A stretch of 64,000 nucleotides of DNA from NCBI GenBank assembly GCA_013151035.1, contig JAADJB010000013.1, positions 1 to 64,000 on the forward strand. The letters run 5' to 3'. Below, piece by piece: positions 1-64,000 of the stretch (position 1 is its first letter; every line of letters starts with the position of its first letter). The notes under the pieces are model-generated. The model made no database searches, was not told the origin of the DNA, and saw nothing but the letters and a program-made list of their open reading frames with translations. This DNA is from Gammaproteobacteria bacterium (lineage in GTDB: Bacteria > Pseudomonadota > Gammaproteobacteria > JAADJB01). The translations under genes and the position numbers were made by a program.

Positions 1-26
1 TACCTTGTTGCAGACGATCAAAAACC

Positions 27-45
27 TTAGCCTATAATCGGCTAA
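27..45 (-). terminator. Weak hairpin, possible minus-strand terminator
   Basis: A 6-bp inverted repeat (TTAGCC / GGCTAA, 7-nt loop). Read on the minus strand it is followed after two bases by a run of five T. It lies downstream of the minus-strand gene fragments at 127-713 and could have ended their transcript. The stem is short, so this is tentative. Confidence 0.25.
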
Positions 46-126
46 TAAAAAGGGTGTTATTTTTTCATAAAATAATACTGTCCTCCCTGATATTGGGTGA
101 ATGGAAGGGTTGTTCCCCCCAATTGA

Positions 127-276
127 TCAGCCTGATGCCCAGGCAGGCTTAATAAACCCTCTGATTTGCATGGGTGCATGACACAGCGGACACTTAAACA
201 CAGGTCGTGGGTGTGGTGCTGGAATACCCACTGACCCCGGTTCTTCCTTTCCACACAGTAAAGCAAAACGAAAGTG
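127..276 (-). pseudogene. Fragment with a zinc-ribbon-like CPLC motif
   Basis: This is an open minus-strand frame of about 49 residues with no start codon, ending in TGA at 127-129. It contains KCPLCHAPMQIRGF near the end, a CxxC knuckle of the kind found at the tails of some transposases and other zinc-ribbon proteins. A second cysteine (LLCGKEE) lies upstream. The frame is closed by stops on both sides and there is no ribosome-binding site, so it is read as the tail of a decayed gene. The family is not recognised. It directly follows the VPLPA-CTERM remnant on the same strand but in another frame. Confidence 0.3.
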
Positions 277-286
277 TCAACCCAGC

Positions 287-457
287 TTACGCCTGGCCAC
301 ACCCACCCAAGCCCATCAAGCCCGATCCAAATAACCACACCGCTGCAGGTACCGGTACCGAGCTGTATGTCTGTATGTTCGTCCAAAACACGAGAAAGGG
401 ATTTAAGTTGAAATCCGAACTCGTGTTTTGAGTGATTATCGTATAAACCAGCCTGGG
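287..457 (-). pseudogene. C-terminal remnant of a VPLPA-CTERM (PEP-CTERM-like) exported protein
   Basis: The minus-strand frame reads VPVPAAVWLFGSGLMGLGG (residues encoded by roughly 302-358), then CGQA and a TAA stop at 287-289. This is a near-perfect match to the VPLPA-CTERM sorting signal: a Val-Pro-x-Pro-Ala start, then a Trp-Leu-Phe-Gly-Ser-Gly-Leu transmembrane stretch. The usual basic tail (Arg-rich) after the helix is missing, replaced by CGQA. The frame is open for only about 56 residues, is closed upstream by TAG at 458-460, and has no start codon. In the known systems such tails are recognised by an exosortase at the inner membrane of EPS-producing Gram-negative bacteria. Here the gene body is gone, so it is called a remnant. 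Confidence 0.6.
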
Positions 458-506
458 CTATGCGGGTTTCTCGCATGCTTAATCTTCTTGGTTTGTGGTT
501 TGTTGT

Positions 507-713
507 TCACACTTTATCCTTATACAAATCATGTGGTTTTATAAATGAGAAAAGTTTTTTATAAAGTTTATATTCATTCGGGTAATCCAAGCCTTCTTTT
601 AATGTCTCAAGAGTATTATTAAACAATATATCTTTGAATTCTTTTTGCGAATAAAAAGAAAATCTTTCAAGGCCAGGAGTTATGAAAGTAGGTTTATAAT
701 GACCTTCCCATAT
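507..713 (-). pseudogene. Unidentified C-terminal gene fragment
   Basis: This minus-strand frame of about 68 residues begins right after a stop codon (714-716) and ends in TGA at 507-509. It has the composition of a real protein: GHYKPTFITPGLERF, then FKDILFNNTLETLKEGLDYP and a lysine-rich end (HDLYKDKV). It has no start codon. The local sequence is more AT-rich than the neighbouring housekeeping genes, which suggests acquired DNA. No family is recognised. It is probably the tail of a gene whose front has been deleted. The rest of 720-824 shows nothing that can be interpreted. Confidence 0.35.
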
Positions 714-824
714 TCATTTTTATGCTTAATTCTTTCCTGATTTGAAGGTGTTATTTTTTAGGAAGGGGACTCTATCCTCGAAAATCAACATATAACTAAA
801 TGATAGGGTTGTATCTGAGATTAA

Positions 825-854
825 TTGACAACCCCTTGTTGCCGCTCATATGCT
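825..854 (+). promoter_or_regulatory. Promoter of the Xre/RES module
   Basis: TTGACA (825-830, a perfect -35) is followed after 18 bp by TATGCT (849-854). The predicted transcript would start near 861. That is downstream of the first in-frame ATG (850) and upstream of the ATG at 886, so it supports 886 as the antitoxin start. Confidence 0.55.
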
Positions 855-885
855 ACCATTAACAGGTGATTATAAGGGGCGTTCC

Positions 886-1245
886 ATGGGTGCTGGTTTT
901 CTTCAAAGGGTTATTGGTAAAGAGGGTGTTGAAGCCACATCTTTGGCCCGTACACTCCATATCACTAAGCAGGAGCTTGCTGCTGCTACGGGTTTATCGC
1001 GTGATGCGGTGACTAAAACAAGCCGTTCCAGCTCTGTGGCTACTCAGGGTCGGTTGCGTGAGACTGTTGAAATTATTAATCGTGTGATCCCCTGGTCTGG
1101 TTCGGTTGAATTGGCTTTTGCCTGGTATCGTTCACAACCACTGCCTTCCTTTGGCGATAAAACTGCAGAAGATCTATTGAAAGAGGGCAGAGGCCAGGCC
1201 TTGCGGGACTACCTAAGCAGGATTGCTGAGGGAGGCTATGCTTGA
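886..1245 (+). CDS. Xre/MbcA/ParS-type antitoxin (DUF2384) of a RES toxin-antitoxin pair
   Basis: A 119-residue protein. The N-terminal half contains a helix-turn-helix-like segment (LHITKQELAAATGLSRDAVT). The C-terminal half has the toxin-binding DUF2384 pattern: RLRETVEIINRVIPWSGS, then AFAWYRSQPLPSFGDKTAEDLL, and a final GRGQALRDYLSRIAEGGYA. In this family the antitoxin binds the RES toxin and represses its own promoter. The start at 886 is chosen over the in-frame ATG at 850 because AGGGG lies six bases upstream of it and the -10 box overlaps 850. The stop overlaps the TTG start of the toxin frame by four bases, as is usual for these pairs. The antitoxin looks intact although the toxin is not. 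Confidence 0.85.
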   Translation: MGAGFLQRVIGKEGVEATSLARTLHITKQELAAATGLSRDAVTKTSRSSSVATQGRLRETVEIINRVIPWSGSVELAFAWYRSQPLPSFGDKTAEDLLKEGRGQALRDYLSRIAEGGYA

Positions 1246-1787
1246 GTTTTGTTGACCAATACATTTGTTTTCAATAGCGGGTTTGCCGTGGTCACCATCC
1301 AAAATGGGCGTTTAATCCAGCCTCTGGTCAGGGTGCTGCACGTCATGGTGGTCGATTTAATCCTGTTGGGGTTCCAGCCCTATATGCTTCGCTTGACCCT
1401 ATTACGGCTTTACACGAGGTTCAACAAGGATTTATCTTTAAGTCTCAGCCTGTTACGATTTATTATTATGATGTGGATTGTCAATCTATTGTTGATTTAA
1501 CTCATCCCCAAACCTTGGCAGCTACAGGCTATAGTTTGTTAGATCTGGCTTGTGGTTGGGAGTTTATTATTAGCAATGGAGATACGCCTCCGACATGGAA
1601 TCTTGTTGAGCAATTAATTTCTGCCGAGGTTGCGGGTATCATTGTACTGAGTTATGCAGCAGGGGTATCACCTGGCGGGAAAAATATTGTCTTTTGGAAC
1701 TGGAACAATTCCCTGCCCTACCGGGTTAAAGTTATTGATGATTATGAAAGATTACCTAAGGATGGGGTGTCCTGGGAAGGTCGATAA
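1242..1787 (+). pseudogene. RES-domain toxin, interrupted by an amber codon
   Basis: The frame spans 182 codons from a TTG at 1242 to TAA at 1785-1787 and is continuous except for one TAG at 1275-1277 (codon 12). After the stop comes a complete RES domain: HHPKWAFNPASGQGAARHGG, GRFNPVGVPALYASLDPITA, a conserved LHE, and a C-terminal GVSPGGKNIVFW. RES toxins are NAD+-degrading enzymes that stop growth when released from their antitoxin. The stop lies where the family usually has the aromatic residue before Arg-Val/Ile (a Tyr or Trp codon is one base away). No good in-frame start follows the TAG before the core. The gene is therefore probably inactive. A sequencing error would restore it. Confidence 0.75.
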
Positions 1788-1808
1788 AAGATTTTGTATC
1801 GGGTAATG

Positions 1809-1837
1809 TTTATTCTGGCAAGGAATGTGCATATAAT
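1809..1837 (+). promoter_or_regulatory. Candidate promoter of parE
   Basis: A perfect -10 TATAAT at 1832-1837 is preceded at 17 bp by a weak -35 (TTTATT, 1809-1814). It lies 55 bp upstream of the parE start. The TATAAT has TG four bases upstream, close to an extended -10. Confidence 0.4.
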
Positions 1838-1886
1838 CGATTAGTTTAGTCACGTTTTGTGCGAAATAGGTTAAGGGTTTTATTGA

Positions 1887-3791
<1,905 letters not shown>

Positions 3792-3797
3792 AGGGAT

Positions 3798-6362
3798 ATG
3801 ATGAATAGTCAGGAAAAACAGTTAAGGGTACGTCATTACCGTCGTCTGGATGCGCGTTCTGATCGGAAGGAACTGGTGACTGAGGTTGTCACCATCGGTT
3901 CGGAAACAGGGCTTTTTCTGGAAAAGATGGAAGAAAAAAAGATGACTCGCGCCTGCTTCCTGACCATTGATATGCGAGGTAAGGTGCAGGGGCAGTGTAA
4001 GCGTTATATCCTCGATGATCGTGTTTTTCATCTGGATAATATCTCTTATGCAATTTATCGGAAAGGTCTTGCTGATGATAACGGTGTCTATACCCTGGCA
4101 ACCTACGAAGCGATTGTGAATGGTGAACACACCTATCGCATGATGCGTAAGAAGAAAGATACCTTTGTGCCCACCGCGCCAGGAGAGGATGAATCATCAC
4201 AGGCTCGTCCGCGTGAATCCGGGCCGTCACGCGTTGAGGTTAGTGGGGGTGAGTTCTCTCGTACAGGTGTTTTGTACAGTCCACCCATTATCCCCTTTGG
4301 TTATCATAAACGTCGTGGTGAGGAACGTTTGCAATATGTGACAGCGATCAAGATGAACACGGGGGGGATGATGCATGATGCCTCGACACGCGATATCTCG
4401 GTCTCGGGTGTCCTGATCGGGGTTAAGGGTTTCTTTGATTTTGAATACGGTGAAGTGGTTGAGGTTGATTTCACTCTGTTACAGGATGAAGATGAGGCTG
4501 AAGGTGTTGAGCTGACCGGTTTGAAATACGTTGTTAATCATATTGAGCGTAAAGCAACGGAATGCCTGTTGGGTCTGCGTATTATGGAAGAATCGCATAC
4601 GGAGGCATTTGAGGCCTATATTCTGGGCTTGATTGAACGTTATCGGCGCAAATACAAGCTGGACGTTGAGGATGAGTTCTGGACGGCTGCTGCCTGGATT
4701 TATGAACGTGCCTACACCGAAAACCTGATCCCCTTACCCTTCTTTGTGTCTCAGGATGATGAGGGACGATTACAAACACAGACCGTGATTGTTGCCGATG
4801 GTAATCAACCGCTACAGGACTTTTTTAAGGATCAGGGCGGGTTGGATGATTATTCCCCACTGGGTTTGCCGCATCGCTTGCAATATTTGCAAGAGCATGG
4901 CGAGCTGATTATGGCGTTGTACCATGTTGATGGCGATAAGGGTGCAGGTCTTTATTCAGCAACCAGCAATGAGTTTGAATCAACGGATGACTGGTATCGT
5001 TTTCTACGTTATGCCTTGGGACGCAAGGACTATCGTGTGCTTAAGATGGCAGTCTCTTCCATCCCGCTGAAGATGCCCAATGCAGAAAAGGTTGAGGGCA
5101 TCATGGAATCAATGATGGAATGTTGTGAAGAAGATGCGAAGGATTTGTTAAGTCAGATTTCATTGCTCTCCTTTTCTGCCCAGTTGATTGATATTACCGT
5201 ACAGATGAAGACTTTGCTTGAGATCAGGGGTGATTCAACTCGGGTCGAGGATATGAGTGGCATCCAGGTGTGGACGAAGAATGTGCGTTGTCATGTGGTG
5301 GATGGTAGTGTGTCGAAGACCTTATCTGAGGAAGATGCCGCATTGTTTCCGGAGCTGATTCATTTTGGTCGTATTTATGCGCGTACTGAGCACCGTTATG
5401 TTGCCGAGATCGGGGTGGATATCAAGGTGGATGGTAACAAGATAACAACAGTTACCAAGGATCTTTCGGTCCGTGGTCTGTGTGCTGTATTACCCCGTGA
5501 CGTAAGTCTTAAGGCTGATAGTGAGGTTTCTGTGGGTCTGCCCAAGTTACAGAAAATGTGTCCTAATGCCAGTTTGAGTGATATTCCTTATCGTCTGGTC
5601 AAGGTGGTGGCAGGACGAGAAAATCGCCTGATGCTGGAACGTGTCCGAGGTAATCATTTAAATGATGAGCTGGATAAATTCTTCATTGATTTGATTGATA
5701 GAAACAAGAAAAAATTGAAGGTCGATCGTGAAGATATCAATAGTACGGCAAACATACGTTTGCATGAAAGTATTGTTGTTGATAATCTTGCTGGCGTGCC
5801 CTTTTTTATTGCCCGGGATGACCAGGGTAAGGCGGTGATGCAGTGGGTTGCGATCTCGGATAAGCCCTCTTCATTAGGTGAGTTTTTTCGTTCTGAAGAT
5901 GGTCGTTATGATTTACGCTGGATTACTGAAGCGCGGGTGGTGGTGGATCTGTTTGGTAGCGTGATCGCAATGCGAGGTAGTTCCTCTTCAAATAGTCAGC
6001 GTAAAACACATGATGGTGTAGAGATGTATTTTTACAAGACGCAAGGTGCTGAAGAGGGTGGAGCGGAGATACATGCAGCCAGTGCGTTAGAATTTCTGGA
6101 AGATGGAGAAAAAGAGAGATTTATCAGCAAGGCGATTGCATCGGGTGATTATCTCTTTGTTAAATTAATGGTGACCTATACCATGGATCTGGATCCAACA
6201 GAATTAAGTCATGTGCTGGATCCATTGAGAACCTATTCGAGACATAAGGTGTTTAAGTTACAGGGGCAATTACGATCATTATTAGGTTGTGGCGAGATGT
6301 TTGATATTAGCGGAGAGATACTGTTGACGTATGGCAAGGAAACGTCCGGAGATGCTGTGTAG
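3798..6362 (+). CDS. Large protein with two PilZ domains in an internally duplicated architecture
   Basis: An 854-residue cytoplasmic protein without signal peptide or membrane segments. Two PilZ-like cores are visible, with DISVSGV (about 199-205) and KDLSVRGL (about 554-561); each fits the DxSxxG motif of c-di-GMP-binding PilZ domains. An Arg-rich stretch (KRRGEER) precedes the first core and RIYARTEHRY the second, the expected position of RxxxR. What follows each core is also repeated: ENLIPLPFFVSQDDEGRLQ in the first half, VDNLAGVPFFIARDDQGKAV in the second. The protein is therefore a tandem duplication of a PilZ-plus-partner unit of about 350 residues. Its role is unknown; c-di-GMP binding is inferred from the motifs. 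It lies between parE and parC with 6-bp and 0-bp gaps, so it should be co-transcribed with topoisomerase IV. The ATG ATG start follows AAGGG. Confidence 0.8.
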   Translation: MMNSQEKQLRVRHYRRLDARSDRKELVTEVVTIGSETGLFLEKMEEKKMTRACFLTIDMRGKVQGQCKRYILDDRVFHLDNISYAIYRKGLADDNGVYTLATYEAIVNGEHTYRMMRKKKDTFVPTAPGEDESSQARPRESGPSRVEVSGGEFSRTGVLYSPPIIPFGYHKRRGEERLQYVTAIKMNTGGMMHDASTRDISVSGVLIGVKGFFDFEYGEVVEVDFTLLQDEDEAEGVELTGLKYVVNHIERKATECLLGLRIMEESHTEAFEAYILGLIERYRRKYKLDVEDEFWTAAAWIYERAYTENLIPLPFFVSQDDEGRLQTQTVIVADGNQPLQDFFKDQGGLDDYSPLGLPHRLQYLQEHGELIMALYHVDGDKGAGLYSATSNEFESTDDWYRFLRYALGRKDYRVLKMAVSSIPLKMPNAEKVEGIMESMMECCEEDAKDLLSQISLLSFSAQLIDITVQMKTLLEIRGDSTRVEDMSGIQVWTKNVRCHVVDGSVSKTLSEEDAALFPELIHFGRIYARTEHRYVAEIGVDIKVDGNKITTVTKDLSVRGLCAVLPRDVSLKADSEVSVGLPKLQKMCPNASLSDIPYRLVKVVAGRENRLMLERVRGNHLNDELDKFFIDLIDRNKKKLKVDREDINSTANIRLHESIVVDNLAGVPFFIARDDQGKAVMQWVAISDKPSSLGEFFRSEDGRYDLRWITEARVVVDLFGSVIAMRGSSSSNSQRKTHDGVEMYFYKTQGAEEGGAEIHAASALEFLEDGEKERFISKAIASGDYLFVKLMVTYTMDLDPTELSHVLDPLRTYSRHKVFKLQGQLRSLLGCGEMFDISGEILLTYGKETSGDAV

Positions 6363-8612
6363 ATGAAGGCAATGGATCTTGATTTTGAGGGTGTTGAACG
6401 TCAACCGTTAAAGAACTTTGCTGAACAGGCCTACCTGGATTATTCCATGTACGTTATTCTCGATCGTGCTTTGCCGCATATTGGTGATGGGTTAAAGCCC
6501 GTGCAGCGCCGTATTATCTATGCGATGTCTGAGTTGGGGCTTTCGGCGACTGCCAAATATAAGAAATCAGCACGCACGGTGGGTGATGTGCTGGGTAAGT
6601 TTCACCCTCATGGCGATAGTGCTTGTTATGAGGCGATGGTGTTGATGGCACAACCCTTTTCCTATCGTTATCCGTTAGTGGATGGTCAGGGTAACTGGGG
6701 CTCAGCGGATGACCCCAAGTCCTTTGCCGCGATGCGTTACACCGAGTCGCGTCTGGCGGCTTATGCCGAGGTATTGTTATCTGAGCTGGGGCAGGGCACG
6801 GTGGATTGGGTGCCTAATTTTGATGGCACCATGGAAGAACCCTCGCTGCTACCTGCACGTCTACCGAATGTATTGTTGAATGGTACCACGGGTATTGCGG
6901 TGGGTATGGCGACCGATATCCCTCCACATAATCTACGCGAGGTTGTCAGTGCGGCTATTCACTTGTTGGATACGCCGAAGGCTAGTGTTATTGATTTGTG
7001 TAAGCATATCCAGGGCCCGGATTACCCGACCGATGCTGAGATTATTACAGCGCCTGATGATCTGTTGGCAATTTATGAGCAAGGTCATGGCTCAGTGCGT
7101 ATGCGTGCCTGTTATGAACGGGAACAGAGTGAGATTATTATTACCGCATTACCGCATCAGGTGTCGGGTAACAAAGTGCTGGAACAAATTGCAGCGCAGA
7201 TGACGGCTAAAAAACTGCCCATGGTTGAAGACCTGCGTGATGAATCCGATCATGAAAATCCGACGCGTCTGGTGATTGTGCCGCGTTCTAATCGTATTGA
7301 TACCGATGCCTTGATGTCACATCTGTTTGCCAGTACCGATCTGGAAAAAAGCTATCGGGTTAACCTGAATATTATTGGTCTGGATGGCCGCCCCCAGGTT
7401 AAGGATTTACGCATGATCCTGAAGGAGTGGCTGACGTTTCGTTTAACCACAGTGCGTAAACGTCTGGAATACAGGCTTGATAAAGTGCTTCGTCGCCTGC
7501 ATATCCTGGATGCCTTATTGATTGCCTATCTCAATATTGATGAGGTGATTGCGATTATTCGTAATGAAGAAAAGCCTAAGCCAGCATTGATGAAGCGTTT
7601 TCAGATCACTGAGATTCAAAGTGATGCCATTCTTGATCTAAAACTGCGTCACCTGGCGCGGCTGGAAGAAGTCAAGATTGTTGGTGAGCAGAAAGAACTG
7701 GCGGATGAGCGTGATCAGTTACAGACACTACTCTCCTCAAAGCTTCGTATGAAGACCTTGATTCGTAAAGAGCTGATGGCGGATGCAGAAAAGTATGGTG
7801 ATGAACGACGTGCGCCGATTGTAAGACGTGATGCGGCGCAGGTGATGGATGAAACAGCTCTGGTTCCGAGTGAACCGGTGACTATTGTGTTGTCGAAAAA
7901 AGGTTGGGTGCGTTCGGCTAAAGGGCATGAAGTTGATGCGCAGGGCCTGAATTACAAGGCGGGCGACGCTTTCCTTGTGGCAGTTTGTGGCCGCAGTAAT
8001 CAAATGGTGAGTTTTATTGATTCTACCGGACGCACTTATTCATTATCCGCATACCTGCTACCTTCTGCCCGAGGTCATGGTGAACCTTTAACAGGTCGAT
8101 TGAATCCGCCTGATGGCTCGGTCTTTGCCGGTATGATGATGGGTGTTGATGAGGATCAGTATTTACTATCCAGTGATGCCGGTTATGGTTTTGTAGCCAC
8201 CTTAAAGGATTTAATGGTCAAGAATAAGGCCGGTAAGGCAGGTCTTAATGTGGCTAAGGGTGGTCGTGTGTTAGCCCCGGTCAGGGTGACTAATTATCAA
8301 ACTGATTTACTGGCAGTGGTGAGTAATGAAGGGCGTATGCTGGTGTTTTCAATACAGGATCTGCCGTGCTTGTCACGAGGTAAGGGTAATAAGATTATGG
8401 CAATCCCGAAGGTGAAGCGGGATGCTGGAGAGGAATATATTGTGGGCGTTGCCGCTGTTCCTGAAGGTGGTGTGTTGGAGTTGGTCTGTGGTAAGCGTAG
8501 TATGAAGTTGAAGTACAAAGAACTGATTGATTATCAGGGCGAACGGGGTCGACGTGGGAACAAGTTGCCACGTGGTTGGCAGAAGGTGACCGCAGTTAAT
8601 TCAGGTCAGTAG
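6363..8612 (+). CDS. parC: DNA topoisomerase IV subunit A
   Basis: ParC is the DNA-cutting subunit of topoisomerase IV and works as a ParC2ParE2 heterotetramer. It has 749 residues, the normal length. The catalytic tyrosine is in [10 protein letters not shown], and the breakage-reunion domain carries [20 protein letters not shown]-type sequence ([19 protein letters not shown]). The quinolone-resistance-determining stretch reads [13 protein letters not shown], with the wild-type Ser and Glu at the positions of E. coli Ser80 and Glu84, so no target-site resistance is visible. The C-terminal half has the degenerate beta-pinwheel repeats and lacks the GyrA-box, which fits ParC and not GyrA. The ATG follows directly on the stop of the PilZ gene. 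Confidence 0.96.
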
Positions 8613-8619
8613 GGGCATA

Positions 8620-8644
8620 GGGGACAGACATGAAGTCTGTTCTC
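8620..8644. repeat. Palindrome, family D (degenerate)
   Basis: GGGGACAGAC at 8620-8629 faces GTCTGTTCTC at 8635-8644 with a 5-nt loop. It is an imperfect copy of the palindrome also found at 16852-16911 and 26358-26382. It lies between parC and the hydroxylase-kinase gene. Confidence 0.5.
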
Positions 8645-8675
8645 AACTTCGCGTTTAATGGGATGCGAGATATCA

Positions 8676-10364
8676 ATGGTTGAGTTTATACTCAAATATG
8701 AAGCCAGTATTCGCCTGAGTATGTTTATTGGTGCCGCTATCTTGCTTGCCTTGTGGGAATGGTATCGACCAAGACGAAAACTCACACAAAATAAGTCAAA
8801 ACGATGGCTGAATAATATTTCATTAATTATTAGTGGCACTATTCTGGTCAGGTTTTTTATTCCAGTGCTTGCGGTCGGGGTTGCTTATCTGACGGAGAAG
8901 AATGATTGGGGTTTTGCTAATCATTTTGAAATGAGTGGTTGGGCTCGGTTTGTTGTAACATTTGTTCTGCTCGATCTTATTATTTATTTACAACATTTGA
9001 ATTTTCATGAGATCCCTGTGTTATGGAGACTACATCGTGTGCATCATTCAGACCGGGATTGTGATGTCTCTACGGGTGTACGTTTTCATCCCATCGAAAT
9101 CCTTCTTTCTATACTGATAAAAATGACGGCCATTATTATTCTGGGTGCGCCTGTTATAGTGGTTGTTGTATTTGAATTAATGCTTAATGTGATGTCGATG
9201 TTTACCCATTCAAATATTGCCCTGAATGAGCGGCTGGAACGGATTTTGCGTTGGGTTTTTGTAACGCCGGATATGCACCGAATTCATCATTCAACCCGGG
9301 AGAATGAGGCGAATAGTAATTTTTCTTTTCATATATCCCTGTGGGATCGACTTTTCGGTACCTATATTGCTTCACCTGAAGGTGGTCATTTGAAAATGAA
9401 GATCGGTCTTGATCAGTTTGATGAAGATCAATGGCAAACCTTTACCGGCTTGCTCTATACCCCCTTTAGTAGTGGCAATATTGGTTATTCAATTAATCGT
9501 CGTGATACACGCAATGCAGATGAGCTGCATAAGTTGAATGAGCAATTAAAAATAGAGATTAATGAAAAGAAAGAACATGAAAAAGAATTGATTATTGCCA
9601 GGGACAAGGCCTACGAGGCCAGCAGGATAAAATCCGAGTTTTTATCAAATATGTCCCATGAATTGCGAACCCCGATGCATGCTATATTATCCTATTCATC
9701 ACTGGGTATGAACAAGATAGATAATGCGGAAAGGGATAAATTGCTGGGGTATTACACGCGGATCAATATGAGTGGTGAAAGATTACTTGTTTTGATTAAT
9801 GATTTACTGGATCTGTCTAAGCTGGAAGCGGGGAAGGTGGATTTTTTATTTAAAAATATTTGTATGCAGGGTATTGTTGAATCGGCAATTGCAGAGCTGG
9901 ATATGTTGGCACAAGACAAAGGGGTGGATGTTCGTTATATTCCTGCGAAATTTGATACCGATAGCTGTGTTGATGCAGACAAGATTATGCAGGTAATGTT
10001 AAATCTGCTATCGAATGCAATTAAATTTACGCCCGCTGGAGGAATGGTTAATGTCCAGATAAAGGAGCAGTCATTAGTAATTGGCAGAAGGAATACCGAT
10101 AATTCATCAATGCCGGCACTGGCGGTCTCTGTTATTGATCAAGGGGTGGGTATCCCCGAAGATGAGTTGGAGGCGGTATTTGATAAGTTTGTACAAAGTA
10201 GTCAAACAAAAACGACAGCCGGTGGTACCGGGCTTGGGCTGAGTATTTGTAAGCAAATTATAAACTGTCATCGAGGGACGATTGCAGCGAGTAATAATTC
10301 GGGTAAGGGTGCGGCATTTACCTTTGTTGTGCCCAGGAATCTGTCAGGGAGTAGGGTGTTTTGA
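8676..10364 (+). CDS. Membrane fatty-acid-hydroxylase (sterol-desaturase-like) domain fused to a histidine kinase
   Basis: A 562-residue two-part protein. The N-terminal ~270 residues form a multi-pass membrane domain with the histidine clusters of the fatty acid hydroxylase/sterol desaturase superfamily: HLNFHEIPVLWRLHRVHH, a further His in GVRFHP, FTHSN, and TPDMHRIHHS. In the family these ligands hold a di-iron centre. After a charged, probably coiled-coil linker (KLNEQLKIEINEKKEHEKE) comes a transmitter: H-box FLSNMSHELRTPMHA, N-box NLLSNAIKFTP, G1 DQGVGIPEDE, F-box FDKFVQ, G2 GGTGLGLSICK. No receiver or regulator gene is next to it. A role in sensing membrane lipid or oxygen/iron state is inference only. 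The start at 8676 (MVEFILKYEA) is preferred; an ATG at 8658 is in frame but has no clear ribosome-binding site. Gene fusion seems certain because the frame is uninterrupted. Confidence 0.85.
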   Translation: MVEFILKYEASIRLSMFIGAAILLALWEWYRPRRKLTQNKSKRWLNNISLIISGTILVRFFIPVLAVGVAYLTEKNDWGFANHFEMSGWARFVVTFVLLDLIIYLQHLNFHEIPVLWRLHRVHHSDRDCDVSTGVRFHPIEILLSILIKMTAIIILGAPVIVVVVFELMLNVMSMFTHSNIALNERLERILRWVFVTPDMHRIHHSTRENEANSNFSFHISLWDRLFGTYIASPEGGHLKMKIGLDQFDEDQWQTFTGLLYTPFSSGNIGYSINRRDTRNADELHKLNEQLKIEINEKKEHEKELIIARDKAYEASRIKSEFLSNMSHELRTPMHAILSYSSLGMNKIDNAERDKLLGYYTRINMSGERLLVLINDLLDLSKLEAGKVDFLFKNICMQGIVESAIAELDMLAQDKGVDVRYIPAKFDTDSCVDADKIMQVMLNLLSNAIKFTPAGGMVNVQIKEQSLVIGRRNTDNSSMPALAVSVIDQGVGIPEDELEAVFDKFVQSSQTKTTAGGTGLGLSICKQIINCHRGTIAASNNSGKGAAFTFVVPRNLSGSRVF

Positions 10365-10367
10365 GTC

Positions 10368-10408
10368 CTTTCCTGATACAATAGCGGCTTTTAATATCAT
10401 CAGGAAAG
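10368..10408 (+). promoter_or_regulatory. Inverted repeat covering the DUF1015 ribosome-binding site
   Basis: CTTTCCTGAT (10368-10377) and ATCAGGAAAG (10399-10408) are perfect 10-bp inverted arms around a 21-nt loop. The right arm contains the AGGAAAG that should act as ribosome-binding site for the ATG at 10413, so a folded transcript would hide it. It could alternatively be a protein-binding dyad. A TACAAT at about 10376-10381 might be a -10 box, without a recognisable -35. Confidence 0.4.
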
Positions 10409-10412
10409 AATA

Positions 10413-11645
10413 ATGTCTTTGATCCAACCCTTTGCAGGTCTGCGTCCAGTGGATGGTCGTGCGAATGATGTAGTTGCCCCGCCTTATGATGTGTTAAATA
10501 GTGCTGAGGCGCGTACCCGTGCTGAAGGTCGTCCCTGGAGTTTTTTGCATATCTCTAAACCAGAGATTGATCTACCGGAGGGAACTGATCCCTATGCGCC
10601 AGAGGTCTATGCCAAGGCGGCAGAGAGTCTTGCCCATATGCGTGATGAAGGTGTGCTGGCGCAGGATGCAAGCCCTTGTTATTACGTCTACCGTATGCAT
10701 ATGGGTGATCATGTGCAGACCGGCCTGATGGCAGCAGCATCGGTTGCTGATTATGATACCAATCGTATTCGTAAGCATGAATTTACCCGTCCTGCCAAAG
10801 AGGATGACCGGGTACGTCAGATCGAGGCATTAAATGCACAAACGGGCCCGGTATTGCTGGCCTATGCCTCCTTTAAGCCACTGGATGATTTGTTATTAAA
10901 GATCGCTGAGGGTTCGGCAAATGTTGATGTGACTGCCGATGATGGGATTCGCCATGAATTATGGGTGTTAACCGATGAGGCACAGATCGCACAGATTACG
11001 CAGTGGTTTGATGATATGAAGGCGATTTATATTGCCGATGGACACCATCGTTCTGCCTCCGCATCCAGAGTTGCTGCGGCGCGTCGTGGACAGGCAGAGG
11101 GTGAGCAGGCCTGTGATTATTTTCTATCGGTAATTTTCCCGCATAATCAGATGAAGATTCTGGATTATAACCGGGTGGTTAAGGATTTGAATGGTCTTTC
11201 AATTGAGGATCTATTGGCGCGTATCGCAGAGCACTTTGATGTGGTGATGAGTGATGAACCGGTAGCACCCGCGCAGGTGGGTGAGTTTGGTATGTATGTA
11301 GACGGACGCTGGTATCGCTTGAATATCCATACGGATCGTATTCCGCAGGATGATCCGGTGGCACGACTGGATGTGAGTTTGTTAGCGGATAACCTGTTGG
11401 CACCCTTACTAGCCATCATGGATCAGCGTACCGACACGCGCATTGATTTTGTCGGCGGTATCCGTGGACTGGATGGTTTGGAAAAGCGTGTTGATAGTGG
11501 TGAAATGGCAGTCGCCTTTTCCATGTTTGCGACTCGTATGGAAGATCTGATGGCGGTGGCGGATGCCAATGAAGTGATGCCACCAAAATCGACATGGTTT
11601 GAACCTAAACTAGCGGATGGCCTAGTGTCACATCTGCTTGACTAG
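10413..11645 (+). CDS. DUF1015 family protein
   Basis: A 410-residue soluble protein of the DUF1015 family, found widely in bacteria and archaea. Recognisable landmarks are the N-terminal RANDVVAPPYDVLNSAEA, the middle RKHEFTRPAKEDDRVRQIEA and the most conserved YIADGHHRSASASRVAA. The GHHR segment recalls the DGHHR motif of the ParB/sulfiredoxin-like fold. The biochemical function is not securely established for this family and none is claimed here. The ATG has an AGGAAAG ribosome-binding site that lies in the arm of an inverted repeat (10368-10408). The gene appears to be monocistronic and is followed by a 264-bp gap with a family A repeat. Confidence 0.85.
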   Translation: MSLIQPFAGLRPVDGRANDVVAPPYDVLNSAEARTRAEGRPWSFLHISKPEIDLPEGTDPYAPEVYAKAAESLAHMRDEGVLAQDASPCYYVYRMHMGDHVQTGLMAAASVADYDTNRIRKHEFTRPAKEDDRVRQIEALNAQTGPVLLAYASFKPLDDLLLKIAEGSANVDVTADDGIRHELWVLTDEAQIAQITQWFDDMKAIYIADGHHRSASASRVAAARRGQAEGEQACDYFLSVIFPHNQMKILDYNRVVKDLNGLSIEDLLARIAEHFDVVMSDEPVAPAQVGEFGMYVDGRWYRLNIHTDRIPQDDPVARLDVSLLADNLLAPLLAIMDQRTDTRIDFVGGIRGLDGLEKRVDSGEMAVAFSMFATRMEDLMAVADANEVMPPKSTWFEPKLADGLVSHLLD

Positions 11646-11690
11646 GCGCAGTCCGCATATATATCATAGAACACTGCTATTTTGTTCACT

Positions 11691-11795
11691 CAAGAGACAT
11701 GGGTTGCTCTTCTCTAGCAGAGACCGTTGCACGCAGGGATGCGGGCATCGAGCCTACATGGATGTATTCACGGCGTGTCTCTGCTAGAGGAGAGT
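11691..11795 (-). repeat. Dispersed repeat, family A, copy 1 (inverted orientation)
   Basis: An element of about 105 bp whose reverse complement matches the copies at 21519-21625 and 24155-24261. The inner inverted repeat is of the type CTCTAGCAGAGAC ... GTCTCTGCTAGAG. This copy is more diverged than the other two. It fills most of the gap between the DUF1015 gene and the acetyltransferase gene; nothing else is seen in 11646-11909. Confidence 0.75.
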
Positions 11796-11909
11796 GACGC
11801 ATATCTCGAACTTTCTGGACATGTTTTTTAATTATGCCGTTACATAGGGTTAAAATAATTCTTAACGGGGTAGCAATGTTCATAGACAACAGAGATAACG
11901 GAGATAACG

Positions 11910-12431
11910 ATGCATGATGTCGTAGTAAGATCAGAGACCCCGGAAGATATTCGGGCCATTGATGTGGTGAATGTGAGTGCCTTTGCCGGTGATGTTGAGG
12001 CCAACCTGGTTTCATCACTGCGTGGCTCAACGCATTTTATTTCAGATCTTTCTCTGGTTGCTGAGATCAACGGGCGTATTGTAGGGCATATCCTGTTGTC
12101 CCGTATCTTGCTGGCGCATGATGATGGTTCCAGAGAGATCCTGGCGCTGGGGCCAATGTCTGTAGTGCCATCACAGTCACAGCGGGGCATTGGTTCTGTA
12201 TTAGTGAAGGCGGCTATTGAACGTGCGCGTAAAGGTGGGCATGTGGCAATTATCGAGGCAGGTTACCCCGATTATTATCAGCGTTTTGGCTTTAAGCCCA
12301 TAGCGAACTGGTCGCTGACATCGAATCTACAGTTACCAAAGGATGCTGTGACGGCACTGGAACTGGAAGACGGTGTATTTCAGTCGGGTGATCGTATCGT
12401 TTATCCGGATCTGTTTGCCGCTCTATTTTAG
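11910..12431 (+). CDS. GNAT family N-acetyltransferase (YhbS-like)
   Basis: A 173-residue acetyltransferase of the GNAT fold. The N-terminal VVVRSETPEDIRAIDVVNVSAF is the usual beta1-alpha1. The acetyl-CoA pyrophosphate loop is SVVPSQSQRGIGSVLVKAAI (Q/RxxGxG/A type), and YPDYYQRFGFKPIANW is the typical YhbS-like end, with the Tyr-x-x-x-Gly-Phe substructure. The substrate cannot be told from sequence. A GGAG upstream of the ATG serves as ribosome-binding site. It is alone on its transcript as far as can be seen and runs convergently into the sulfurtransferase gene at a 15-bp gap. Confidence 0.85.
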   Translation: MHDVVVRSETPEDIRAIDVVNVSAFAGDVEANLVSSLRGSTHFISDLSLVAEINGRIVGHILLSRILLAHDDGSREILALGPMSVVPSQSQRGIGSVLVKAAIERARKGGHVAIIEAGYPDYYQRFGFKPIANWSLTSNLQLPKDAVTALELEDGVFQSGDRIVYPDLFAALF

Positions 12432-12446
12432 GGTTTTGATCAAGGG

Positions 12447-13283
12447 CTATGCCTCGATAGCCTCATTTTCAATGGGAGTATCTTCTGCATTGCCCCATTC
12501 GGAATAACCCGATGCATAGCCACGGATATTTCTGAAACCCAGGTGTCTTAATACCCAGTAGGTGTGTGCGGAACGAAAATGGGTCTGGCAATAAATGATG
12601 ATCTCTTTCTCGGGCACAACACCGAGTTTGGCAAAATTCTCTAGCAATACTTCGTCGGAATGAAATCTGAAGGCATCTTCTGTATTAACATTATTCTCCC
12701 AGTCGAAGTGGATTGCACCAGGGATATTGCCGCCACGATCGCAGATTAATAACTCGTTGGTGAACTCTTCAATCATACGCGTATCCAGAATCACAACATC
12801 GGAGTCGCCAATCCTTGATTCTATGTATTCACGTCTGGCATTAACATTACATGACTGTTTAGCAAAGAAGCCTGATTCTGGTAGTGTGTTGGGTGATTCT
12901 TCAATCGGTAAGCCGCACTCTTTCCATGCATGCCAGCCACCATTCAATATAGACAGGTTTCCATGTTGAAATCCTAGTTCTTCCAGTGTCCATAGCAGGC
13001 GACAGGCCATGGGGTTGTGTTGTGAGTCATAGGCAACAATCTTGTGTTCGGGCAGTAAGCCTATTTTAGACAGTGCCTCGGATAATTTATTGTCTGGTGG
13101 AATATCACAATCCACATTATCATGTGCATGCACGATGCTGGGGTAACTGAGATGAATGGCTCCTGGGATATGACCTTCCTTGTAGACCTGTGGAATGGAT
13201 AAATCAATAATAACCAGTTTGTCATCGCCCAGATGTTTGTGCAAGACGTTTGCTTCAATGATTAATGGTAGCTTGAATTTCAT
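12447..13283 (-). CDS. Two-domain rhodanese-type sulfurtransferase
   Basis: A 278-residue protein with two rhodanese domains, like 3-mercaptopyruvate/thiosulfate sulfurtransferases (SseA group). The N-terminal domain is the inactive kind, with no cysteine at the loop (VAYDSQHNPMACRLLW). The C-terminal domain has the active loop IIYCQTHFRSAHTYWVLRHL. The loop CQTHFR is neither the classic thiosulfate CRxGxT/R nor the mercaptopyruvate CGSGVT, so the donor is uncertain. The start is placed at the ATG (13281-13283), because the GTG three codons upstream is part of the ribosome-binding sequence GAGGTGG. No signal peptide, so it is cytoplasmic. It lies just downstream of epmB on the same strand, 91 bp apart. 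Confidence 0.88.
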   Translation of the reverse strand: MKFKLPLIIEANVLHKHLGDDKLVIIDLSIPQVYKEGHIPGAIHLSYPSIVHAHDNVDCDIPPDNKLSEALSKIGLLPEHKIVAYDSQHNPMACRLLWTLEELGFQHGNLSILNGGWHAWKECGLPIEESPNTLPESGFFAKQSCNVNARREYIESRIGDSDVVILDTRMIEEFTNELLICDRGGNIPGAIHFDWENNVNTEDAFRFHSDEVLLENFAKLGVVPEKEIIIYCQTHFRSAHTYWVLRHLGFRNIRGYASGYSEWGNAEDTPIENEAIEA

Positions 13284-13374
13284 ATATTCCACCTCGTTTG
13301 CGTTACTTACAATGGGTAGCGTTATTTTGTAAAAAAACTTTAAGAATCAAGCAGAATTGATTGATATTTGCGAT

Positions 13375-14394
13375 TTATAAAGGCGTTTTCCCTGGCTCGC
13401 CTGCGTATTCGCGTACCAGTCGGGGTAATAAGTAGCCGGGTAGTCGTTGATGGAGTTCCTGTATCAGTTCTCTCGCATGTTCATCACTGACGGCAAAGTG
13501 TGCGGCCCCCTGAACGGGGTCCAGTTGATGCAGGTAATAGGGCTGTACCTTGCAATTTAGCAGGCGTTCGCTCAGTTCTATCAGGGTCTGGCTATTATCA
13601 TTGACCCCCTTTAATAACACCGATTGATTTAATAGGGTGACTCCAGCCTGATTCAGTTGATCAAGACCATCTTTGACCGCTTGATCAATTTCATTGACAT
13701 GATTGCTATGGATAACCATGATGGTTTGCAGGCGGCTTTGCCTGAGCCAGATTAATAGTTCTTCATTGATACGCTCGGGTAACACGATGGGATGCCGACT
13801 GTGAATACGCAGACGTTGCAGATGAGGAATATTATCCAGCCGTTGACTGAGTGCCTGTAGTCGCCGATCACTGATGGATAGCGGGTCACCACCACTGAGG
13901 ATGACTTCTTTGATTTCCGGGTGTGTTTGAATGTAATTCAGTGCCTCTGCCCAGTTGTCTGTGGCAGGATTGGTTTTATTGTAGGGGAAGTGGCGACGAA
14001 AACAGTAACGACAATGGATGGCACAGGCACCGGTCAGGGTTAATAAAACGCGACCATGATATTTATGTAACAGCCCCGGTACTGGCATTTGTTCCTGCTC
14101 ACTCAGCGGGTCGGTCTGATAATCAGGGTGGATTATGGTCTCATCCAGGGTGGGCAGGATCTGGCGTAATAGGGGATCATCAGGATTGCCTTTTTCGATA
14201 CGGCGGATATAGGCATGGCTGGCACGTAGTGGGAAATCCAGTGTGTCCATTATCGGGGCACAATGAGAATTGCCAGATAATTCTGTTAATTCAAGCAATT
14301 CCCCAACATGAGTAACCCCCTGTGACTGAATCTTTTGCCATAGAGGTGTGTGTTGGCGGGCTAACCGATGTATTATGGGGGCTGATTTTTTCAC
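13375..14394 (-). CDS. epmB: EF-P beta-lysylation protein EpmB (radical SAM lysine 2,3-aminomutase)
   Basis: EpmB converts L-alpha-lysine to beta-lysine, which EpmA then attaches to EF-P. The protein has 339 residues (E. coli 342). The radical SAM cluster motif is CAIHCRYCFRRHFPY, followed by the KamA-type VILSGGDPLSISDRRL and HSRHPIVLPERI. The N-terminal LLELTEL...DFPLR and the late SVLLKGVND also fit the EpmB branch; it lacks the extra domains of the longer clostridial lysine aminomutases. It is divergent from efp with only 22 bp between the start codons, so the two promoters must overlap or lie within the opposite gene. Confidence 0.95.
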   Translation of the reverse strand: MKKSAPIIHRLARQHTPLWQKIQSQGVTHVGELLELTELSGNSHCAPIMDTLDFPLRASHAYIRRIEKGNPDDPLLRQILPTLDETIIHPDYQTDPLSEQEQMPVPGLLHKYHGRVLLTLTGACAIHCRYCFRRHFPYNKTNPATDNWAEALNYIQTHPEIKEVILSGGDPLSISDRRLQALSQRLDNIPHLQRLRIHSRHPIVLPERINEELLIWLRQSRLQTIMVIHSNHVNEIDQAVKDGLDQLNQAGVTLLNQSVLLKGVNDNSQTLIELSERLLNCKVQPYYLHQLDPVQGAAHFAVSDEHARELIQELHQRLPGYLLPRLVREYAGEPGKTPL

Positions 14395-14416
14395 ATAACG
14401 TCCTTAAGGTAAGCGT

Positions 14417-14986
14417 ATGGCATCCTATAATACCAATGAATTCAAAAGTGGCCTCAAAATAATGCTGGATAATGACCCCTGTACCATTGTTGAGAATGAA
14501 TTTGTTAAACCGGGCAAGGGTCAGGCCTTTAATCGGGTCAAGATCCGTAACCTTAAAACCGGACGTATGATTGATCGTACCTTTAAGTCAGGCGAGAGTA
14601 TTGAGGCGGCTGATGTGATGGAAACCGAGATGCAATATCTCTATACCGATGGTGAATTCTGGTTCTTCATGGATCCGGAAAGCTTTGAGCAGGTCTCGGC
14701 GGATGCCCATGCGGTAGCGGATGTCATTAAGTGGTTAAAGGAGCAGGATATCTATACGGTAACCTTGTGGAATGGTACGCCCATACTGGTGACTGCCGCT
14801 AATTTTGTCGTGCTTGAGGTTACCGATACTGATCCGGGTGTGCGTGGTGATACCTCGGGTGGTGGTGGCAAGCCAGCGACTTTGAATACCGGAGCTGTTG
14901 TGCGGGTGCCACTGTTTATTGATATTGGTGAGCAGATCAAGGTGGATACTCGTACTGGAGAATATGTCTCTCGTATGCGTGACTAA
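14417..14986 (+). CDS. efp: Translation elongation factor P
   Basis: EF-P relieves ribosomes stalled at polyproline stretches. The protein has 189 residues (E. coli 188) with the three-domain EF-P layout. The beta-lysylated residue is Lys34 in [11 protein letters not shown]. The C-terminal signature [12 protein letters not shown] is present near the end. An AAGGTAAG sequence precedes the ATG. The stop codon overlaps the epmA start (TAATG), so substrate and modifying enzyme are translationally coupled, and the other modifying enzyme, epmB, is divergent next door. Confidence 0.98.
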
Positions 14987-15954
14987 TGCCTGTGTCTGAC
15001 TGGCGGCCTGTTGCGGGTGTTGAACGGATGCGTTTGCGTGCTGAGGTACTACAGCAGCTGCGTGATTTTATGCAGCAGCGTTCGGTGCTTGAGGTTGATA
15101 CCCCGACCTTGTCGGTTGCTGGCGTGACTGATCCTTGTATTGAATCCATGATTCTGAACAGTCAGGGTAATAAAGAGACTCCCCGTTTTCTCCACACCTC
15201 GCCTGAATATCCGATGAAACGGTTGTTGGCGGCGGGTTCTGGTTCTATCTATCAGGTTTGCAAGGTGTTTCGTGCGGGTGAACAGGGTCGCTTGCATAAC
15301 CCGGAGTTTACTCTACTGGAGTGGTATCGGGTCGGTTATGACCATCTTCGCCTGATGGATGAGGTGGCTGAGCTGGTGAGGTTATTATTTGCCGATATTC
15401 GCGTATTACCTTCATTTGAACGTATGACCTATCAGGATTTGTTTCTGAAATATGCGGCTGTTGATGGTATGCAGGCTAGTGTGGATGAGCTACGTGCCTG
15501 TGCGCAGTCGCATCAGATCTCGATCCCGGTATCGATGGGTGATGATTGGGATGAGTGGCGTGACCTGATCCTGACTCAGTTGATTGAACCGCAATTGCAT
15601 GAGCGTGCTATCTTTGTTTATCACTATCCCGCATCGCAGGCCTCCCTGGCGCGTCTGCATGAAGAGGGTTATGCCGAACGTTTTGAGTTATATCTGTATG
15701 GGGTGGAACTGGCGAATGGTTTTCATGAGTTGAGCAATGCCGATGAACAGCGTCGGCGTTTTGTGATGGAACAGCAGCAACGTATAGCCAATGGCTTGCC
15801 GGAACGTCCTATGGATGAGCGGTTGTTGGCAGCTATTGCTGAGGGTCTGCCCGATTGTGCGGGTGTTGCTCTGGGAATTGATCGTTTGTTGATGTTGTTG
15901 GCGGGGGCGGAGTGTTTGGATGATGTGCTTTGTTTTCCATTTGGGCGGGCGTAA
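14986..15954 (+). CDS. epmA: EF-P--(R)-beta-lysine ligase EpmA
   Basis: A 322-residue class II lysyl-tRNA synthetase paralogue without the tRNA anticodon-binding domain (E. coli EpmA has 325). Class II motifs are visible: VLEVDTPTLSVAGVTDP (motif 1), KVFRAGEQGRLHNPEFTLLE (motif 2) and GVALGIDRLLMLLAG (motif 3). It activates beta-lysine and transfers it to Lys34 of EF-P. The ATG overlaps the efp stop by one base. A third enzyme of the pathway, the hydroxylase EpmC, is not in the window. Confidence 0.95.
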   Translation: MPVSDWRPVAGVERMRLRAEVLQQLRDFMQQRSVLEVDTPTLSVAGVTDPCIESMILNSQGNKETPRFLHTSPEYPMKRLLAAGSGSIYQVCKVFRAGEQGRLHNPEFTLLEWYRVGYDHLRLMDEVAELVRLLFADIRVLPSFERMTYQDLFLKYAAVDGMQASVDELRACAQSHQISIPVSMGDDWDEWRDLILTQLIEPQLHERAIFVYHYPASQASLARLHEEGYAERFELYLYGVELANGFHELSNADEQRRRFVMEQQQRIANGLPERPMDERLLAAIAEGLPDCAGVALGIDRLLMLLAGAECLDDVLCFPFGRA

Positions 15955-16014
15955 ATTGAAATATGGTTTCGAGGCACCCCCCCTGCCTCTTGAGTTAACT
16001 GTATGGTAATAATT

Positions 16015-16734
16015 ATGAGTGTAGAACCACAAATTCACATTGTATTGGTAGAAACCAGTCATCCGGGAAATATTGGTGCGGTGGCGCGTGCCATGAAGAA
16101 CATGAGCCTGGCCTCCCTGCGTCTGGTGCAGCCACGGTATTTCCCTCATAGTGAGGCATTTGCACGCGCCTCGGGGGCGGCTGACGTACTGGATAATGCA
16201 CAGGTCTTTGATTCACTGGAGGCCGCTTTGCATGATTGTTCGCTGGTGATGGGAACCAGTGCGCGTCCGCGTAATCTTGCCTGGCCGATGCTGGATCCTG
16301 AACAATGTGCGCAACAGGCCATGGTTGAAGCTCAACAGGGTGGTGTAGCATTGGTGTTTGGGCGTGAGCGTACCGGCCTGACTAATGATGAGCTGGAACA
16401 TTGCCACTATCGTGTGCATATTCCTTGTAATAAAGACTATAGTTCGCTGAATATTGCCGCTGCTGTGCAGGTGATTTGTTATGAGGTTTTTAAGGCTCGA
16501 ATGCAGGGTAATGTATCGTCTGATGAGCCTGTTTCGATACCTGTTCCGGCACAGAGGATGGAGCAATATTATGTTCATCTGGAACAGGTTCTGGTTGAAC
16601 TGGAGTTCCTGAACCCGCAGCAGCCACGTCACCTGATGCGTCGCCTACGCCGTTTGTATCAGCGCGCACGCCCGGATGAGACTGAATATAATATTCTGCG
16701 TGGCATCCTGACGGCGATGCAGAAGAAAATTTAA
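16015..16734 (+). CDS. trmJ: tRNA (cytidine/uridine-2'-O-)-methyltransferase TrmJ
   Basis: TrmJ methylates the ribose of nucleotide 32 in the anticodon loop of several tRNAs. The 239-residue protein is a SPOUT enzyme with the N-terminal VLVETSHPGNIGAVARAMKN, GTSARPRNLAWP and the knot sequence VALVFGRERTGLTNDELEHC, followed by IPCNKDYSSLNIAAAVQVICY. The start at 16015 (MSVEPQ) is chosen over a codon four residues upstream by comparison with the family. The order trmJ-cysE-iscR-isc is conserved in gammaproteobacteria. Confidence 0.95.
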   Translation: MSVEPQIHIVLVETSHPGNIGAVARAMKNMSLASLRLVQPRYFPHSEAFARASGAADVLDNAQVFDSLEAALHDCSLVMGTSARPRNLAWPMLDPEQCAQQAMVEAQQGGVALVFGRERTGLTNDELEHCHYRVHIPCNKDYSSLNIAAAVQVICYEVFKARMQGNVSSDEPVSIPVPAQRMEQYYVHLEQVLVELEFLNPQQPRHLMRRLRRLYQRARPDETEYNILRGILTAMQKKI

Positions 16735-16801
16735 CTGCTGTCTGTCATCCTCGTGGCCTCTTGATCCTGGTCAATTTTTGTCCTTAATTACGTTCCTGGC
16801 T

Positions 16802-16830
16802 TTTACCTGAGTGAATTGTAGGGTTATAAT
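16802..16830 (+). promoter_or_regulatory. Candidate promoter of cysE
   Basis: TTTACC (16802-16807), 17-bp spacer, TATAAT (16825-16830). The -10 is perfect and the -35 matches four of six. A family D stem-loop lies between this promoter and the cysE start. Confidence 0.5.
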
Positions 16831-16851
16831 ATGAGCGATGTCTTATATTAT

Positions 16852-16911
16852 GGGGACAGACCCCAATTAATTCGGCTGGTCAATTTAAGTAATTAATCGG
16901 GGTCTGTCCCC
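16852..16911. repeat. Stem-loop, family D, in the cysE leader
   Basis: GGGGACAGACCCC (16852-16864) pairs with GGGGTCTGTCCCC (16899-16911), and the stem can be extended by the AATTAAT segments just inside. It would lie in the 5' leader of cysE, ending 12 bp before its start codon. Related palindromes are at 8620-8644 and 26358-26382. Confidence 0.7.
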
Positions 16912-16923
16912 AGGGTGATTTTG

Positions 16924-17739
16924 ATGTTTGAACGTGTGCGGGAAGATATTCGGTGTGCAATGGATAGAGATCCGGCGGCGCGTAATACCTTTGAGGTGTT
17001 GACGACCTATCCGGGTGTGCATGCCATTATTTTTCATCGTCTGAATTATTGGTTGTGGCATTTAGGTTTGAAGTGGCTGGCGAAGTTTATTTCAATATTT
17101 GCGCGTTGGATTACCGGGGTTGAGATTCATCCAGGGGCGCGTATTGGTCGTCGCTTTTTTATCGATCATGGTATGGGCGTGGTGATTGGTGAGACGGCTG
17201 AAATTGGTGATGATTGTACCTTGTATCATGGTGTTACCCTGGGGGGAACGAGTTGGGATAAGGGTAAGCGTCATCCTACGCTGGCGAACAATGTAGTGAT
17301 CGGTGCCGGTGCCAAGGTGCTGGGGCCGATACAAATATCTGAAGGTGTACGCATTGGTTCTAATGCGGTGGTACTCAAGGATGTGGTGGCGAATGCGACG
17401 GTGGTGGGTGTGCCGGGTCGTGTGGTGAGTTCAGCCTGTAAGGATGAAAAGCAGCAACAGCGGGACGAGATAGCTAAAAAACTGGGTTTTGATGCCTATG
17501 GTACAACCCAGGATATGCCTGATCCGGTGGCAACGGCGATTAATTGCATGCTCGATCATATCCATGTAATGGATAAGCGGTTGGAGGATATGTGTGCTGG
17601 TCTGAAGGCATTGGGTGCTGAAATTGGTGATCTTGATCTGCCCGATCTGGGGCCTTGTGATCTGGGTGTTAACAAGGCTGATTCGAGTTGTGGCAAGTCG
17701 ATTGATGATGACGGTTGCCCATTGCAGGATAAGCAATAA
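16924..17739 (+). CDS. cysE: Serine O-acetyltransferase
   Basis: CysE acetylates serine to O-acetylserine, the acceptor for sulfide in cysteine synthesis. The protein has 271 residues (E. coli 273). The left-handed beta-helix with hexapeptide repeats is clear: [80 protein letters not shown]. The catalytic His-Asp pair lies in [11 protein letters not shown] and the preceding helix. The start at 16924 has AGGGTG at good spacing; the GTG three codons earlier is part of that site. It lies directly before the isc operon, which uses the cysteine made through this step as sulfur donor. Confidence 0.96.
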
Positions 17740-17741
17740 TA

Positions 17742-17774
17742 ATACTTGACTAATATACTTGGTTATTTGATAAT
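17742..17774 (+). promoter_or_regulatory. isc operon promoter with a type 1 IscR-binding site
   Basis: TTGACT (17746-17751), a 17-bp spacer and GATAAT (17769-17774) form a good sigma-70 promoter. Over it lies a 25-bp stretch (17742-17766) whose left half reads ATACTTGACTA and right half ACTTGGTTAT. This fits most positions of the E. coli type 1 IscR consensus (ATASYYGACTRWWWYAGTCRRSTAT). [2Fe-2S]-IscR bound here would cover the -35 and repress the operon when Fe-S clusters are plentiful. The transcript would have a leader of about 80 nt. Confidence 0.65.
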
Positions 17775-17860
17775 GGCTTCATTAATCAGGTTGGCACTGG
17801 TCTGGATATAAAGGGTTGGTGTTGTGTTTGTAAGTCTACCATTCTATATGGCGATAAATT

Positions 17861-18352
17861 ATGAAGTTAACCACTAAAGGGCGTTATGCAGTAACTGCAA
17901 TGCTGGATTTGGCCTTTCATTCAGAGGATGGACCAACAACGCTGGCTGGGGTATCGGGTCGTCAGGGCATCTCCCTGTCTTATCTGGAACAGTTATTTAC
18001 GCGTTTGCGTAAGCGGGGTTTGGTGTCTAGTACCCGTGGGCCGGGTGGTGGTTATTCCCTGGGTAAGGATGCGGCAACCATTGCCATTGCGGATATCATT
18101 GATGCGGTTGACGAGAATATAGATAGTCGCCGTTGTGGTGGTCTGGCTAATTGTCAGGATGACAAGCTTTGTCTGACACATGATTTATGGACCGGGTTGA
18201 GTGAGCAGATCAATGATTTTTTGCAGGGAATCTCGTTGGCTGATCTGACAAATAAGGAAAGTGTGCGTGAGGTCATGGCACGTCAGGGTGAAAAATCAGC
18301 CGCTGATGTGAATTTGACTCTGCCTGAGCGGCAGGGTAATGCTCAGGCCTGA
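17861..18352 (+). CDS. iscR: Fe-S cluster-responsive regulator IscR
   Basis: A 163-residue Rrf2-family regulator that senses [2Fe-2S] clusters and controls the isc operon. The winged helix is at the N-terminus ([20 protein letters not shown], and [20 protein letters not shown]). The three ligand cysteines are spaced as in E. coli (C-x5-C-x5-C in [15 protein letters not shown]), and the histidine ligand follows in LTHDLW. It is the first gene of the operon and its promoter carries a matching binding site, so autorepression is expected. Confidence 0.97.
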
Positions 18353-18358
18353 TGCGTA

Positions 18359-19498
18359 ATGGTCTATCTGGATCATAATGCAAGCACACCGATGGATGCG
18401 GTGGTACTGGATGTTATGTTGCCTTTTTTACAGGGGCATGCGGGTAATGCCTCTAGTGTACATCAGGCAGGCCGGGTTGCTCGCGCGGCTATTGATCATG
18501 CCAGAGAACAAGTGGCAGCACTGGTTAATGTGCAGCCTGCCCAGGTGGTTTTTACTGCTGGTGGAACCGAGGCAAACAATACCGCGCTGAAATCAATGAG
18601 GCTTACGCACGGTTCATCGCATTTGGTAGTGAGTTCGATTGAACATGAATCGGTGTTGGCTCCAGCGCGTTACCTGCAACAACAGGGCTGTCGGCTGGAT
18701 TATGCCGGGGTTGATACGCAGGGACGAGTTGATAAAGATGCCTTGCAGCTAATGCTGTCATCAGGTGCGCAGATGCTTTCGGTCGTGATGGCAAATAATG
18801 AGACCGGTGTGGTTCAGGATATTGCCGCACTGGCTGAGATGGCGCGGGAACATGATGTCATTATGCACACCGATGCGGTGCAGGCAGCGGGTAAAATGGC
18901 ACTGGATTTTAGTGCGCTCGGGGTGCAAATGATGAGTCTGTCTGCACACAAAATGTATGGACCTAAAGGGATTGGTGCTTTGATTCTTGATCCTGCATTG
19001 GAATTAGCACCTCTATTACATGGTGGTAGCCAGGAACGCGCCAGACGGGCGGGCACAGAGAATGTGGCAGCGATAGCAGGTTTTGGTAAGGCGGCAGAGT
19101 TGGCGGCTGTAGGGTTACTGGATCGGGTCGTGCAGTTGAAGGCCTTGCAGATCTATTTACGGCAACAACTGGAAACCCTGCCCGGGGTGGTAATGTTTTC
19201 GGCTGAAGCTGAATGTATCCCGAATACGGTGCAGTGTTCAGTGCTGGGCATAGAGGGTGAAACCTTGCTGATGCAACTGGATCGCGAGGGGTTTGCAGTA
19301 TCCAGTGGTGCGGCCTGTAGTAGTGCTGATAGTCATCCTAGTCATGTATTGATGGCTATGGGTGTGGCACAGGATCTGGCGCGAGGCGCTATTCGTATTA
19401 GTCTGGGTAAGATGAATACGGTGACGGAGATTGATCAATTTGTAGTGGCCTTGAATAAGGTTATTGGGTGGAGTCAACGCATGGTGCGTGAGGCGTGA
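18359..19498 (+). CDS. NifS-like cysteine desulfurase (second desulfurase of the operon)
   Basis: A 379-residue pyridoxal-phosphate cysteine desulfurase: MVYLDHNASTPMDAVVL, AGGTEANNTAL, HTDAVQAAGK, and the PLP-lysine motif [16 protein letters not shown]. The catalytic cysteine is in SSGAACSSADSHPSHVLMAM, in a short group-I loop. It differs from the IscS encoded next door in the N-terminus, the loop and its shorter C-terminus, which lacks the IscU-docking tail of IscS. It may supply sulfur to another acceptor or be an ancestral duplicate. It begins 7 bp after iscR. A similar extra desulfurase between iscR and iscS is recalled from other gammaproteobacteria, but this was not checked here. Confidence 0.88.
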   Translation: MVYLDHNASTPMDAVVLDVMLPFLQGHAGNASSVHQAGRVARAAIDHAREQVAALVNVQPAQVVFTAGGTEANNTALKSMRLTHGSSHLVVSSIEHESVLAPARYLQQQGCRLDYAGVDTQGRVDKDALQLMLSSGAQMLSVVMANNETGVVQDIAALAEMAREHDVIMHTDAVQAAGKMALDFSALGVQMMSLSAHKMYGPKGIGALILDPALELAPLLHGGSQERARRAGTENVAAIAGFGKAAELAAVGLLDRVVQLKALQIYLRQQLETLPGVVMFSAEAECIPNTVQCSVLGIEGETLLMQLDREGFAVSSGAACSSADSHPSHVLMAMGVAQDLARGAIRISLGKMNTVTEIDQFVVALNKVIGWSQRMVREA

Positions 19499-19542
19499 TT
19501 CCTGGTTTAATGAAGTATTGATTGTTAATGTAGGCTTTAGCT

Positions 19543-20763
19543 ATGAGTGTTGATGTACCAATTTATCTGGATTATTCGGCGACCACCCCGGTTGATGAAC
19601 GGGTGGCGAAAAAAATGGCTGCTTATCTAACCAAGGAGACTGCCTTTGGCAATGCGGCATCGCGTAGCCATGTCTTTGGCTGGGATGCGGACGATGCGAT
19701 TGTTGAGGGGCGCGCTGAGATTGCACGGCTGATCAATGCTGATCCCAGGGAGATCGTGATTACCTCGGGTGCAACCGAGTCGGATAATTTGGCGATCAAG
19801 GGTGTGGCGCATTTTTATCGCAAAAAAGGCCGTCATATTGTGACTGTTAAGACCGAGCACAAAGCTGTTCTGGATACCTGTCGGCAACTGGAACGTGAGG
19901 GTTATGATGTGACTTATCTCACGCCAGAGGATAATGGTCTGTTGGATCTGGATAAGCTCAAGGCCGCCTTGCGTGATGACACGGTGCTGGTTTCTGTTAT
20001 GCATGTGAATAATGAGATTGGTGTCATTCAGGATATTGAGGCGATTGGTGAGATTACGCGTGAGCGCGGTATTCTTTTTCATGTCGATGCGGCGCAGAGT
20101 GCGGGCAAGGTTGCCATTGACCTGGACAAGTTGAAGGTGGATTTGATGTCCTTCTCGGCGCACAAGATTTATGGTCCCAAGGGTATTGGTGCCTTGTATG
20201 TGCGACGTAAGCCACGCGTACGACTGGAGGCGCAAATGCATGGTGGTGGTCATGAGCGTGGTATGCGTTCAGGTACCTTGGCGACCCATCAGATTGTTGG
20301 TATGGGCGAGGCGTTTCGTATTGCTCGCCTGGAAATGGATGAAGATAATAAGCGTGTGCAGGCGCTGCGAGATCGTTTATGGGATGGGCTGAAGGATATG
20401 GAAGAGGTCTATCTGAATGGTGATCTGGAACATCGTGTTGCTGGTAATATGAATATCAGTTTCAACCTTGTTGAAGGTGAGAGTCTGATTATGGCACTCA
20501 AGGATATCGCGGTCTCATCCGGTTCGGCCTGTACCTCATCCAGTCTGGAACCCAGTTATGTCTTACGCGCACTGGGTCGTAATGATGAGCTGGCACATAG
20601 TTCAATTCGTTTTACTATTGGTCGTTTCACTCAACCGGAAGAAATTGATTACACCATCAAGTTGGTACGCACCCAGGTGGAGAAGTTGCGTGAGCTTTCA
20701 CCGTTATGGGATATGTTTAAGGAAGGGATTGATCTGGATAGTGTACAGTGGGCCTCGCATTAG
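19543..20763 (+). CDS. iscS: Cysteine desulfurase IscS
   Basis: The main sulfur donor for Fe-S clusters and tRNA thiolation. The protein has 406 residues (E. coli 404). It shows [33 protein letters not shown], the PLP-lysine in [20 protein letters not shown], and the catalytic cysteine in [20 protein letters not shown]. The C-terminal end [19 protein letters not shown] is the conserved IscU-binding tail. It precedes iscU by 24 bp. Confidence 0.98.
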
Positions 20764-20787
20764 GTCGCTAATTAACAGGAGAATATC

Positions 20788-21165
20788 ATGGCTTATAGTG
20801 ACAAAGTTTTAGACCATTATGAAAATCCACGTAACGTGGGCACCATGGATAAGGATGATCCTAATGTAGGTACCGGCATGGTTGGCGCACCGGCTTGTGG
20901 TGATGTGATGCGTCTGCAGATCAAAGTGAATGATGATGGCGTGATCGAAGATGCCCGTTTCAAGACCTATGGTTGTGGATCAGCGATTGCATCAAGCTCG
21001 TTGTTAACGGAATGGGTTAAGGGTAAGACCTTAGATGAGGCGATGGAGATCAAGAATACCGATATCGCTGAGGAATTGGCATTGCCGCCCGTGAAAGTGC
21101 ATTGTTCGGTGCTGGCTGAAGATGCCATTCGTGCTGCGATTGATGATATACAGAGCAAAAAATAA
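20788..21165 (+). CDS. iscU: Fe-S cluster scaffold IscU
   Basis: A 125-residue scaffold on which IscS sulfur and iron are assembled into [2Fe-2S] clusters. The three ligand cysteines are in [30 protein letters not shown] and [16 protein letters not shown]. The LPPVK motif bound by HscA is present (ALPPVKVHC). AGGAGA precedes the ATG. Confidence 0.98.
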
Positions 21166-21167
21166 TT

Positions 21168-21491
21168 ATGGCAATCACAATAACAGAGATGGCGGCCGCG
21201 CATATCCAGAAGTTCCTTGGTAATCGTGGCAAGGGGCTGGGTATTCGTTTGGCAGTAAAGACGAACGGTTGTTCCGGAATGGCCTATGTTATTGAATTTG
21301 TTGATGCGCTGGATGAAGTCGATCAGGTATTTGAGGGTCATGGTGTTAAGGTGATTGTTGATCCTAAGAGTCTGGTTTATCTGGAAGGCACCGAGATTGA
21401 TTTTGTTAAGGAAGGCCTGAATGAAGGTTTTCAATTTAACAATCCGAATGTTAAGGATACTTGTGGTTGTGGTGAGAGTTTTAATATCTAG
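21168..21491 (+). CDS. iscA: A-type Fe-S carrier IscA
   Basis: A 107-residue A-type carrier that delivers iron or clusters to target proteins. The three conserved cysteines lie in [12 protein letters not shown] and the C-terminal DTCGCGESF. It starts 2 bp after the iscU stop. A family A repeat follows before hscB. Confidence 0.97.
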
Positions 21492-21518
21492 AATAATCGG
21501 TGGGTTTGAAACATGAAT

Positions 21519-21625
21519 CACGCTTCTCTACCAGAGACACGCCGTGAATACATCCATGTAGGCTCCACGCCCGCGTCCATGCGGGCAAGGGTCTCTGATA
21601 GAGAAGCGCAATCCCTGTCTCTTGA
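21519..21625 (+). repeat. Dispersed repeat, family A, copy 2 (inside the isc operon)
   Basis: An element of about 107 bp with inverted ends: CTTCTCTACCAGAGAC (from 21523) against GTCTCTGATAGAGAAG (to about 21606). It contains an inner palindrome CCGCGTCCATGCGGG and ends in CCCTGTCTCTTGA. It is nearly identical to copy 3 at 24155-24261 (one clear difference, ATCCATG against ATCCCTG). It lies between iscA and hscB and is open in the hscB frame, producing an apparent 43-residue extension of HscB that is judged artefactual. Confidence 0.85.
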
Positions 21626-21641
21626 GTATAGGTTAGCGTTG

Positions 21642-22181
21642 ATGGATTATTACGAGTTATTTTCCCTGGAAGTGAGTTTTGTTATTGATCGTAGTGATCT
21701 ACAGGCGCGTTATCGTGATATGCAACGTGCCATGCATCCGGATCGTTTTGTCTCTGCGGGTGATCAGGAACGGCGTATTGCGATGCAGAAGTCGACGCAG
21801 ATCAATGAGGCGTTCAGGATATTAAATGATCCTATGGAACGTGCGCGTTATCTATTGGAACTTGGCGGTTATGCCTGGAGTGATGAGGCATCGACAACCC
21901 GGGATAGTGCTTTTTTGATAGAACAGATGGAGTTGCGCGAGGCGATCTCGGCGGTGCGTGATGCGGATGAGCCTTTTGATGCCTTAGGGCATATTATGGA
22001 TGTGATTATTAAGGCCTTGATGGCTTATGAGCAGGAATTGGTCGTATTGTTTTCTGGTGATACAAAGGAAACAATGGGCAATATTGCTGATATTATTAAG
22101 AAGATGCAGTTTTTCCGCAGGCTTGAGCAAGAGGGTTTTGAGCTGGAGGCGGAGTTGGAAGATATAGAGGCGGGTGCGTAA
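21642..22181 (+). CDS. hscB: Fe-S cluster co-chaperone HscB
   Basis: A 179-residue J-protein that brings IscU to HscA and stimulates its ATPase. It shows MDYYELFSLEVSFVIDRSD, the J-domain motif MHPD (AMHPDRFVSAGDQERRIAM), INEAFRILNDPMERARYLLE, and the C-terminal IscU-binding helices. The start is placed at the ATG of MDYYELF, which matches the family N-terminus; the frame is open upstream to 21513 only because it runs through the family A repeat. Spacing to hscA is 68 bp. Confidence 0.94.
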   Translation: MDYYELFSLEVSFVIDRSDLQARYRDMQRAMHPDRFVSAGDQERRIAMQKSTQINEAFRILNDPMERARYLLELGGYAWSDEASTTRDSAFLIEQMELREAISAVRDADEPFDALGHIMDVIIKALMAYEQELVVLFSGDTKETMGNIADIIKKMQFFRRLEQEGFELEAELEDIEAGA

Positions 22182-22249
22182 GTGAGGGGTTTAAGGCAGG
22201 CAAGTCATATCTCTTGCAGTCTACTGATCGTTGACGGGATAGTCGTTTA

Positions 22250-24121
22250 ATGGCTTTATTACAAATAGCAGAACCGGGTCAGGCGACGGTTGCACATGAG
22301 CATCGTCTGGCAGTCGGTATTGATCTGGGTACGACTAATTCTCTGGTTGCCTCGGTGCGTAGTGGTGTCGCTGATACGCTAGCGGATGCCGACGGTCGGC
22401 ATCTATTACCATCGGTTGTTCATTATCAGGAAGACGTTGCGCCCGTTGTTGGTTCTGCGGCAAAACAGTGGGTTACCAAAGATCCGTTAAATACCATTGT
22501 CTCGGTGAAACGTCTGATGGGACGTGGTGTAGAAGATTTGGCGCAGTTGGATAAACATTTGACTTATCAATTTTCCGATGTCGAATCCTCGGTACCACGG
22601 ATTCATACGGCGGCAGGTGATGTGAGTGCTATTGAAGTCTCTGCTGAGATCCTGTTAAACCTGAAGAGACGTGCGCAACAGACATTGGGTGGTGACTTGC
22701 AAGGGGCTGTCATTACAGTGCCAGCCTACTTTGATGATGCCCAGCGCCAAGCCACACGGGATGCAGCAAAACTGGCGGGTTTGAATGTATTGCGCTTATT
22801 AAATGAACCGACTGCAGCGGCTATTGCCTATGGGCTGGATCGTAATGCAGAGGGTATTATCGCGGTCTATGATCTGGGTGGTGGCACCTTTGATATATCA
22901 ATATTAAACCTGAATAAGGGTGTGTTTGAGGTTTTGGCAACCGGTGGTGATACCGCTCTTGGTGGTGATGATATGGATCTGGCCATCGCGCACTGGATGA
23001 TTGCGCAAGCTGGGTTAGAGGATGCACTGGATCATCATTTAATGCGGCGGGTGATCCATGATGCCTGTGTGGCGAAGGAGCAGTTAACTGAGCAGGACGT
23101 GGTGATGGTATCCATTGATGCGGCTGATGCCGGTTCCTGGCAGGGAGAACTGAGGCGAGCACAGCTAGGTGAATTGATTGATGGGTTGATTCGTTCAACC
23201 TTGAAGACCTGCCGACAGGCATTGCGTGATGCGGGTATACGCGCTGGTCAGGTGGACGATGTGGTGCTGGTGGGTGGTTCAACACGGGTGCTAGAGGTGC
23301 GTGATCGGGTGTCTGAGTTCTTTTCTACAACCCCAAAGGCGGATATTGATCCGGACAAGGTAGTAGCGATTGGTGCGGGTGTGCAGGCGGATATCCTGGT
23401 CGGTAATAAACCGGATGATGATATGCTACTGCTGGATGTGATTCCGCTTTCTCTGGGTATTGAAACTATGGGTGGTTTGGTGGAACGTATTATTCCACGT
23501 AACACCACGATACCGGTTGCCAGGGCGCAGGAATTCACCACCTTTAAGGATGGGCAGACGGCATTGGCGGTTCACATTTTGCAGGGTGAACGCGATCTGG
23601 TCTCAGATTGCCGTTCACTGGCACGTTTTGAGTTGCGTGATATCCCGCCGATGGTTGCCGGTGCTGCGCGCATACAAGTCACTTTGCAGGTCGATGCTGA
23701 TGGTTTATTGAGTGTGCGTGCGTGTGAAGAGACCAGTGGCGTGCAGGCGCATGTGGAGGTGAAACCCTCTTATGGTCTGTCGGATAATGAGATAGAGACC
23801 ATGCTGAGAGATTCGATGGATCATGCTCAGGATGATATTGTTGCGCGTCGTTTGCGTGAGCAACAAGTTGATGCGGATCGCGTGCTGGAAGCGATTCATG
23901 CGGCTCTGCAGCAAGATGGTGAACGTTATTTATCTGTTGAGGAACGCGAGTTGATTGATCAGGCGGTTGCTGGGCTGGCGGGTGTTGTTCAGGGTGATGA
24001 TCATGTTGCGATTAAGGCGGCTATTGCGGGTCTGGAAAAGGTGAGTGCGGACTATGTGGAACGGCGGATGAATGCGAGTATACAGCAGGCGATGTCGGGG
24101 CATAAGGTTGATGAGTTTTAG
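22250..24121 (+). CDS. hscA: Fe-S cluster chaperone HscA (Hsp70 family)
   Basis: A 623-residue Hsp70 homologue (E. coli 616) that helps release clusters from IscU by binding its LPPVK motif. The ATPase domain shows [53 protein letters not shown] and [13 protein letters not shown]. The substrate-binding domain starts with [17 protein letters not shown]. The lid region is helical, ending in a short tail without a DnaK-type EEVD-like end. It is followed by a family A repeat and then fdx. Confidence 0.97.
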
Positions 24122-24154
24122 GATAAAATATGCTTGGTAAGTTCGAGGCAGGAA

Positions 24155-24261
24155 TCATGCTTCTCTACCAGAGACACGCCGTGAATACATCCCTGTAGGC
24201 TCCACGCCCGCGTCCATGCGGGCAAGGGTCTCTGATAGAGAAGCGCAATCCCTGTCTCTTG
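24155..24261 (+). repeat. Dispersed repeat, family A, copy 3 (between hscA and fdx)
   Basis: This copy is almost identical to copy 2 over its full length of about 107 bp, in the same orientation, with the same inverted ends and inner palindrome. It occupies most of the 207-bp hscA-fdx gap. Confidence 0.85.
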
Positions 24262-24328
24262 CGGGGCAGTAATGATTTGTAATATATAATAGGTTCCTTA
24301 AGATTTGATAATTGAAGAGTAGTGAGTT

Positions 24329-24664
24329 ATGCCACAGATAATTTTTTTACCACATGAAGAGATCTGCCCGGAAGGGATGGTATTGGAGGTTGAGCCGGGT
24401 GCTACGATCTGCGATGTTGCGAATCAAAACGGGGTTGATATTGAGCATGCCTGTGAGAAGTCCTGTGCCTGCACCACCTGTCATGTCTATATCAGGGAAG
24501 GTGCGGCCTCGTTGAATCCTGCTGAAGAGGAAGAAGATGACCTGCTGGATAAGGCATGGGGTCTGGACCCGGATTCACGCTTGAGTTGTCAGACTGTGAT
24601 TGGTGACCATGACCTAGTGGTCGAGATTCCAAAGTATACGATCAATATGGTTAAGGAAAATTAG
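24329..24664 (+). CDS. fdx: [2Fe-2S] ferredoxin of the ISC system
   Basis: A 111-residue adrenodoxin-type ferredoxin that supplies electrons for cluster assembly. The cysteine ligands are in EHACEKSCACTTCHVYI and LSCQTVIGDHDLVVEIP. It shows the ISC-type PKYTIN end. The stop codon is the first base triplet of a family B repeat. It belongs to the operon despite the upstream repeat. Confidence 0.96.
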   Translation: MPQIIFLPHEEICPEGMVLEVEPGATICDVANQNGVDIEHACEKSCACTTCHVYIREGAASLNPAEEEEDDLLDKAWGLDPDSRLSCQTVIGDHDLVVEIPKYTINMVKEN

Positions 24665-24737
24665 GTGCGTAATACGCACCCTACCCGTCATCTCCACGCA
24701 GGTGAGCAACCCTCGGTAGGGTGCGCAATGCGCACCA
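24662..24737. repeat. Paired palindromes, family B, between fdx and iscX
   Basis: Two palindromes face each other: TAGGTGCGTAATACGCACC with CCTACC after it (24662-24686) and GGTAGGGTGCGCAATGCGCACC (24714 onwards, to 24737). Between them lies a degenerate family C-like stretch. The first one begins at the fdx stop codon. Confidence 0.8.
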
Positions 24738-24774
24738 ATATAATCATTAATGATACGAGTAAAGGTGTAATAAA

Positions 24775-24969
24775 ATGAAGTGGAATGATACGCTTGATAT
24801 TGCTATCGAATTAGAAGATACACACCCTGATGTCGATCCACGATATGTTCGTTTTACTGACCTGCATAGCTGGGTATGTGCGTTAGATGGTTTTGATGAT
24901 GATCCTGAGCGTTCGGGGGAGAAGTTGTTGGAGGCGATTCAGATGGCGTGGATTGAGGAACACGATTAA
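24775..24969 (+). CDS. iscX: IscX (YfhJ)
   Basis: A 64-residue acidic protein that binds IscS and tunes iron delivery. MKWNDTLDIAIELEDTHPDV, PRYVRFTDLHSWVCALDGFD and the C-terminal LEAIQMAWIEEHD match the family along its whole length. It is the last isc gene. Confidence 0.96.
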   Translation: MKWNDTLDIAIELEDTHPDVDPRYVRFTDLHSWVCALDGFDDDPERSGEKLLEAIQMAWIEEHD

Positions 24970-25217
24970 TTAGCCAGGCCTTAAATAGAGCTTTGGTGGA
25001 AAGAACTCCGACATTCTGTAAGAATTTTTTACATAAAAACGGTTTTTATTTAATGGGTATTTATTAACTCATTGAATTTGATGTAAAAACAATATCTGGC
25101 ATGATTATCGCTAGTACTACATTGTATTTAGAAATATAAGACCTGAATGTAATCGGTGCTAAATCGTCCTTAGGGGCGTTAAGTTAGCGTTGGAATCACA
25201 GCTCGGAGGAAATTATA

Positions 25218-26246
25218 ATGAATCGACCTTATCTATCGCAACAAATCGGAATATTTCTGCTTTTTATCATCAGTTTGATGTTGGCACTACCCTCTCATGC
25301 AATGACTAAGTCTGAGTTGGTTGGCTACATCGCGGGTGATGCCAACTTGTCAAAGGCGGATGCTAAACGGGCGCTTGAGGGTTTTGTTACCAGTACGACC
25401 AGTTCCTTGAATAAGGGGAGTAGAGTTCAGTTGATCGGTTTTGGAACCTTCAGTATATCCTCTCGTGCCGCACGCACCGGTCGTAACCCACAGACGGGTA
25501 TGTCACTTGTCGCCAAGTATGGGGCCGGGGTTAGAGCGACTATGACTGAGACAGAAGATGGTCGTGCTGAATTTTTGATACGACTGAGTCGAGGATATTT
25601 GCGTACCCATGATCAGATACATCTTGTGCCTGTCACCGCTGGTGCTCGTGCTCGTGTGGCTGCGGCGGATTCAGGTATGCCGGATGAGTATATCTTTGAG
25701 CTACCATCGAATATGGGTAACACGGTTCGTAGACGTTTAACCTTGCGCTTTGATATGCCTATGGCTGCACTGCGGGGTACAGCGGGTATGGATGGTAGAA
25801 CACCTTTGTTTGATGGTGCGGATGCTTTATTGAATTATCTGCCAATTATGCGTAATGATGTGTATCAGAGCTCGGTTGTTGGTGGTGATCTTGAAGAAGC
25901 CGCCGATGCACTCGATTTTTGTAGTGATGCCTTTGTTGATCTGGAAGCAAATGCGGTTGCTATGCCATTTGGTCATGTCACGGTGTTAAAGGCCATGTCG
26001 GCACAGACCGGTTTAACAGAAGACCAGGCCGATGACTTTATTAATACCATTATGGGTTATGGTGGTAACGATCCGATTGTCAGGAAGAAACCAGGTAGAA
26101 CCATGGTGGGCTTTGGTAGCTTCAGTATATCCAAGCGTGCCGCTCGTGTTGGTCGTAATCCACAGACGGGTAAGGAAATCCAGATTAAGGCCAAGAATGT
26201 AGTGAAATTCAAGGCGGGTTCTGATCTCTCTGGCAAGGTTAATTAA
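25218..26246 (+). CDS. Exported protein with two HU-type DNA-binding domains
   Basis: A 342-residue protein with three parts. Residues 1-28 form a classical signal peptide (hydrophobic IGIFLLFIISLMLALPSHA, with likely cleavage after SHA). Directly after it comes an HU/IHF-like domain that begins MTKSELVGYIAGDANLSKAD and continues to GFGTFSISSRAARTGRNPQT. A middle region of about 140 residues follows with no family recognised. A second HU domain (about 252-342) ends GFGSFSISKRAARVGRNPQT, then GKEIQIKAKNVVKFKAG. Both keep the RxGRNPxTG DNA-contacting turn; the first lacks the normal beta-arm end. HU proteins are cytoplasmic nucleoid proteins, so export is unusual. A role in binding extracellular DNA or in the periplasm is inference. 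GGAGGA at good spacing precedes the ATG. No promoter with two good boxes is seen in the 248-bp AT-rich gap upstream. Confidence 0.85.
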   Translation: MNRPYLSQQIGIFLLFIISLMLALPSHAMTKSELVGYIAGDANLSKADAKRALEGFVTSTTSSLNKGSRVQLIGFGTFSISSRAARTGRNPQTGMSLVAKYGAGVRATMTETEDGRAEFLIRLSRGYLRTHDQIHLVPVTAGARARVAAADSGMPDEYIFELPSNMGNTVRRRLTLRFDMPMAALRGTAGMDGRTPLFDGADALLNYLPIMRNDVYQSSVVGGDLEEAADALDFCSDAFVDLEANAVAMPFGHVTVLKAMSAQTGLTEDQADDFINTIMGYGGNDPIVRKKPGRTMVGFGSFSISKRAARVGRNPQTGKEIQIKAKNVVKFKAGSDLSGKVN

Positions 26247-26258
26247 GACGTTGTCTGT

Positions 26259-26304
26259 GGTGCGTGGTACGCACCTTACCGTCATCCCCGCGTAGGCGGG
26301 GATT
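26259..26304. repeat. Family B palindrome followed by a family C hairpin
   Basis: GGTGCGTGGTACGCACCTTACC (26259-26280) is a family B copy. It is joined to GTCATCCCCGCGTAGGCGGGG (from 26281), a REP-like hairpin also seen at 48116-48188. They lie just downstream of the HU-domain gene and could cap its transcript. Confidence 0.75.
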
Positions 26305-26357
26305 TATCTCCATTTCCCTCTCTTTTTCCGTTAAAATACCCTTTTTGGAATCAATAA

Positions 26358-26382
26358 GGGGATAGACCTCAGGTCTGTCCCC
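26358..26382. repeat. Palindrome, family D, upstream of rlmN
   Basis: GGGGATAGACCT (26358-26369) and AGGTCTGTCCCC (26371-26382) are inverted arms with one mismatch and a single central base. It ends a few bases before the rlmN start region and may act as a leader hairpin there. Confidence 0.65.
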
Positions 26383-26387
26383 GGTCA

Positions 26388-27512
26388 TTGGGCAATCTTG
26401 CGTTGGAAGAAATAAAGAAAATTAATTTGCTGGATCTTGATCGTCAGGGTCTGGAGCATTTTTTTGCTGAACGGAGCGAAAAGTCATTTCGTGCCACTCA
26501 GTTAATGAAATGGGTCTATCAAATGGGAGTGGATGATTTTCAGCTGATGACCAATATGAGTAAGGTGTTGCGAACCGCGCTGGAGCAAGATGCCGAGATT
26601 CGTCTGCCTGAGGTGACGGTTGATCAACTGTCGGATGATGGCTCGCGTAAGTGGTTGTTGCGTCTGGCTGATGGCAACAGTATTGAAATGGTCTATATCC
26701 CAGAGCGTGAACGCGGAACGCTGTGTGTCTCTTCACAGGTGGGTTGTGCTCTTAATTGCAGTTTTTGTTCCACTGCCCAACAGGGTTTTAATCGTAATTT
26801 ATCAACCGGCGATATCATCGCTCAGGTGTTAGTGGCAGAGCGTATGTTGCGTGAACCGGGCAGTGATCGACGTGCAGTCACCAATGTGGTCATGATGGGT
26901 ATGGGTGAGCCATTATTGAATTTTGATAATGTGGTGAGTGCCATGCGTTTAATGCTGGATGATTTTGCCTTTGGTCTGTCCAAACGACGGGTTACCCTGA
27001 GTTCATCCGGGGTAGTGCCCGCACTGGATCAGCTAAAGCAGGCCTGTAATGTCAGTCTGGCAATATCGTTACATGCAAGTAATGATGCCCTGCGTGATGA
27101 ATTAGTGCCGATCAATAAAAAATACCCTATCAAGGAGTTGTTGGCAGCCTGTAAGCGTTATGTTCAGGATGAACCGCGCCGTCGGGTAACCTTCGAATAT
27201 GTCATGCTCAAGGGTGTGAATGACAGTGATCAGGATGCCCGGGCACTGGTGAAGGTGTTGCGGGGTGTGCCTGCTAAGGTTAATTTGATCCCGTTTAATC
27301 CCTTTGATAAAACCCGTTATCAGTGTAGTTCGGCGCAACGTATCCTTGCCTTCAGGGATATCCTGATTAAGGCGGGAATGAATACCATGACACGCAAGAC
27401 ACGGGGGGATGATATCGATGCCGCCTGTGGTCAGTTAGCCGGAAAGTTTCATGACCGAACGCGTAGAAGTGCACGTGTGGAGCAGGGTTCCAGTGAGGTG
27501 GTTTTGTCATGA
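26388..27512 (+). CDS. rlmN: 23S rRNA (adenine-2503-C2)/tRNA methyltransferase RlmN
   Basis: A radical SAM enzyme that methylates A2503 of 23S rRNA and A37 of some tRNAs. It has 374 residues from this start. The cluster motif is [20 protein letters not shown]. Other landmarks are [40 protein letters not shown] and the second catalytic Cys in [12 protein letters not shown]. The N-terminus [20 protein letters not shown] aligns with E. coli from about residue 17. There is no ATG upstream: TTG codons at 26388 and 26403 are the candidates, so the start is uncertain by several codons. The stop overlaps the pilF start. Confidence 0.93.
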
Positions 27513-28258
27513 AAGGAATCTTGAGTCTGTTGTTGAGTTTTTTGATCCTGTCGGCGTGTACGTCACAGGGCTTGCAAAAGAAAAGTTCTGCTAGTAAAGC
27601 GGCTAAAATTAATGTGCAGATGGGTATTACTTATATGGGTAATCACTATTATGATCTGGCACTGGAGAAGTTGAAGCGTGCGCTGGATCAGGATAGTCAG
27701 TTGCCCTCGGCGCATAATGCCATAGCTGTGTTGTATGGTGTACTTAAGGATACTAAAAAGGCGGATTATCATTTTAGACAGGCATTGCAATTACAGCCGG
27801 AATACCCTGAGGCGCACAATAATTATGGTCAGTATCTCTGTCGGCAGGGTGCGTTTGATCAGGCGGAGAAGCAATTTCAGCAGGCGGCAACATCGCCACT
27901 TTACCGATCGGCTCATAATGCCTATTTGAATGCTGGGCTTTGTCTGCTGCGGGTGCCGGATTATACCCGTGCCGGGCAGTATTTTCGTAAGGCACTAAAA
28001 ATCTATCCGGAGTGGGACAGGGCCTTAATGGAGATGGCTTTATTGCAGTATTCTGCCGCTAATTATTTGAATGCTCGTGCCTGGTTGCAACGTTATGCAG
28101 TGGTGAGTCGGGCGCGACCTGATGCCTTGTGGTTAGGTGTTTTGATTGAACGGAAATTGGGCGACGTACAGGCAATGAAGTCTTATCAGGATCAGTTGCA
28201 GAGACTTTTTCCAACATCCATTCAGGCACAAAAATCGCGCAGGGGGATGTTTGAATGA
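27509..28258 (+). CDS. pilF: Type IV pilus biogenesis lipoprotein PilF/PilW
   Basis: A 249-residue outer-membrane lipoprotein with a signal sequence and lipobox (LILSAC, Cys at about 16), followed by tetratricopeptide repeats ([40 protein letters not shown]). PilF (PilW) is the pilotin that takes the secretin PilQ to the outer membrane. Its ATGA overlaps the rlmN stop and its own end overlaps rodZ in the same manner, so the three are translationally coupled. Its presence suggests type IV pili, although no other pil gene is in the window. Confidence 0.92.
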
Positions 28259-29103
28259 CAGCGAAGAAGGGTGTTGTGAAACCAGATATAATGTTAGAAA
28301 CTGAGTCGCTATTTGGTCCTGGTGAGCGTTTGCGTGTGGCGCGTGAAACACAGGGTCTATCACAGGAGGATGTGGCGAAGGAATTGCGTCTGAGTGTCTC
28401 GGTGATTAATGCGCTGGAGGATAATAATCAGGATCAACTTCCTGCCAAGGCCTTTGTCGATGGTTATTTGAAAGGCTATGCACGTATTTTGAATCTGGAT
28501 GCGGTGCAGTTAATTGCTGATTATCATTGTCCGGAGGCGCCCTTACCTGTTGCTAAATGGGTAAGAGAGGATATGACGCAATCTGCGCCACTGGTGTTTC
28601 GTCGGGGCATCAAGTCATCATTGCGACGATTTTTTCTCTGGTTGCTATTGGTTGCTGGTTTACTGGCGGTATACCTGCTGTTTTTATCAAATGGCAGATT
28701 TATGGATATTTTATTCAGTGAGACTAATTCTGTTGGTACGCAACAGGTTCCATTGCTGTTGTCGGGTCAGGACGATATGCCAGAACAAAAAAATGTGACA
28801 GATGAAGTGGTCGATGCGCCTGTTCTATTGCCTGCTGACGAAAGCAGAATTGTGCTTTCCTCCAGTGGTGAGAGTTGGGTTGATATTCGTGATATGAATG
28901 GTATGCGACTGGTGTTTGGTTTATTAAGGGAGGGTGATCATCGAGAGGTGAGTGGCAAAGCACCCTTTCAGGTGTTATTGGGTAACTCATTGGTTATCGA
29001 TATCGTTTATAATGGGGAACAATTTGATCAAACCCCTTTCAATAGTGGGCGTACCGCGCGCTTTACTCTGGGTGCAGGCACGAGTGAAATCTCTAAAAGG
29101 TGA
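28255..29103 (+). CDS. rodZ: Cytoskeleton-associated protein RodZ
   Basis: A 282-residue bitopic membrane protein that anchors MreB to the membrane. It has an N-terminal HTH_25 domain ([56 protein letters not shown]), a basic juxtamembrane stretch, one transmembrane helix ([20 protein letters not shown]) and a periplasmic DUF4115 domain ([20 protein letters not shown]). In most gammaproteobacteria ispG follows; here hisS comes directly after it. Confidence 0.93.
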
Positions 29104-29105
29104 TT

Positions 29106-30377
29106 ATGTCCAGTAAGATACAAGCGGTACGAGGAATGAACGACATCCTGATGGAACAGACCCCGACCTGGCAGTGGCTGGAACAGGTGTTGCGCTCCCT
29201 GGTTCAATCCTATGGTTACCGTGAAATCCGTTTTCCTGTGGTGGAAAAAACAGATCTGTTTCATCGCTCTATTGGTGAGGTGACTGATATTGTCGAAAAG
29301 GAAATGTATACCTTTGATGATCGTAATGGCGATAGCCTGACGCTAAGACCCGAGGGTACAGCCGCCTGCGTGCGTGCCTGCATTGAACATGGCCTGTTGC
29401 ATAATCAGATTCAGAAGTTGTGGTATACGGGGCCGATGTTCCGTCATGAACGTCCACAGAAGGGGCGTTATCGGCAGTTTCATCAGTTTGGTGTGGAGGT
29501 GTTTGGTCTGGCCGGGCCGGATGTTGATGCTGAATTGATCATGATGAGTGCGCGTTTATTGCGTCAATTGGGCCTGGATGATGTTAGTTTGCAGCTCAAT
29601 TCACTGGGCACATCTGAGGCTCGGGCTCGTTATAAAGAAGTGTTGGTGGATTATCTGAATCAACATCAGGATATCCTCGATGAGGATAGTCATCGCCGCT
29701 TGTCGACGAACCCATTGCGTATACTGGATAGTAAAAATCCTGCCATGCAATCGTTGATTGAAGACGCACCGCGCTTGGCAGATTATCTGGATGATGAATC
29801 AAGGGAGCATTTCCGGCAGTTGTGTGAACTATTAGATGCCTCCGGTATTCACTATGAGGTGAATCATCGCCTGGTGCGCGGGCTGGATTATTATGGTCGC
29901 ACGGTGTTTGAGTGGGTCACTAATCGACTCGGTGCGCAAGGGACTGTTTGTGCGGGTGGACGCTTTGATGGTTTGGTGCAATATCTGGGTGGACGCGCCA
30001 CGCCTGCAATTGGTTTTGCGCTGGGTATGGAGCGTATTGTTGCCTTGTTGGAAGAAACAGGTGTTGTGGATATTAATGTGGCACCGCACGTTTATATGGT
30101 GTTGGTTGGAGAACAGGCTCAATTGAAGGGGTATGTGCTGGCAGAGCAGTTACGCGATCAATTGCCATGGTTACGTTTGCAGTTGAATAATGGTGGCGGT
30201 AGTTTCAAGAGTCAGTTTAAGCGTGCTGATCGTAGTGGTGCAGAATATGTGCTGGTGATGGGTGATGAGGAAATTGCCGGTGAGCAGATTGGTTTTAAAT
30301 CCTTACGTGTGTCGGCTGAACAGAGGAATATACCCTTGTTATCGCTGGCCGCACAGTTGGGTGAATGTTTACAATAA
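29106..30377 (+). CDS. hisS: Histidyl-tRNA synthetase
   Basis: A class II synthetase of 423 residues (E. coli 424). It starts [20 protein letters not shown], and shows motif 2 ([20 protein letters not shown]), the histidine-specific [13 protein letters not shown], motif 3 ([19 protein letters not shown]) and a C-terminal anticodon-binding domain. The ATG at 29106 is chosen by comparison with E. coli; a GTG two codons upstream overlaps the rodZ stop and AGGTG serves as ribosome-binding site. Confidence 0.97.
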
Positions 30378-30413
30378 TTAATTAGAAGTTCCTTAATTTA
30401 AGAGGTAATGTAA

Positions 30414-31085
30414 GTGGATATTTATAAGACGGATGAGGAAAAGGGCGAGGCGCTTAAGCTATGGATTCGTGAGAACGGTGTCTCTGTGCTGGCGGGTGTT
30501 TTTATTGGTCTGGCGGTTATTTTTGGTGGCCGAAGCTGGGTTGAATACGGTCAGCAAAAGACGGAGCAGGCCTCTTATCTGTATTTTCAGATGATGGATG
30601 CGGCCAGTCAGAATGCAGATGATTCGGTTTTATTGTTGGCCGGGCAGTTGCTTGAAAAGTTTGGTGATACACCTTATGCCTCTGCCGGGGCAATGATGAG
30701 GGCAAAGATCAATCAGGCACAGGGTGATGTTGAGAATGCTGTCAGTGATCTGGAATGGGTGGTAGAACATGCACAGATTTCTGCCCAGATACATGGTGCC
30801 AGGATACATTTGATTAGAACCTTGTTGGCAGACAAACAGGTTGATGCGGCACAACAGGTGCTTTCAGCGATTAAAGACAAGGTCGGTTTTGTCGCGATTT
30901 ACGAAGATCTGCAAGGTGATGTTTATCGGGTGCAGGCACGTTTGCAAGAAGCTAAAGCGTCCTATCAACGTGCTCTGGATGCCTTGTCTGCCGGTGCGGC
31001 AATGCGTTCCATGATTGAGGTTAAACGCAACAGTATTGTTGGTAAGCGGGTAGGTGTGAATGGCACCGAGGCGACAGGATCGTGA
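30414..31085 (+). CDS. yfgM: YfgM family ancillary SecYEG translocon subunit
   Basis: A 223-residue inner-membrane protein with one N-terminal helix (NGVSVLAGVFIGLAVIFGGR) and a periplasmic tetratricopeptide-like domain. YfgM associates with PpiD and the Sec translocon and helps periplasmic folding. The start codon is GTG, in VDIYKTDEEKGEALKLWIRE, matching the E. coli MEIYENENDQ start. It is placed between hisS and bamB as in E. coli. Confidence 0.92.
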   Translation: MDIYKTDEEKGEALKLWIRENGVSVLAGVFIGLAVIFGGRSWVEYGQQKTEQASYLYFQMMDAASQNADDSVLLLAGQLLEKFGDTPYASAGAMMRAKINQAQGDVENAVSDLEWVVEHAQISAQIHGARIHLIRTLLADKQVDAAQQVLSAIKDKVGFVAIYEDLQGDVYRVQARLQEAKASYQRALDALSAGAAMRSMIEVKRNSIVGKRVGVNGTEATGS

Positions 31086-32239
31086 TGATGCGTAAGCTGT
31101 TATTGGTATTGTTATTGCTGAATATGACGGCCTGTAGCGGGGTTAAGATGTGGTTGGTTGGAAAGGATACCGTTATTGAAGCCACTGAACTAAAAACGAT
31201 CAAGGACCCTTTGGCTTTAAATGTTGTCTGGAAGACCAGGCTGAGTCAGGATAAACATGCTCATGCCGTTCAGTTGCAGTTGGCAAGTGATGGTGAATCT
31301 GTGTTTGCTGCTACGCAAGAAGGAGAGGTCTCAGCCAGAAATTTGACTACGGGGGCTGTGCGTTGGACGGTCAATACCGGTGTTTTGTTAAGTGGTGGTG
31401 TTGGTCTGGGTGATTCCTTGTTGGCTGTTGCCAGTAGTGAAGCGGATTTAATCTTGCTGAATAGCAAGGATGGTCATGAGGTCTGGCGTACTAATGCCGA
31501 GGCAGAGATTCTTTCTGTGCCCGTGATTACGGCTAATCGCGTTATCGTACAGACAGTGGCAGGTTCCGTCATTGGCTATGATGTGGCGACAGGTGAACGT
31601 CTATGGGTGTTTGATAGTAGTGTTCCGGTATTATCTCTGCGTGGTTCCAGTTCGCCCTTGATTGTTGATGATTTGGTTCTTAGTGGTTCGGCGAATGGGA
31701 AATTATTTGCACTGGACTTTATGAATGGCTGGATGAAGTGGGAAAGTAGTGTAGCGGTTCCTCGTGGTCGTTCCGAACTGGATCGCATGGTTGATCTGGA
31801 CGGGAATATCCTGGCTGATCAGGGGGTGGTTTTTGCGACCAGTTTCCAGGGGCGTGTCGTTGCCATTGATCTCTATTCAGGACGTGTGTTCTGGGCAAGA
31901 GACTTTTCCAGTTATAGCGGAATAGCGCTGGATGAACGTCAACTATACCTGACTGATGAAGAGGGTCTGGTGTGGGCGCTGGATCGTCGTAATGGTGCCT
32001 CTTTGTGGAAACAGGATGCATTAAAAGGACGGCGCTCTGGAGTCCCGGTGATCTATAAAGGTTATCTCGCAGTGGGTGATTTTGAAGGTTATGTGCATCT
32101 GCTATCGACGAGCAATGGTCAGTTAATGGGCCGCGTTCGTATTGGTAATCAACCCTTCCTTGCCGCCCCGTTAGTTGTCGGTGATTATTTACTTGTCTAT
32201 GGAGAGAATGGTGATCTGGCGTTGTTGACGATGGATTAG
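31085..32239 (+). CDS. bamB: Outer-membrane assembly lipoprotein BamB
   Basis: A lipoprotein of the BAM complex, which inserts beta-barrel proteins into the outer membrane. It has 384 residues from the chosen ATG, with a lipobox (LLNMTAC) and an eight-bladed PQQ-type beta-propeller; typical blades include [18 protein letters not shown] and [20 protein letters not shown]. The start overlaps the yfgM stop by one base (TGATG); an ATG one codon later is equally possible. Confidence 0.95.
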
Positions 32240-32253
32240 CCCTGGGAAATCTA

Positions 32254-33675
32254 ATGTTACCTGTTATTGCCCTTGTAGGCCGACCCAATGTCGGTAAATC
32301 AACCCTGTTTAATCGACTCACACGCAGTCGAGATGCGCTAGTGGCCGATTTTTCTGGCCTGACCCGTGACCGTCAATATGGTGATGGCAAGATTGGTGAT
32401 CATCCTTATCTGGTCGTGGACACTGGCGGCATACTGGGCGGAGAAGAAGGGCTTGATGAGCTGACGGCGCAACAAGCCTGGCAGGCTGTAGAAGAGGCCG
32501 ATAGCGTATTCTTTCTGGTCGATGCGCGTGATGGTCTGGTGGGTATTGACGAAGAGATTGCAATCAAGTTACGGCGTACCGGGCGCAAGGTCGTGCTGGT
32601 ATTGAATAAGGTGGATGGTATGGATGCCGATATTATGTCCAGTAGCTTTTATAGTCTCGGCTTGGGTGAGCCTTATGCGATTAGTGCCTCTCATGGTCGT
32701 GGGGTCGGCTACCTTATGGATGAGGTGTTACAGGAATATTATCCAGAACAGCCGTTGGATGAAGAAGGAGAGAGCGCAGACGAGGGAGAAGACGACGAGG
32801 ATGATGGGCGTATCAAGGTTGCCTTGATTGGACGACCCAATGTGGGTAAATCTACCCTGATTAATCGCATCCTGGGAGAAGACAGGGTGTTGGCCTATGA
32901 CATGCCAGGGACGACGCGTGATAGTATCTTTATTCCCTTTGATCGTGATGATCGGCACTACACCTTGATTGATACTGCGGGCGTTCGCCGTCGTAGTCGT
33001 ATTAAAGAAGTGATTGAGAAATTTAGTATCGTAAAGACCATGAAGGCCATCTACGAGGCGAATGTGGTTATCCTGTTGTACGATGCCCATGAAGGACTGG
33101 CCGAGCAGGATGTGAGTCTGGCGGGCTATATCCTGGAACAGGGCCGGGCACTGATTATTGCAGTCAATAAGTGGGATGGCATTGATGACGATCAGCGCGA
33201 TAAGATGCGTGAGGATATCGAACGTAAATTACCCTTTGCCTCATTTGTCGAGGTGTTCTTTATCTCGGCGCTGCATGGCAGTAATGTCGGCAATCTGTAT
33301 GAGGCGATTGATCGCGCCTATAAGTCGGCTATGGTGGATATGAGTACCTCCGAATTAACGCGTATGTTGGAAGATGCCGTGAAGACCCATCCACCGCATC
33401 TGGTACGAGGACGGCGCATCAAACTGCGTTATGCCCATCAGGGTGGGCAGAATCCCCCCAGGATTATTATTCACGGCAATCAGACCGACCGGGTGCCAGC
33501 GACCTATATAAGGTATCTATCCAGCTATTTCCTCAAGCGATTAGCGCTAGTGGGAACCCCCGTGTCACTGGAATTCAGAACCGGGGATAACCCCTATGAA
33601 GGTCGTAGAAACAAGTTGACCCCACGCCAGCAATACAAACGTAAACGTATGATGAGGCATGTGAAAAAATCATAG
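32254..33675 (+). CDS. der: Ribosome-assembly GTPase Der (EngA)
   Basis: A 473-residue GTPase required for 50S subunit maturation, with two GTP-binding domains in tandem. The first shows [24 protein letters not shown] and NKVD; the second shows [39 protein letters not shown] and NKWD. An acidic linker ([17 protein letters not shown]) joins them, and a KH-like domain ends the protein. The stop runs almost directly into a family B palindrome. Confidence 0.98.
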
Positions 33676-33700
33676 GGTAGGGTGCGCACTGCGCACCAAT
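33676..33700. repeat. Palindrome, family B, after der
   Basis: GGTAGGGTGCGCACTGCGCA is followed by CCAAT, a family B copy beginning at the der stop codon. It may end the rlmN-der transcript, though there is no T-run. Confidence 0.75.
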
Positions 33701-33744
33701 GAAAGACTTGACCCCTTGATTAGGGTATTGATCAGAGGTTCTCT

Positions 33745-33813
33745 ATGCAACAAAATAGTAAAATCATCTTGTTTCAAAGTCGTAGCATTCGCAGGGTCTG
33801 GCAAGCCACCTAG
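33745..33813 (+). pseudogene. N-terminal remnant of a BRO-N/antirepressor-like protein
   Basis: ATG with an AGAGG ribosome-binding site opens a 22-residue frame, MQQNSKIILFQSRSIRRVWQ, followed by Ala-Thr and TAG. It matches the typical beginning of Bro-N/antirepressor proteins (short polar start, then IVLFQxxxIRRxW). The rest of the domain is gone; a different sequence follows immediately. Such genes are common in prophages and mobile islands. Confidence 0.5.
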
Positions 33814-33869
33814 GGACAGGTTGTCCCCAGGTAGCCATGTTTGTTTGCCCCCTTTTCGTCCATCAGAAT

Positions 33870-33955
33870 CATTTAAATTCAAATAATTCTTTCACGGGTA
33901 CATCAAGTACTTTGGAAAGTTTCTCCAAAGTGTCAAATCTGCCCCTTTGATTTAG
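33870..33955 (-). pseudogene. C-terminal remnant of a XRE-family regulator
   Basis: The minus-strand frame reads FDTLEKLSKVLDVPVKELFE and then FK-stop. This is the standard last helix of small XRE/HTH_3 regulators (LxKLxKxLDVPxxELFxF). The frame is only about 28 codons and overlaps the stop region of the next antitoxin gene. The front of the gene is missing. Confidence 0.5.
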
Positions 33956-34434
33956 GCCGCTACATGTGCGCTCCAGCCATCTTTATTCTCTATTAGTTCC
34001 ATACGTCCCCAATGCGCATCTCTATTAAGCTGGCTAATATGCTCGACTAATTCCCTTATGTGGCAGTCACCATTATACTCATCGTTAACCTTGGTAATGT
34101 AGATTGTACGTAGTAATCTTTCTGCTGATAGCGTTATTTCATTAGTGCGATCATTTTCCCAATTACGTATGGTTGACTCACTAACACCTAGAATATTAGC
34201 TAGCGTGTTCTGAGACATATCCAATTCAATACGTAAGAAGCGAAATTCCTTACTTGAAAGGTGCGGTTTATCTTTTGCTATTTTAATGCCCAACACCTTA
34301 TGTAAACCATCCATGTCATGAATGGATATAGTTTCACCATAAGGTGTTTCTTCCTTAACAAAGCCGCCTTTCAACCATACGTCGGGTAAACCACAACTCT
34401 TATAATGGAGCATGCCATCTTCAATTGTATACAT
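33952..34434 (-). CDS. MqsA-like HTH antitoxin
   Basis: A 160-residue DNA-binding protein. The helix-turn-helix is in LRIELDMSQNTLANILGVSE and STIRNWENDR, a XRE/MqsA-type arrangement; the segment before it has short GxLxYKSCGL-like sequence that resembles the N-terminal part of MqsA antitoxins but with only one clear cysteine, so zinc binding is doubtful. It follows the DUF4258 gene on the same strand and overlaps it by 14 bp, giving the toxin-first order known from mqsRA. It should neutralise the toxin and repress the pair. Confidence 0.75.
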   Translation of the reverse strand: MYTIEDGMLHYKSCGLPDVWLKGGFVKEETPYGETISIHDMDGLHKVLGIKIAKDKPHLSSKEFRFLRIELDMSQNTLANILGVSESTIRNWENDRTNEITLSAERLLRTIYITKVNDEYNGDCHIRELVEHISQLNRDAHWGRMELIENKDGWSAHVAA

Positions 34435-34864
34435 ATCTGCACTCCCAATAATGTAATTTTATTATTGTATTGTTATTAACTGTTAATGGCTCACCCGCTG
34501 TAAATACCTCAATATTCATTTTCCAATTGCCATGTATATCCCTGTATGGCCCTTCAGTGATCCTTCCATTTCTTAAGCATGAAAAGACTTGGGGGCAAGA
34601 AATATTACGTCGAATCATGCTTTCTTCAGCGTGATTGGTCACTTTCACCCTGGTAGAGTCTAGAGCAATTTCTTTTAAGACACGTTGTGCCATAGCTGAC
34701 GTAAGATCAATACTCAATATATTGTTGCTGTCTTTTGTCAATGCAGAACTTCCTTGTTCATCGCGTAGTATAGCGTTAATTGTTGACGGTATCTTAATCC
34801 TTGTCAAGCCCGACAAAAAACTTACATAATCCCTTATCATTCTATTTTTGAAAGTTTTTCCCAC
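34421..34864 (-). CDS. DUF4258 family protein, predicted toxin of a toxin-antitoxin pair
   Basis: A protein of up to 147 residues with a C-terminal DUF4258 domain: VKVTNHAEESMIRRNISCPQ, then VFSCLRNGRITEGPYRDIHG and NWKMNIEVFTAGEPLTV. DUF4258 proteins are often paired with small HTH antitoxins and are related to the RelE/MqsR-type fold; the toxic activity is inferred from that. The first start is a GTG (34862-34864); an ATG at 34838-34840 is an alternative, so the N-terminus is uncertain. The extra ~65 residues before the domain (FLSGLTRIKIPSTINAILRD) are unusual. Confidence 0.7.
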   Translation of the reverse strand: MGKTFKNRMIRDYVSFLSGLTRIKIPSTINAILRDEQGSSALTKDSNNILSIDLTSAMAQRVLKEIALDSTRVKVTNHAEESMIRRNISCPQVFSCLRNGRITEGPYRDIHGNWKMNIEVFTAGEPLTVNNNTIIKLHYWECRYVYN

Positions 34865-34970
34865 GCACTCATGAATTTCAGGTAAAATACCGCCTTTTCC
34901 GGAGCCCGTCGTGACGGAGGGATGTTTTATTCTTTACAGAAACCAAATATCTCCCTTTGATTCAGTCTGG

Positions 34971-34998
34971 TTGTGAGTATACACCCTTATTTTATAAT
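34971..34998 (+). promoter_or_regulatory. Candidate promoter of fusA2
   Basis: TTGTGA (34971-34976), 16-bp spacer, TATAAT (34993-34998). The transcript would begin only about 9 nt before the ATG at 35014, where no ribosome-binding site is visible. Either the message is nearly leaderless or another promoter upstream is used. Confidence 0.4.
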
Positions 34999-35013
34999 TT
35001 TTAGAGTACCGCT

Positions 35014-37110
35014 ATGACAGACCTATCTCATTACAGAAACATTGGTATCTTTGCCCATGTAGACGCTGGTAAGACAACAACAACCGAACGTATCCTGAAA
35101 TTGACGGGTAAGATCCATAAGATTGGTGAAGTGCATGATGGTGCGGCTACCACTGATTTCATGGAGCAGGAAGCTGAACGTGGTATTACCATTCAGTCAG
35201 CGGCGACCTCCTGTGTGTGGGATGGTCATCGAATGAATATTATTGATACGCCCGGTCACGTTGATTTCACGATCGAAGTGTATCGTTCGCTGAAGGTGCT
35301 GGATGGTGGTGTCGGTGTGTTCTGTGGTTCAGGTGGTGTGGAACCTCAGTCCGAGACCAACTGGCGTTATGCCAATGAATCCGAGGTGGCGCGTGTCATC
35401 TTTGTGAATAAACTGGATCGACTGGGTGCTGATTTCTATCGTGTCGTTGCTCAGGTTAGAAAGGTACTGGGTGCCAATGCAGTTATGATGACCCTGCCAA
35501 TCGGCACTGAAGATAATTTTGTTGGCGTGGTTGACCTGCTGACTCGTAAAGCATGGGTGTGGGATGACTCTGGCGATCCAGCCAAGTACACGATTGAGGA
35601 CGTACCGGCTGATATGGTTGACGATGTTGAGAAATATCGTGAAGAGCTGGTTGAGGCCGTGGTTGATCAAGATGATGATGTAATGGAGAGGTATCTTGAG
35701 GGTGAAGATATTGACGTTGATACCCTCAAGCGTTGTATCCGTAAGGGTACCATTGCTCTGGATATCTTCCCGACTCTGTGTGGTTCAGCCTTCAAGAATA
35801 AGGGTGTGCAGCTGGTGCTGGATGCCGTGGTTGATTATCTGCCGAATCCAATGGAGGTCAAGCCACAGCCTGAGGTTGATGCAGAAGGTAATGAGACTGG
35901 CGAGTATGCCATTGTTGATGCAGAGAAACCCTTCCGTGCCCTGGCGTTCAAGATTATGGATGACCGTTATGGTGCATTGACCTTTATCCGTATCTATTCG
36001 GGTAAGCTGGATAAGGGTACGACGATATTGAATACCTTTACCGGCAAGACTGAGCGTATTGGTCGTATCGTGGAGATGCATGCCGATTCCCGTGAAGAGC
36101 TGGATTCAGCACAGGCGGGTGATATTGTCGCCATTGTGGGCATGAAGAATGTGCAGACAGGTCATACCCTGTGTGATCCCAAGTTCCCGGCAACACTGGA
36201 GCCTATGGTATTTCCTGATCCGGTTATCTCGATTGCGGTGGCACCGAAAGACAAGGGTGGTTCCGAGAAGATGGGTATCGCACTGGGCAAGATGTTGCAG
36301 GAAGATCCTTCCTTCCAGGTTGAGACCGATGAAGATAGTGGTGAGACCATTCTTAAGGGCATGGGTGAGCTGCATCTGGATATCAAGATTGATATTCTCA
36401 AGCGTACCCACGGTGTGGAACTGGAGGTTGGTAAGCCTCAGGTAGCCTATCGTGAGACCATTACCCAGAAGATTGATGATAGTTACACGCATAAGAAACA
36501 GTCGGGTGGTTCAGGACAGTTTGGTAAGATTGATTACATCATTGAGCCTGGTGAGCCGGGTTCCGGTTTTGAATTTGAGTCCAAGGTGACTGGTGGTAAT
36601 GTGCCAAGGGAATACTGGCCTGCTATCGAGAAGGGCTTCAAGAAAATGATGGGAGAAGGTGTGCTTGCCGGTTTCCCTGTGCTGGATGTCAAGATTACCT
36701 TGGTGGATGGTGGCTATCATGCAGTGGATTCCTCAGCGGTTGCGTTTGAGATTGCTGCCAGAGGTGCCTTCCGTCAGTCGATACCGAAGGCGGGTCCTCA
36801 GTTGATTGAACCGATCATGAAGGTGGATGTATTTACCCCTGAAGATCATGTCGGTGATGTGATTGGTGATTTGAATCGCCGTCGTGGCATGATCAAGTCA
36901 CAGGAAGCCGGTGTCACTGGTGTGCGTATCAAGGCTGATGTGCCACTGAGTGATATGTTTGGTTACATTGGTGATCTGCGTACCATGACCTCCGGTCGCG
37001 GTCAGTTCTCCATGGAGTTCTCGCATTACATGCCTTGCCCCAGAAATGTAGCCGAAGAGGTTATTAAAGAAGTGCAGGAACGTAAGGCGGCAGAGAAAGC
37101 AGCCAAGTAA
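35014..37110 (+). CDS. fusA2: Elongation factor G, EF-G2 type
   Basis: A complete 698-residue translation GTPase. G1 is [20 protein letters not shown], the switch region [14 protein letters not shown]3 [12 protein letters not shown]4 NKLD. Domain IV contains [15 protein letters not shown], and domain V ends with [20 protein letters not shown]. The opening [20 protein letters not shown] and [20 protein letters not shown] is the wording of the Vibrio EF-G2 branch and not of the str-operon EF-G. The gene stands alone with its own promoter and terminator and not beside rpsL/rpsG/tuf. A canonical fusA is therefore expected elsewhere. EF-G2 forms are specialised for translocation or ribosome recycling in some bacteria; which one holds here cannot be said. 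Confidence 0.9.
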
Positions 37111-37126
37111 AACGTGTCTGAACGAT

Positions 37127-37165
37127 AAAAAGGGGCGAAGTCTATTAAGGCTTCGCCCCTTTTTT
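37127..37165. terminator. Rho-independent terminator after fusA2 (bidirectional)
   Basis: AAAAAGGGGCGAAG and CTTCGCCCCTTTTTT form a strong 9-bp GC-rich stem with A and T runs on both sides and a 10-nt loop. It ends fusA2 on the plus strand and can also end the opposing GlcD-like transcript. Confidence 0.95.
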
Positions 37166-37203
37166 ATAGTCCCCACCTACGCGAGGATAACCGTTAATAT
37201 CTT

Positions 37204-38598
37204 TTATTCCGGCAACATCTTGCCTGGATTAAGAATGTTATCCGGGTCAAACACCTGTTTGATCTGGCGCATCAAGGCGAGGGTAGCGGGTTCAATTTCC
37301 CGATCCAGGAAATTACGTTTGACCAGTCCAACGCCATGTTCACCGGACAGGGTGCCATCGAGTTTGAGTGTCAGGGAAAACACCTGATCCAGACAGGCCT
37401 CGGCATTTTTTAGTTGTTGCGGATCATCCGGATCAATTAGTAGGTTGACATGGATATTGCCATTGCCAGCATGACCAAAATTGACAATCGGGATCTGATA
37501 TTGGTTGGATAGCTGTTTCAGACCACTGATTAATTCAGGTATGCGGGATACCGGTACTACGATATCCTCGTTGATCTTTTTCGGCGCGATGCTGCGCAGG
37601 GCAGGCGATAGTATGGAACGTACTTGCCACAGCTGTTTGCGTTCTTCATCGTTATTGGCCTGATAAAATTCTACCATTCCCTGGTGCTGATCACCGGCTG
37701 CTTGACGGATGGAGGTACAGGCATCGGACATGGCTGAGGCGGCACCATCGACTTCAATCATCAACATGGCACCAATCCCTGCGGGTAAGCCGGGGTCCTT
37801 GTATTGACGAATCAGTTCAATCGCCTGGTCATCAATGAACTCAAGGGCACAGGGGGTGACGGGTTGTGCCATGATGCGGGCTACGGCAGCCGCCGCACTA
37901 TTGATATCGCTGTAGAGTACACGCAGGGTTACAATGTTCTCCGGGATAGGGGTCAGTTTTAGTGTCGCCTCGGTGATGATAGCGAGGGTTCCTTCGGAAC
38001 CAATCAACAGGCGGGTGAGATCATAACCAACAACCCCTTTTGTGGTATAGACCCCGGTGCGAATTTCTTTGCCATCAGCGGTTACTGCACGTAGTCCCAG
38101 GGTATTGTCTCTAGGAGTGCCGTATTTAACGGCCCTGGGGCCAGCAGAATTATAGGCAAGATTACCACCAATGGTGCATACCGCCTTACTGGTAGGATCG
38201 GGTGGCCAGAAAAACCCCTGCTCGGCGGCAGCTTGTTGGATGGCCTGGTTAGTGACCCCGGGTTCTACCACCATGACCCGATTATCCGCGTCGACCCGAA
38301 TGATCCGGTTCATTCGTTCCAGGCTGAGGACGATGCCACCTTGGCTGGGGATGCTGGCACCGGTAGTTCCGGTACCGGCACCTCTTGCGGTAACCGGAAT
38401 CTTGTGTTCGCTACAGATTTGCATGATGGCGCTGATCTGGCTCTGTTGTGAGGCAAACACAACGGCATCCGGCATCGCCTGTAGACGACTATTATCATAG
38501 CTGTAGGCAATGCAGTCAGCAGGATCAGTGAGTACCTGTTGCGCGCCTGTGATCGCGCTGATCTGTTTGAGAATCGAGGGCTTGATAGGGGCGTGCAT
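37204..38598 (-). CDS. FAD-linked oxidase, GlcD/D-lactate dehydrogenase-like
   Basis: A 464-residue flavoprotein with the FAD-binding type 4 (PCMH) domain: ARGAGTGTTGASIPSQGGIV, TIGGNLAYNSAGPRAVKYGT, LLIGSEGTLAIITEATLKLT. The C-terminal FAD-linked oxidase domain has VNFGHAGNGNIHVNLLIDPD and a final LSGEHGVGLVKRNFL. These fit the GlcD subunit of glycolate oxidase or a D-2-hydroxyacid dehydrogenase; glcE/glcF are not adjacent, so the substrate (lactate, glycolate, 2-hydroxyglutarate) is open. It ends 3 bp short of the dolP stop side, and both are on the minus strand downstream of diaA. Confidence 0.85.
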   Translation of the reverse strand: MHAPIKPSILKQISAITGAQQVLTDPADCIAYSYDNSRLQAMPDAVVFASQQSQISAIMQICSEHKIPVTARGAGTGTTGASIPSQGGIVLSLERMNRIIRVDADNRVMVVEPGVTNQAIQQAAAEQGFFWPPDPTSKAVCTIGGNLAYNSAGPRAVKYGTPRDNTLGLRAVTADGKEIRTGVYTTKGVVGYDLTRLLIGSEGTLAIITEATLKLTPIPENIVTLRVLYSDINSAAAAVARIMAQPVTPCALEFIDDQAIELIRQYKDPGLPAGIGAMLMIEVDGAASAMSDACTSIRQAAGDQHQGMVEFYQANNDEERKQLWQVRSILSPALRSIAPKKINEDIVVPVSRIPELISGLKQLSNQYQIPIVNFGHAGNGNIHVNLLIDPDDPQQLKNAEACLDQVFSLTLKLDGTLSGEHGVGLVKRNFLDREIEPATLALMRQIKQVFDPDNILNPGKMLPE

Positions 38599-38601
38599 TG
38601 C

Positions 38602-39788
<1,187 letters not shown>

Positions 39789-40154
39789 TTATGTCTGGAA
39801 GGCATCCTGAATCCAGTGACTACTGAATTCACCGGCAGAATCCCTGCTCATGCTAAATACGTCAAAGCGTATCATACATTTTTCTACAGCGGGATGGGTA
39901 TGTATATAGTATCGGGCACAGGAAATGATTTTTCTACGTTTATGATAGTGAACAGACTCTGCACCATTGCCATAATCGGATCGTGTGCGGTAGCGTACCT
40001 CAATGAAGATAAGAGTATCATTGGTCTGTGCGATTAAATCAATCTCGCCCTGTCGGCAATACCAGTTTTGTTCGATAATCTGTAGTCCCTGTTGTAACAG
40101 GAGTTGATAAGCATATTGTTCGGCTTGTTTGCCGATAGTGACGGTGTTTTGCAT
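39789..40154 (-). CDS. yraN: UPF0102 protein YraN
   Basis: A 121-residue protein of the YraN family with an endonuclease-like fold: GKQAEQYAYQLLLQQGLQII, NWYCRQGEIDLIAQTNDTLI, FIEVRYRT. The acidic D/E-x-K-like arrangement (GEIDLIA ... FIEVRYR) is characteristic, though Arg replaces the usual Lys. The function is not established. It lies between lpoA and diaA as in E. coli. Confidence 0.92.
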   Translation of the reverse strand: MQNTVTIGKQAEQYAYQLLLQQGLQIIEQNWYCRQGEIDLIAQTNDTLIFIEVRYRTRSDYGNGAESVHYHKRRKIISCARYYIHTHPAVEKCMIRFDVFSMSRDSAGEFSSHWIQDAFQT

Positions 40155-40185
40155 TCCTTTGCCTCATTGGTTTATTGTCGCTGTG

Positions 40186-41883
40186 TTAGATAATATCTCT
40201 GCTCTGTTCAGGAATATCGACGCTGATATCCGGTAATAATGCAGGTTTACCCTTTTTAAATTGTGCCCATACCAGGTTGCGATGGATGCGTCGTTGTTCA
40301 TCCAGCTGAAGCACGCCGGTCATACCATCGTAACGGTGATAGGCTCCACTCCCTAGTTCTTTGAGGTAGGGCAGTATCCCATAGCTATCAATGCCCAGCG
40401 CAATCAGGCGACGATAATGTTGCATGTCCTGTGACCACCAGCGTTCCATTTGTTGTGTTAACGGCGAGGTGAATTGCTGAGGTAATGTCCAGGGGATGTC
40501 ACAGAAACGTATGCCATTTAGATCCTGATCCAGTTTGGGGTTGGGGTATCCGGTGTAGATGTGTGAGGTGGCATAAATGGGGAGACTGGATGCGCGATGG
40601 AAACGAAATTGTGGGCGTAATAGACGTGCCGTATTCGGGGTGGATAGTAAAAAGACAAAATCAGCATCCTGGCGACGCCGTGGTTCAAACTGAATGGCTT
40701 TTCCGGTGATTCGTTTGAGCTGGCGGTAACGCTTCTTGCTTTGGTCAAGGTCGAGCAACGCCTGTATCGGGTCAGAGAAATCAACCTTGCTCCGATCATA
40801 ACGTTGTACCTCCAGCATATTCCCGCCAATATCCAACCAGTGTTCACTAAAGGCCTGTAGTACACGGTCGCCCCAGTTTCCCTGAGGGAGCAAGGCTAGT
40901 GCCTGTTGATGTCCGGCAAGTCGGGCTCGTTCGGCGACCTGCCAGGCCTCATCTTCGGGGCTAAGGGCGAATTGATAGAAATTATCAGGTGTAGATTCAC
41001 TGTTGATCTGATTCAGTGCCAATACGGGGACGGGTAGATTAGTCTGACGCGATAATTCCTCAACCGCCTCCTTGCGTAGCGGGCCGATGACAAAATCAGC
41101 CCCGTCTGCTGTTGCCATCTGGTAAATATCGGTAATAAGGCTGCTGTCACCACTGCTATCGTAGATGCGTAATTCAGGGCGTTTTTCTGCAGGGTATTGT
41201 AATAGAGCCGCCATCAGGCCATCGCGTATATTACTGGCATTGGTTGCGAGTTTGCCTTCCAGTGGCAGTAACAGGGCAATGCGTTTGATTCTTTTTTGTA
41301 AGGAGTTACGGCGTTGGGATTGTTCAGTGAATTGTGGCAACATATCAATGGTGGCGGGATGTTGAGAGTAGCGTTGTAGCCACTCCTGTATGCGTACCTT
41401 GAGTTGTTTTTCATCTTGTTGATAGCTACGGGTGATATACAATAACTCCATCCATCCGCTTAGTATATCAGGTGCAGTTGCAGTACGCAGATAGGCCAGT
41501 GCCTCATTGGATAACAGGGACAGTTGTTCCCATATTGCCAGATGATTGTTGTTTATACCGTCCTCAGTCAGATATTGTTCGCGCCAGATTAACTCCCTGG
41601 CACTCTCGATATGATTGCCGATCATGGCATAGGCATCGGCACGCAGGCGGTAGTGGTTACTCAATATATTAGCCGGCATACTGACTGCGGGTATATGATT
41701 GAGGATCTTTAATGTCTGTCTAGGCTGGTGTTGTGCCAGTGCATTTTGTGCCAGGGCTGCGCGTTCATTCTGATATAATATGGCAGGATCAATCGGTTTG
41801 GTAACCGGTTGTTGGGCACAGGATGCCAATAGAAGAATGGCGAGAATGGACAGGATGCCGATTAGACGGTTTTTCTTGATCAT
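40186..41883 (-). CDS. lpoA: Penicillin-binding protein activator LpoA
   Basis: A 565-residue outer-membrane lipoprotein (lipobox LLASC, Cys at about 22) that activates PBP1A. The N-terminal part is alpha-helical and TPR-like. The C-terminal half is a periplasmic-binding-protein fold (RIALLLPLEGKLATNASNIR, DGLMAALLQYP, DFVIGPLRKEAVEELS). It is shorter than E. coli LpoA (678), mainly because Pro/Gln-rich linkers are missing, as in many other gammaproteobacteria. It is divergent from rsmI with a 55-bp gap. Confidence 0.93.
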   Translation of the reverse strand: MIKKNRLIGILSILAILLLASCAQQPVTKPIDPAILYQNERAALAQNALAQHQPRQTLKILNHIPAVSMPANILSNHYRLRADAYAMIGNHIESARELIWREQYLTEDGINNNHLAIWEQLSLLSNEALAYLRTATAPDILSGWMELLYITRSYQQDEKQLKVRIQEWLQRYSQHPATIDMLPQFTEQSQRRNSLQKRIKRIALLLPLEGKLATNASNIRDGLMAALLQYPAEKRPELRIYDSSGDSSLITDIYQMATADGADFVIGPLRKEAVEELSRQTNLPVPVLALNQINSESTPDNFYQFALSPEDEAWQVAERARLAGHQQALALLPQGNWGDRVLQAFSEHWLDIGGNMLEVQRYDRSKVDFSDPIQALLDLDQSKKRYRQLKRITGKAIQFEPRRRQDADFVFLLSTPNTARLLRPQFRFHRASSLPIYATSHIYTGYPNPKLDQDLNGIRFCDIPWTLPQQFTSPLTQQMERWWSQDMQHYRRLIALGIDSYGILPYLKELGSGAYHRYDGMTGVLQLDEQRRIHRNLVWAQFKKGKPALLPDISVDIPEQSRDII

Positions 41884-41938
41884 GGGATGTTCGACCTGAA
41901 AAAATATTAAACTTCATCTTGCAACATGAGAGTGAGTA

Positions 41939-42784
41939 ATGTCAATTGATCCGGGTGTTTTATATATTGTCGCAACGCCGATAGGTAATCGGGAGGATAT
42001 GAGTCAACGTGCAATTAATGTATTGCAACAAGTTGACCTTATTGCCGCAGAAGATACCCGTCACAGCCGCCCACTGCTGAATTTTTATGGGGTGCAGACC
42101 CGATTACAGGCCTTGCATGAGCATAATGAACAGCAGCGGGTGCCCGATCTGGTGGAACGATTACAGCGGGGGCTGTCGATTGCCTTGATCTCGGATGCCG
42201 GCACTCCTCTGATTAGTGATCCCGGTTACCCGCTGGTGCGCGCCTGCCGTGATGTGGGTTTACGGGTGGTGCCCGTACCCGGCGTGAGTGCCATCATTAC
42301 CGCTTTGTCGGTTTCGGGACTACCGACAGACCGTTTTGTCTTTGAGGGGTTTCTTCCCGCTCGCGGTGGTGCACGAACAAGGTATCTACAAGCCTTGCTG
42401 GAAGAGAGCCGTACCCTGGTGTTTTATGAATCAAAGCATCGCATCCTGGATAGCCTGTTGGATATGCAAACCGTCTTTGGTGAAGATCGCCAGGTTGTTG
42501 TTGCCAGAGAATTGACCAAGACCTTCGAGACCATCAAGGGCGGCACACTGGCCGAGATTCTAAGCTGGATACAGGCCGATAGTGACCAGCAGCGCGGTGA
42601 ATTTGTCATCATGCTACACGGCTATGTGGCCGATAAAAGTGATGAGCTAAATCCTGAACATGAACGTGTCCTGCGGATATTGTTAGCCGATCTACCCGTA
42701 AAGCAAGCCACCCACCTAGCCGCCGAGATCCTCGATGCCCGCCGCAACGACCTTTATAAACTAGCATTGCAGATCAAGGAGTAA
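41939..42784 (+). CDS. rsmI: 16S rRNA (cytidine-1402-2'-O)-methyltransferase
   Basis: A 281-residue SAM-dependent tetrapyrrole-methylase-fold enzyme (E. coli 286). Landmarks are LYIVATPIGNREDMSQRAIN, LIAAEDTRHSRPLLNFYGV, ALISDAGTPLISDPGYPLVR, VPGVSAIITALSVSGLPTD and VFYESKHRILDSL. It methylates the ribose of C1402 in the decoding centre. The divergent neighbour is lpoA, as in E. coli. Confidence 0.97.
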   Translation: MSIDPGVLYIVATPIGNREDMSQRAINVLQQVDLIAAEDTRHSRPLLNFYGVQTRLQALHEHNEQQRVPDLVERLQRGLSIALISDAGTPLISDPGYPLVRACRDVGLRVVPVPGVSAIITALSVSGLPTDRFVFEGFLPARGGARTRYLQALLEESRTLVFYESKHRILDSLLDMQTVFGEDRQVVVARELTKTFETIKGGTLAEILSWIQADSDQQRGEFVIMLHGYVADKSDELNPEHERVLRILLADLPVKQATHLAAEILDARRNDLYKLALQIKE

Positions 42785-42785
42785 T

Positions 42786-43871
42786 TTAAACCGGGGTCTG
42801 ACCCCGGTTTTCCAAGCCCCAAACTACATGCTCCCGCACCATCTCATCAGGAAACCCCAGGCGCGATTTTAACGCGGTTATAACATCATCCCGCTGCGGA
42901 GCATTACCCAACGCAACCGCAATATTTCGCAACCAGTGAATGTGCCCGATACGGCGAATGGCACTACCTTCCATTTTTTTCAAAAAAGTTGCTTCATCCC
43001 AGCTGAATAGTTCAACCAGAGTGCTGTGATCCAGTCGATGACGCGGCATGAAATCCGCCTCAAGGGTCTGCGTGGCAAAACGATTCCAGGGGCAGACCAG
43101 TTGACAGTCATCACAACCATAGATTCGATTACCAATAAGCGGACGAAATTCCAGTGGGATGCTACCCTTGAGTTCAATCGTCAGATAGGAAATACAACGT
43201 CGTGCATCCAGTTCATAGGGTGCCACAATTGCCTGGGTTGGGCAGATGTCGATGCAGGCCTGGCATTGACCACAGTGATTGTTAGCAGGCTCATCAACAG
43301 GTAGTTTAAGATCGGTGTATAACTCACCGAGAAAAAACCAGGAGCCGCGTTGTTTGTGGATCAGATTGGTATGTTTACCAACCCAGCCCAGCCCCGCTGC
43401 CTGAGCCAGTGATTTCTCCATCACCGGAGCGCTGTCACTAAAGGCGCGATAGGTGAAATCACCCGCGACCTCAGAGATTCGATTGGCCAACTTTTGCAGG
43501 CGATTACGAATTAACTTGTGGTAGTCACGACCCAGGGCATAACGTGAGATATAGGCAATATCCGCTTGTTCCAGTAGTCCCAGAGCGGATTGGTCAGGTT
43601 CCGGCCAATAGTTAAGCTGTACCGTTATGATCCGGCGGGTGCCCGGGATGAGTTGTTGGGGACGGCTACGTTTGCTGCCATGACTCGCCATATAACCCAT
43701 TTCACCGTGATGTCCCTGTTTGAGCCAGTGTTGCAATTGTTGTTCAGCCTGTTCAATATCCGGATGAGTAATGCCCACTTGTTGAAAACCGAGTTCACGC
43801 CCCCACTGCTTGATATCAGCAGCGAGTTGAACCAGCTCTTCAGGTGAATGAGGATGAGATTTGGCAGGCAT
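42786..43871 (-). CDS. queG: Epoxyqueuosine reductase
   Basis: An iron-sulfur, cobalamin-dependent enzyme for the last step of queuosine formation in tRNA. It has 361 residues from the chosen start. Landmarks are YHGEMGYMASHG-like HHGEMGYMASHGSKRSRPQQ, ISRYALGRDYHKLIRNRLQK, the cobalamin-side SDSAPVMEKSLAQAAGLGWV, and two ferredoxin motifs CGQCQACIDICP and CDDCQLVCPW. The start MPAKSHPHSPEELVQ at 43871 fits E. coli QueG best; the frame is open further up only because it enters a family B palindrome (an ATG at 43886 is another option). The last residues are encoded by the palindrome at 42788-42810. Confidence 0.94.
   Translation of the reverse strand: MPAKSHPHSPEELVQLAADIKQWGRELGFQQVGITHPDIEQAEQQLQHWLKQGHHGEMGYMASHGSKRSRPQQLIPGTRRIITVQLNYWPEPDQSALGLLEQADIAYISRYALGRDYHKLIRNRLQKLANRISEVAGDFTYRAFSDSAPVMEKSLAQAAGLGWVGKHTNLIHKQRGSWFFLGELYTDLKLPVDEPANNHCGQCQACIDICPTQAIVAPYELDARRCISYLTIELKGSIPLEFRPLIGNRIYGCDDCQLVCPWNRFATQTLEADFMPRHRLDHSTLVELFSWDEATFLKKMEGSAIRRIGHIHWLRNIAVALGNAPQRDDVITALKSRLGFPDEMVREHVVWGLENRGQTPV
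42788..42810. terminator. Perfect palindrome between convergent rsmI and queG
   Basis: AAACCGGGGTC, a central T, and GACCCCGGTTT form a perfect 11-bp inverted repeat between the rsmI and queG stops, overlapping the last codons of queG. The flanking A and T suggest a two-way terminator, although the true loop must take several bases from the stem. Confidence 0.55.
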
Positions 43872-43890
43872 TCGCCTATGATACATAATC

Positions 43891-43914
43891 GGTAGGGTGC
43901 GTACCACGCACCAT
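43891..43914. repeat. Palindrome, family B, between queG and nnrD
   Basis: GGTAGGGTGCGTACCACGCA plus CCAT, in the 74-bp divergent gap between the queG and nnrD starts. Promoters for both genes must lie close to or inside it. Confidence 0.8.
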
Positions 43915-43945
43915 TGGGAGATGTCCCCTAAATTAGAGAAACATT

Positions 43946-44776
43946 ATGCCCGTTCAATGCCAAACAATGAACAATAAGTTACTGAAATACTTCGCCACCC
44001 CCCGACCCCGTACCGCGCACAAGGGTGACTTCGGCCATGTATTAGTGATCGGTGGCGATCATGGTATGGCCGGATCAGTCGGTCTGGCGGCAATCGCCGC
44101 CTTGCGGGTAGGTGCCGGACGCGTCAGTGTGGTGACGCGTACAGCCCATATCACACCACTGATTGCACTGCGACCCGAACTGATGGTGCATGGGATGGAA
44201 TCTGCGGAGGGTTTGCCAACTTTGTTGCCACAAGTCGATGGGGTGTTGATTGGCCCGGGTCTGGGGCAGGATGAATGGGGACAATCAGTATTGAATACCC
44301 TGTTAGCGGCATGGAATGGCCCTCTGGTGATGGATGCCGATGCCTTGAATCTTCTGGCTCTACAGCCGCAAAAAAGAGAGCAATGGATATTGACACCACA
44401 CCCTGGTGAGGCCGGTCGATTATTGGGGATTGAAACATCAAAGGTACAGCAGGATCGTGAGACTGCTATTGCCTCCCTGGTCGAGCGTTTTGGTGGTGTG
44501 GTCGTACTGAAAGGTGCCGGTACATTGGTGCTGGCTGAAGAAGCCCCGATGTCCTGTTGCCATAAAGGCAATCCGGGGATGGCAACAGCAGGTATGGGTG
44601 ATGTCCTGGCTGGGGTTATCGCCGGTCTGTCTGCACAGGGTCTATCACCATTGGATGCGGCTAATATCGGGGTTTATATCCATGCGCTGGCGGGTGATCG
44701 TGCGGCTGAAAAAGGTGAGCGCGGTATGTTGGCAGGGGATGTGTTGCTGGAGCTACGGAATTTGGTGAATCCTTAA
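43946..44776 (+). CDS. nnrD: ADP-dependent NAD(P)H-hydrate dehydratase (stand-alone)
   Basis: A 276-residue ribokinase-fold repair enzyme that turns damaged NAD(P)HX back into NAD(P)H. It shows HKGDFGHVLVIGGDHGMAGS, GVLIGPGLGQDEWGQS, VMDADALNLLA, LTPHPGEAGRLLG, VLKGAGTLV and GNPGMATAGMGDVLAGVIAG. In E. coli this domain is the second half of the fused Nnr (YjeF); the N-terminal epimerase half (NnrE) is absent here and does not occur next to the gene. It keeps the normal position between queG and tsaE. Confidence 0.92.
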   Translation: MPVQCQTMNNKLLKYFATPRPRTAHKGDFGHVLVIGGDHGMAGSVGLAAIAALRVGAGRVSVVTRTAHITPLIALRPELMVHGMESAEGLPTLLPQVDGVLIGPGLGQDEWGQSVLNTLLAAWNGPLVMDADALNLLALQPQKREQWILTPHPGEAGRLLGIETSKVQQDRETAIASLVERFGGVVVLKGAGTLVLAEEAPMSCCHKGNPGMATAGMGDVLAGVIAGLSAQGLSPLDAANIGVYIHALAGDRAAEKGERGMLAGDVLLELRNLVNP

Positions 44777-44810
44777 GCGAGTCAATGACTACGAACTAAC
44801 ATAAAGTCGT

Positions 44811-44915
44811 ATGCGTATTTTAGAAGGTATCGCACGCGGTGAGACTGCGATATTAGAAAATCGCATATTTACTCAAACAGAAGCAAAAGAAAAAATGAGT
44901 AAATGGCTCAAATAA
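44811..44915 (+). CDS. Very short antitoxin-like protein of a ParE/RelE pair
   Basis: A 34-residue open frame: MRILEGIARGETAILENRIF, then TQTEAKEKMSKWLK and TAA. The second half (x-T-Q-x-E-A-K-x-K-M-x-K-W-L) is the familiar C-terminal tail of small antitoxins beside ParE/RelE toxins. The stop overlaps the toxin start codon region by 13 bp. A stop codon lies shortly upstream in frame, so the normal N-terminal DNA-binding part is absent. It is either a minimal toxin-binding peptide or a truncated antitoxin. Confidence 0.55.
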   Translation: MRILEGIARGETAILENRIFTQTEAKEKMSKWLK

Positions 44916-45220
44916 TCTGGACAGAGCCAGCATTACAAAATTTAAACGAGATTGCTGAGTATATTGCACTGGATAAAATGAGTGCGGCTAATGAGCTGGT
45001 GCAAAAAGTCTTTTCAAGTACAGAGCGACTTGAGTCATTGCCTGAATCAGGTCGTAAACCTCCGGAGTTTGATGATTCACGTTATCTGGAAATAATTGTG
45101 AATCCATGCCGTATCTTTTATAGAATTGAAAAAGAAAAGATCTATATCCTTTATGTGATGCGATGTGAAAGACAACTCAGAAATTATTTACTGGATAATC
45201 GTGCAAATGAAAGTTGCTGA
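44903..45220 (+). CDS. ParE/RelE-superfamily toxin
   Basis: A 105-residue toxin-like protein: MAQIIWTEPALQNLNEIAEY, IALDKMSAANELVQKVFSST, RLESLPESGRKPPEFDDSRY, LEIIVNPCRIFYRIEKEKIY and a final VMRCERQLRNYLL. This is the ParE/RelE pattern, with the P-x-x-GR stretch and the Tyr/Arg-rich last strand. The frame is complete. It interrupts the normally direct nnr-tsaE junction, with its short partner upstream. Confidence 0.85.
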   Translation: MAQIIWTEPALQNLNEIAEYIALDKMSAANELVQKVFSSTERLESLPESGRKPPEFDDSRYLEIIVNPCRIFYRIEKEKIYILYVMRCERQLRNYLLDNRANESC

Positions 45221-45285
45221 TAAATCAACTTTATGAAGTCTGCTCCTGATTCCCCACGATATAACTCTGCCCTTAGACCTAATGC

Positions 45286-45350
45286 TGCGTAATACGCACC
45301 CTATCGCTTAAGATGGCACCATCACGGTAGGGTGCGCACTGCGCACCATC
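45286..45350. repeat. Paired palindromes, family B, upstream of tsaE
   Basis: GCGTAATACGCACC with CTATC (45286 onwards) and GGTAGGGTGCGCACTGCGCA with CCATC (45327 onwards). The AAGATGG before and CCATCTT after the second give an extended stem. The pair resembles that at 24662-24737. Confidence 0.75.
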
Positions 45351-45388
45351 TTATTCTACGGTTATGAATCAGGTATACTGCCTCCCCA

Positions 45389-45850
45389 ATGAATGGGCAA
45401 AGAATTAATTCGTCGGTAGAGATGGAGCAGCTGGGGGCTGCCCTGGCTAAGGCCTGCCGATCCGGTGGCCTGATCTTTCTTGAAGGTGAGCTCGGTGCGG
45501 GCAAGACCACGCTGGTGCGAGGCCTTTTGCGCGCGCTGGGTTGGCAGGGCAAGGTCAAGAGTCCCACCTATACCTTGTTGGAGGACTATGAGATTGATGG
45601 GTATCAAATCTGTCACATGGATCTCTATCGTCTGCTTGATCCCGAGGAGCTGGAGTGGCTGGGTATTCGTGATGTATTGAATCAGGATACCTTGTGCCTG
45701 GTGGAGTGGCCGGATAAGGGCAGCGGGATATTGCCTGCGCCGGATCTCAGGGTGGAGATCCACTATCGGGGTGAGGCTCGGGAGGTGCATCTGTTGGCCT
45801 CTGGGGATGTGGGTGATGCGATTCTTTCAAATATGAATGCATTAACTTAG
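45389..45850 (+). CDS. tsaE: tRNA threonylcarbamoyladenosine biosynthesis ATPase TsaE
   Basis: A 153-residue P-loop protein (E. coli 153) acting with TsaB and TsaD in t6A formation. The Walker A motif is FLEGELGAGKTTLVRGLLRA, followed by VKSPTYTLLEDYEIDGYQIC, HMDLYRLLDPEELEWLGI and CLVEWPDKG. It stands before amiC as in E. coli. Confidence 0.97.
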   Translation: MNGQRINSSVEMEQLGAALAKACRSGGLIFLEGELGAGKTTLVRGLLRALGWQGKVKSPTYTLLEDYEIDGYQICHMDLYRLLDPEELEWLGIRDVLNQDTLCLVEWPDKGSGILPAPDLRVEIHYRGEAREVHLLASGDVGDAILSNMNALT

Positions 45851-45968
45851 AAGTACGCCCTATCTATCTATTTTACATAGTAAAACCTTGATTTTTTCTG
45901 CTGGTTGTGAGATATATAACGATCAGCGATAAAGGTAGGCAGCAGTGATTCGATGTGAAACAGGTAAT

Positions 45969-47144
45969 ATGCGTCATCAACGGGGTTATGAATACCTTGT
46001 GTGGACTGTGTTTTTGTTGTGTTCTTTATTTTCTGCTCAGTGGGTTTACGCGGCAGAGATTCAAGGTGTGCGTCTATGGGCGGCACCAGATAATACCCGC
46101 ATCGTATTTGATACCAGTGCGGCGGTGCAACATTCTCTGTTTACCTTGAAAAATCCGGACCGGGTGGTGATTGACCTCAAGGGGTCACAACTGACCACTC
46201 AACTTCGTGGTCTCGATTTTAGCAAGGGCTATGTGAGTAAGATTCGTAGTGCTAGTCGTGGTCAGGATGATCTGCGCATTGTGCTGGATCTTAAAGATGC
46301 AGTGCGTCCCAGAAGTTTTTCCTTGATGCCGAACGGCGATTATGGATACCGCCTTGTGGTGGATCTATTTGCGCGTGCAGACAAGGTGACGCATAAGAAG
46401 GTGCGCACAATCCCTCAGGCTGAAACGGCACGCGATCTAGTGATTGCGATTGATGCCGGGCATGGTGGTGAAGACCCGGGGGCAGGGGGTCGTAGTGGTA
46501 CTAAGGAAAAGGATGTGATGTTGGCAGTTGCCCGTCGTCTGGCTAAACTGGTTGATAGAGAACCGGGTATGCGGGCGGTGTTGATTCGAGATGGAGATTA
46601 TTTTATTCGTTTACGTGATCGGGTACGCAAGGCAAGGAAGCATAAGGCGGATTTATTTATATCGATCCATGCGGATGCCTTCAGGGATCGGCGTGCACGC
46701 GGTTCATCAGTCTATGTTTTGTCCGACCGAGGAGCGAGTTCGGAGATGGCGCGTTGGTTGGCAAGAAGAGAAAATAATGCAGATTTAGTCGGCGGGGTGA
46801 GCCTGGATGATAAGGATGATCTGTTAAAGAGTGTGTTGCTGGATTTATCACGTTCGCATAGTATTGAAGCCAGCATGAAAGTGGGAGGTAATATCCTCGA
46901 TGGACTGAAGAATATCGGGCGTGTGCATAAGCGCAAGGTGCAACATGCAGGTTTTGCGGTCTTGAAATCGCTTGACGTTCCCTCTATTCTGGTCGAGACA
47001 GCGTTTATCTCAAACCCTAAAGAAGAACGTCAATTGCGTGATCCCGGTCATCAGGATAAACTGGCTAACGCGATGCTAGTTGGGATCCGTGCTTATTTCA
47101 GAAAAAATCCTCCGCTGGGTAGTCTGTTGGCCCGGCGTGACTAG
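45969..47144 (+). CDS. amiC: N-acetylmuramoyl-L-alanine amidase (AmiC/AmiB type)
   Basis: A 391-residue exported amidase that splits septal peptidoglycan. The signal peptide (RHQRGYEYLVWTVFLLCSLF, cut near VYA-AEI) is followed by an AMIN domain (IQGVRLWAAPDNTRIVFDTS, NPDRVVIDLKGSQL) that targets the septum, and an Amidase_3 domain with the zinc ligands in IDAGHGGEDPGAGG, GTKEKDVML and FISIHADAF, and the catalytic Glu in ILVETAFISNPKEE. There is no LysM repeat. It stands at the amiB position (tsaE-ami-mutL). The start at 45969 has AGGT upstream; a GTG at 45945 is in frame but would spoil the signal peptide. Confidence 0.9.
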   Translation: MRHQRGYEYLVWTVFLLCSLFSAQWVYAAEIQGVRLWAAPDNTRIVFDTSAAVQHSLFTLKNPDRVVIDLKGSQLTTQLRGLDFSKGYVSKIRSASRGQDDLRIVLDLKDAVRPRSFSLMPNGDYGYRLVVDLFARADKVTHKKVRTIPQAETARDLVIAIDAGHGGEDPGAGGRSGTKEKDVMLAVARRLAKLVDREPGMRAVLIRDGDYFIRLRDRVRKARKHKADLFISIHADAFRDRRARGSSVYVLSDRGASSEMARWLARRENNADLVGGVSLDDKDDLLKSVLLDLSRSHSIEASMKVGGNILDGLKNIGRVHKRKVQHAGFAVLKSLDVPSILVETAFISNPKEERQLRDPGHQDKLANAMLVGIRAYFRKNPPLGSLLARRD

Positions 47145-47178
47145 CTAATTAACTGCAAGTTATTATCAGGTTACTACT

Positions 47179-48063
47179 ATGGGTCAGGAATTATCAAAGG
47201 ATCAGATTGAAGAGGTATTAAAGGGGATTACGATCCCGCCACAACCACAGATTATTGTAGATGTGCAGATGGAACAGGCGATGCCTAATCCTGATATTGA
47301 TATGATTGCTGATCTGATTAGTAAGGATATCGGGATCTCCGGAAAGATATTAAAGACGGTGAATTCTCCCTTTTTTGGTCTGCGCAACCGTATCGCCTCT
47401 ATTAAACAGGCAGTCACTCTGTTGGGTATTGATAGTGTGATCAACCTGATGAATGCCATGTCTATGCATGACAAGATGCTGGATAGTCAGGGTATGAGCG
47501 ATGAAGCATTTTCTTTTATGAGTCGTTTCTGGGATACGGCGGCTGATATTGCCATGGCCTCTTCCAGTATTGCCAAACAGATTGGTTTTCAATCACCGGA
47601 TGAGGCCTATTCTATGGGGCTGTTCCATAATTCGGGTGTGCCGTTGCTGATGCAGCGTTTCTCTCAATACGATATCAATATGATCAAGGAATCTTATAAT
47701 GGTGAGGAAGATCGTGTTATTGATGTGGAGAATAAACACCTTGATACCAATCATGCGGTGCTCGGCTACTATATTGCCAAGTCCTGGCGACTACCGTTAC
47801 CTGTGTGCGAGGCCATTGCTCGTCATCATGATGTGAGGCGTATATTTTCTAATCCGGATTCCTACGATTCCGAGTTAGTTAATCTGTTGGCGATTTTGAA
47901 GATGGCCGAGCATATTGTGCGTTACTATTCGGTGATTGGTGGGCAGGATGTCGATCACGAATGGGACTCGATCAAGGATGACTTGTTGATGTATGTGGGC
48001 TTTAGTGAGTATGACTTTGATGATCTGACCAGCAGTTGTCATGATATGGGGTTAGGTGCGTAG
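47179..48063 (+). CDS. HDOD domain protein
   Basis: A 294-residue protein with an HDOD domain: ADLISKDIGISGKILKTVNS, PFFGLRNRIASIKQAVTLLG, IDSVINLMNAMSM, and the HD-like ARHHDVRRIF at the end of the core. HDOD proteins are signalling adaptors related to HD-GYP proteins but lack phosphodiesterase residues; functions are varied. It is inserted between amiC and mutL, which are adjacent in most relatives, with a short gap from amiC (34 bp). Confidence 0.88.
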   Translation: MGQELSKDQIEEVLKGITIPPQPQIIVDVQMEQAMPNPDIDMIADLISKDIGISGKILKTVNSPFFGLRNRIASIKQAVTLLGIDSVINLMNAMSMHDKMLDSQGMSDEAFSFMSRFWDTAADIAMASSSIAKQIGFQSPDEAYSMGLFHNSGVPLLMQRFSQYDINMIKESYNGEEDRVIDVENKHLDTNHAVLGYYIAKSWRLPLPVCEAIARHHDVRRIFSNPDSYDSELVNLLAILKMAEHIVRYYSVIGGQDVDHEWDSIKDDLLMYVGFSEYDFDDLTSSCHDMGLGA

Positions 48064-48115
48064 TATTGTTATTTTTATCTGCCGGGTTCGAGACATGAAA
48101 ACATTAATTTCCAAT

Positions 48116-48188
48116 TTGTCATCCTCGCGTAGGCGGGGATCTATTGTCTTGATTGACAGGATGGATTCCCGCCTACGCGGGAATGACA
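48116..48188. repeat. REP-like long hairpin, family C
   Basis: GTCATCCTCGCGTAGGCGGG (from 48118) faces CCCGCCTACGCGGGAATGAC (to about 48188), arms of about 30 bp around a short AT-rich centre (TTGATTGACAG). Each arm is also a smaller hairpin of its own. A single-arm copy is at 26281-26304. Confidence 0.8.
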
Positions 48189-48190
48189 GT

Positions 48191-48214
48191 GGTAGGGTGC
48201 GTACCACGCACCAT
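48191..48214. repeat. Palindrome, family B, before mutL
   Basis: GGTAGGGTGCGTACCACGCA plus CCAT, the same wording as the copy at 43891-43914, directly behind the family C hairpin and 56 bp before mutL. Confidence 0.8.
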
Positions 48215-48270
48215 GGTTTAATGAATTGCCTGCATAGGAATAACAATGGTAGGTTAATAGGATAGTAGTA

Positions 48271-50064
48271 ATGCCTATACAGCAATTACCGATACAGTTA
48301 ATTAATCAAATTGCTGCCGGAGAGGTGGTGGAACGTCCTGCCTCGGTGGTTAAAGAATTGTTGGAAAACAGCCTGGATGCGGGTGCTAGCAAGATCGAGG
48401 TTGATGTGGAGTTGGGTGGCAAGCGCCTGATCCGTGTGCGTGATAATGGTTGTGGCATCAGCCGTGATGAATTGTCTTTGGCGTTGTCGCGACATGCAAC
48501 CAGTAAGATCGCCAACCTGGAAGAATTGGAGTGTGTCACCAGCCTGGGCTTTCGTGGTGAGGCGTTGCCGAGTATTGCATCGGTGGCGGATTTCAGTATG
48601 CAGTCCAGTACCGAGGACATGGATAGTGGCTGGCAGATCCGTGATGACGGTGGTGATAACAAGAGTGAATTGTCCCCCGTTGCCAGGGTTGATGGTAGTA
48701 TCGTTGAGGTCAGGGATCTGTTCTTTAATGTCCCGGCAAGGCGCAAATTTCTGCGTGCGGATAATACTGAATTCAAACATCTGGAAGGTGTCATGCGACG
48801 TATGGCATTGAGTCGTTTTGATGTTGAATTTCAGTTGCGCCACAATCAAAAGGTGATCTGGCGTTTACCACGGGCAATGGATCAGCGGCAGGCACAAGCG
48901 CGGATTGCTACACTTTGTGGTAAGCCCTTTATCGAACATGCGATTACTATTGAGCAGGAAGCGGCAGGATTAAAACTGTCGGGCTGGATTGCCCTGCCGG
49001 AGTTCTCGCGTAGTCAGCAGGATCTACAATTTTTCTTTGTTAATGGACGCATGGTGCGTGACAAGTTGATTGTGCATGCGATTCGGCAGGCCTATCGGGA
49101 TGTGCTTTATCATGGCCGTCATTCCGCCTTTGTTTTGTTTTTACAACTCGATCCGTCGACGGTGGATGTGAATGTTCACCCTGCCAAGTCTGAGGTGCGC
49201 TTTCGTGAATCACGCATGGTGCATGATTTCCTGTTTTCCAGTCTGCATCGAGCGTTGGCACAGGTGCGTCCGGGTGAGGTGAAGGTCGCGGAAACACAAG
49301 GAGAATCATCTCAATACAGCGCATCACCGGCTTCCGCTAATACCAACAGCTGGTCTGCAAACCAGCAACGGAATATGCCATTAAGAGATGTGGCGGGTGT
49401 GATGGATTCCTATGCCGGTTTGTACGCCCTGGAGAAGGATACCCAGACTGCTATGCCAATGGTTTCTGATGAGGATCAGGATGCACCACTGGGTTATGCG
49501 ATTGCTCAGTTACATGGGGTGTTTATTCTGGCGCAAAATAGCCAGGGGCTGGTGGTGGTTGATATGCATGCCGCCCATGAGCGGATTACCTATGAGGGTA
49601 TGAAACAGGCCTGGGGCGGAAGCGGTTTGGTGGCGCAGCCCTTGTTGGTGCCGGTGAGCATGAATGTCAGTACCCGCGAGGCCGATCTGGTCGAGGCGCA
49701 TGCTGAGGTGTTTAATCAGTTGGGTCTGGAAGTGGATCGAATGGCACCGGATGCCTTGTTGGTGCGCCGTGTGCCGGTATTGTTGCAGGGTGCCGATGCG
49801 CAACAATTGGTGATGGATGTGATTGCCGATGTCGAGACCTATGGTTTGAGTAATCGTCTACAAGAGGAAATCAATACCGTGTTGGCGACCATGGCCTGTC
49901 ATGGCTCGGTGCGTGCTAACAGGGAGTTGAGTCTCACCGAGATGAATGTCCTGTTGCGTGATATGGAACGCACGGAACGCAGTGGGCAATGTAATCATGG
50001 GCGGCCAACCTGGGTGCAGCTGGATATGAAGGCACTGGATAATCTGTTTATGCGGGGTCGTTAG
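48271..50064 (+). CDS. mutL: DNA mismatch repair protein MutL
   Basis: The coordinator of mismatch repair, 597 residues (E. coli 615). The GHKL ATPase half shows [54 protein letters not shown] and [20 protein letters not shown], with [14 protein letters not shown] in the transducer. The C-terminal dimerisation half shows [18 protein letters not shown] and [16 protein letters not shown]. It lacks the endonuclease motif DQHAxxERxxYE of MutH-less lineages in exact form (here [12 protein letters not shown]): the first acidic residue and HAAHER are kept, so endonuclease activity cannot be excluded. The last base of the stop is the first of miaA. Confidence 0.95.
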
Positions 50065-51011
50065 TGGCGGTATCTGTGAGTTTGCCGCCAGCCATCTTGC
50101 TGATGGGGCCAACCGCCTCGGGTAAGACGGCGCTGGCGGTTGAGCTTTGCAAACACTTTCCTTGTGACATTATTAGCGTTGATTCTGCACTGGTTTATCG
50201 GGGGATGGATATTGGCACCGCCAAGCCGGATGCGACCTTGTTGCAGCAGGCCCCTCATCGTTTGATTGATATTCGAGAAGTTACTCAGCCCTATTCAGCG
50301 GCTGAATTTCGCGAAGATGCCTTGCGTGAGATGAAACAGATTGTGGCTGCCGGTCGGATTCCCTTGTTGGTCGGGGGGACGATGTTGTATTTCAGGACGC
50401 TGGAACAGGGAATCGCGGAGTTGCCTGCAGCAGATCCAGCGGTGCGTGCGCAGTTGGAGCAAGAAGCGTTAGCGTTGGGCTGGGATGTCATGCATCAGCG
50501 TTTGCAGCAGATTGACCCGGTTGCTGCACAACGTATCCACCCCAATGACCCCCAACGTATTCAACGGGCATTAGAGGTGCATGTTATTACCGGTAAGTCG
50601 ATGACAGAGTGGTTTACGTTAGCCGACTCCAGCCCATCGCCTTATCGTTTTATCAAGCTGGTGTTGGCGCCTGAAAGTCGTACTGTTTTGCATGCACGTA
50701 TTAGCGATCGTTTTGATGCTATGTTGGAACAAGGGTTTATCGAGGAGGTGCGTGACTTTTATCAACGCGAGGACGTGCATGCCAATCTGCCTGCCATGCG
50801 TGCGGTGGGTTATCGCCAGGCCTGGATGTATCTACAGGGGGAATATTCAATGGCCGAGTTGCGTGAGCGGGGTATTATTGCCACCCGGCAGTATGCTAAG
50901 CGACAACTCACCTGGTTGCGTAGCGAGGAGAATGCGCACTGGTTTGATAGCAGTGAAGGGGTTCCGGTGGAGCAGGTGATAGCGTTTATTGAGTCCCAAA
51001 GCGTTTGTTGA
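50064..51011 (+). CDS. miaA: tRNA dimethylallyltransferase
   Basis: A 315-residue enzyme (E. coli 316) that adds a dimethylallyl group to A37 of tRNAs reading UNN codons. Landmarks are [67 protein letters not shown] and [14 protein letters not shown]. The start is GTG at 50064, overlapping the mutL TAG by one base. The 3' end overlaps the convergent glutaredoxin-like gene by 26 bp. Confidence 0.96.
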
Positions 51012-51357
51012 GTAAGGCAATGATTTCGGCTGATTCGTATAGCCACTGGATGTTTCCATCCTCTTCGATGCGCAGGCAAGGCACCTTGATCTCGCCGCCT
51101 CCTGTTTCGAGTTCCTGGCGATAGATAGATCCCTTACTGGCGTCGCGGTATTCCATCGGTAGATTCAGTTTGTAAATGGTACGACGGGTACGCACACAAA
51201 AAGGGCAGCGTTTGAATTGATACAGGCTCATCTTGCCGACTTGTTGATCGATGAGCGCCTGATCTGCATTGTTACGCTTCTTTTTTCGAGGCAGGGTAAC
51301 AAAATTGATGATGACGATGAGTTGGCCGAGACCTTCCCGGAGGATTTTTAATAACAT
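50986..51357 (-). CDS. Glutaredoxin-like protein with an N-terminal hydrophobic segment
   Basis: A 123-residue protein. A hydrophobic stretch ([20 protein letters not shown]) is followed by a glutaredoxin/GST-N domain: [20 protein letters not shown], with the CPFC redox motif, then KVPCLRI and [14 protein letters not shown]. It is probably a membrane-tethered or peripheral thiol-disulfide protein. The ATG at 51357 is preferred; a GTG three codons earlier is in frame. Its end overlaps miaA tail to tail by 26 bp. Confidence 0.85.
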
Positions 51358-51597
51358 TTTGATCACACTTATTCTAACGAGTTAGAGTGTAACACGCTGT
51401 CTGGATGTTGGGCAGAGGTTTCTTGATTGATATTTTAATCAAAGGGGCTGTTAATAATTAGAATTTGTATGCTACACTCTGCTTTTAATGTGTGTCGTGC
51501 CTTGGTGTTGAGTCAGTGATTGGCGGAACTTACGGCACACGTTGGTGTATAGTAATAACAGTTGACAGTATAACTAACAATTTTCAGGAGAGATAAC

Positions 51598-51864
51598 ATG
51601 TCAAAAGGTCAGTCCCTGCAAGACCCTTTTTTGAATGCCTTGCGTCGTGAACGGATACCCGTATCGATTTTTTTGGTGAATGGTATTAAGTTACAGGGTC
51701 AGATTGAATCTTTCGACCAGTTTGTTGTGTTGTTAAAGAATAATGTCAGTCAGATGGTTTACAAACATGCGATTTCGACGGTAGTACCTGCGCGTAATGT
51801 GCGTATGCCGACGACCCATGAGGATGACGATGCCGATGCCGCCCCTTCTCCGGGTAATGTCTAG
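51598..51864 (+). CDS. hfq: RNA chaperone Hfq
   Basis: An 88-residue Sm-like protein that pairs small RNAs with messages. The Sm core is complete: [40 protein letters not shown] and [12 protein letters not shown]. An acidic tail ([14 protein letters not shown]) replaces the longer tail of E. coli Hfq. An AGGAGA site lies 7 bp before the ATG. The 230-bp region upstream carries TTGATT-gatatttt-AATCAA at 51423-51442, a dyad of unknown meaning. Confidence 0.97.
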
Positions 51865-51926
51865 AGATCACCGCATACTATTGGTTTCTTGTATAACGCT
51901 CTTGTTCCGATCAGAGGATTATTCTT

Positions 51927-53246
51927 TTGTTTGAACGTCCCCGTAATGGGGATCGAGCTGTTCTTGTTTGCCTCATTTTTCCAAACGACGATACGGGTGA
52001 TGATTCATCCGAGTTTTCCGAGTTAGCGCGTGCCGCTGGTGCCGATCCAGTGGCTCATATCTCCGGGCGCAGGCAACGTCCTGATCCACACCTTTTTGTT
52101 GGTCGGGGTAAGGCGGATGAGATTCGTGAGCAACTGGATGCTAACGATGCCGATCTGGTATTGTTTGATCATATTCTGTCGCCTAGTCAGGAACGCAATC
52201 TGGAACAGTATCTCAAGTGTCGAGTGCTGGATAGAACCACACTGATTCTTGATATCTTTGCGCAACGTGCGCGTTCATTTGAAGGTAAATTACAAGTTGA
52301 GTTAGCGCAATTGCGTCACCTTTCCACCCGTCTGGTGCGAGGTTGGACTCATCTGGAACGGCAGAAGGGCGGTATTGGTCTGCGTGGGCCGGGTGAAACC
52401 CAGTTAGAGACTGATCGTCGTTTGTTGAGTGCGCGTATTAAAACGCTGCGTAAACGCCTGGATAAGGTCCAACGTCAACGGCAACAGAGTCGGCGTGGGC
52501 GACGGGAAGTGCCAGTGGTCTCTTTGGTCGGTTATACCAATGCGGGTAAATCAACCTTATTTAATGCCTTGACCGGGGCTGAAGTGTTTGCCGCTGATCA
52601 GTTGTTTGCGACCCTCGATCCAACCATGCGTCGCCTGAATCTGAGGGGAGTGGGTGAAGTCGTGTTTGCCGATACCGTCGGTTTTATCCGGGATTTGCCT
52701 CATGATCTGGTGGCCGCTTTTCGATCCACACTGGATGAGACGCGTGAGGCAGATTTATTGCTGCATGTGATTGATGCCAGTGATCCTGAACGCAGTGAGC
52801 ATATTGCTCAGGTACAGGAGGTGCTGGATGAGATTGATGCCGGTGATGTCCCTCAGTTGCAGGTCTATAACAAGATTGATTTGCTGGCGCATGATTGCCA
52901 GCCCCGGATGGAGTGCGATGAGGATGGTTTGCCGTTGCGTGTATGGCTTTCAGCTCAGCAAGAGCAAGGCTTTGAGGTCCTGCTTGAGGCATTGACCCGG
53001 TTCTTTAGCGAAGGTCAGGTGCAGGGCTGGTTGCAGGTGCCATTGACCGCAGGGCGTTTACGGGCACATCTGTATACCGCCTCAGCTATTTTGGATGAAC
53101 GGGAACTGAAACAGGGTGGTTGGTGTCTCAAGGTTCGTATGTTACAACATGAGCTGGAACAATTGTGCCTAAAGAACGGGGTTGATAGTGAATTGTATCC
53201 CGAAATACCCGAGGTAAACCTTGCAGATAGCGTGCAAGCCTCTTAG
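51927..53246 (+). CDS. hflX: Ribosome-splitting GTPase HflX
   Basis: A 439-residue GTPase that splits stalled 70S ribosomes after heat stress. The N-terminal domain has HLFVGRGKADEIREQLDAND, VLFDHILSPSQERNLEQYL and ILDIFAQRARSFEGKLQVEL. The G domain shows SLVGYTNAGKSTLFNALTGA, FADTVGFIRDLPHDLVAAFR and YNKID. The start is a TTG (MFERPRNGDRAVLV), matching E. coli MFDRYDAGEQAVLV, with AGAGGA upstream. Confidence 0.96.
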   Translation: MFERPRNGDRAVLVCLIFPNDDTGDDSSEFSELARAAGADPVAHISGRRQRPDPHLFVGRGKADEIREQLDANDADLVLFDHILSPSQERNLEQYLKCRVLDRTTLILDIFAQRARSFEGKLQVELAQLRHLSTRLVRGWTHLERQKGGIGLRGPGETQLETDRRLLSARIKTLRKRLDKVQRQRQQSRRGRREVPVVSLVGYTNAGKSTLFNALTGAEVFAADQLFATLDPTMRRLNLRGVGEVVFADTVGFIRDLPHDLVAAFRSTLDETREADLLLHVIDASDPERSEHIAQVQEVLDEIDAGDVPQLQVYNKIDLLAHDCQPRMECDEDGLPLRVWLSAQQEQGFEVLLEALTRFFSEGQVQGWLQVPLTAGRLRAHLYTASAILDERELKQGGWCLKVRMLQHELEQLCLKNGVDSELYPEIPEVNLADSVQAS

Positions 53247-53300
53247 AATTAGCACAAATCAGCATTAGCATAACTAATTGTAAAAAAACTGGAGTTAATA

Positions 53301-54494
53301 ATGGCTTGGAATGAGCCGGGTAATAAAAACCCATGGGGAGATGGTGGCAATAATCAGTCACCCCCCGATCTTGATGAAGTGTTGCGTAAGTTACAAAAGC
53401 GCATGAGTGGACTATTTGGTGGTGGATCAGGTAAAGGTTCTGGTTCCTCTCCTGCGATTATGGGGTGGTTATTCCCGGTGATTGCGGTGGTCTGGTTGTT
53501 GTCGGGGATTTATATTGTCGATGAAGGCAAACGTGGTGTCATTCTGCGTTTTGGTGAATTTATTGAATCCACCATGCCAGGGCCTCATTGGCGTGTGCCC
53601 TATCCGGTTGAGACGGTCAAGCTGGTCGATGTGGAACAGCGTCGTTTTGTCGAAGTGGGTTATCGTTCTTCGGGTGGACGTAATCAGTCGACAGTGACTG
53701 TGGCGCGGGAATCGCTGATGTTGACCAATGATGAGAATATTGTCAGCGTACAGATGGCAGTGCAATATCAGGTCAAGAATGCGCGTGATTATCTGTTTAA
53801 TGTGCGTAATCCGGATGATACCCTGAAGCAGGCAACTGAGAGTGCCTTGCGTGAGGTGATTGGTAAGAGCAATATGGATTTTGTCCTGACCGAGGGACGT
53901 AGCGAAGTTGCTGCCCGGGTGAAACAGTTGATTCAGGATATTCTGGATCAATACAATACGGGTCTGTTGGTTACCACGGCCAATCTGTTGGATGCACAGC
54001 CGCCGGAAGAAGTGCAGGCGGCCTTTGCCGATGCTATTAAGGCGCGTGAGGATGAACAACGCTTGAAGAATGAGGCTGAAACCTATTCCAATGGTGTTAT
54101 TCCCAAGGCGCGTGGTATGGCTGCACGTCAGATGGAAGAAGCTAATGCCTATAAAGAACGTGTGATTGCACAGGCTGAAGGTGAGACCAGTCGTTTCATC
54201 AAGATGTATGATGAGTACAAGAAAGCACCGGAGGTGACGCGCAAGCGTTTGTATCTGGATACCATGGAGTCGGTGTTGACGCGTAGCACCAAGGTTACCG
54301 TGGATATGAGTAATAATAATAGTTTGATGTACCTGCCGTTGGATAAGTTGTTTAGTGGTGGTTCTACACGCACATTAACACCACAAAATATTCAATCTAA
54401 GGCTACCAGACTTCTTAATAGCCGTGGAGGCAAGATGAGTGAACGAGTTGATCAACGTCGTGGTGATGGGCGACAGGTACGGGAGTCACGATAA
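53301..54494 (+). CDS. hflK: FtsH protease regulator HflK
   Basis: A 397-residue membrane SPFH/band 7 protein that forms, with HflC, the cage around FtsH. The glycine-rich N-terminus (MAWNEPGNKNPWGDGGNNQS) precedes one transmembrane helix (GWLFPVIAVVWLLSGIYIVD) and the SPFH domain (GVILRFGEFIESTMPGPHWR). A coiled coil follows (AIKAREDEQRLKNEAETYSN). The stop overlaps the hflC start. Confidence 0.97.
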   Translation: MAWNEPGNKNPWGDGGNNQSPPDLDEVLRKLQKRMSGLFGGGSGKGSGSSPAIMGWLFPVIAVVWLLSGIYIVDEGKRGVILRFGEFIESTMPGPHWRVPYPVETVKLVDVEQRRFVEVGYRSSGGRNQSTVTVARESLMLTNDENIVSVQMAVQYQVKNARDYLFNVRNPDDTLKQATESALREVIGKSNMDFVLTEGRSEVAARVKQLIQDILDQYNTGLLVTTANLLDAQPPEEVQAAFADAIKAREDEQRLKNEAETYSNGVIPKARGMAARQMEEANAYKERVIAQAEGETSRFIKMYDEYKKAPEVTRKRLYLDTMESVLTRSTKVTVDMSNNNSLMYLPLDKLFSGGSTRTLTPQNIQSKATRLLNSRGGKMSERVDQRRGDGRQVRESR

Positions 54495-55366
54495 TGGCTA
54501 AATTAACAACAGTAGGAAGCATTGCACTGATCCTGGCTTTACTGGTGGGTGCCTTTTCCACCTTTAGCGTTAATGAATGGGAACGTGCAATCCTGTTCCG
54601 TTTGGGTGAGATTCGATCGGTTGATTTCAAGCCGGGTCTGCATTTCAAGTGGCCCTTCGTGAATAATATCCGCAAGTTTGACGCCCGTGTGCTGACGTTG
54701 GATGTGAATCCGGAGCGTTTTCTGACGCAGGAAAAGAAGAACGTGATCGTTGATTCTTTTGTTAAGTGGAAGATTGATAATCTGGCTCGTTATTACACCG
54801 CAGTGTTGGGTGACGAGGCACATGCCCGCTTGCGTTTGGAGCAGATTATTAAGGATGGTATGCGCAGTGAATTTGGTAAACGGACTATTCGTGAGGTGGT
54901 CTCCGGTGAGCGTGCCGAGTTGCGTGATATTCTAACTAAAAGTGCTAATGAGCAGTCGAAAGAGATAGGTATTACGGTGGTTGATGTGCGAATCAAGCGA
55001 GTGGATCTACCTGAAGAGGTGAGTAACTCGGTGTTCCGTCGTATGGATGCAGAACGTGCCAGGGTTGCCAAGGATTTCCGTTCACGCGGTTTTGAGGCAG
55101 CGGAGAAGATTCGTGCCGATGCCGATCGTCAGCGTGAGGTGTTACAGGCCGAGGCCTATCGTGATGCCGAAAGAATACGGGGTGAGGGTGATGGACGTGC
55201 AGCAGCAATCTATGCTGAATCCTATGGTAAGGATCCTGAGTTTTATGCCTTTTATCGCAGTCTGGGTGCCTATCGTCGCGCCTTTAATAGCCCTGATAAT
55301 CTATTGGTGCTGGAACCCGATGCTGAGTTCTTCCAGTATTTTAAGGATTCTAACGGGCGTCGTTGA
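54494..55366 (+). CDS. hflC: FtsH protease regulator HflC
   Basis: A 290-residue partner of HflK with an N-terminal membrane helix (GSIALILALLVGAFSTFSVN) and SPFH domain (WERAILFRLGEIRSVDFKPG, LHFKWPFVNNIRKFDAR). The long coiled coil (FRSRGFEAAEKIRADADRQR) and FYRSLGAYRRAF are typical. Start codon overlap with hflK by one base shows coupling. Confidence 0.97.
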   Translation: MAKLTTVGSIALILALLVGAFSTFSVNEWERAILFRLGEIRSVDFKPGLHFKWPFVNNIRKFDARVLTLDVNPERFLTQEKKNVIVDSFVKWKIDNLARYYTAVLGDEAHARLRLEQIIKDGMRSEFGKRTIREVVSGERAELRDILTKSANEQSKEIGITVVDVRIKRVDLPEEVSNSVFRRMDAERARVAKDFRSRGFEAAEKIRADADRQREVLQAEAYRDAERIRGEGDGRAAAIYAESYGKDPEFYAFYRSLGAYRRAFNSPDNLLVLEPDAEFFQYFKDSNGRR

Positions 55367-55381
55367 TTTTGATGAATTTCG

Positions 55382-55567
55382 ATGTGGAGTGAATTGCTGA
55401 CGGCGGTTGCCCTGGTTCTGGTGATTGAGGGCTTTATGCCGTTTTTAAATCCGGCGGCTCTGCGCAAGACCTTAATGGCGATGATTCAGATGGACGATAA
55501 AAAAATGCGCTTGATGGGTCTGACTAGTATGATAGCCGGTGTGATTTTACTCTACGCTGTTCATTAA
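55382..55567 (+). CDS. yjeT: DUF2065 membrane protein (YjeT)
   Basis: A 61-residue protein with two predicted membrane helices (LLTAVALVLVIEGFMPFLNP and GLTSMIAGVILLYAV). It fits DUF2065/YjeT, a conserved neighbour between hflC and the hisZ/purA genes. The function is unknown. Confidence 0.88.
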   Translation: MWSELLTAVALVLVIEGFMPFLNPAALRKTLMAMIQMDDKKMRLMGLTSMIAGVILLYAVH

Positions 55568-55587
55568 TTGAAAGCGATTATATGTGA

Positions 55588-56784
55588 ATGAAGATAATGA
55601 ACCAAGAACGCTGGTTACTTCCTGACGGTATTGAAGAAATACTGCCCCCTGATTCATGGGTGGTTGAGAGTCTGCGTCGTGAATTGTTGGATCTTTACAA
55701 AAGCTGGGGCTATGACCTGATTATGCCGCCACTGGTTGAGTATCTGGAGTCTTTGTTGACGGGCAGTGGCGCGGATCTTGATCTCAAGACCTTTAAACTG
55801 ATTGACCAGCAAAGTGGTCGCATGATGGGTGTGCGTGCCGATATAACACCTCAGGCGGCACGTATTGATGCACATAAGCTGCGCCGTAATGCGCCAGTGC
55901 GTCTTTGTTATCTGGATGCCGTGTTGCATACTTGTTCGGAGGGATTTGCCTCATCGAGAAGTCCCTTGCAGGTCGGTGCCGAGTTATTTGGGCACTCAGG
56001 CATTGATAGTGATGTCGAGGTTCTTTGTCTGATGCTTGAGACGCTGAAAAAAACAGGTGTCAAGGATGTTCATGTTGATCTGGGTCATGTGGGTATCTTT
56101 CGGGCATTGGCACAGGATGCAGGCTTAAGTGAGACGCAGGAGACACGCCTGTTCGATGCTATGCAACGTAAGGCTCTGCCGGAGATCGCTGAACAACTGA
56201 GTTCTTTGAATCTGGATGAAAAGGGTCAGCAATGTTTATCCCGTTTATCACGTCTGGCCTGTTTACACGGTGATGAGAGCGTTTTGGTTGAAGCGCATCA
56301 ATTATTAGATGATGCGGGTGAGGCGGTGTGTGCGGCATTGCATAATCTGGAACAGATTGCCGTCCTGGTTAAGCAACGTGTACCCGATGTTACCCTGTTT
56401 TTTGATCTGGCAGAGTTACGTGGTTATGCCTTTCATACAGGTGTTGTTTTTGCTGCTTTTGTGGCCGGTTCCGGGCAGGAATTGGCGCGTGGTGGGCGTT
56501 ATGACGATATTGGCGGGGTGTTTGGTCGCTCCCGCTCAGCGACGGGCTTTAGTGCCGATCTCAAGGTCTTGCTGAGGGTCGCTGCGGTCGAACAAGCGAA
56601 TATGTGTGATGGTATTCTTGCACCGGCAGGCCACGATATTGATTTATTGCAGACCATACAGGATTTAAGGTGTTCCGGAGAACGGGTGGTGTGTGCGCTG
56701 GCTGAGTCAGAGGATACGACAGTAATGTGTTGTGATCGGGTACTGGAACAGCAGAATGGTCAGTGGGTAGTTGTAAAACTTTAG
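55588..56784 (+). CDS. hisZ: ATP phosphoribosyltransferase regulatory subunit HisZ
   Basis: A 398-residue class II synthetase-like protein without tRNA function, which activates the short form of HisG. It opens with WLLPDGIEEILPPDSWVVES, then SWGYDLIMPPLVEYLESLLT, MMGVRADITPQAARI and GGRYDDIGGVFGRSRSATGF. The histidine-binding motifs of HisS (such as [13 protein letters not shown]) are absent, which separates it from the true HisS at 29106. Its place before purA is common in gammaproteobacteria. The organism should therefore have a short HisG. Confidence 0.94.
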   Translation: MKIMNQERWLLPDGIEEILPPDSWVVESLRRELLDLYKSWGYDLIMPPLVEYLESLLTGSGADLDLKTFKLIDQQSGRMMGVRADITPQAARIDAHKLRRNAPVRLCYLDAVLHTCSEGFASSRSPLQVGAELFGHSGIDSDVEVLCLMLETLKKTGVKDVHVDLGHVGIFRALAQDAGLSETQETRLFDAMQRKALPEIAEQLSSLNLDEKGQQCLSRLSRLACLHGDESVLVEAHQLLDDAGEAVCAALHNLEQIAVLVKQRVPDVTLFFDLAELRGYAFHTGVVFAAFVAGSGQELARGGRYDDIGGVFGRSRSATGFSADLKVLLRVAAVEQANMCDGILAPAGHDIDLLQTIQDLRCSGERVVCALAESEDTTVMCCDRVLEQQNGQWVVVKL

Positions 56785-56788
56785 CTAA

Positions 56789-58108
<1,320 letters not shown>

Positions 58109-58109
58109 C

Positions 58110-59135
58110 CTATACCCGACCTAATGCCTCTCTGATTTTCTCATCATCAAGCATTTCAAAGTCCTGCCGGTTAAAAGTAACAAAGTTCCCACTTAACTCA
58201 TACCATGACAGACCACTGGTCCAGACGGGTTGCGGGTAATCACCCTGCATCTTACGCGCCATAATGTAGATTGATCCATGCTGATAAATCAGGTTGTGCG
58301 CCTGGTTGTTATCCTGTAATTGTTGAATGACACGCCATGCCTGTTCGGCAGAATCAATGCGCTGGCAATCACAGGGATATTCCTCATTACCCCCATTATG
58401 TTGCCAGCGTGAATGCGTGACAGGCAGGTCACGTTCGCTGGTAAATAAATGGAAATGAAGATGATTGATCGAGGCCAATGCACCCAGTGAGTTAAAGGCG
58501 AGACCGGTGCCAGGGATATCCTGGTTGATCTGCTGGCTGATTTGCCAAGCGTAATGATGGTAGTCCTCAGTGAGTTGTTGTGGCAGGCATTGTTCGCGTT
58601 CTGGCAGCAACAATAAGTGGTAATCGATAAAGGGAAACTTGTTGTAGTACAGAGTGATATCCTTGTTGGCGAGTTGTCCTGTCCAGAACGCCTCTTTTTG
58701 TAAAAAAGTTTTGTTAAAGTGAAAGGCATCCGGGTTAAAGGGCTGGTGAATCTGCTGTATCCGTTGTTGGCTACTGCGTGCCGGGCGCAGGGCACGTAGA
58801 GGGTTGAATTGAATGTTCCATTGTGCTGGTTGTCGCCATTCAGTGACTTGCAGGTCAGGGAATTTGATGCAGACCATTTTTAGAAAGACGATCAGATCAT
58901 CGTCCGCTACATCAACAGGTTTGCCTTCTTTCAAGGCAAGGCATAAATCCTCCTGATAATGATTAAAGGCCTGTTGCAAGCGGGGGCGCATTTCCGCGAA
59001 GATAAGTGGGTCAAAGCTGGCATTGGCACAGGCAAGGATGTAGGTGCCTAGTCCTGGAATATCAAGAATTCGATTAAGACCGGATAAAAAGTCCTGTTTA
59101 TAGCTCTGAGCGGATGTGTAAAAATTTGTTGGCAT
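58110..59135 (-). CDS. HIT-superfamily nucleotidyltransferase/phosphorylase-like protein (DUF4922-like)
   Basis: A 341-residue protein from MPTNFYTSAQSYKQDFLSGL. The central part has ITLYYNKFPFIDYHLLLLPE (a typical ATP-adenylyltransferase or GDP-hexose-phosphorylase strand) and then SLGALASINHLHFHLFTSER, which contains the HxHxH-like signature of the HIT superfamily. It is most like DUF4922 and the GDP-glucose/galactose phosphorylases, but the substrate cannot be assigned. The frame is open for 43 codons further up without comparable sequence, so the ATG at 59135 is used. It is convergent with purA at a 1-bp gap. Confidence 0.7.
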   Translation of the reverse strand: MPTNFYTSAQSYKQDFLSGLNRILDIPGLGTYILACANASFDPLIFAEMRPRLQQAFNHYQEDLCLALKEGKPVDVADDDLIVFLKMVCIKFPDLQVTEWRQPAQWNIQFNPLRALRPARSSQQRIQQIHQPFNPDAFHFNKTFLQKEAFWTGQLANKDITLYYNKFPFIDYHLLLLPEREQCLPQQLTEDYHHYAWQISQQINQDIPGTGLAFNSLGALASINHLHFHLFTSERDLPVTHSRWQHNGGNEEYPCDCQRIDSAEQAWRVIQQLQDNNQAHNLIYQHGSIYIMARKMQGDYPQPVWTSGLSWYELSGNFVTFNRQDFEMLDDEKIREALGRV

Positions 59136-59263
59136 GATGTGGTTACTATGTTGATACGGATATGGGGTATTGTGCCAGATTATATCCTTGCGGAATATGG
59201 TGGATATATGAAGGTAACAAGTTATACTTTGAGCATGTATTGTGCCTGGAGGAAATGGAATCA

Positions 59264-60214
59264 ATGTCTTGTATGAAAATCCTGTTGGTTGATGATGCCA
59301 TGACGGATCGTTTCGTTATGACAACTTATCTGGAGAAGATGGGGCATGATGTGCTCACCTGTAGTAACGGACAGGAGGCAGTAGCGGTTTATCAAAGTGA
59401 AGAGCTTGATCTGGTCTTTATGGATGTCATGATGCCGGTTATGGATGGTTATGAGGCAGCAAGAACGATTCGTGATTGTTCAGATGATTGGATTCCGATT
59501 ATCTTTTTAAGTGGTCGGGCAGAGCCGGATGATATTGCCAAGGGTATTGATGCGGGCGGCGATGACTATCTATTCAAGCCGATCAGTTATGTCGTACTGG
59601 AGGCGAAAATCAAGGCGATGCAACGGATAGCAACGATGCGTCATAACCTGTTGCAGGTGTCCGGTGAACTGGAAAAAGCGAATAAGGCGTTGCAGCATCT
59701 GGCAAATATTGATGGCTTGACGGGGCTGTCTAATCGTCGGCACATGGATGACTTTTTGCAGTTCGAGATTGCCCGGGGGCTCCGTTATCAACAACCGTTG
59801 ACTGTGATCCTGGCGGATGTTGATTATTTCAAGCGTTATAACGATCACTATGGACATCTTGCCGGTGATGATTGCCTGAAAGATATTGCTTCAGCACTGA
59901 CTTCAGTGTGTCAGCGTGATACGGATATGGTTGCGCGTTATGGTGGTGAAGAGTTTGTTGTTATTTTATCCAATACCCCTCTTGAGCAAGGGCGCTTATT
60001 GGCAGAGCGTTTACGCCAGGAGATTATTAATCGTGATATACCCTATGTCGACCATGATGGCTCTGATGTGTGTACCTTGAGTCTAGGGGTTTATAGTGCG
60101 CTGCCTGATGCCACAATGAATGCGGAGATGTTTCTACAGCAGGCTGATTTTTCCTTGTATAAGGCAAAAAAGGGTGGGCGTAACCAGGTCGTGGTTAGTT
60201 CAATTAATAAATAA
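59264..60214 (+). CDS. Response regulator with diguanylate cyclase (GGDEF) output
   Basis: A 316-residue protein. The receiver domain starts MKILLVDDAMTDRFVMTTYL, has the phospho-acceptor in LDLVFMDVMMPVMDGYEAAR and the Lys of DYLFKPI. After a helical linker comes a GGDEF domain with the active motif RYGGEEF, and the inhibition site RDTD (RxxD) five residues before it. It should make c-di-GMP, with feedback inhibition. GGAGGA precedes the start; ATGs at 59255, 59264 and 59273 are all possible. It is the only c-di-GMP synthase in the window and could act on the PilZ protein at 3798, but no link is shown. Confidence 0.92.
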   Translation: MSCMKILLVDDAMTDRFVMTTYLEKMGHDVLTCSNGQEAVAVYQSEELDLVFMDVMMPVMDGYEAARTIRDCSDDWIPIIFLSGRAEPDDIAKGIDAGGDDYLFKPISYVVLEAKIKAMQRIATMRHNLLQVSGELEKANKALQHLANIDGLTGLSNRRHMDDFLQFEIARGLRYQQPLTVILADVDYFKRYNDHYGHLAGDDCLKDIASALTSVCQRDTDMVARYGGEEFVVILSNTPLEQGRLLAERLRQEIINRDIPYVDHDGSDVCTLSLGVYSALPDATMNAEMFLQQADFSLYKAKKGGRNQVVVSSINK

Positions 60215-60242
60215 AACAAGCCCCGAAAAACGGGGTGTTTTT
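60214..60242 (+). terminator. Rho-independent terminator after the GGDEF gene
   Basis: AACAAGCCCCG, loop AAAAA, CGGGGTGTTTTTA: a stem of GCCCCG-type pairs followed by five T. It lies directly behind the stop codon. Confidence 0.85.
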
Positions 60243-60249
60243 ATTGATA

Positions 60250-60268
60250 TGGCGGAGAAGGAGGGATT
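60250..60268 (-). repeat. Duplicated 3' end of tRNA-Ser
   Basis: On the minus strand this reads AATCCCTCCTTCTCCGCCA, which is the last 19 nt of the neighbouring tRNA-Ser (60388 onwards) with one change, GCCA in place of ACCA. The rest of a tRNA is missing, so it is a fragment. Confidence 0.7.
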
Positions 60269-60387
60269 ATTCGGCTACGCCTCACCCCTGCGGGGCCGAT
60301 CCGCTTCGCTACCCGTTCTGCGCGCCCTGCTGGGCGCTGGTCAAACCCTTTTATAGAACGGGTTCGACCCCCTCTTTTTATTGAATA
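60269..60387. repeat. GC-rich palindromic segment between tRNA fragment and tRNA-Ser
   Basis: About 119 bp bounded by the tRNA 3'-end fragment and the real tRNA-Ser. It includes hairpins around CACCCCTGCGGGGCCG and GCGCGCCCTGCTGGGCGCTGG and a GGGTTCGACCCCCTC segment that resembles a tRNA T-arm. Composition differs sharply from the AT-rich region on the other side. It is probably a small mobile or recombination-derived element next to the tRNA gene. Confidence 0.5.
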
Positions 60388-60475
60388 TGGTGGAGAAGGA
60401 GGGATTCGAACCCTCGATACGTTGCCGTATACACACTTTCCAGGCGTGCGCCTTCGGCCGCTCGGCCACCTCTCC
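60388..60475 (-). tRNA. tRNA-Ser (anticodon GGA)
   Basis: An 88-nt class II tRNA on the minus strand. The acceptor arm pairs GGAGAGG with CTTCTCC and the encoded end is ACCA. The D-arm has the GGCCGAGCGGCCGAAGGC pattern. The anticodon stem CACGC/GTGTG encloses CTGGAAA, giving GGA, which reads UCC and UCU. A long variable arm (TATACGGCAACGTATC-like) and the T-arm GAGGGTTCGAATCCCTC complete it. The discriminator base appears to be A, while E. coli tRNA-Ser has G; the fragment at 60250 has G. Confidence 0.95.
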
Positions 60476-60518
60476 ATGCCCTGAATACGCTACCGCGTAG
60501 ATTACTCAGGTGGCGCGT

Positions 60519-60547
60519 ATTATATAGGGGTCATCTATATTTATCCA
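60519..60547 (-). promoter_or_regulatory. Promoter of tRNA-Ser
   Basis: On the minus strand TGGATA (60547-60542), 17-bp spacer, TATAAT (60524-60519). It is followed by the GC-rich ACGCGCC discriminator typical of stringently controlled stable RNA genes. The leader to the mature tRNA would be about 36 nt. Confidence 0.65.
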
Positions 60548-60716
60548 GACTGTATCGATAAAACGAAAAATCAGTATTTATGCCGTCTTTTGCGTTTTTT
60601 GTGATTTTATTTTGCATTTTTAATGAAAAAAACTTGCAGAAACGCAAATAAGTTCTATCCTGATACTTGAATGTGCGATTTAATTTAGTCAGTCAGTTAA
60701 TTGGAAGAGGGTATCT

Positions 60717-61295
60717 ATGGAAATTAAATCTTATTTAACGCCGGGGCAAGTGGCTCAATTATTGATGGTGTCTCCTGCTGCGGTGCGTCGTTGGGCCTCG
60801 GAAGGTGATCTGAACTCAATGACTACTCCGGGTGGGCATCGTCGTTTTTTCATGGAAGAGGTTGAGCGCTTTGCGGCTATGCGCAATATGGCATTACATC
60901 AATCGGGTAAGAAAAAAATACGGGTATTGATTATTGATGATGATATTCAGTTCTCGGGTTATCTCAACGCCTTGTTATCGGGTTTCTCTAAGTATGTACA
61001 AGTCAGGGTTGCTAATGATGGTTTTCATGCGGGGTTTAAGGTCTGTGAATTCACCCCGGATATTGTTTTACTCGATCTTATGATGCCGGGGATGGATGGT
61101 TTTGAGGTTTGTCGTTTACTGAAGGCGACAAAAGATACAGCCAATATTCGTATTATTGCCATTAGTGGTTATTTCTCAAAGAAAAGTGCAGAGGATATTG
61201 TTGCTATGGGTGCAGAAGCCTGTCTGGAAAAACCTCTGGATAAAGGTAAGCTTCTGGATTTGTTGGGTTTACAGCAGTCGTCGTTAGCCATGTAA
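60717..61295 (+). CDS. MerR/excisionase-type HTH protein with a receiver domain
   Basis: A 192-residue protein of unusual order: DNA-binding domain first, receiver second. The N-terminal HTH ([39 protein letters not shown]) is the MerR/BldC/excisionase kind with the GGHRR wing. The receiver has [20 protein letters not shown], the phospho-Asp in [15 protein letters not shown] and a Lys in CLEKPLDK. It probably acts as a phosphorylation-controlled transcription factor. It opens the signalling cluster and is followed by the MCP gene after 20 bp. About 240 bp upstream are AT-rich and hold the tRNA promoter on the other strand. Confidence 0.9.
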
Positions 61296-61315
61296 TTTTA
61301 TTAAAGGTGATTCTT

Positions 61316-62557
61316 TTGTTTACGGAATATAAAGATCGGTTTGGAGTGCATCTGGGCGCTGTATCAGGCCTTGTGATGTCGGGTTTTGTTGTATTGGGTA
61401 TTAACCTGATACTGCTTGTTTGGGAACAAGCGCCTGTGTTTTATGGATCCTTGTTGGTGTTGGGTATGTTGTTGTGGGCAATGGCTAGCGGGTTATTGTA
61501 TAAGGGATTATCTGAAAACCTGGTGAGATTGCAACGGGATGAAAAAGTTGATGAATCTCTGGCGAATGAATATGAGCAATTAATATCATTAGCGGATACT
61601 GAGGAAAGGCAACAGTTTGCACAGATGGGTGATGAGCTGGATCGGGTTCGTTCTATACAGGCGGATGCTATTGCGGGTATTACCGGTAGTTTTTTGGGGC
61701 TGGATGCACAGTCAAAAGAACAGACAGATATGGTGATGCGGTTGATTGACTTGTTGACGGGGAAAAATTCAGATGATGGCAAAGGCTTTAAGGAGGAAGT
61801 GACTGAAATCATGTCGATTTTCGTTGATAGTATACAAAAAATGAGTGATGGCTCAATGCGATTAGTGAGTGATATTCATACTATGAATGGAAATATTGAG
61901 GCTATTGAAAGACTCCTGAGTGAGATCGATGGTATTAGTTCTCAGACTAATCTGTTGGCATTGAATGCCTCCATCGAGGCAGCCCGTGCCGGTGAGGCTG
62001 GACGGGGTTTTGCCGTCGTCGCTGATGAAATTAGAACGCTTTCTCAGCGCAGTGATCAGTTTAGTGCCGAGGTCAGGAGCAATCACCAGGAGATCGAGCA
62101 TACGATGCAGGCAGTGAAGACGGTGGTAGGAAGTATTGCCTCGAATGATCTGACCTTGACCATGAAATCCAGAAATCGAATGGATGAAATCATGCTTGAG
62201 ATGGAGCAGGAAAGCCTCAGTGTTAGCGAAGAATTGCAGCAGGTGTCTACAATATCCGAGGCCATTAGTCATGATGTTGGTATGGCATTACAGTCAATGC
62301 AGTTTGAGGATATAAGCAATCAGCTTATTGGGCACTTACAAAAAAGAGTGGATACCCTGTGTAGTTTTTCCGGTGCTCATGCCTTGTTAAGAGATGAGGT
62401 TGGTGTGGTAAGAAGTAAGAATGCCAGCCTTGATTTGAATGATTATCTGGAGCGGTTGCGTGCAGCTATGCAGGTGGCTCACGGCTTCTCCGATAAGACA
62501 GCGCATAATCCTGTGCATCAGACGGGTATGGATAACGGTGAGGTTGAATTGTTTTGA
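61316..62557 (+). CDS. Methyl-accepting chemotaxis-type protein without periplasmic sensor
   Basis: A 413-residue signalling protein. Two close membrane helices ([20 protein letters not shown] and [20 protein letters not shown]) leave almost no periplasmic loop and no HAMP domain is clear. The MCP hairpin tip is [20 protein letters not shown], then [20 protein letters not shown]. The C-terminal part ([20 protein letters not shown]) is common in cytoplasmic-sensing receptors. The start is a TTG (61316) with AAAGGTG six bases upstream. The stop overlaps the cheY-like start by four bases. Confidence 0.88.
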
Positions 62558-62925
62558 TGAAAACAATATTGATTGTTGATGACGAGCCCTCAGTACGAAA
62601 AATGCTACAGAGGATGTTGGCAACGGCGACCCATAAGGTGCTGGAAGCCGGAAACGGTATTGAGGCGGAGGCACTTATTGTAAGTAATGAAGTGGATCTG
62701 CTGATTACCGATATTGTCATGCCAGAGAAACATGGTATTGATCTGATTATGACGCTTAAGGAAAAATTACCGGAGCTACCGATTATCGCAATATCAGGTG
62801 GTGGCGGTGTGACAGGACGTTTTGATTATTTAGAAGTTGCTGCCCTGGTCGGGGCAAGAAATGTTTTGAGAAAACCCTTTCAGGCTGATGAGCTGCGTCA
62901 ACTGGTTGATGAGATTATTACTTAG
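62554..62925 (+). CDS. Single-domain response regulator (CheY-like)
   Basis: A 123-residue receiver: [20 protein letters not shown], the phospho-Asp in [17 protein letters not shown], and the Lys in [12 protein letters not shown]. It has no output domain. It is coupled to the MCP gene by an ATGA overlap and lies 8 bp before a sensor kinase gene, which is its likely phosphodonor or partner. Confidence 0.92.
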
Positions 62926-62933
62926 GTGCTGAT

Positions 62934-64000
62934 ATGAGTTTAGTGAATGATTTTTTATTAAAAAACCCGGCATTGATGTCTTCTTCTCTGGAGGCGACAC
63001 CGGAAGGTATTGTTATTACTGACAGGCTTGGGGTTATTTTATGGGTTAATCCTGCCTATGAAAAGATGACCGGTTATGAGCTGGCTGAGGTCGAAGGGAA
63101 AACACCTCGTGTTTTGAAGTCAGGCAAGCAGGATGTAGGTTTTTATAAAAATCTTTGGGATACGATTATTAAGGGAGATATCTGGAGTGGAAATCTCTGG
63201 AACAAGAGAAAGGATGGTTCAATTTATATAGAAGAACAGACCATCACACCGGTTTCTGCTGGTGATGGTGAAATTACTCATTATATTGCAATCAAGCGTG
63301 ATATTACGCAGCAACATGAGTTGCAGAAACATTTTCAGCGTGCGCAAAAGATCGAGGCCATTGGTCAGTTAACCGGTAGTATTGCGCATAATTTTAACAA
63401 TAAACTGGCGACAATACTGGGCTATGCCGAACTCGGTAAGGAATGGTGTGAACAGTCGGGTAATAGTGAGCTTAAAGATTATCTGGATGAGATCTATATG
63501 GCAGGCTCTGCTGCCAGTGATCTGGTTAAGCAGATGGTGGCGTTTAGTCAGAATAGTGCGGAAAGTCACCAATTGGTTCAGTTGCCTGCAATCATCAAGG
63601 AGTCATTGAAGGTATTAACATCCGTATTACCATCATCGGTGCGTATTCAGTTGGATATGCCGGATAATACCAAACAGGTTCGTGTTGATCCGGTGCATAT
63701 TCATCAGATGCTAATTATTTTAATAACCAATGCCTGTGATGCGATGAATGAGAAAGGTCATATTGAACTGGGAGTTCGATTGTATACGGCAGAGGATGCC
63801 TTTTGTGCCTCCTGTGAAAGTCGTATTGTGGGTGATTTTGTCGAGCTGTATGTGCGGGATACCGGGAAGGGTATAACTCAGTATGATAGGCAACGTATCT
63901 TTATGCCTTTTTATACAACCGATGAAATGTCGGGTAAGACAGGTATGGGTCTGTCGGCATTGCATGGCGTTCTGCATGAGCAGGGTGGGCATATTATAGT
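62934..64000 (+). CDS. PAS-domain sensor histidine kinase (cut by the window edge)
   Basis: The frame is open from the ATG at 62934 (AGGTG upstream) to the end of the window, 355 codons. A PAS domain comes first (SSLEATPEGIVITDRLGVIL, WVNPAYEKMTGYELAEVEGK, DGSIYIEEQTITPV) with a PAC end (THYIAIKRDITQQHELQKHF). The kinase core has the H-box GQLTGSIAHNFNNKLATILG, the N-box ITNACDAMNEKGH, and the G motifs VRDTGKGITQ and GKTGMGLSALHGVLHEQGGH. The NtrB-like order (HNFNN) marks the HisKA family found in hybrid kinases. Whatever follows lies beyond 64000. Confidence 0.9.
   Translation, partial: MSLVNDFLLKNPALMSSSLEATPEGIVITDRLGVILWVNPAYEKMTGYELAEVEGKTPRVLKSGKQDVGFYKNLWDTIIKGDIWSGNLWNKRKDGSIYIEEQTITPVSAGDGEITHYIAIKRDITQQHELQKHFQRAQKIEAIGQLTGSIAHNFNNKLATILGYAELGKEWCEQSGNSELKDYLDEIYMAGSAASDLVKQMVAFSQNSAESHQLVQLPAIIKESLKVLTSVLPSSVRIQLDMPDNTKQVRVDPVHIHQMLIILITNACDAMNEKGHIELGVRLYTAEDAFCASCESRIVGDFVELYVRDTGKGITQYDRQRIFMPFYTTDEMSGKTGMGLSALHGVLHEQGGHII

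Follow-up and report, generated by a model that had tools for sequence, protein, structure and literature searches.

A membrane hydroxylase module as probable input of a histidine kinase in a gammaproteobacterium

Results and discussion

What does a complete membrane hydroxylase do at the N-terminus of a histidine kinase? The question arises from one gene in a stretch of 64,000 nucleotides (contig JAADJB010000013.1, positions 1 to 64,000), here called the window, which was assigned to a gammaproteobacterium. A first-pass annotation, made from the letters of the sequence, had described a fusion of a fatty-acid-hydroxylase domain with a kinase transmitter and had proposed either a sensor for lipid, oxygen or iron or an enzyme regulated by phosphorylation. 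The literature consulted regards membrane hydroxylases and desaturases as enzymes. Our analysis describes the gene product as an inner-membrane sensor kinase which very probably uses a complete membrane hydroxylase module as its input.

The fusion gene and its hydroxylase half

A single open frame at 8676-10364 (+) encodes the protein of 562 amino acids (aa). An alternative ATG at 8658 may give a slightly longer product; the start was placed by homology, as the homologues begin at the position matching 8676. The opposite strand of 8676-10364, read in one frame, has many stops. Upstream lies parC, ending at 8612, and downstream a gene for a DUF1015 protein, starting at 10413, both on the strand of the fusion gene, and stress or metal genes are absent directly beside it. 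An inverted repeat, tttcctgat ... atcaggaaa, is located at about 10369-10409, in the gap that separates the fusion gene from the DUF1015 gene.

The hydroxylase module, aa 1-277 (8676-9506, +), has the extent of an entire stand-alone homologue. Such stand-alone proteins measure about 287 aa; from the first residue on and over almost their full length they can be aligned to aa 1-283, and among the matches listed their identities to the window module are about 46-54 %. Pfam recognized FA_hydroxylase (PF04116) at aa 92-229 (core 8949-9362) with 102.7 bits at a cut-off of 31 and an E-value of 3e-29, covering the profile from 1 to 132 of 132 positions. The full set of histidine clusters reported in the first pass is present: all ten family-invariant residues (His 107, 111, 120, 123, 124, 138, 178, 201, 204 and 205) were found, and not one was lost in any of the 138 stand-alone or the 8 fused proteins. 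On the plus strand they form the boxes H107xxxH111 (8994-9008), H120xxH123H124 (9033-9047) and H201xxH204H205 (9276-9290), together with the single residues H138 (9087-9089) and H178 (9207-9209), the latter directly preceded by T177. Position 177 is asparagine in 99 % of the stand-alone proteins versus threonine or serine in all eight fused ones, and at position 125, also beside a ligand, the alanine of the stand-alone proteins is replaced by serine or threonine in all eight. Glycine 217 is changed to serine or alanine in 7 of 8 fused proteins. Of the 76 positions strongly conserved in the family, 51 are retained in all eight. The ligand-adjacent changes in the alignment suggest a metal site that was tuned, not lost.

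An AF2 model of aa 1-329 had a mean pLDDT of 89, with long helices at 9-30, 40-75 and 88-112, a hairpin at 139-177 and low confidence at 274-280. Fold matches of the hydroxylase model were predicted viral fatty acid hydroxylases and desaturases (probability 1.00, E-values down to 3e-9); the PDB contained neither a fold match for the model nor a sequence relative of the module among solved structures. The solved structure of yeast Scs7p contains zinc (PMC10002949), and by analogy with this protein and the family the histidine metal site is expected close to the cytoplasmic side of the membrane. A positive loop at aa 28-48 fits a cytoplasmic placement of the histidines. In profile comparisons the named family that comes closest is OlsE (NCBIfam NF052566), an ornithine lipid hydroxylase. 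The cut-off of this model, 475, was passed neither by the stand-alone copy of the own genome (103 bits) nor by one of the fused cyclases described below (L097, 95.5 bits), and OlsE was absent from the best 25 matches of the window protein, where kinase models dominate.

The kinase half and its linker

The annotated C-terminal transmitter is indeed complete. It consists of HisKA at aa 319-386 (9630-9833, +; 58.0 bits), with the phospho-acceptor H328 at 9657-9659, and of HATPase_c at aa 433-554 (9972-10337, +; 92.0 bits), both by Pfam and with scores clearly higher than the cut-offs. In the kinase alignment the H-box HELRTP, which holds H328, and the conserved N, G1, F and G2 boxes are intact. 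A linker helix, aa 278-318 (9507-9629, +), runs into the first helix of HisKA; its beginning carries the motif RDTxNAxEL (aa 276-284), which is common to 5 of 7 fused relatives with a GGDEF output and missing in G786 and G784. AF2 predicted an unbroken helix from the hydroxylase module to the phospho-acceptor (278-328), and in the model of the kinase part a helix extended over 276-346 through HisKA. The latter model is the kinase part of a full-length prediction made with an alignment of kinases only, in which the kinase was folded and the hydroxylase was not. By description, not by profile, the connecting helix resembles the signalling helices of PMC1592074.

In the searches, the closest relative of the kinase half had 53 % identity, and the members of this kinase sub-family have, judged by reading, highly varied N-terminal parts. 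Orphan kinases are common. The window kinase is one of them, in line with the first-pass remark that a cognate regulator is not adjacent: the nearest receiver domain on the contig, at 59279, is about 49 kb distant from the fusion gene. Elsewhere in the own genome (L086 675-5254, contig C26), another member of this kinase sub-family is encoded divergently from a gene for a REC-HATPase_c_2 protein, which is followed by a gene for a REC protein of 386 aa, and other inspected loci of related kinases adjoin similar-looking genes. Since REC genes stand beside the related kinases, such regulators might, as a weak indication, be candidate partners in trans for the window kinase. The C-terminal part of the second REC protein, about 250 aa, has no domain assignment.

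Hydroxylases of the same sub-clade on other outputs

The search for homologues covered 369 genomes from the class and 398 from the phylum, and the homologues that were listed and followed up were stand-alone proteins. A scan of the contig collection with the single protein yielded no matches; with the family alignment (best 80 matches), two gammaproteobacterial MAGs ranked first (L096 and L097). Their hydroxylases are fused to PAS-GGDEF and 61-64 % identical to the window module, and thus closer to it than any stand-alone relative among the matches listed, with at most about 54 %. A search of the corresponding order revealed five more fusions, two of about 610 aa with one PAS domain (G787 and G791) and three of about 890 aa with three PAS regions (G782, G786 and G784). 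The motifs RxxD and GGEEF are retained in 7 of 7 fused cyclases. No further fusions were listed in an additional sample of genomes of the class. Fused members are rare: within one order, 7 of 54 genomes had one, and so did the genome of the window. A look for the same fusion elsewhere, as advised in the first pass, gave the seven cyclases and not another hydroxylase-kinase; among the genomes searched, the kinase form was found in one only. No plasmid record covers 80 % of the window protein, phages had just two distant partial matches and viral contigs none. Two candidates were rejected on inspection: a 569-aa frame (G155:C16) that had seemed a second fusion is merely an upstream open frame, and a long frame in L095 (G438) is actually a protein of 299 aa.

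In a maximum-likelihood tree of 69 modules, the 8 fused hydroxylases stood on one side of a branch and the 61 stand-alone ones opposite, with a support of 100/98. A single change between fused and stand-alone state is sufficient on this tree, versus a mean of 7.7 in shuffles. Because the eight share one side of this branch, the module appears to have been fused once; a single recruitment of the hydroxylase with its linker, followed by an exchange of the output between kinase and diguanylate cyclase, is the probable history. The branching of kinase and GGDEF forms within the fused group is weakly supported (95/61), G784 and G786 are long branches, and the midpoint root serves for drawing only. 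Among four fused GGDEF proteins, the hydroxylase part had a dN/dS of 0.06-0.11, a rough value with several pairs near dS saturation, which did not exceed the value for the GGDEF part. The ten conserved histidines and the low dN/dS together indicate that the metal site of the fused proteins appears still to be in use.

Gene neighbourhoods

The gene of the fused cyclase overlaps msrB by 4-11 bp in four genomes, where it follows rhodanese and REC-GGDEF genes. In another case it starts with a GTG that shares bases with the stop codon of a znuB-like gene, and in two genomes yaaA precedes it on the same strand at a distance of about 100-170 bp. YaaA reduces free iron under peroxide (PMC8115020). An ArsR-rhodanese gene was near 35 of 78 stand-alone loci and a VTT-rhodanese gene near 32 of 78, versus 0 of 19 control stretches; these categories were picked after the genes had been seen. 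The neighbours of fused and stand-alone relatives point, with moderate weight, to redox, sulfur or metal biology. Because msrB, znuB and yaaA are beside the fused cyclases, the sensing of an oxidant or a metal by these relatives is suggested.

Two of the loci deserve a description. In the locus L199 3869-9670, the gene overlapping the znuB-like gene encodes a hydroxylase-PAS-GGDEF protein of 890 aa, and znuC-like and divergent znuA-like genes adjoin. The stand-alone copy of the own genome (L064 5720-7368, contig C15) is divergent from an ArsR-rhodanese regulator gene and is itself followed by a VTT-rhodanese gene; this pair recurs in the vicinity of many stand-alone relatives.

Proposed mechanism and alternative readings

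The hydroxylase is the constant part of the fused proteins and the outputs differ, therefore the hydroxylase is read as the input. The idea that an enzyme fold serves as the kinase input, already voiced in the first pass, is well supported by the seven other genomes where the same sub-clade sits on diguanylate cyclases, and a sensory role of the module is, from comparison of sequences, very probable. We propose that the complete ten-histidine module of the fatty-acid-hydroxylase/sterol-desaturase superfamily would respond to a change at its metal site, either of the metal occupancy or of the redox, O2 or peroxide state. This change would travel along the unbroken helix at aa 278-328, reach the dimeric HisKA helix and set the autophosphorylation at H328, and the phosphate would pass in trans to an unlinked response regulator. 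We give this full explanation, a hydroxylase that reads its metal site and drives the kinase through the helix, a probability of about 0.5. The kind of signal is a separate matter, for which an oxidant or a metal may be put at even odds. Among the stimuli named at the outset, oxygen and iron are best supported, by the metal site and the msrB, yaaA and znuB neighbours, and lipid is the less probable signal.

A lipid as signal has its own logic. A former substrate or product in the channel would drive the kinase, and the metal would be structural or only position the ligand; the superfamily acts on lipids, OlsE as the closest named profile family hydroxylates ornithine lipids, and with Ks-Amt5 a substrate-binding membrane protein has been made a kinase input (PMC5764959). 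The genes next to the fused relatives, however, belong to redox and metal functions and not to lipid functions, and we regard the lipid sensor as unlikely, though the first of the alternatives to be considered. Less probable again is a bifunctional protein that still hydroxylates a lipid, with an output that reports the turnover of O2 and substrate or a kinase that controls the enzyme. The ten histidines and the 51 of 76 positions intact in all eight fused proteins would suit an active enzyme, but every fused protein is altered beside two ligands (N177 and A125), and the own genome has a separate stand-alone copy, as do at least four of the genomes that carry a fused cyclase. As the module also sits on cyclases, outputs that phosphorylate nothing, it is unlikely that the kinase generally serves to control the enzyme, and the regulation of an enzyme by phosphorylation, offered in the first pass, is disfavoured.

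The metal-reading input has also to be held against the view that the module just holds or dimerises the kinase and that the signal is sensed elsewhere. The one or three PAS domains of the GGDEF relatives could be their true sensors, but Pfam found no other input domain in the window protein, a pure anchor has no need for ten invariant histidines, and the module is under strong purifying selection; we consider a mere anchor very improbable. That a base or assembly error joined two genes, or that an inert fusion arose by chance, can hardly be believed. A second hydroxylase-kinase is lacking among the genomes searched, which would agree with an artefact, but the sub-clade is fused in seven other genomes, the start of the linker is common to five of them, and the helix is predicted to be unbroken across the joint. 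A base error or assembly joint was therefore rejected, and the first-pass concern about separate genes joined by error is answered by relatives that carry the same module fused.

Relation to known systems

The precedents are sensor kinases and cyclases with an input derived from a membrane enzyme or transporter. Ks-Amt5, in which a histidine kinase is attached to an ammonium transporter domain (PMC5764959), resembles the window protein in using a functional membrane protein as input of a C-terminal kinase, in having no separate sensor domain and in an unlinked regulator. In contrast, it belongs to the Amt family, forms a trimer and lacks a metal centre, whereas the window protein has a hydroxylase with a histidine metal site. 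Di-iron hemerythrin domains serve as inputs of GGDEF domains, e.g., in Bhr-DGC (PMC8846402, PMC9388753); they share with the fused hydroxylases the metal-centre input on GGDEF and read oxygen or redox state, but they are soluble four-helix proteins of an unrelated family, unlike the integral-membrane ten-histidine module, which in the window has a kinase output. MHYT proteins (PMC8846402) are likewise integral-membrane putative sensors on various outputs, though of a different six-helix family. The window protein had no Pfam match to hemerythrin, ammonium transporter or MHYT domains. OlsE and the stand-alone sterol desaturase proteins are of the same superfamily as the module, and the stand-alone relatives keep the ten histidines, but they are enzymes without an output.

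The open-access literature searched contained no description of a kinase or GGDEF domain joined to a fatty acid hydroxylase or a sterol desaturase, and neither a census of c-di-GMP sensors nor a review of histidine-kinase sensors named a hydroxylase input. Within this literature the hydroxylase input appears to be new. The chances are evenly divided that a membrane hydroxylase was recruited once as an exchangeable input of kinases and cyclases which reads oxidant, O2 or metal (or lipid), and hence represents a so far undescribed class of sensors. If true, it would be a new type of integral-membrane metal-centre sensor with all ligands kept on two signalling outputs, a tractable system for what such a metal site can sense, and a lead on the many unnamed stand-alone proteins of the sterol desaturase family beside rhodanese and ArsR genes.

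Two further features of the window were recorded. An 854-aa protein with two PilZ matches is encoded at 3798-6362 (+) between parE (1893-3791) and parC (6363-8612), an unusual location. A dispersed repeat of about 120-150 bp is present in copies of 84-89 % identity at 11691-11813 (-), 21476-21624 (+) and 24113-24261 (+); the copy at 21476 extends into the beginning of the annotated frame 21513-22181.
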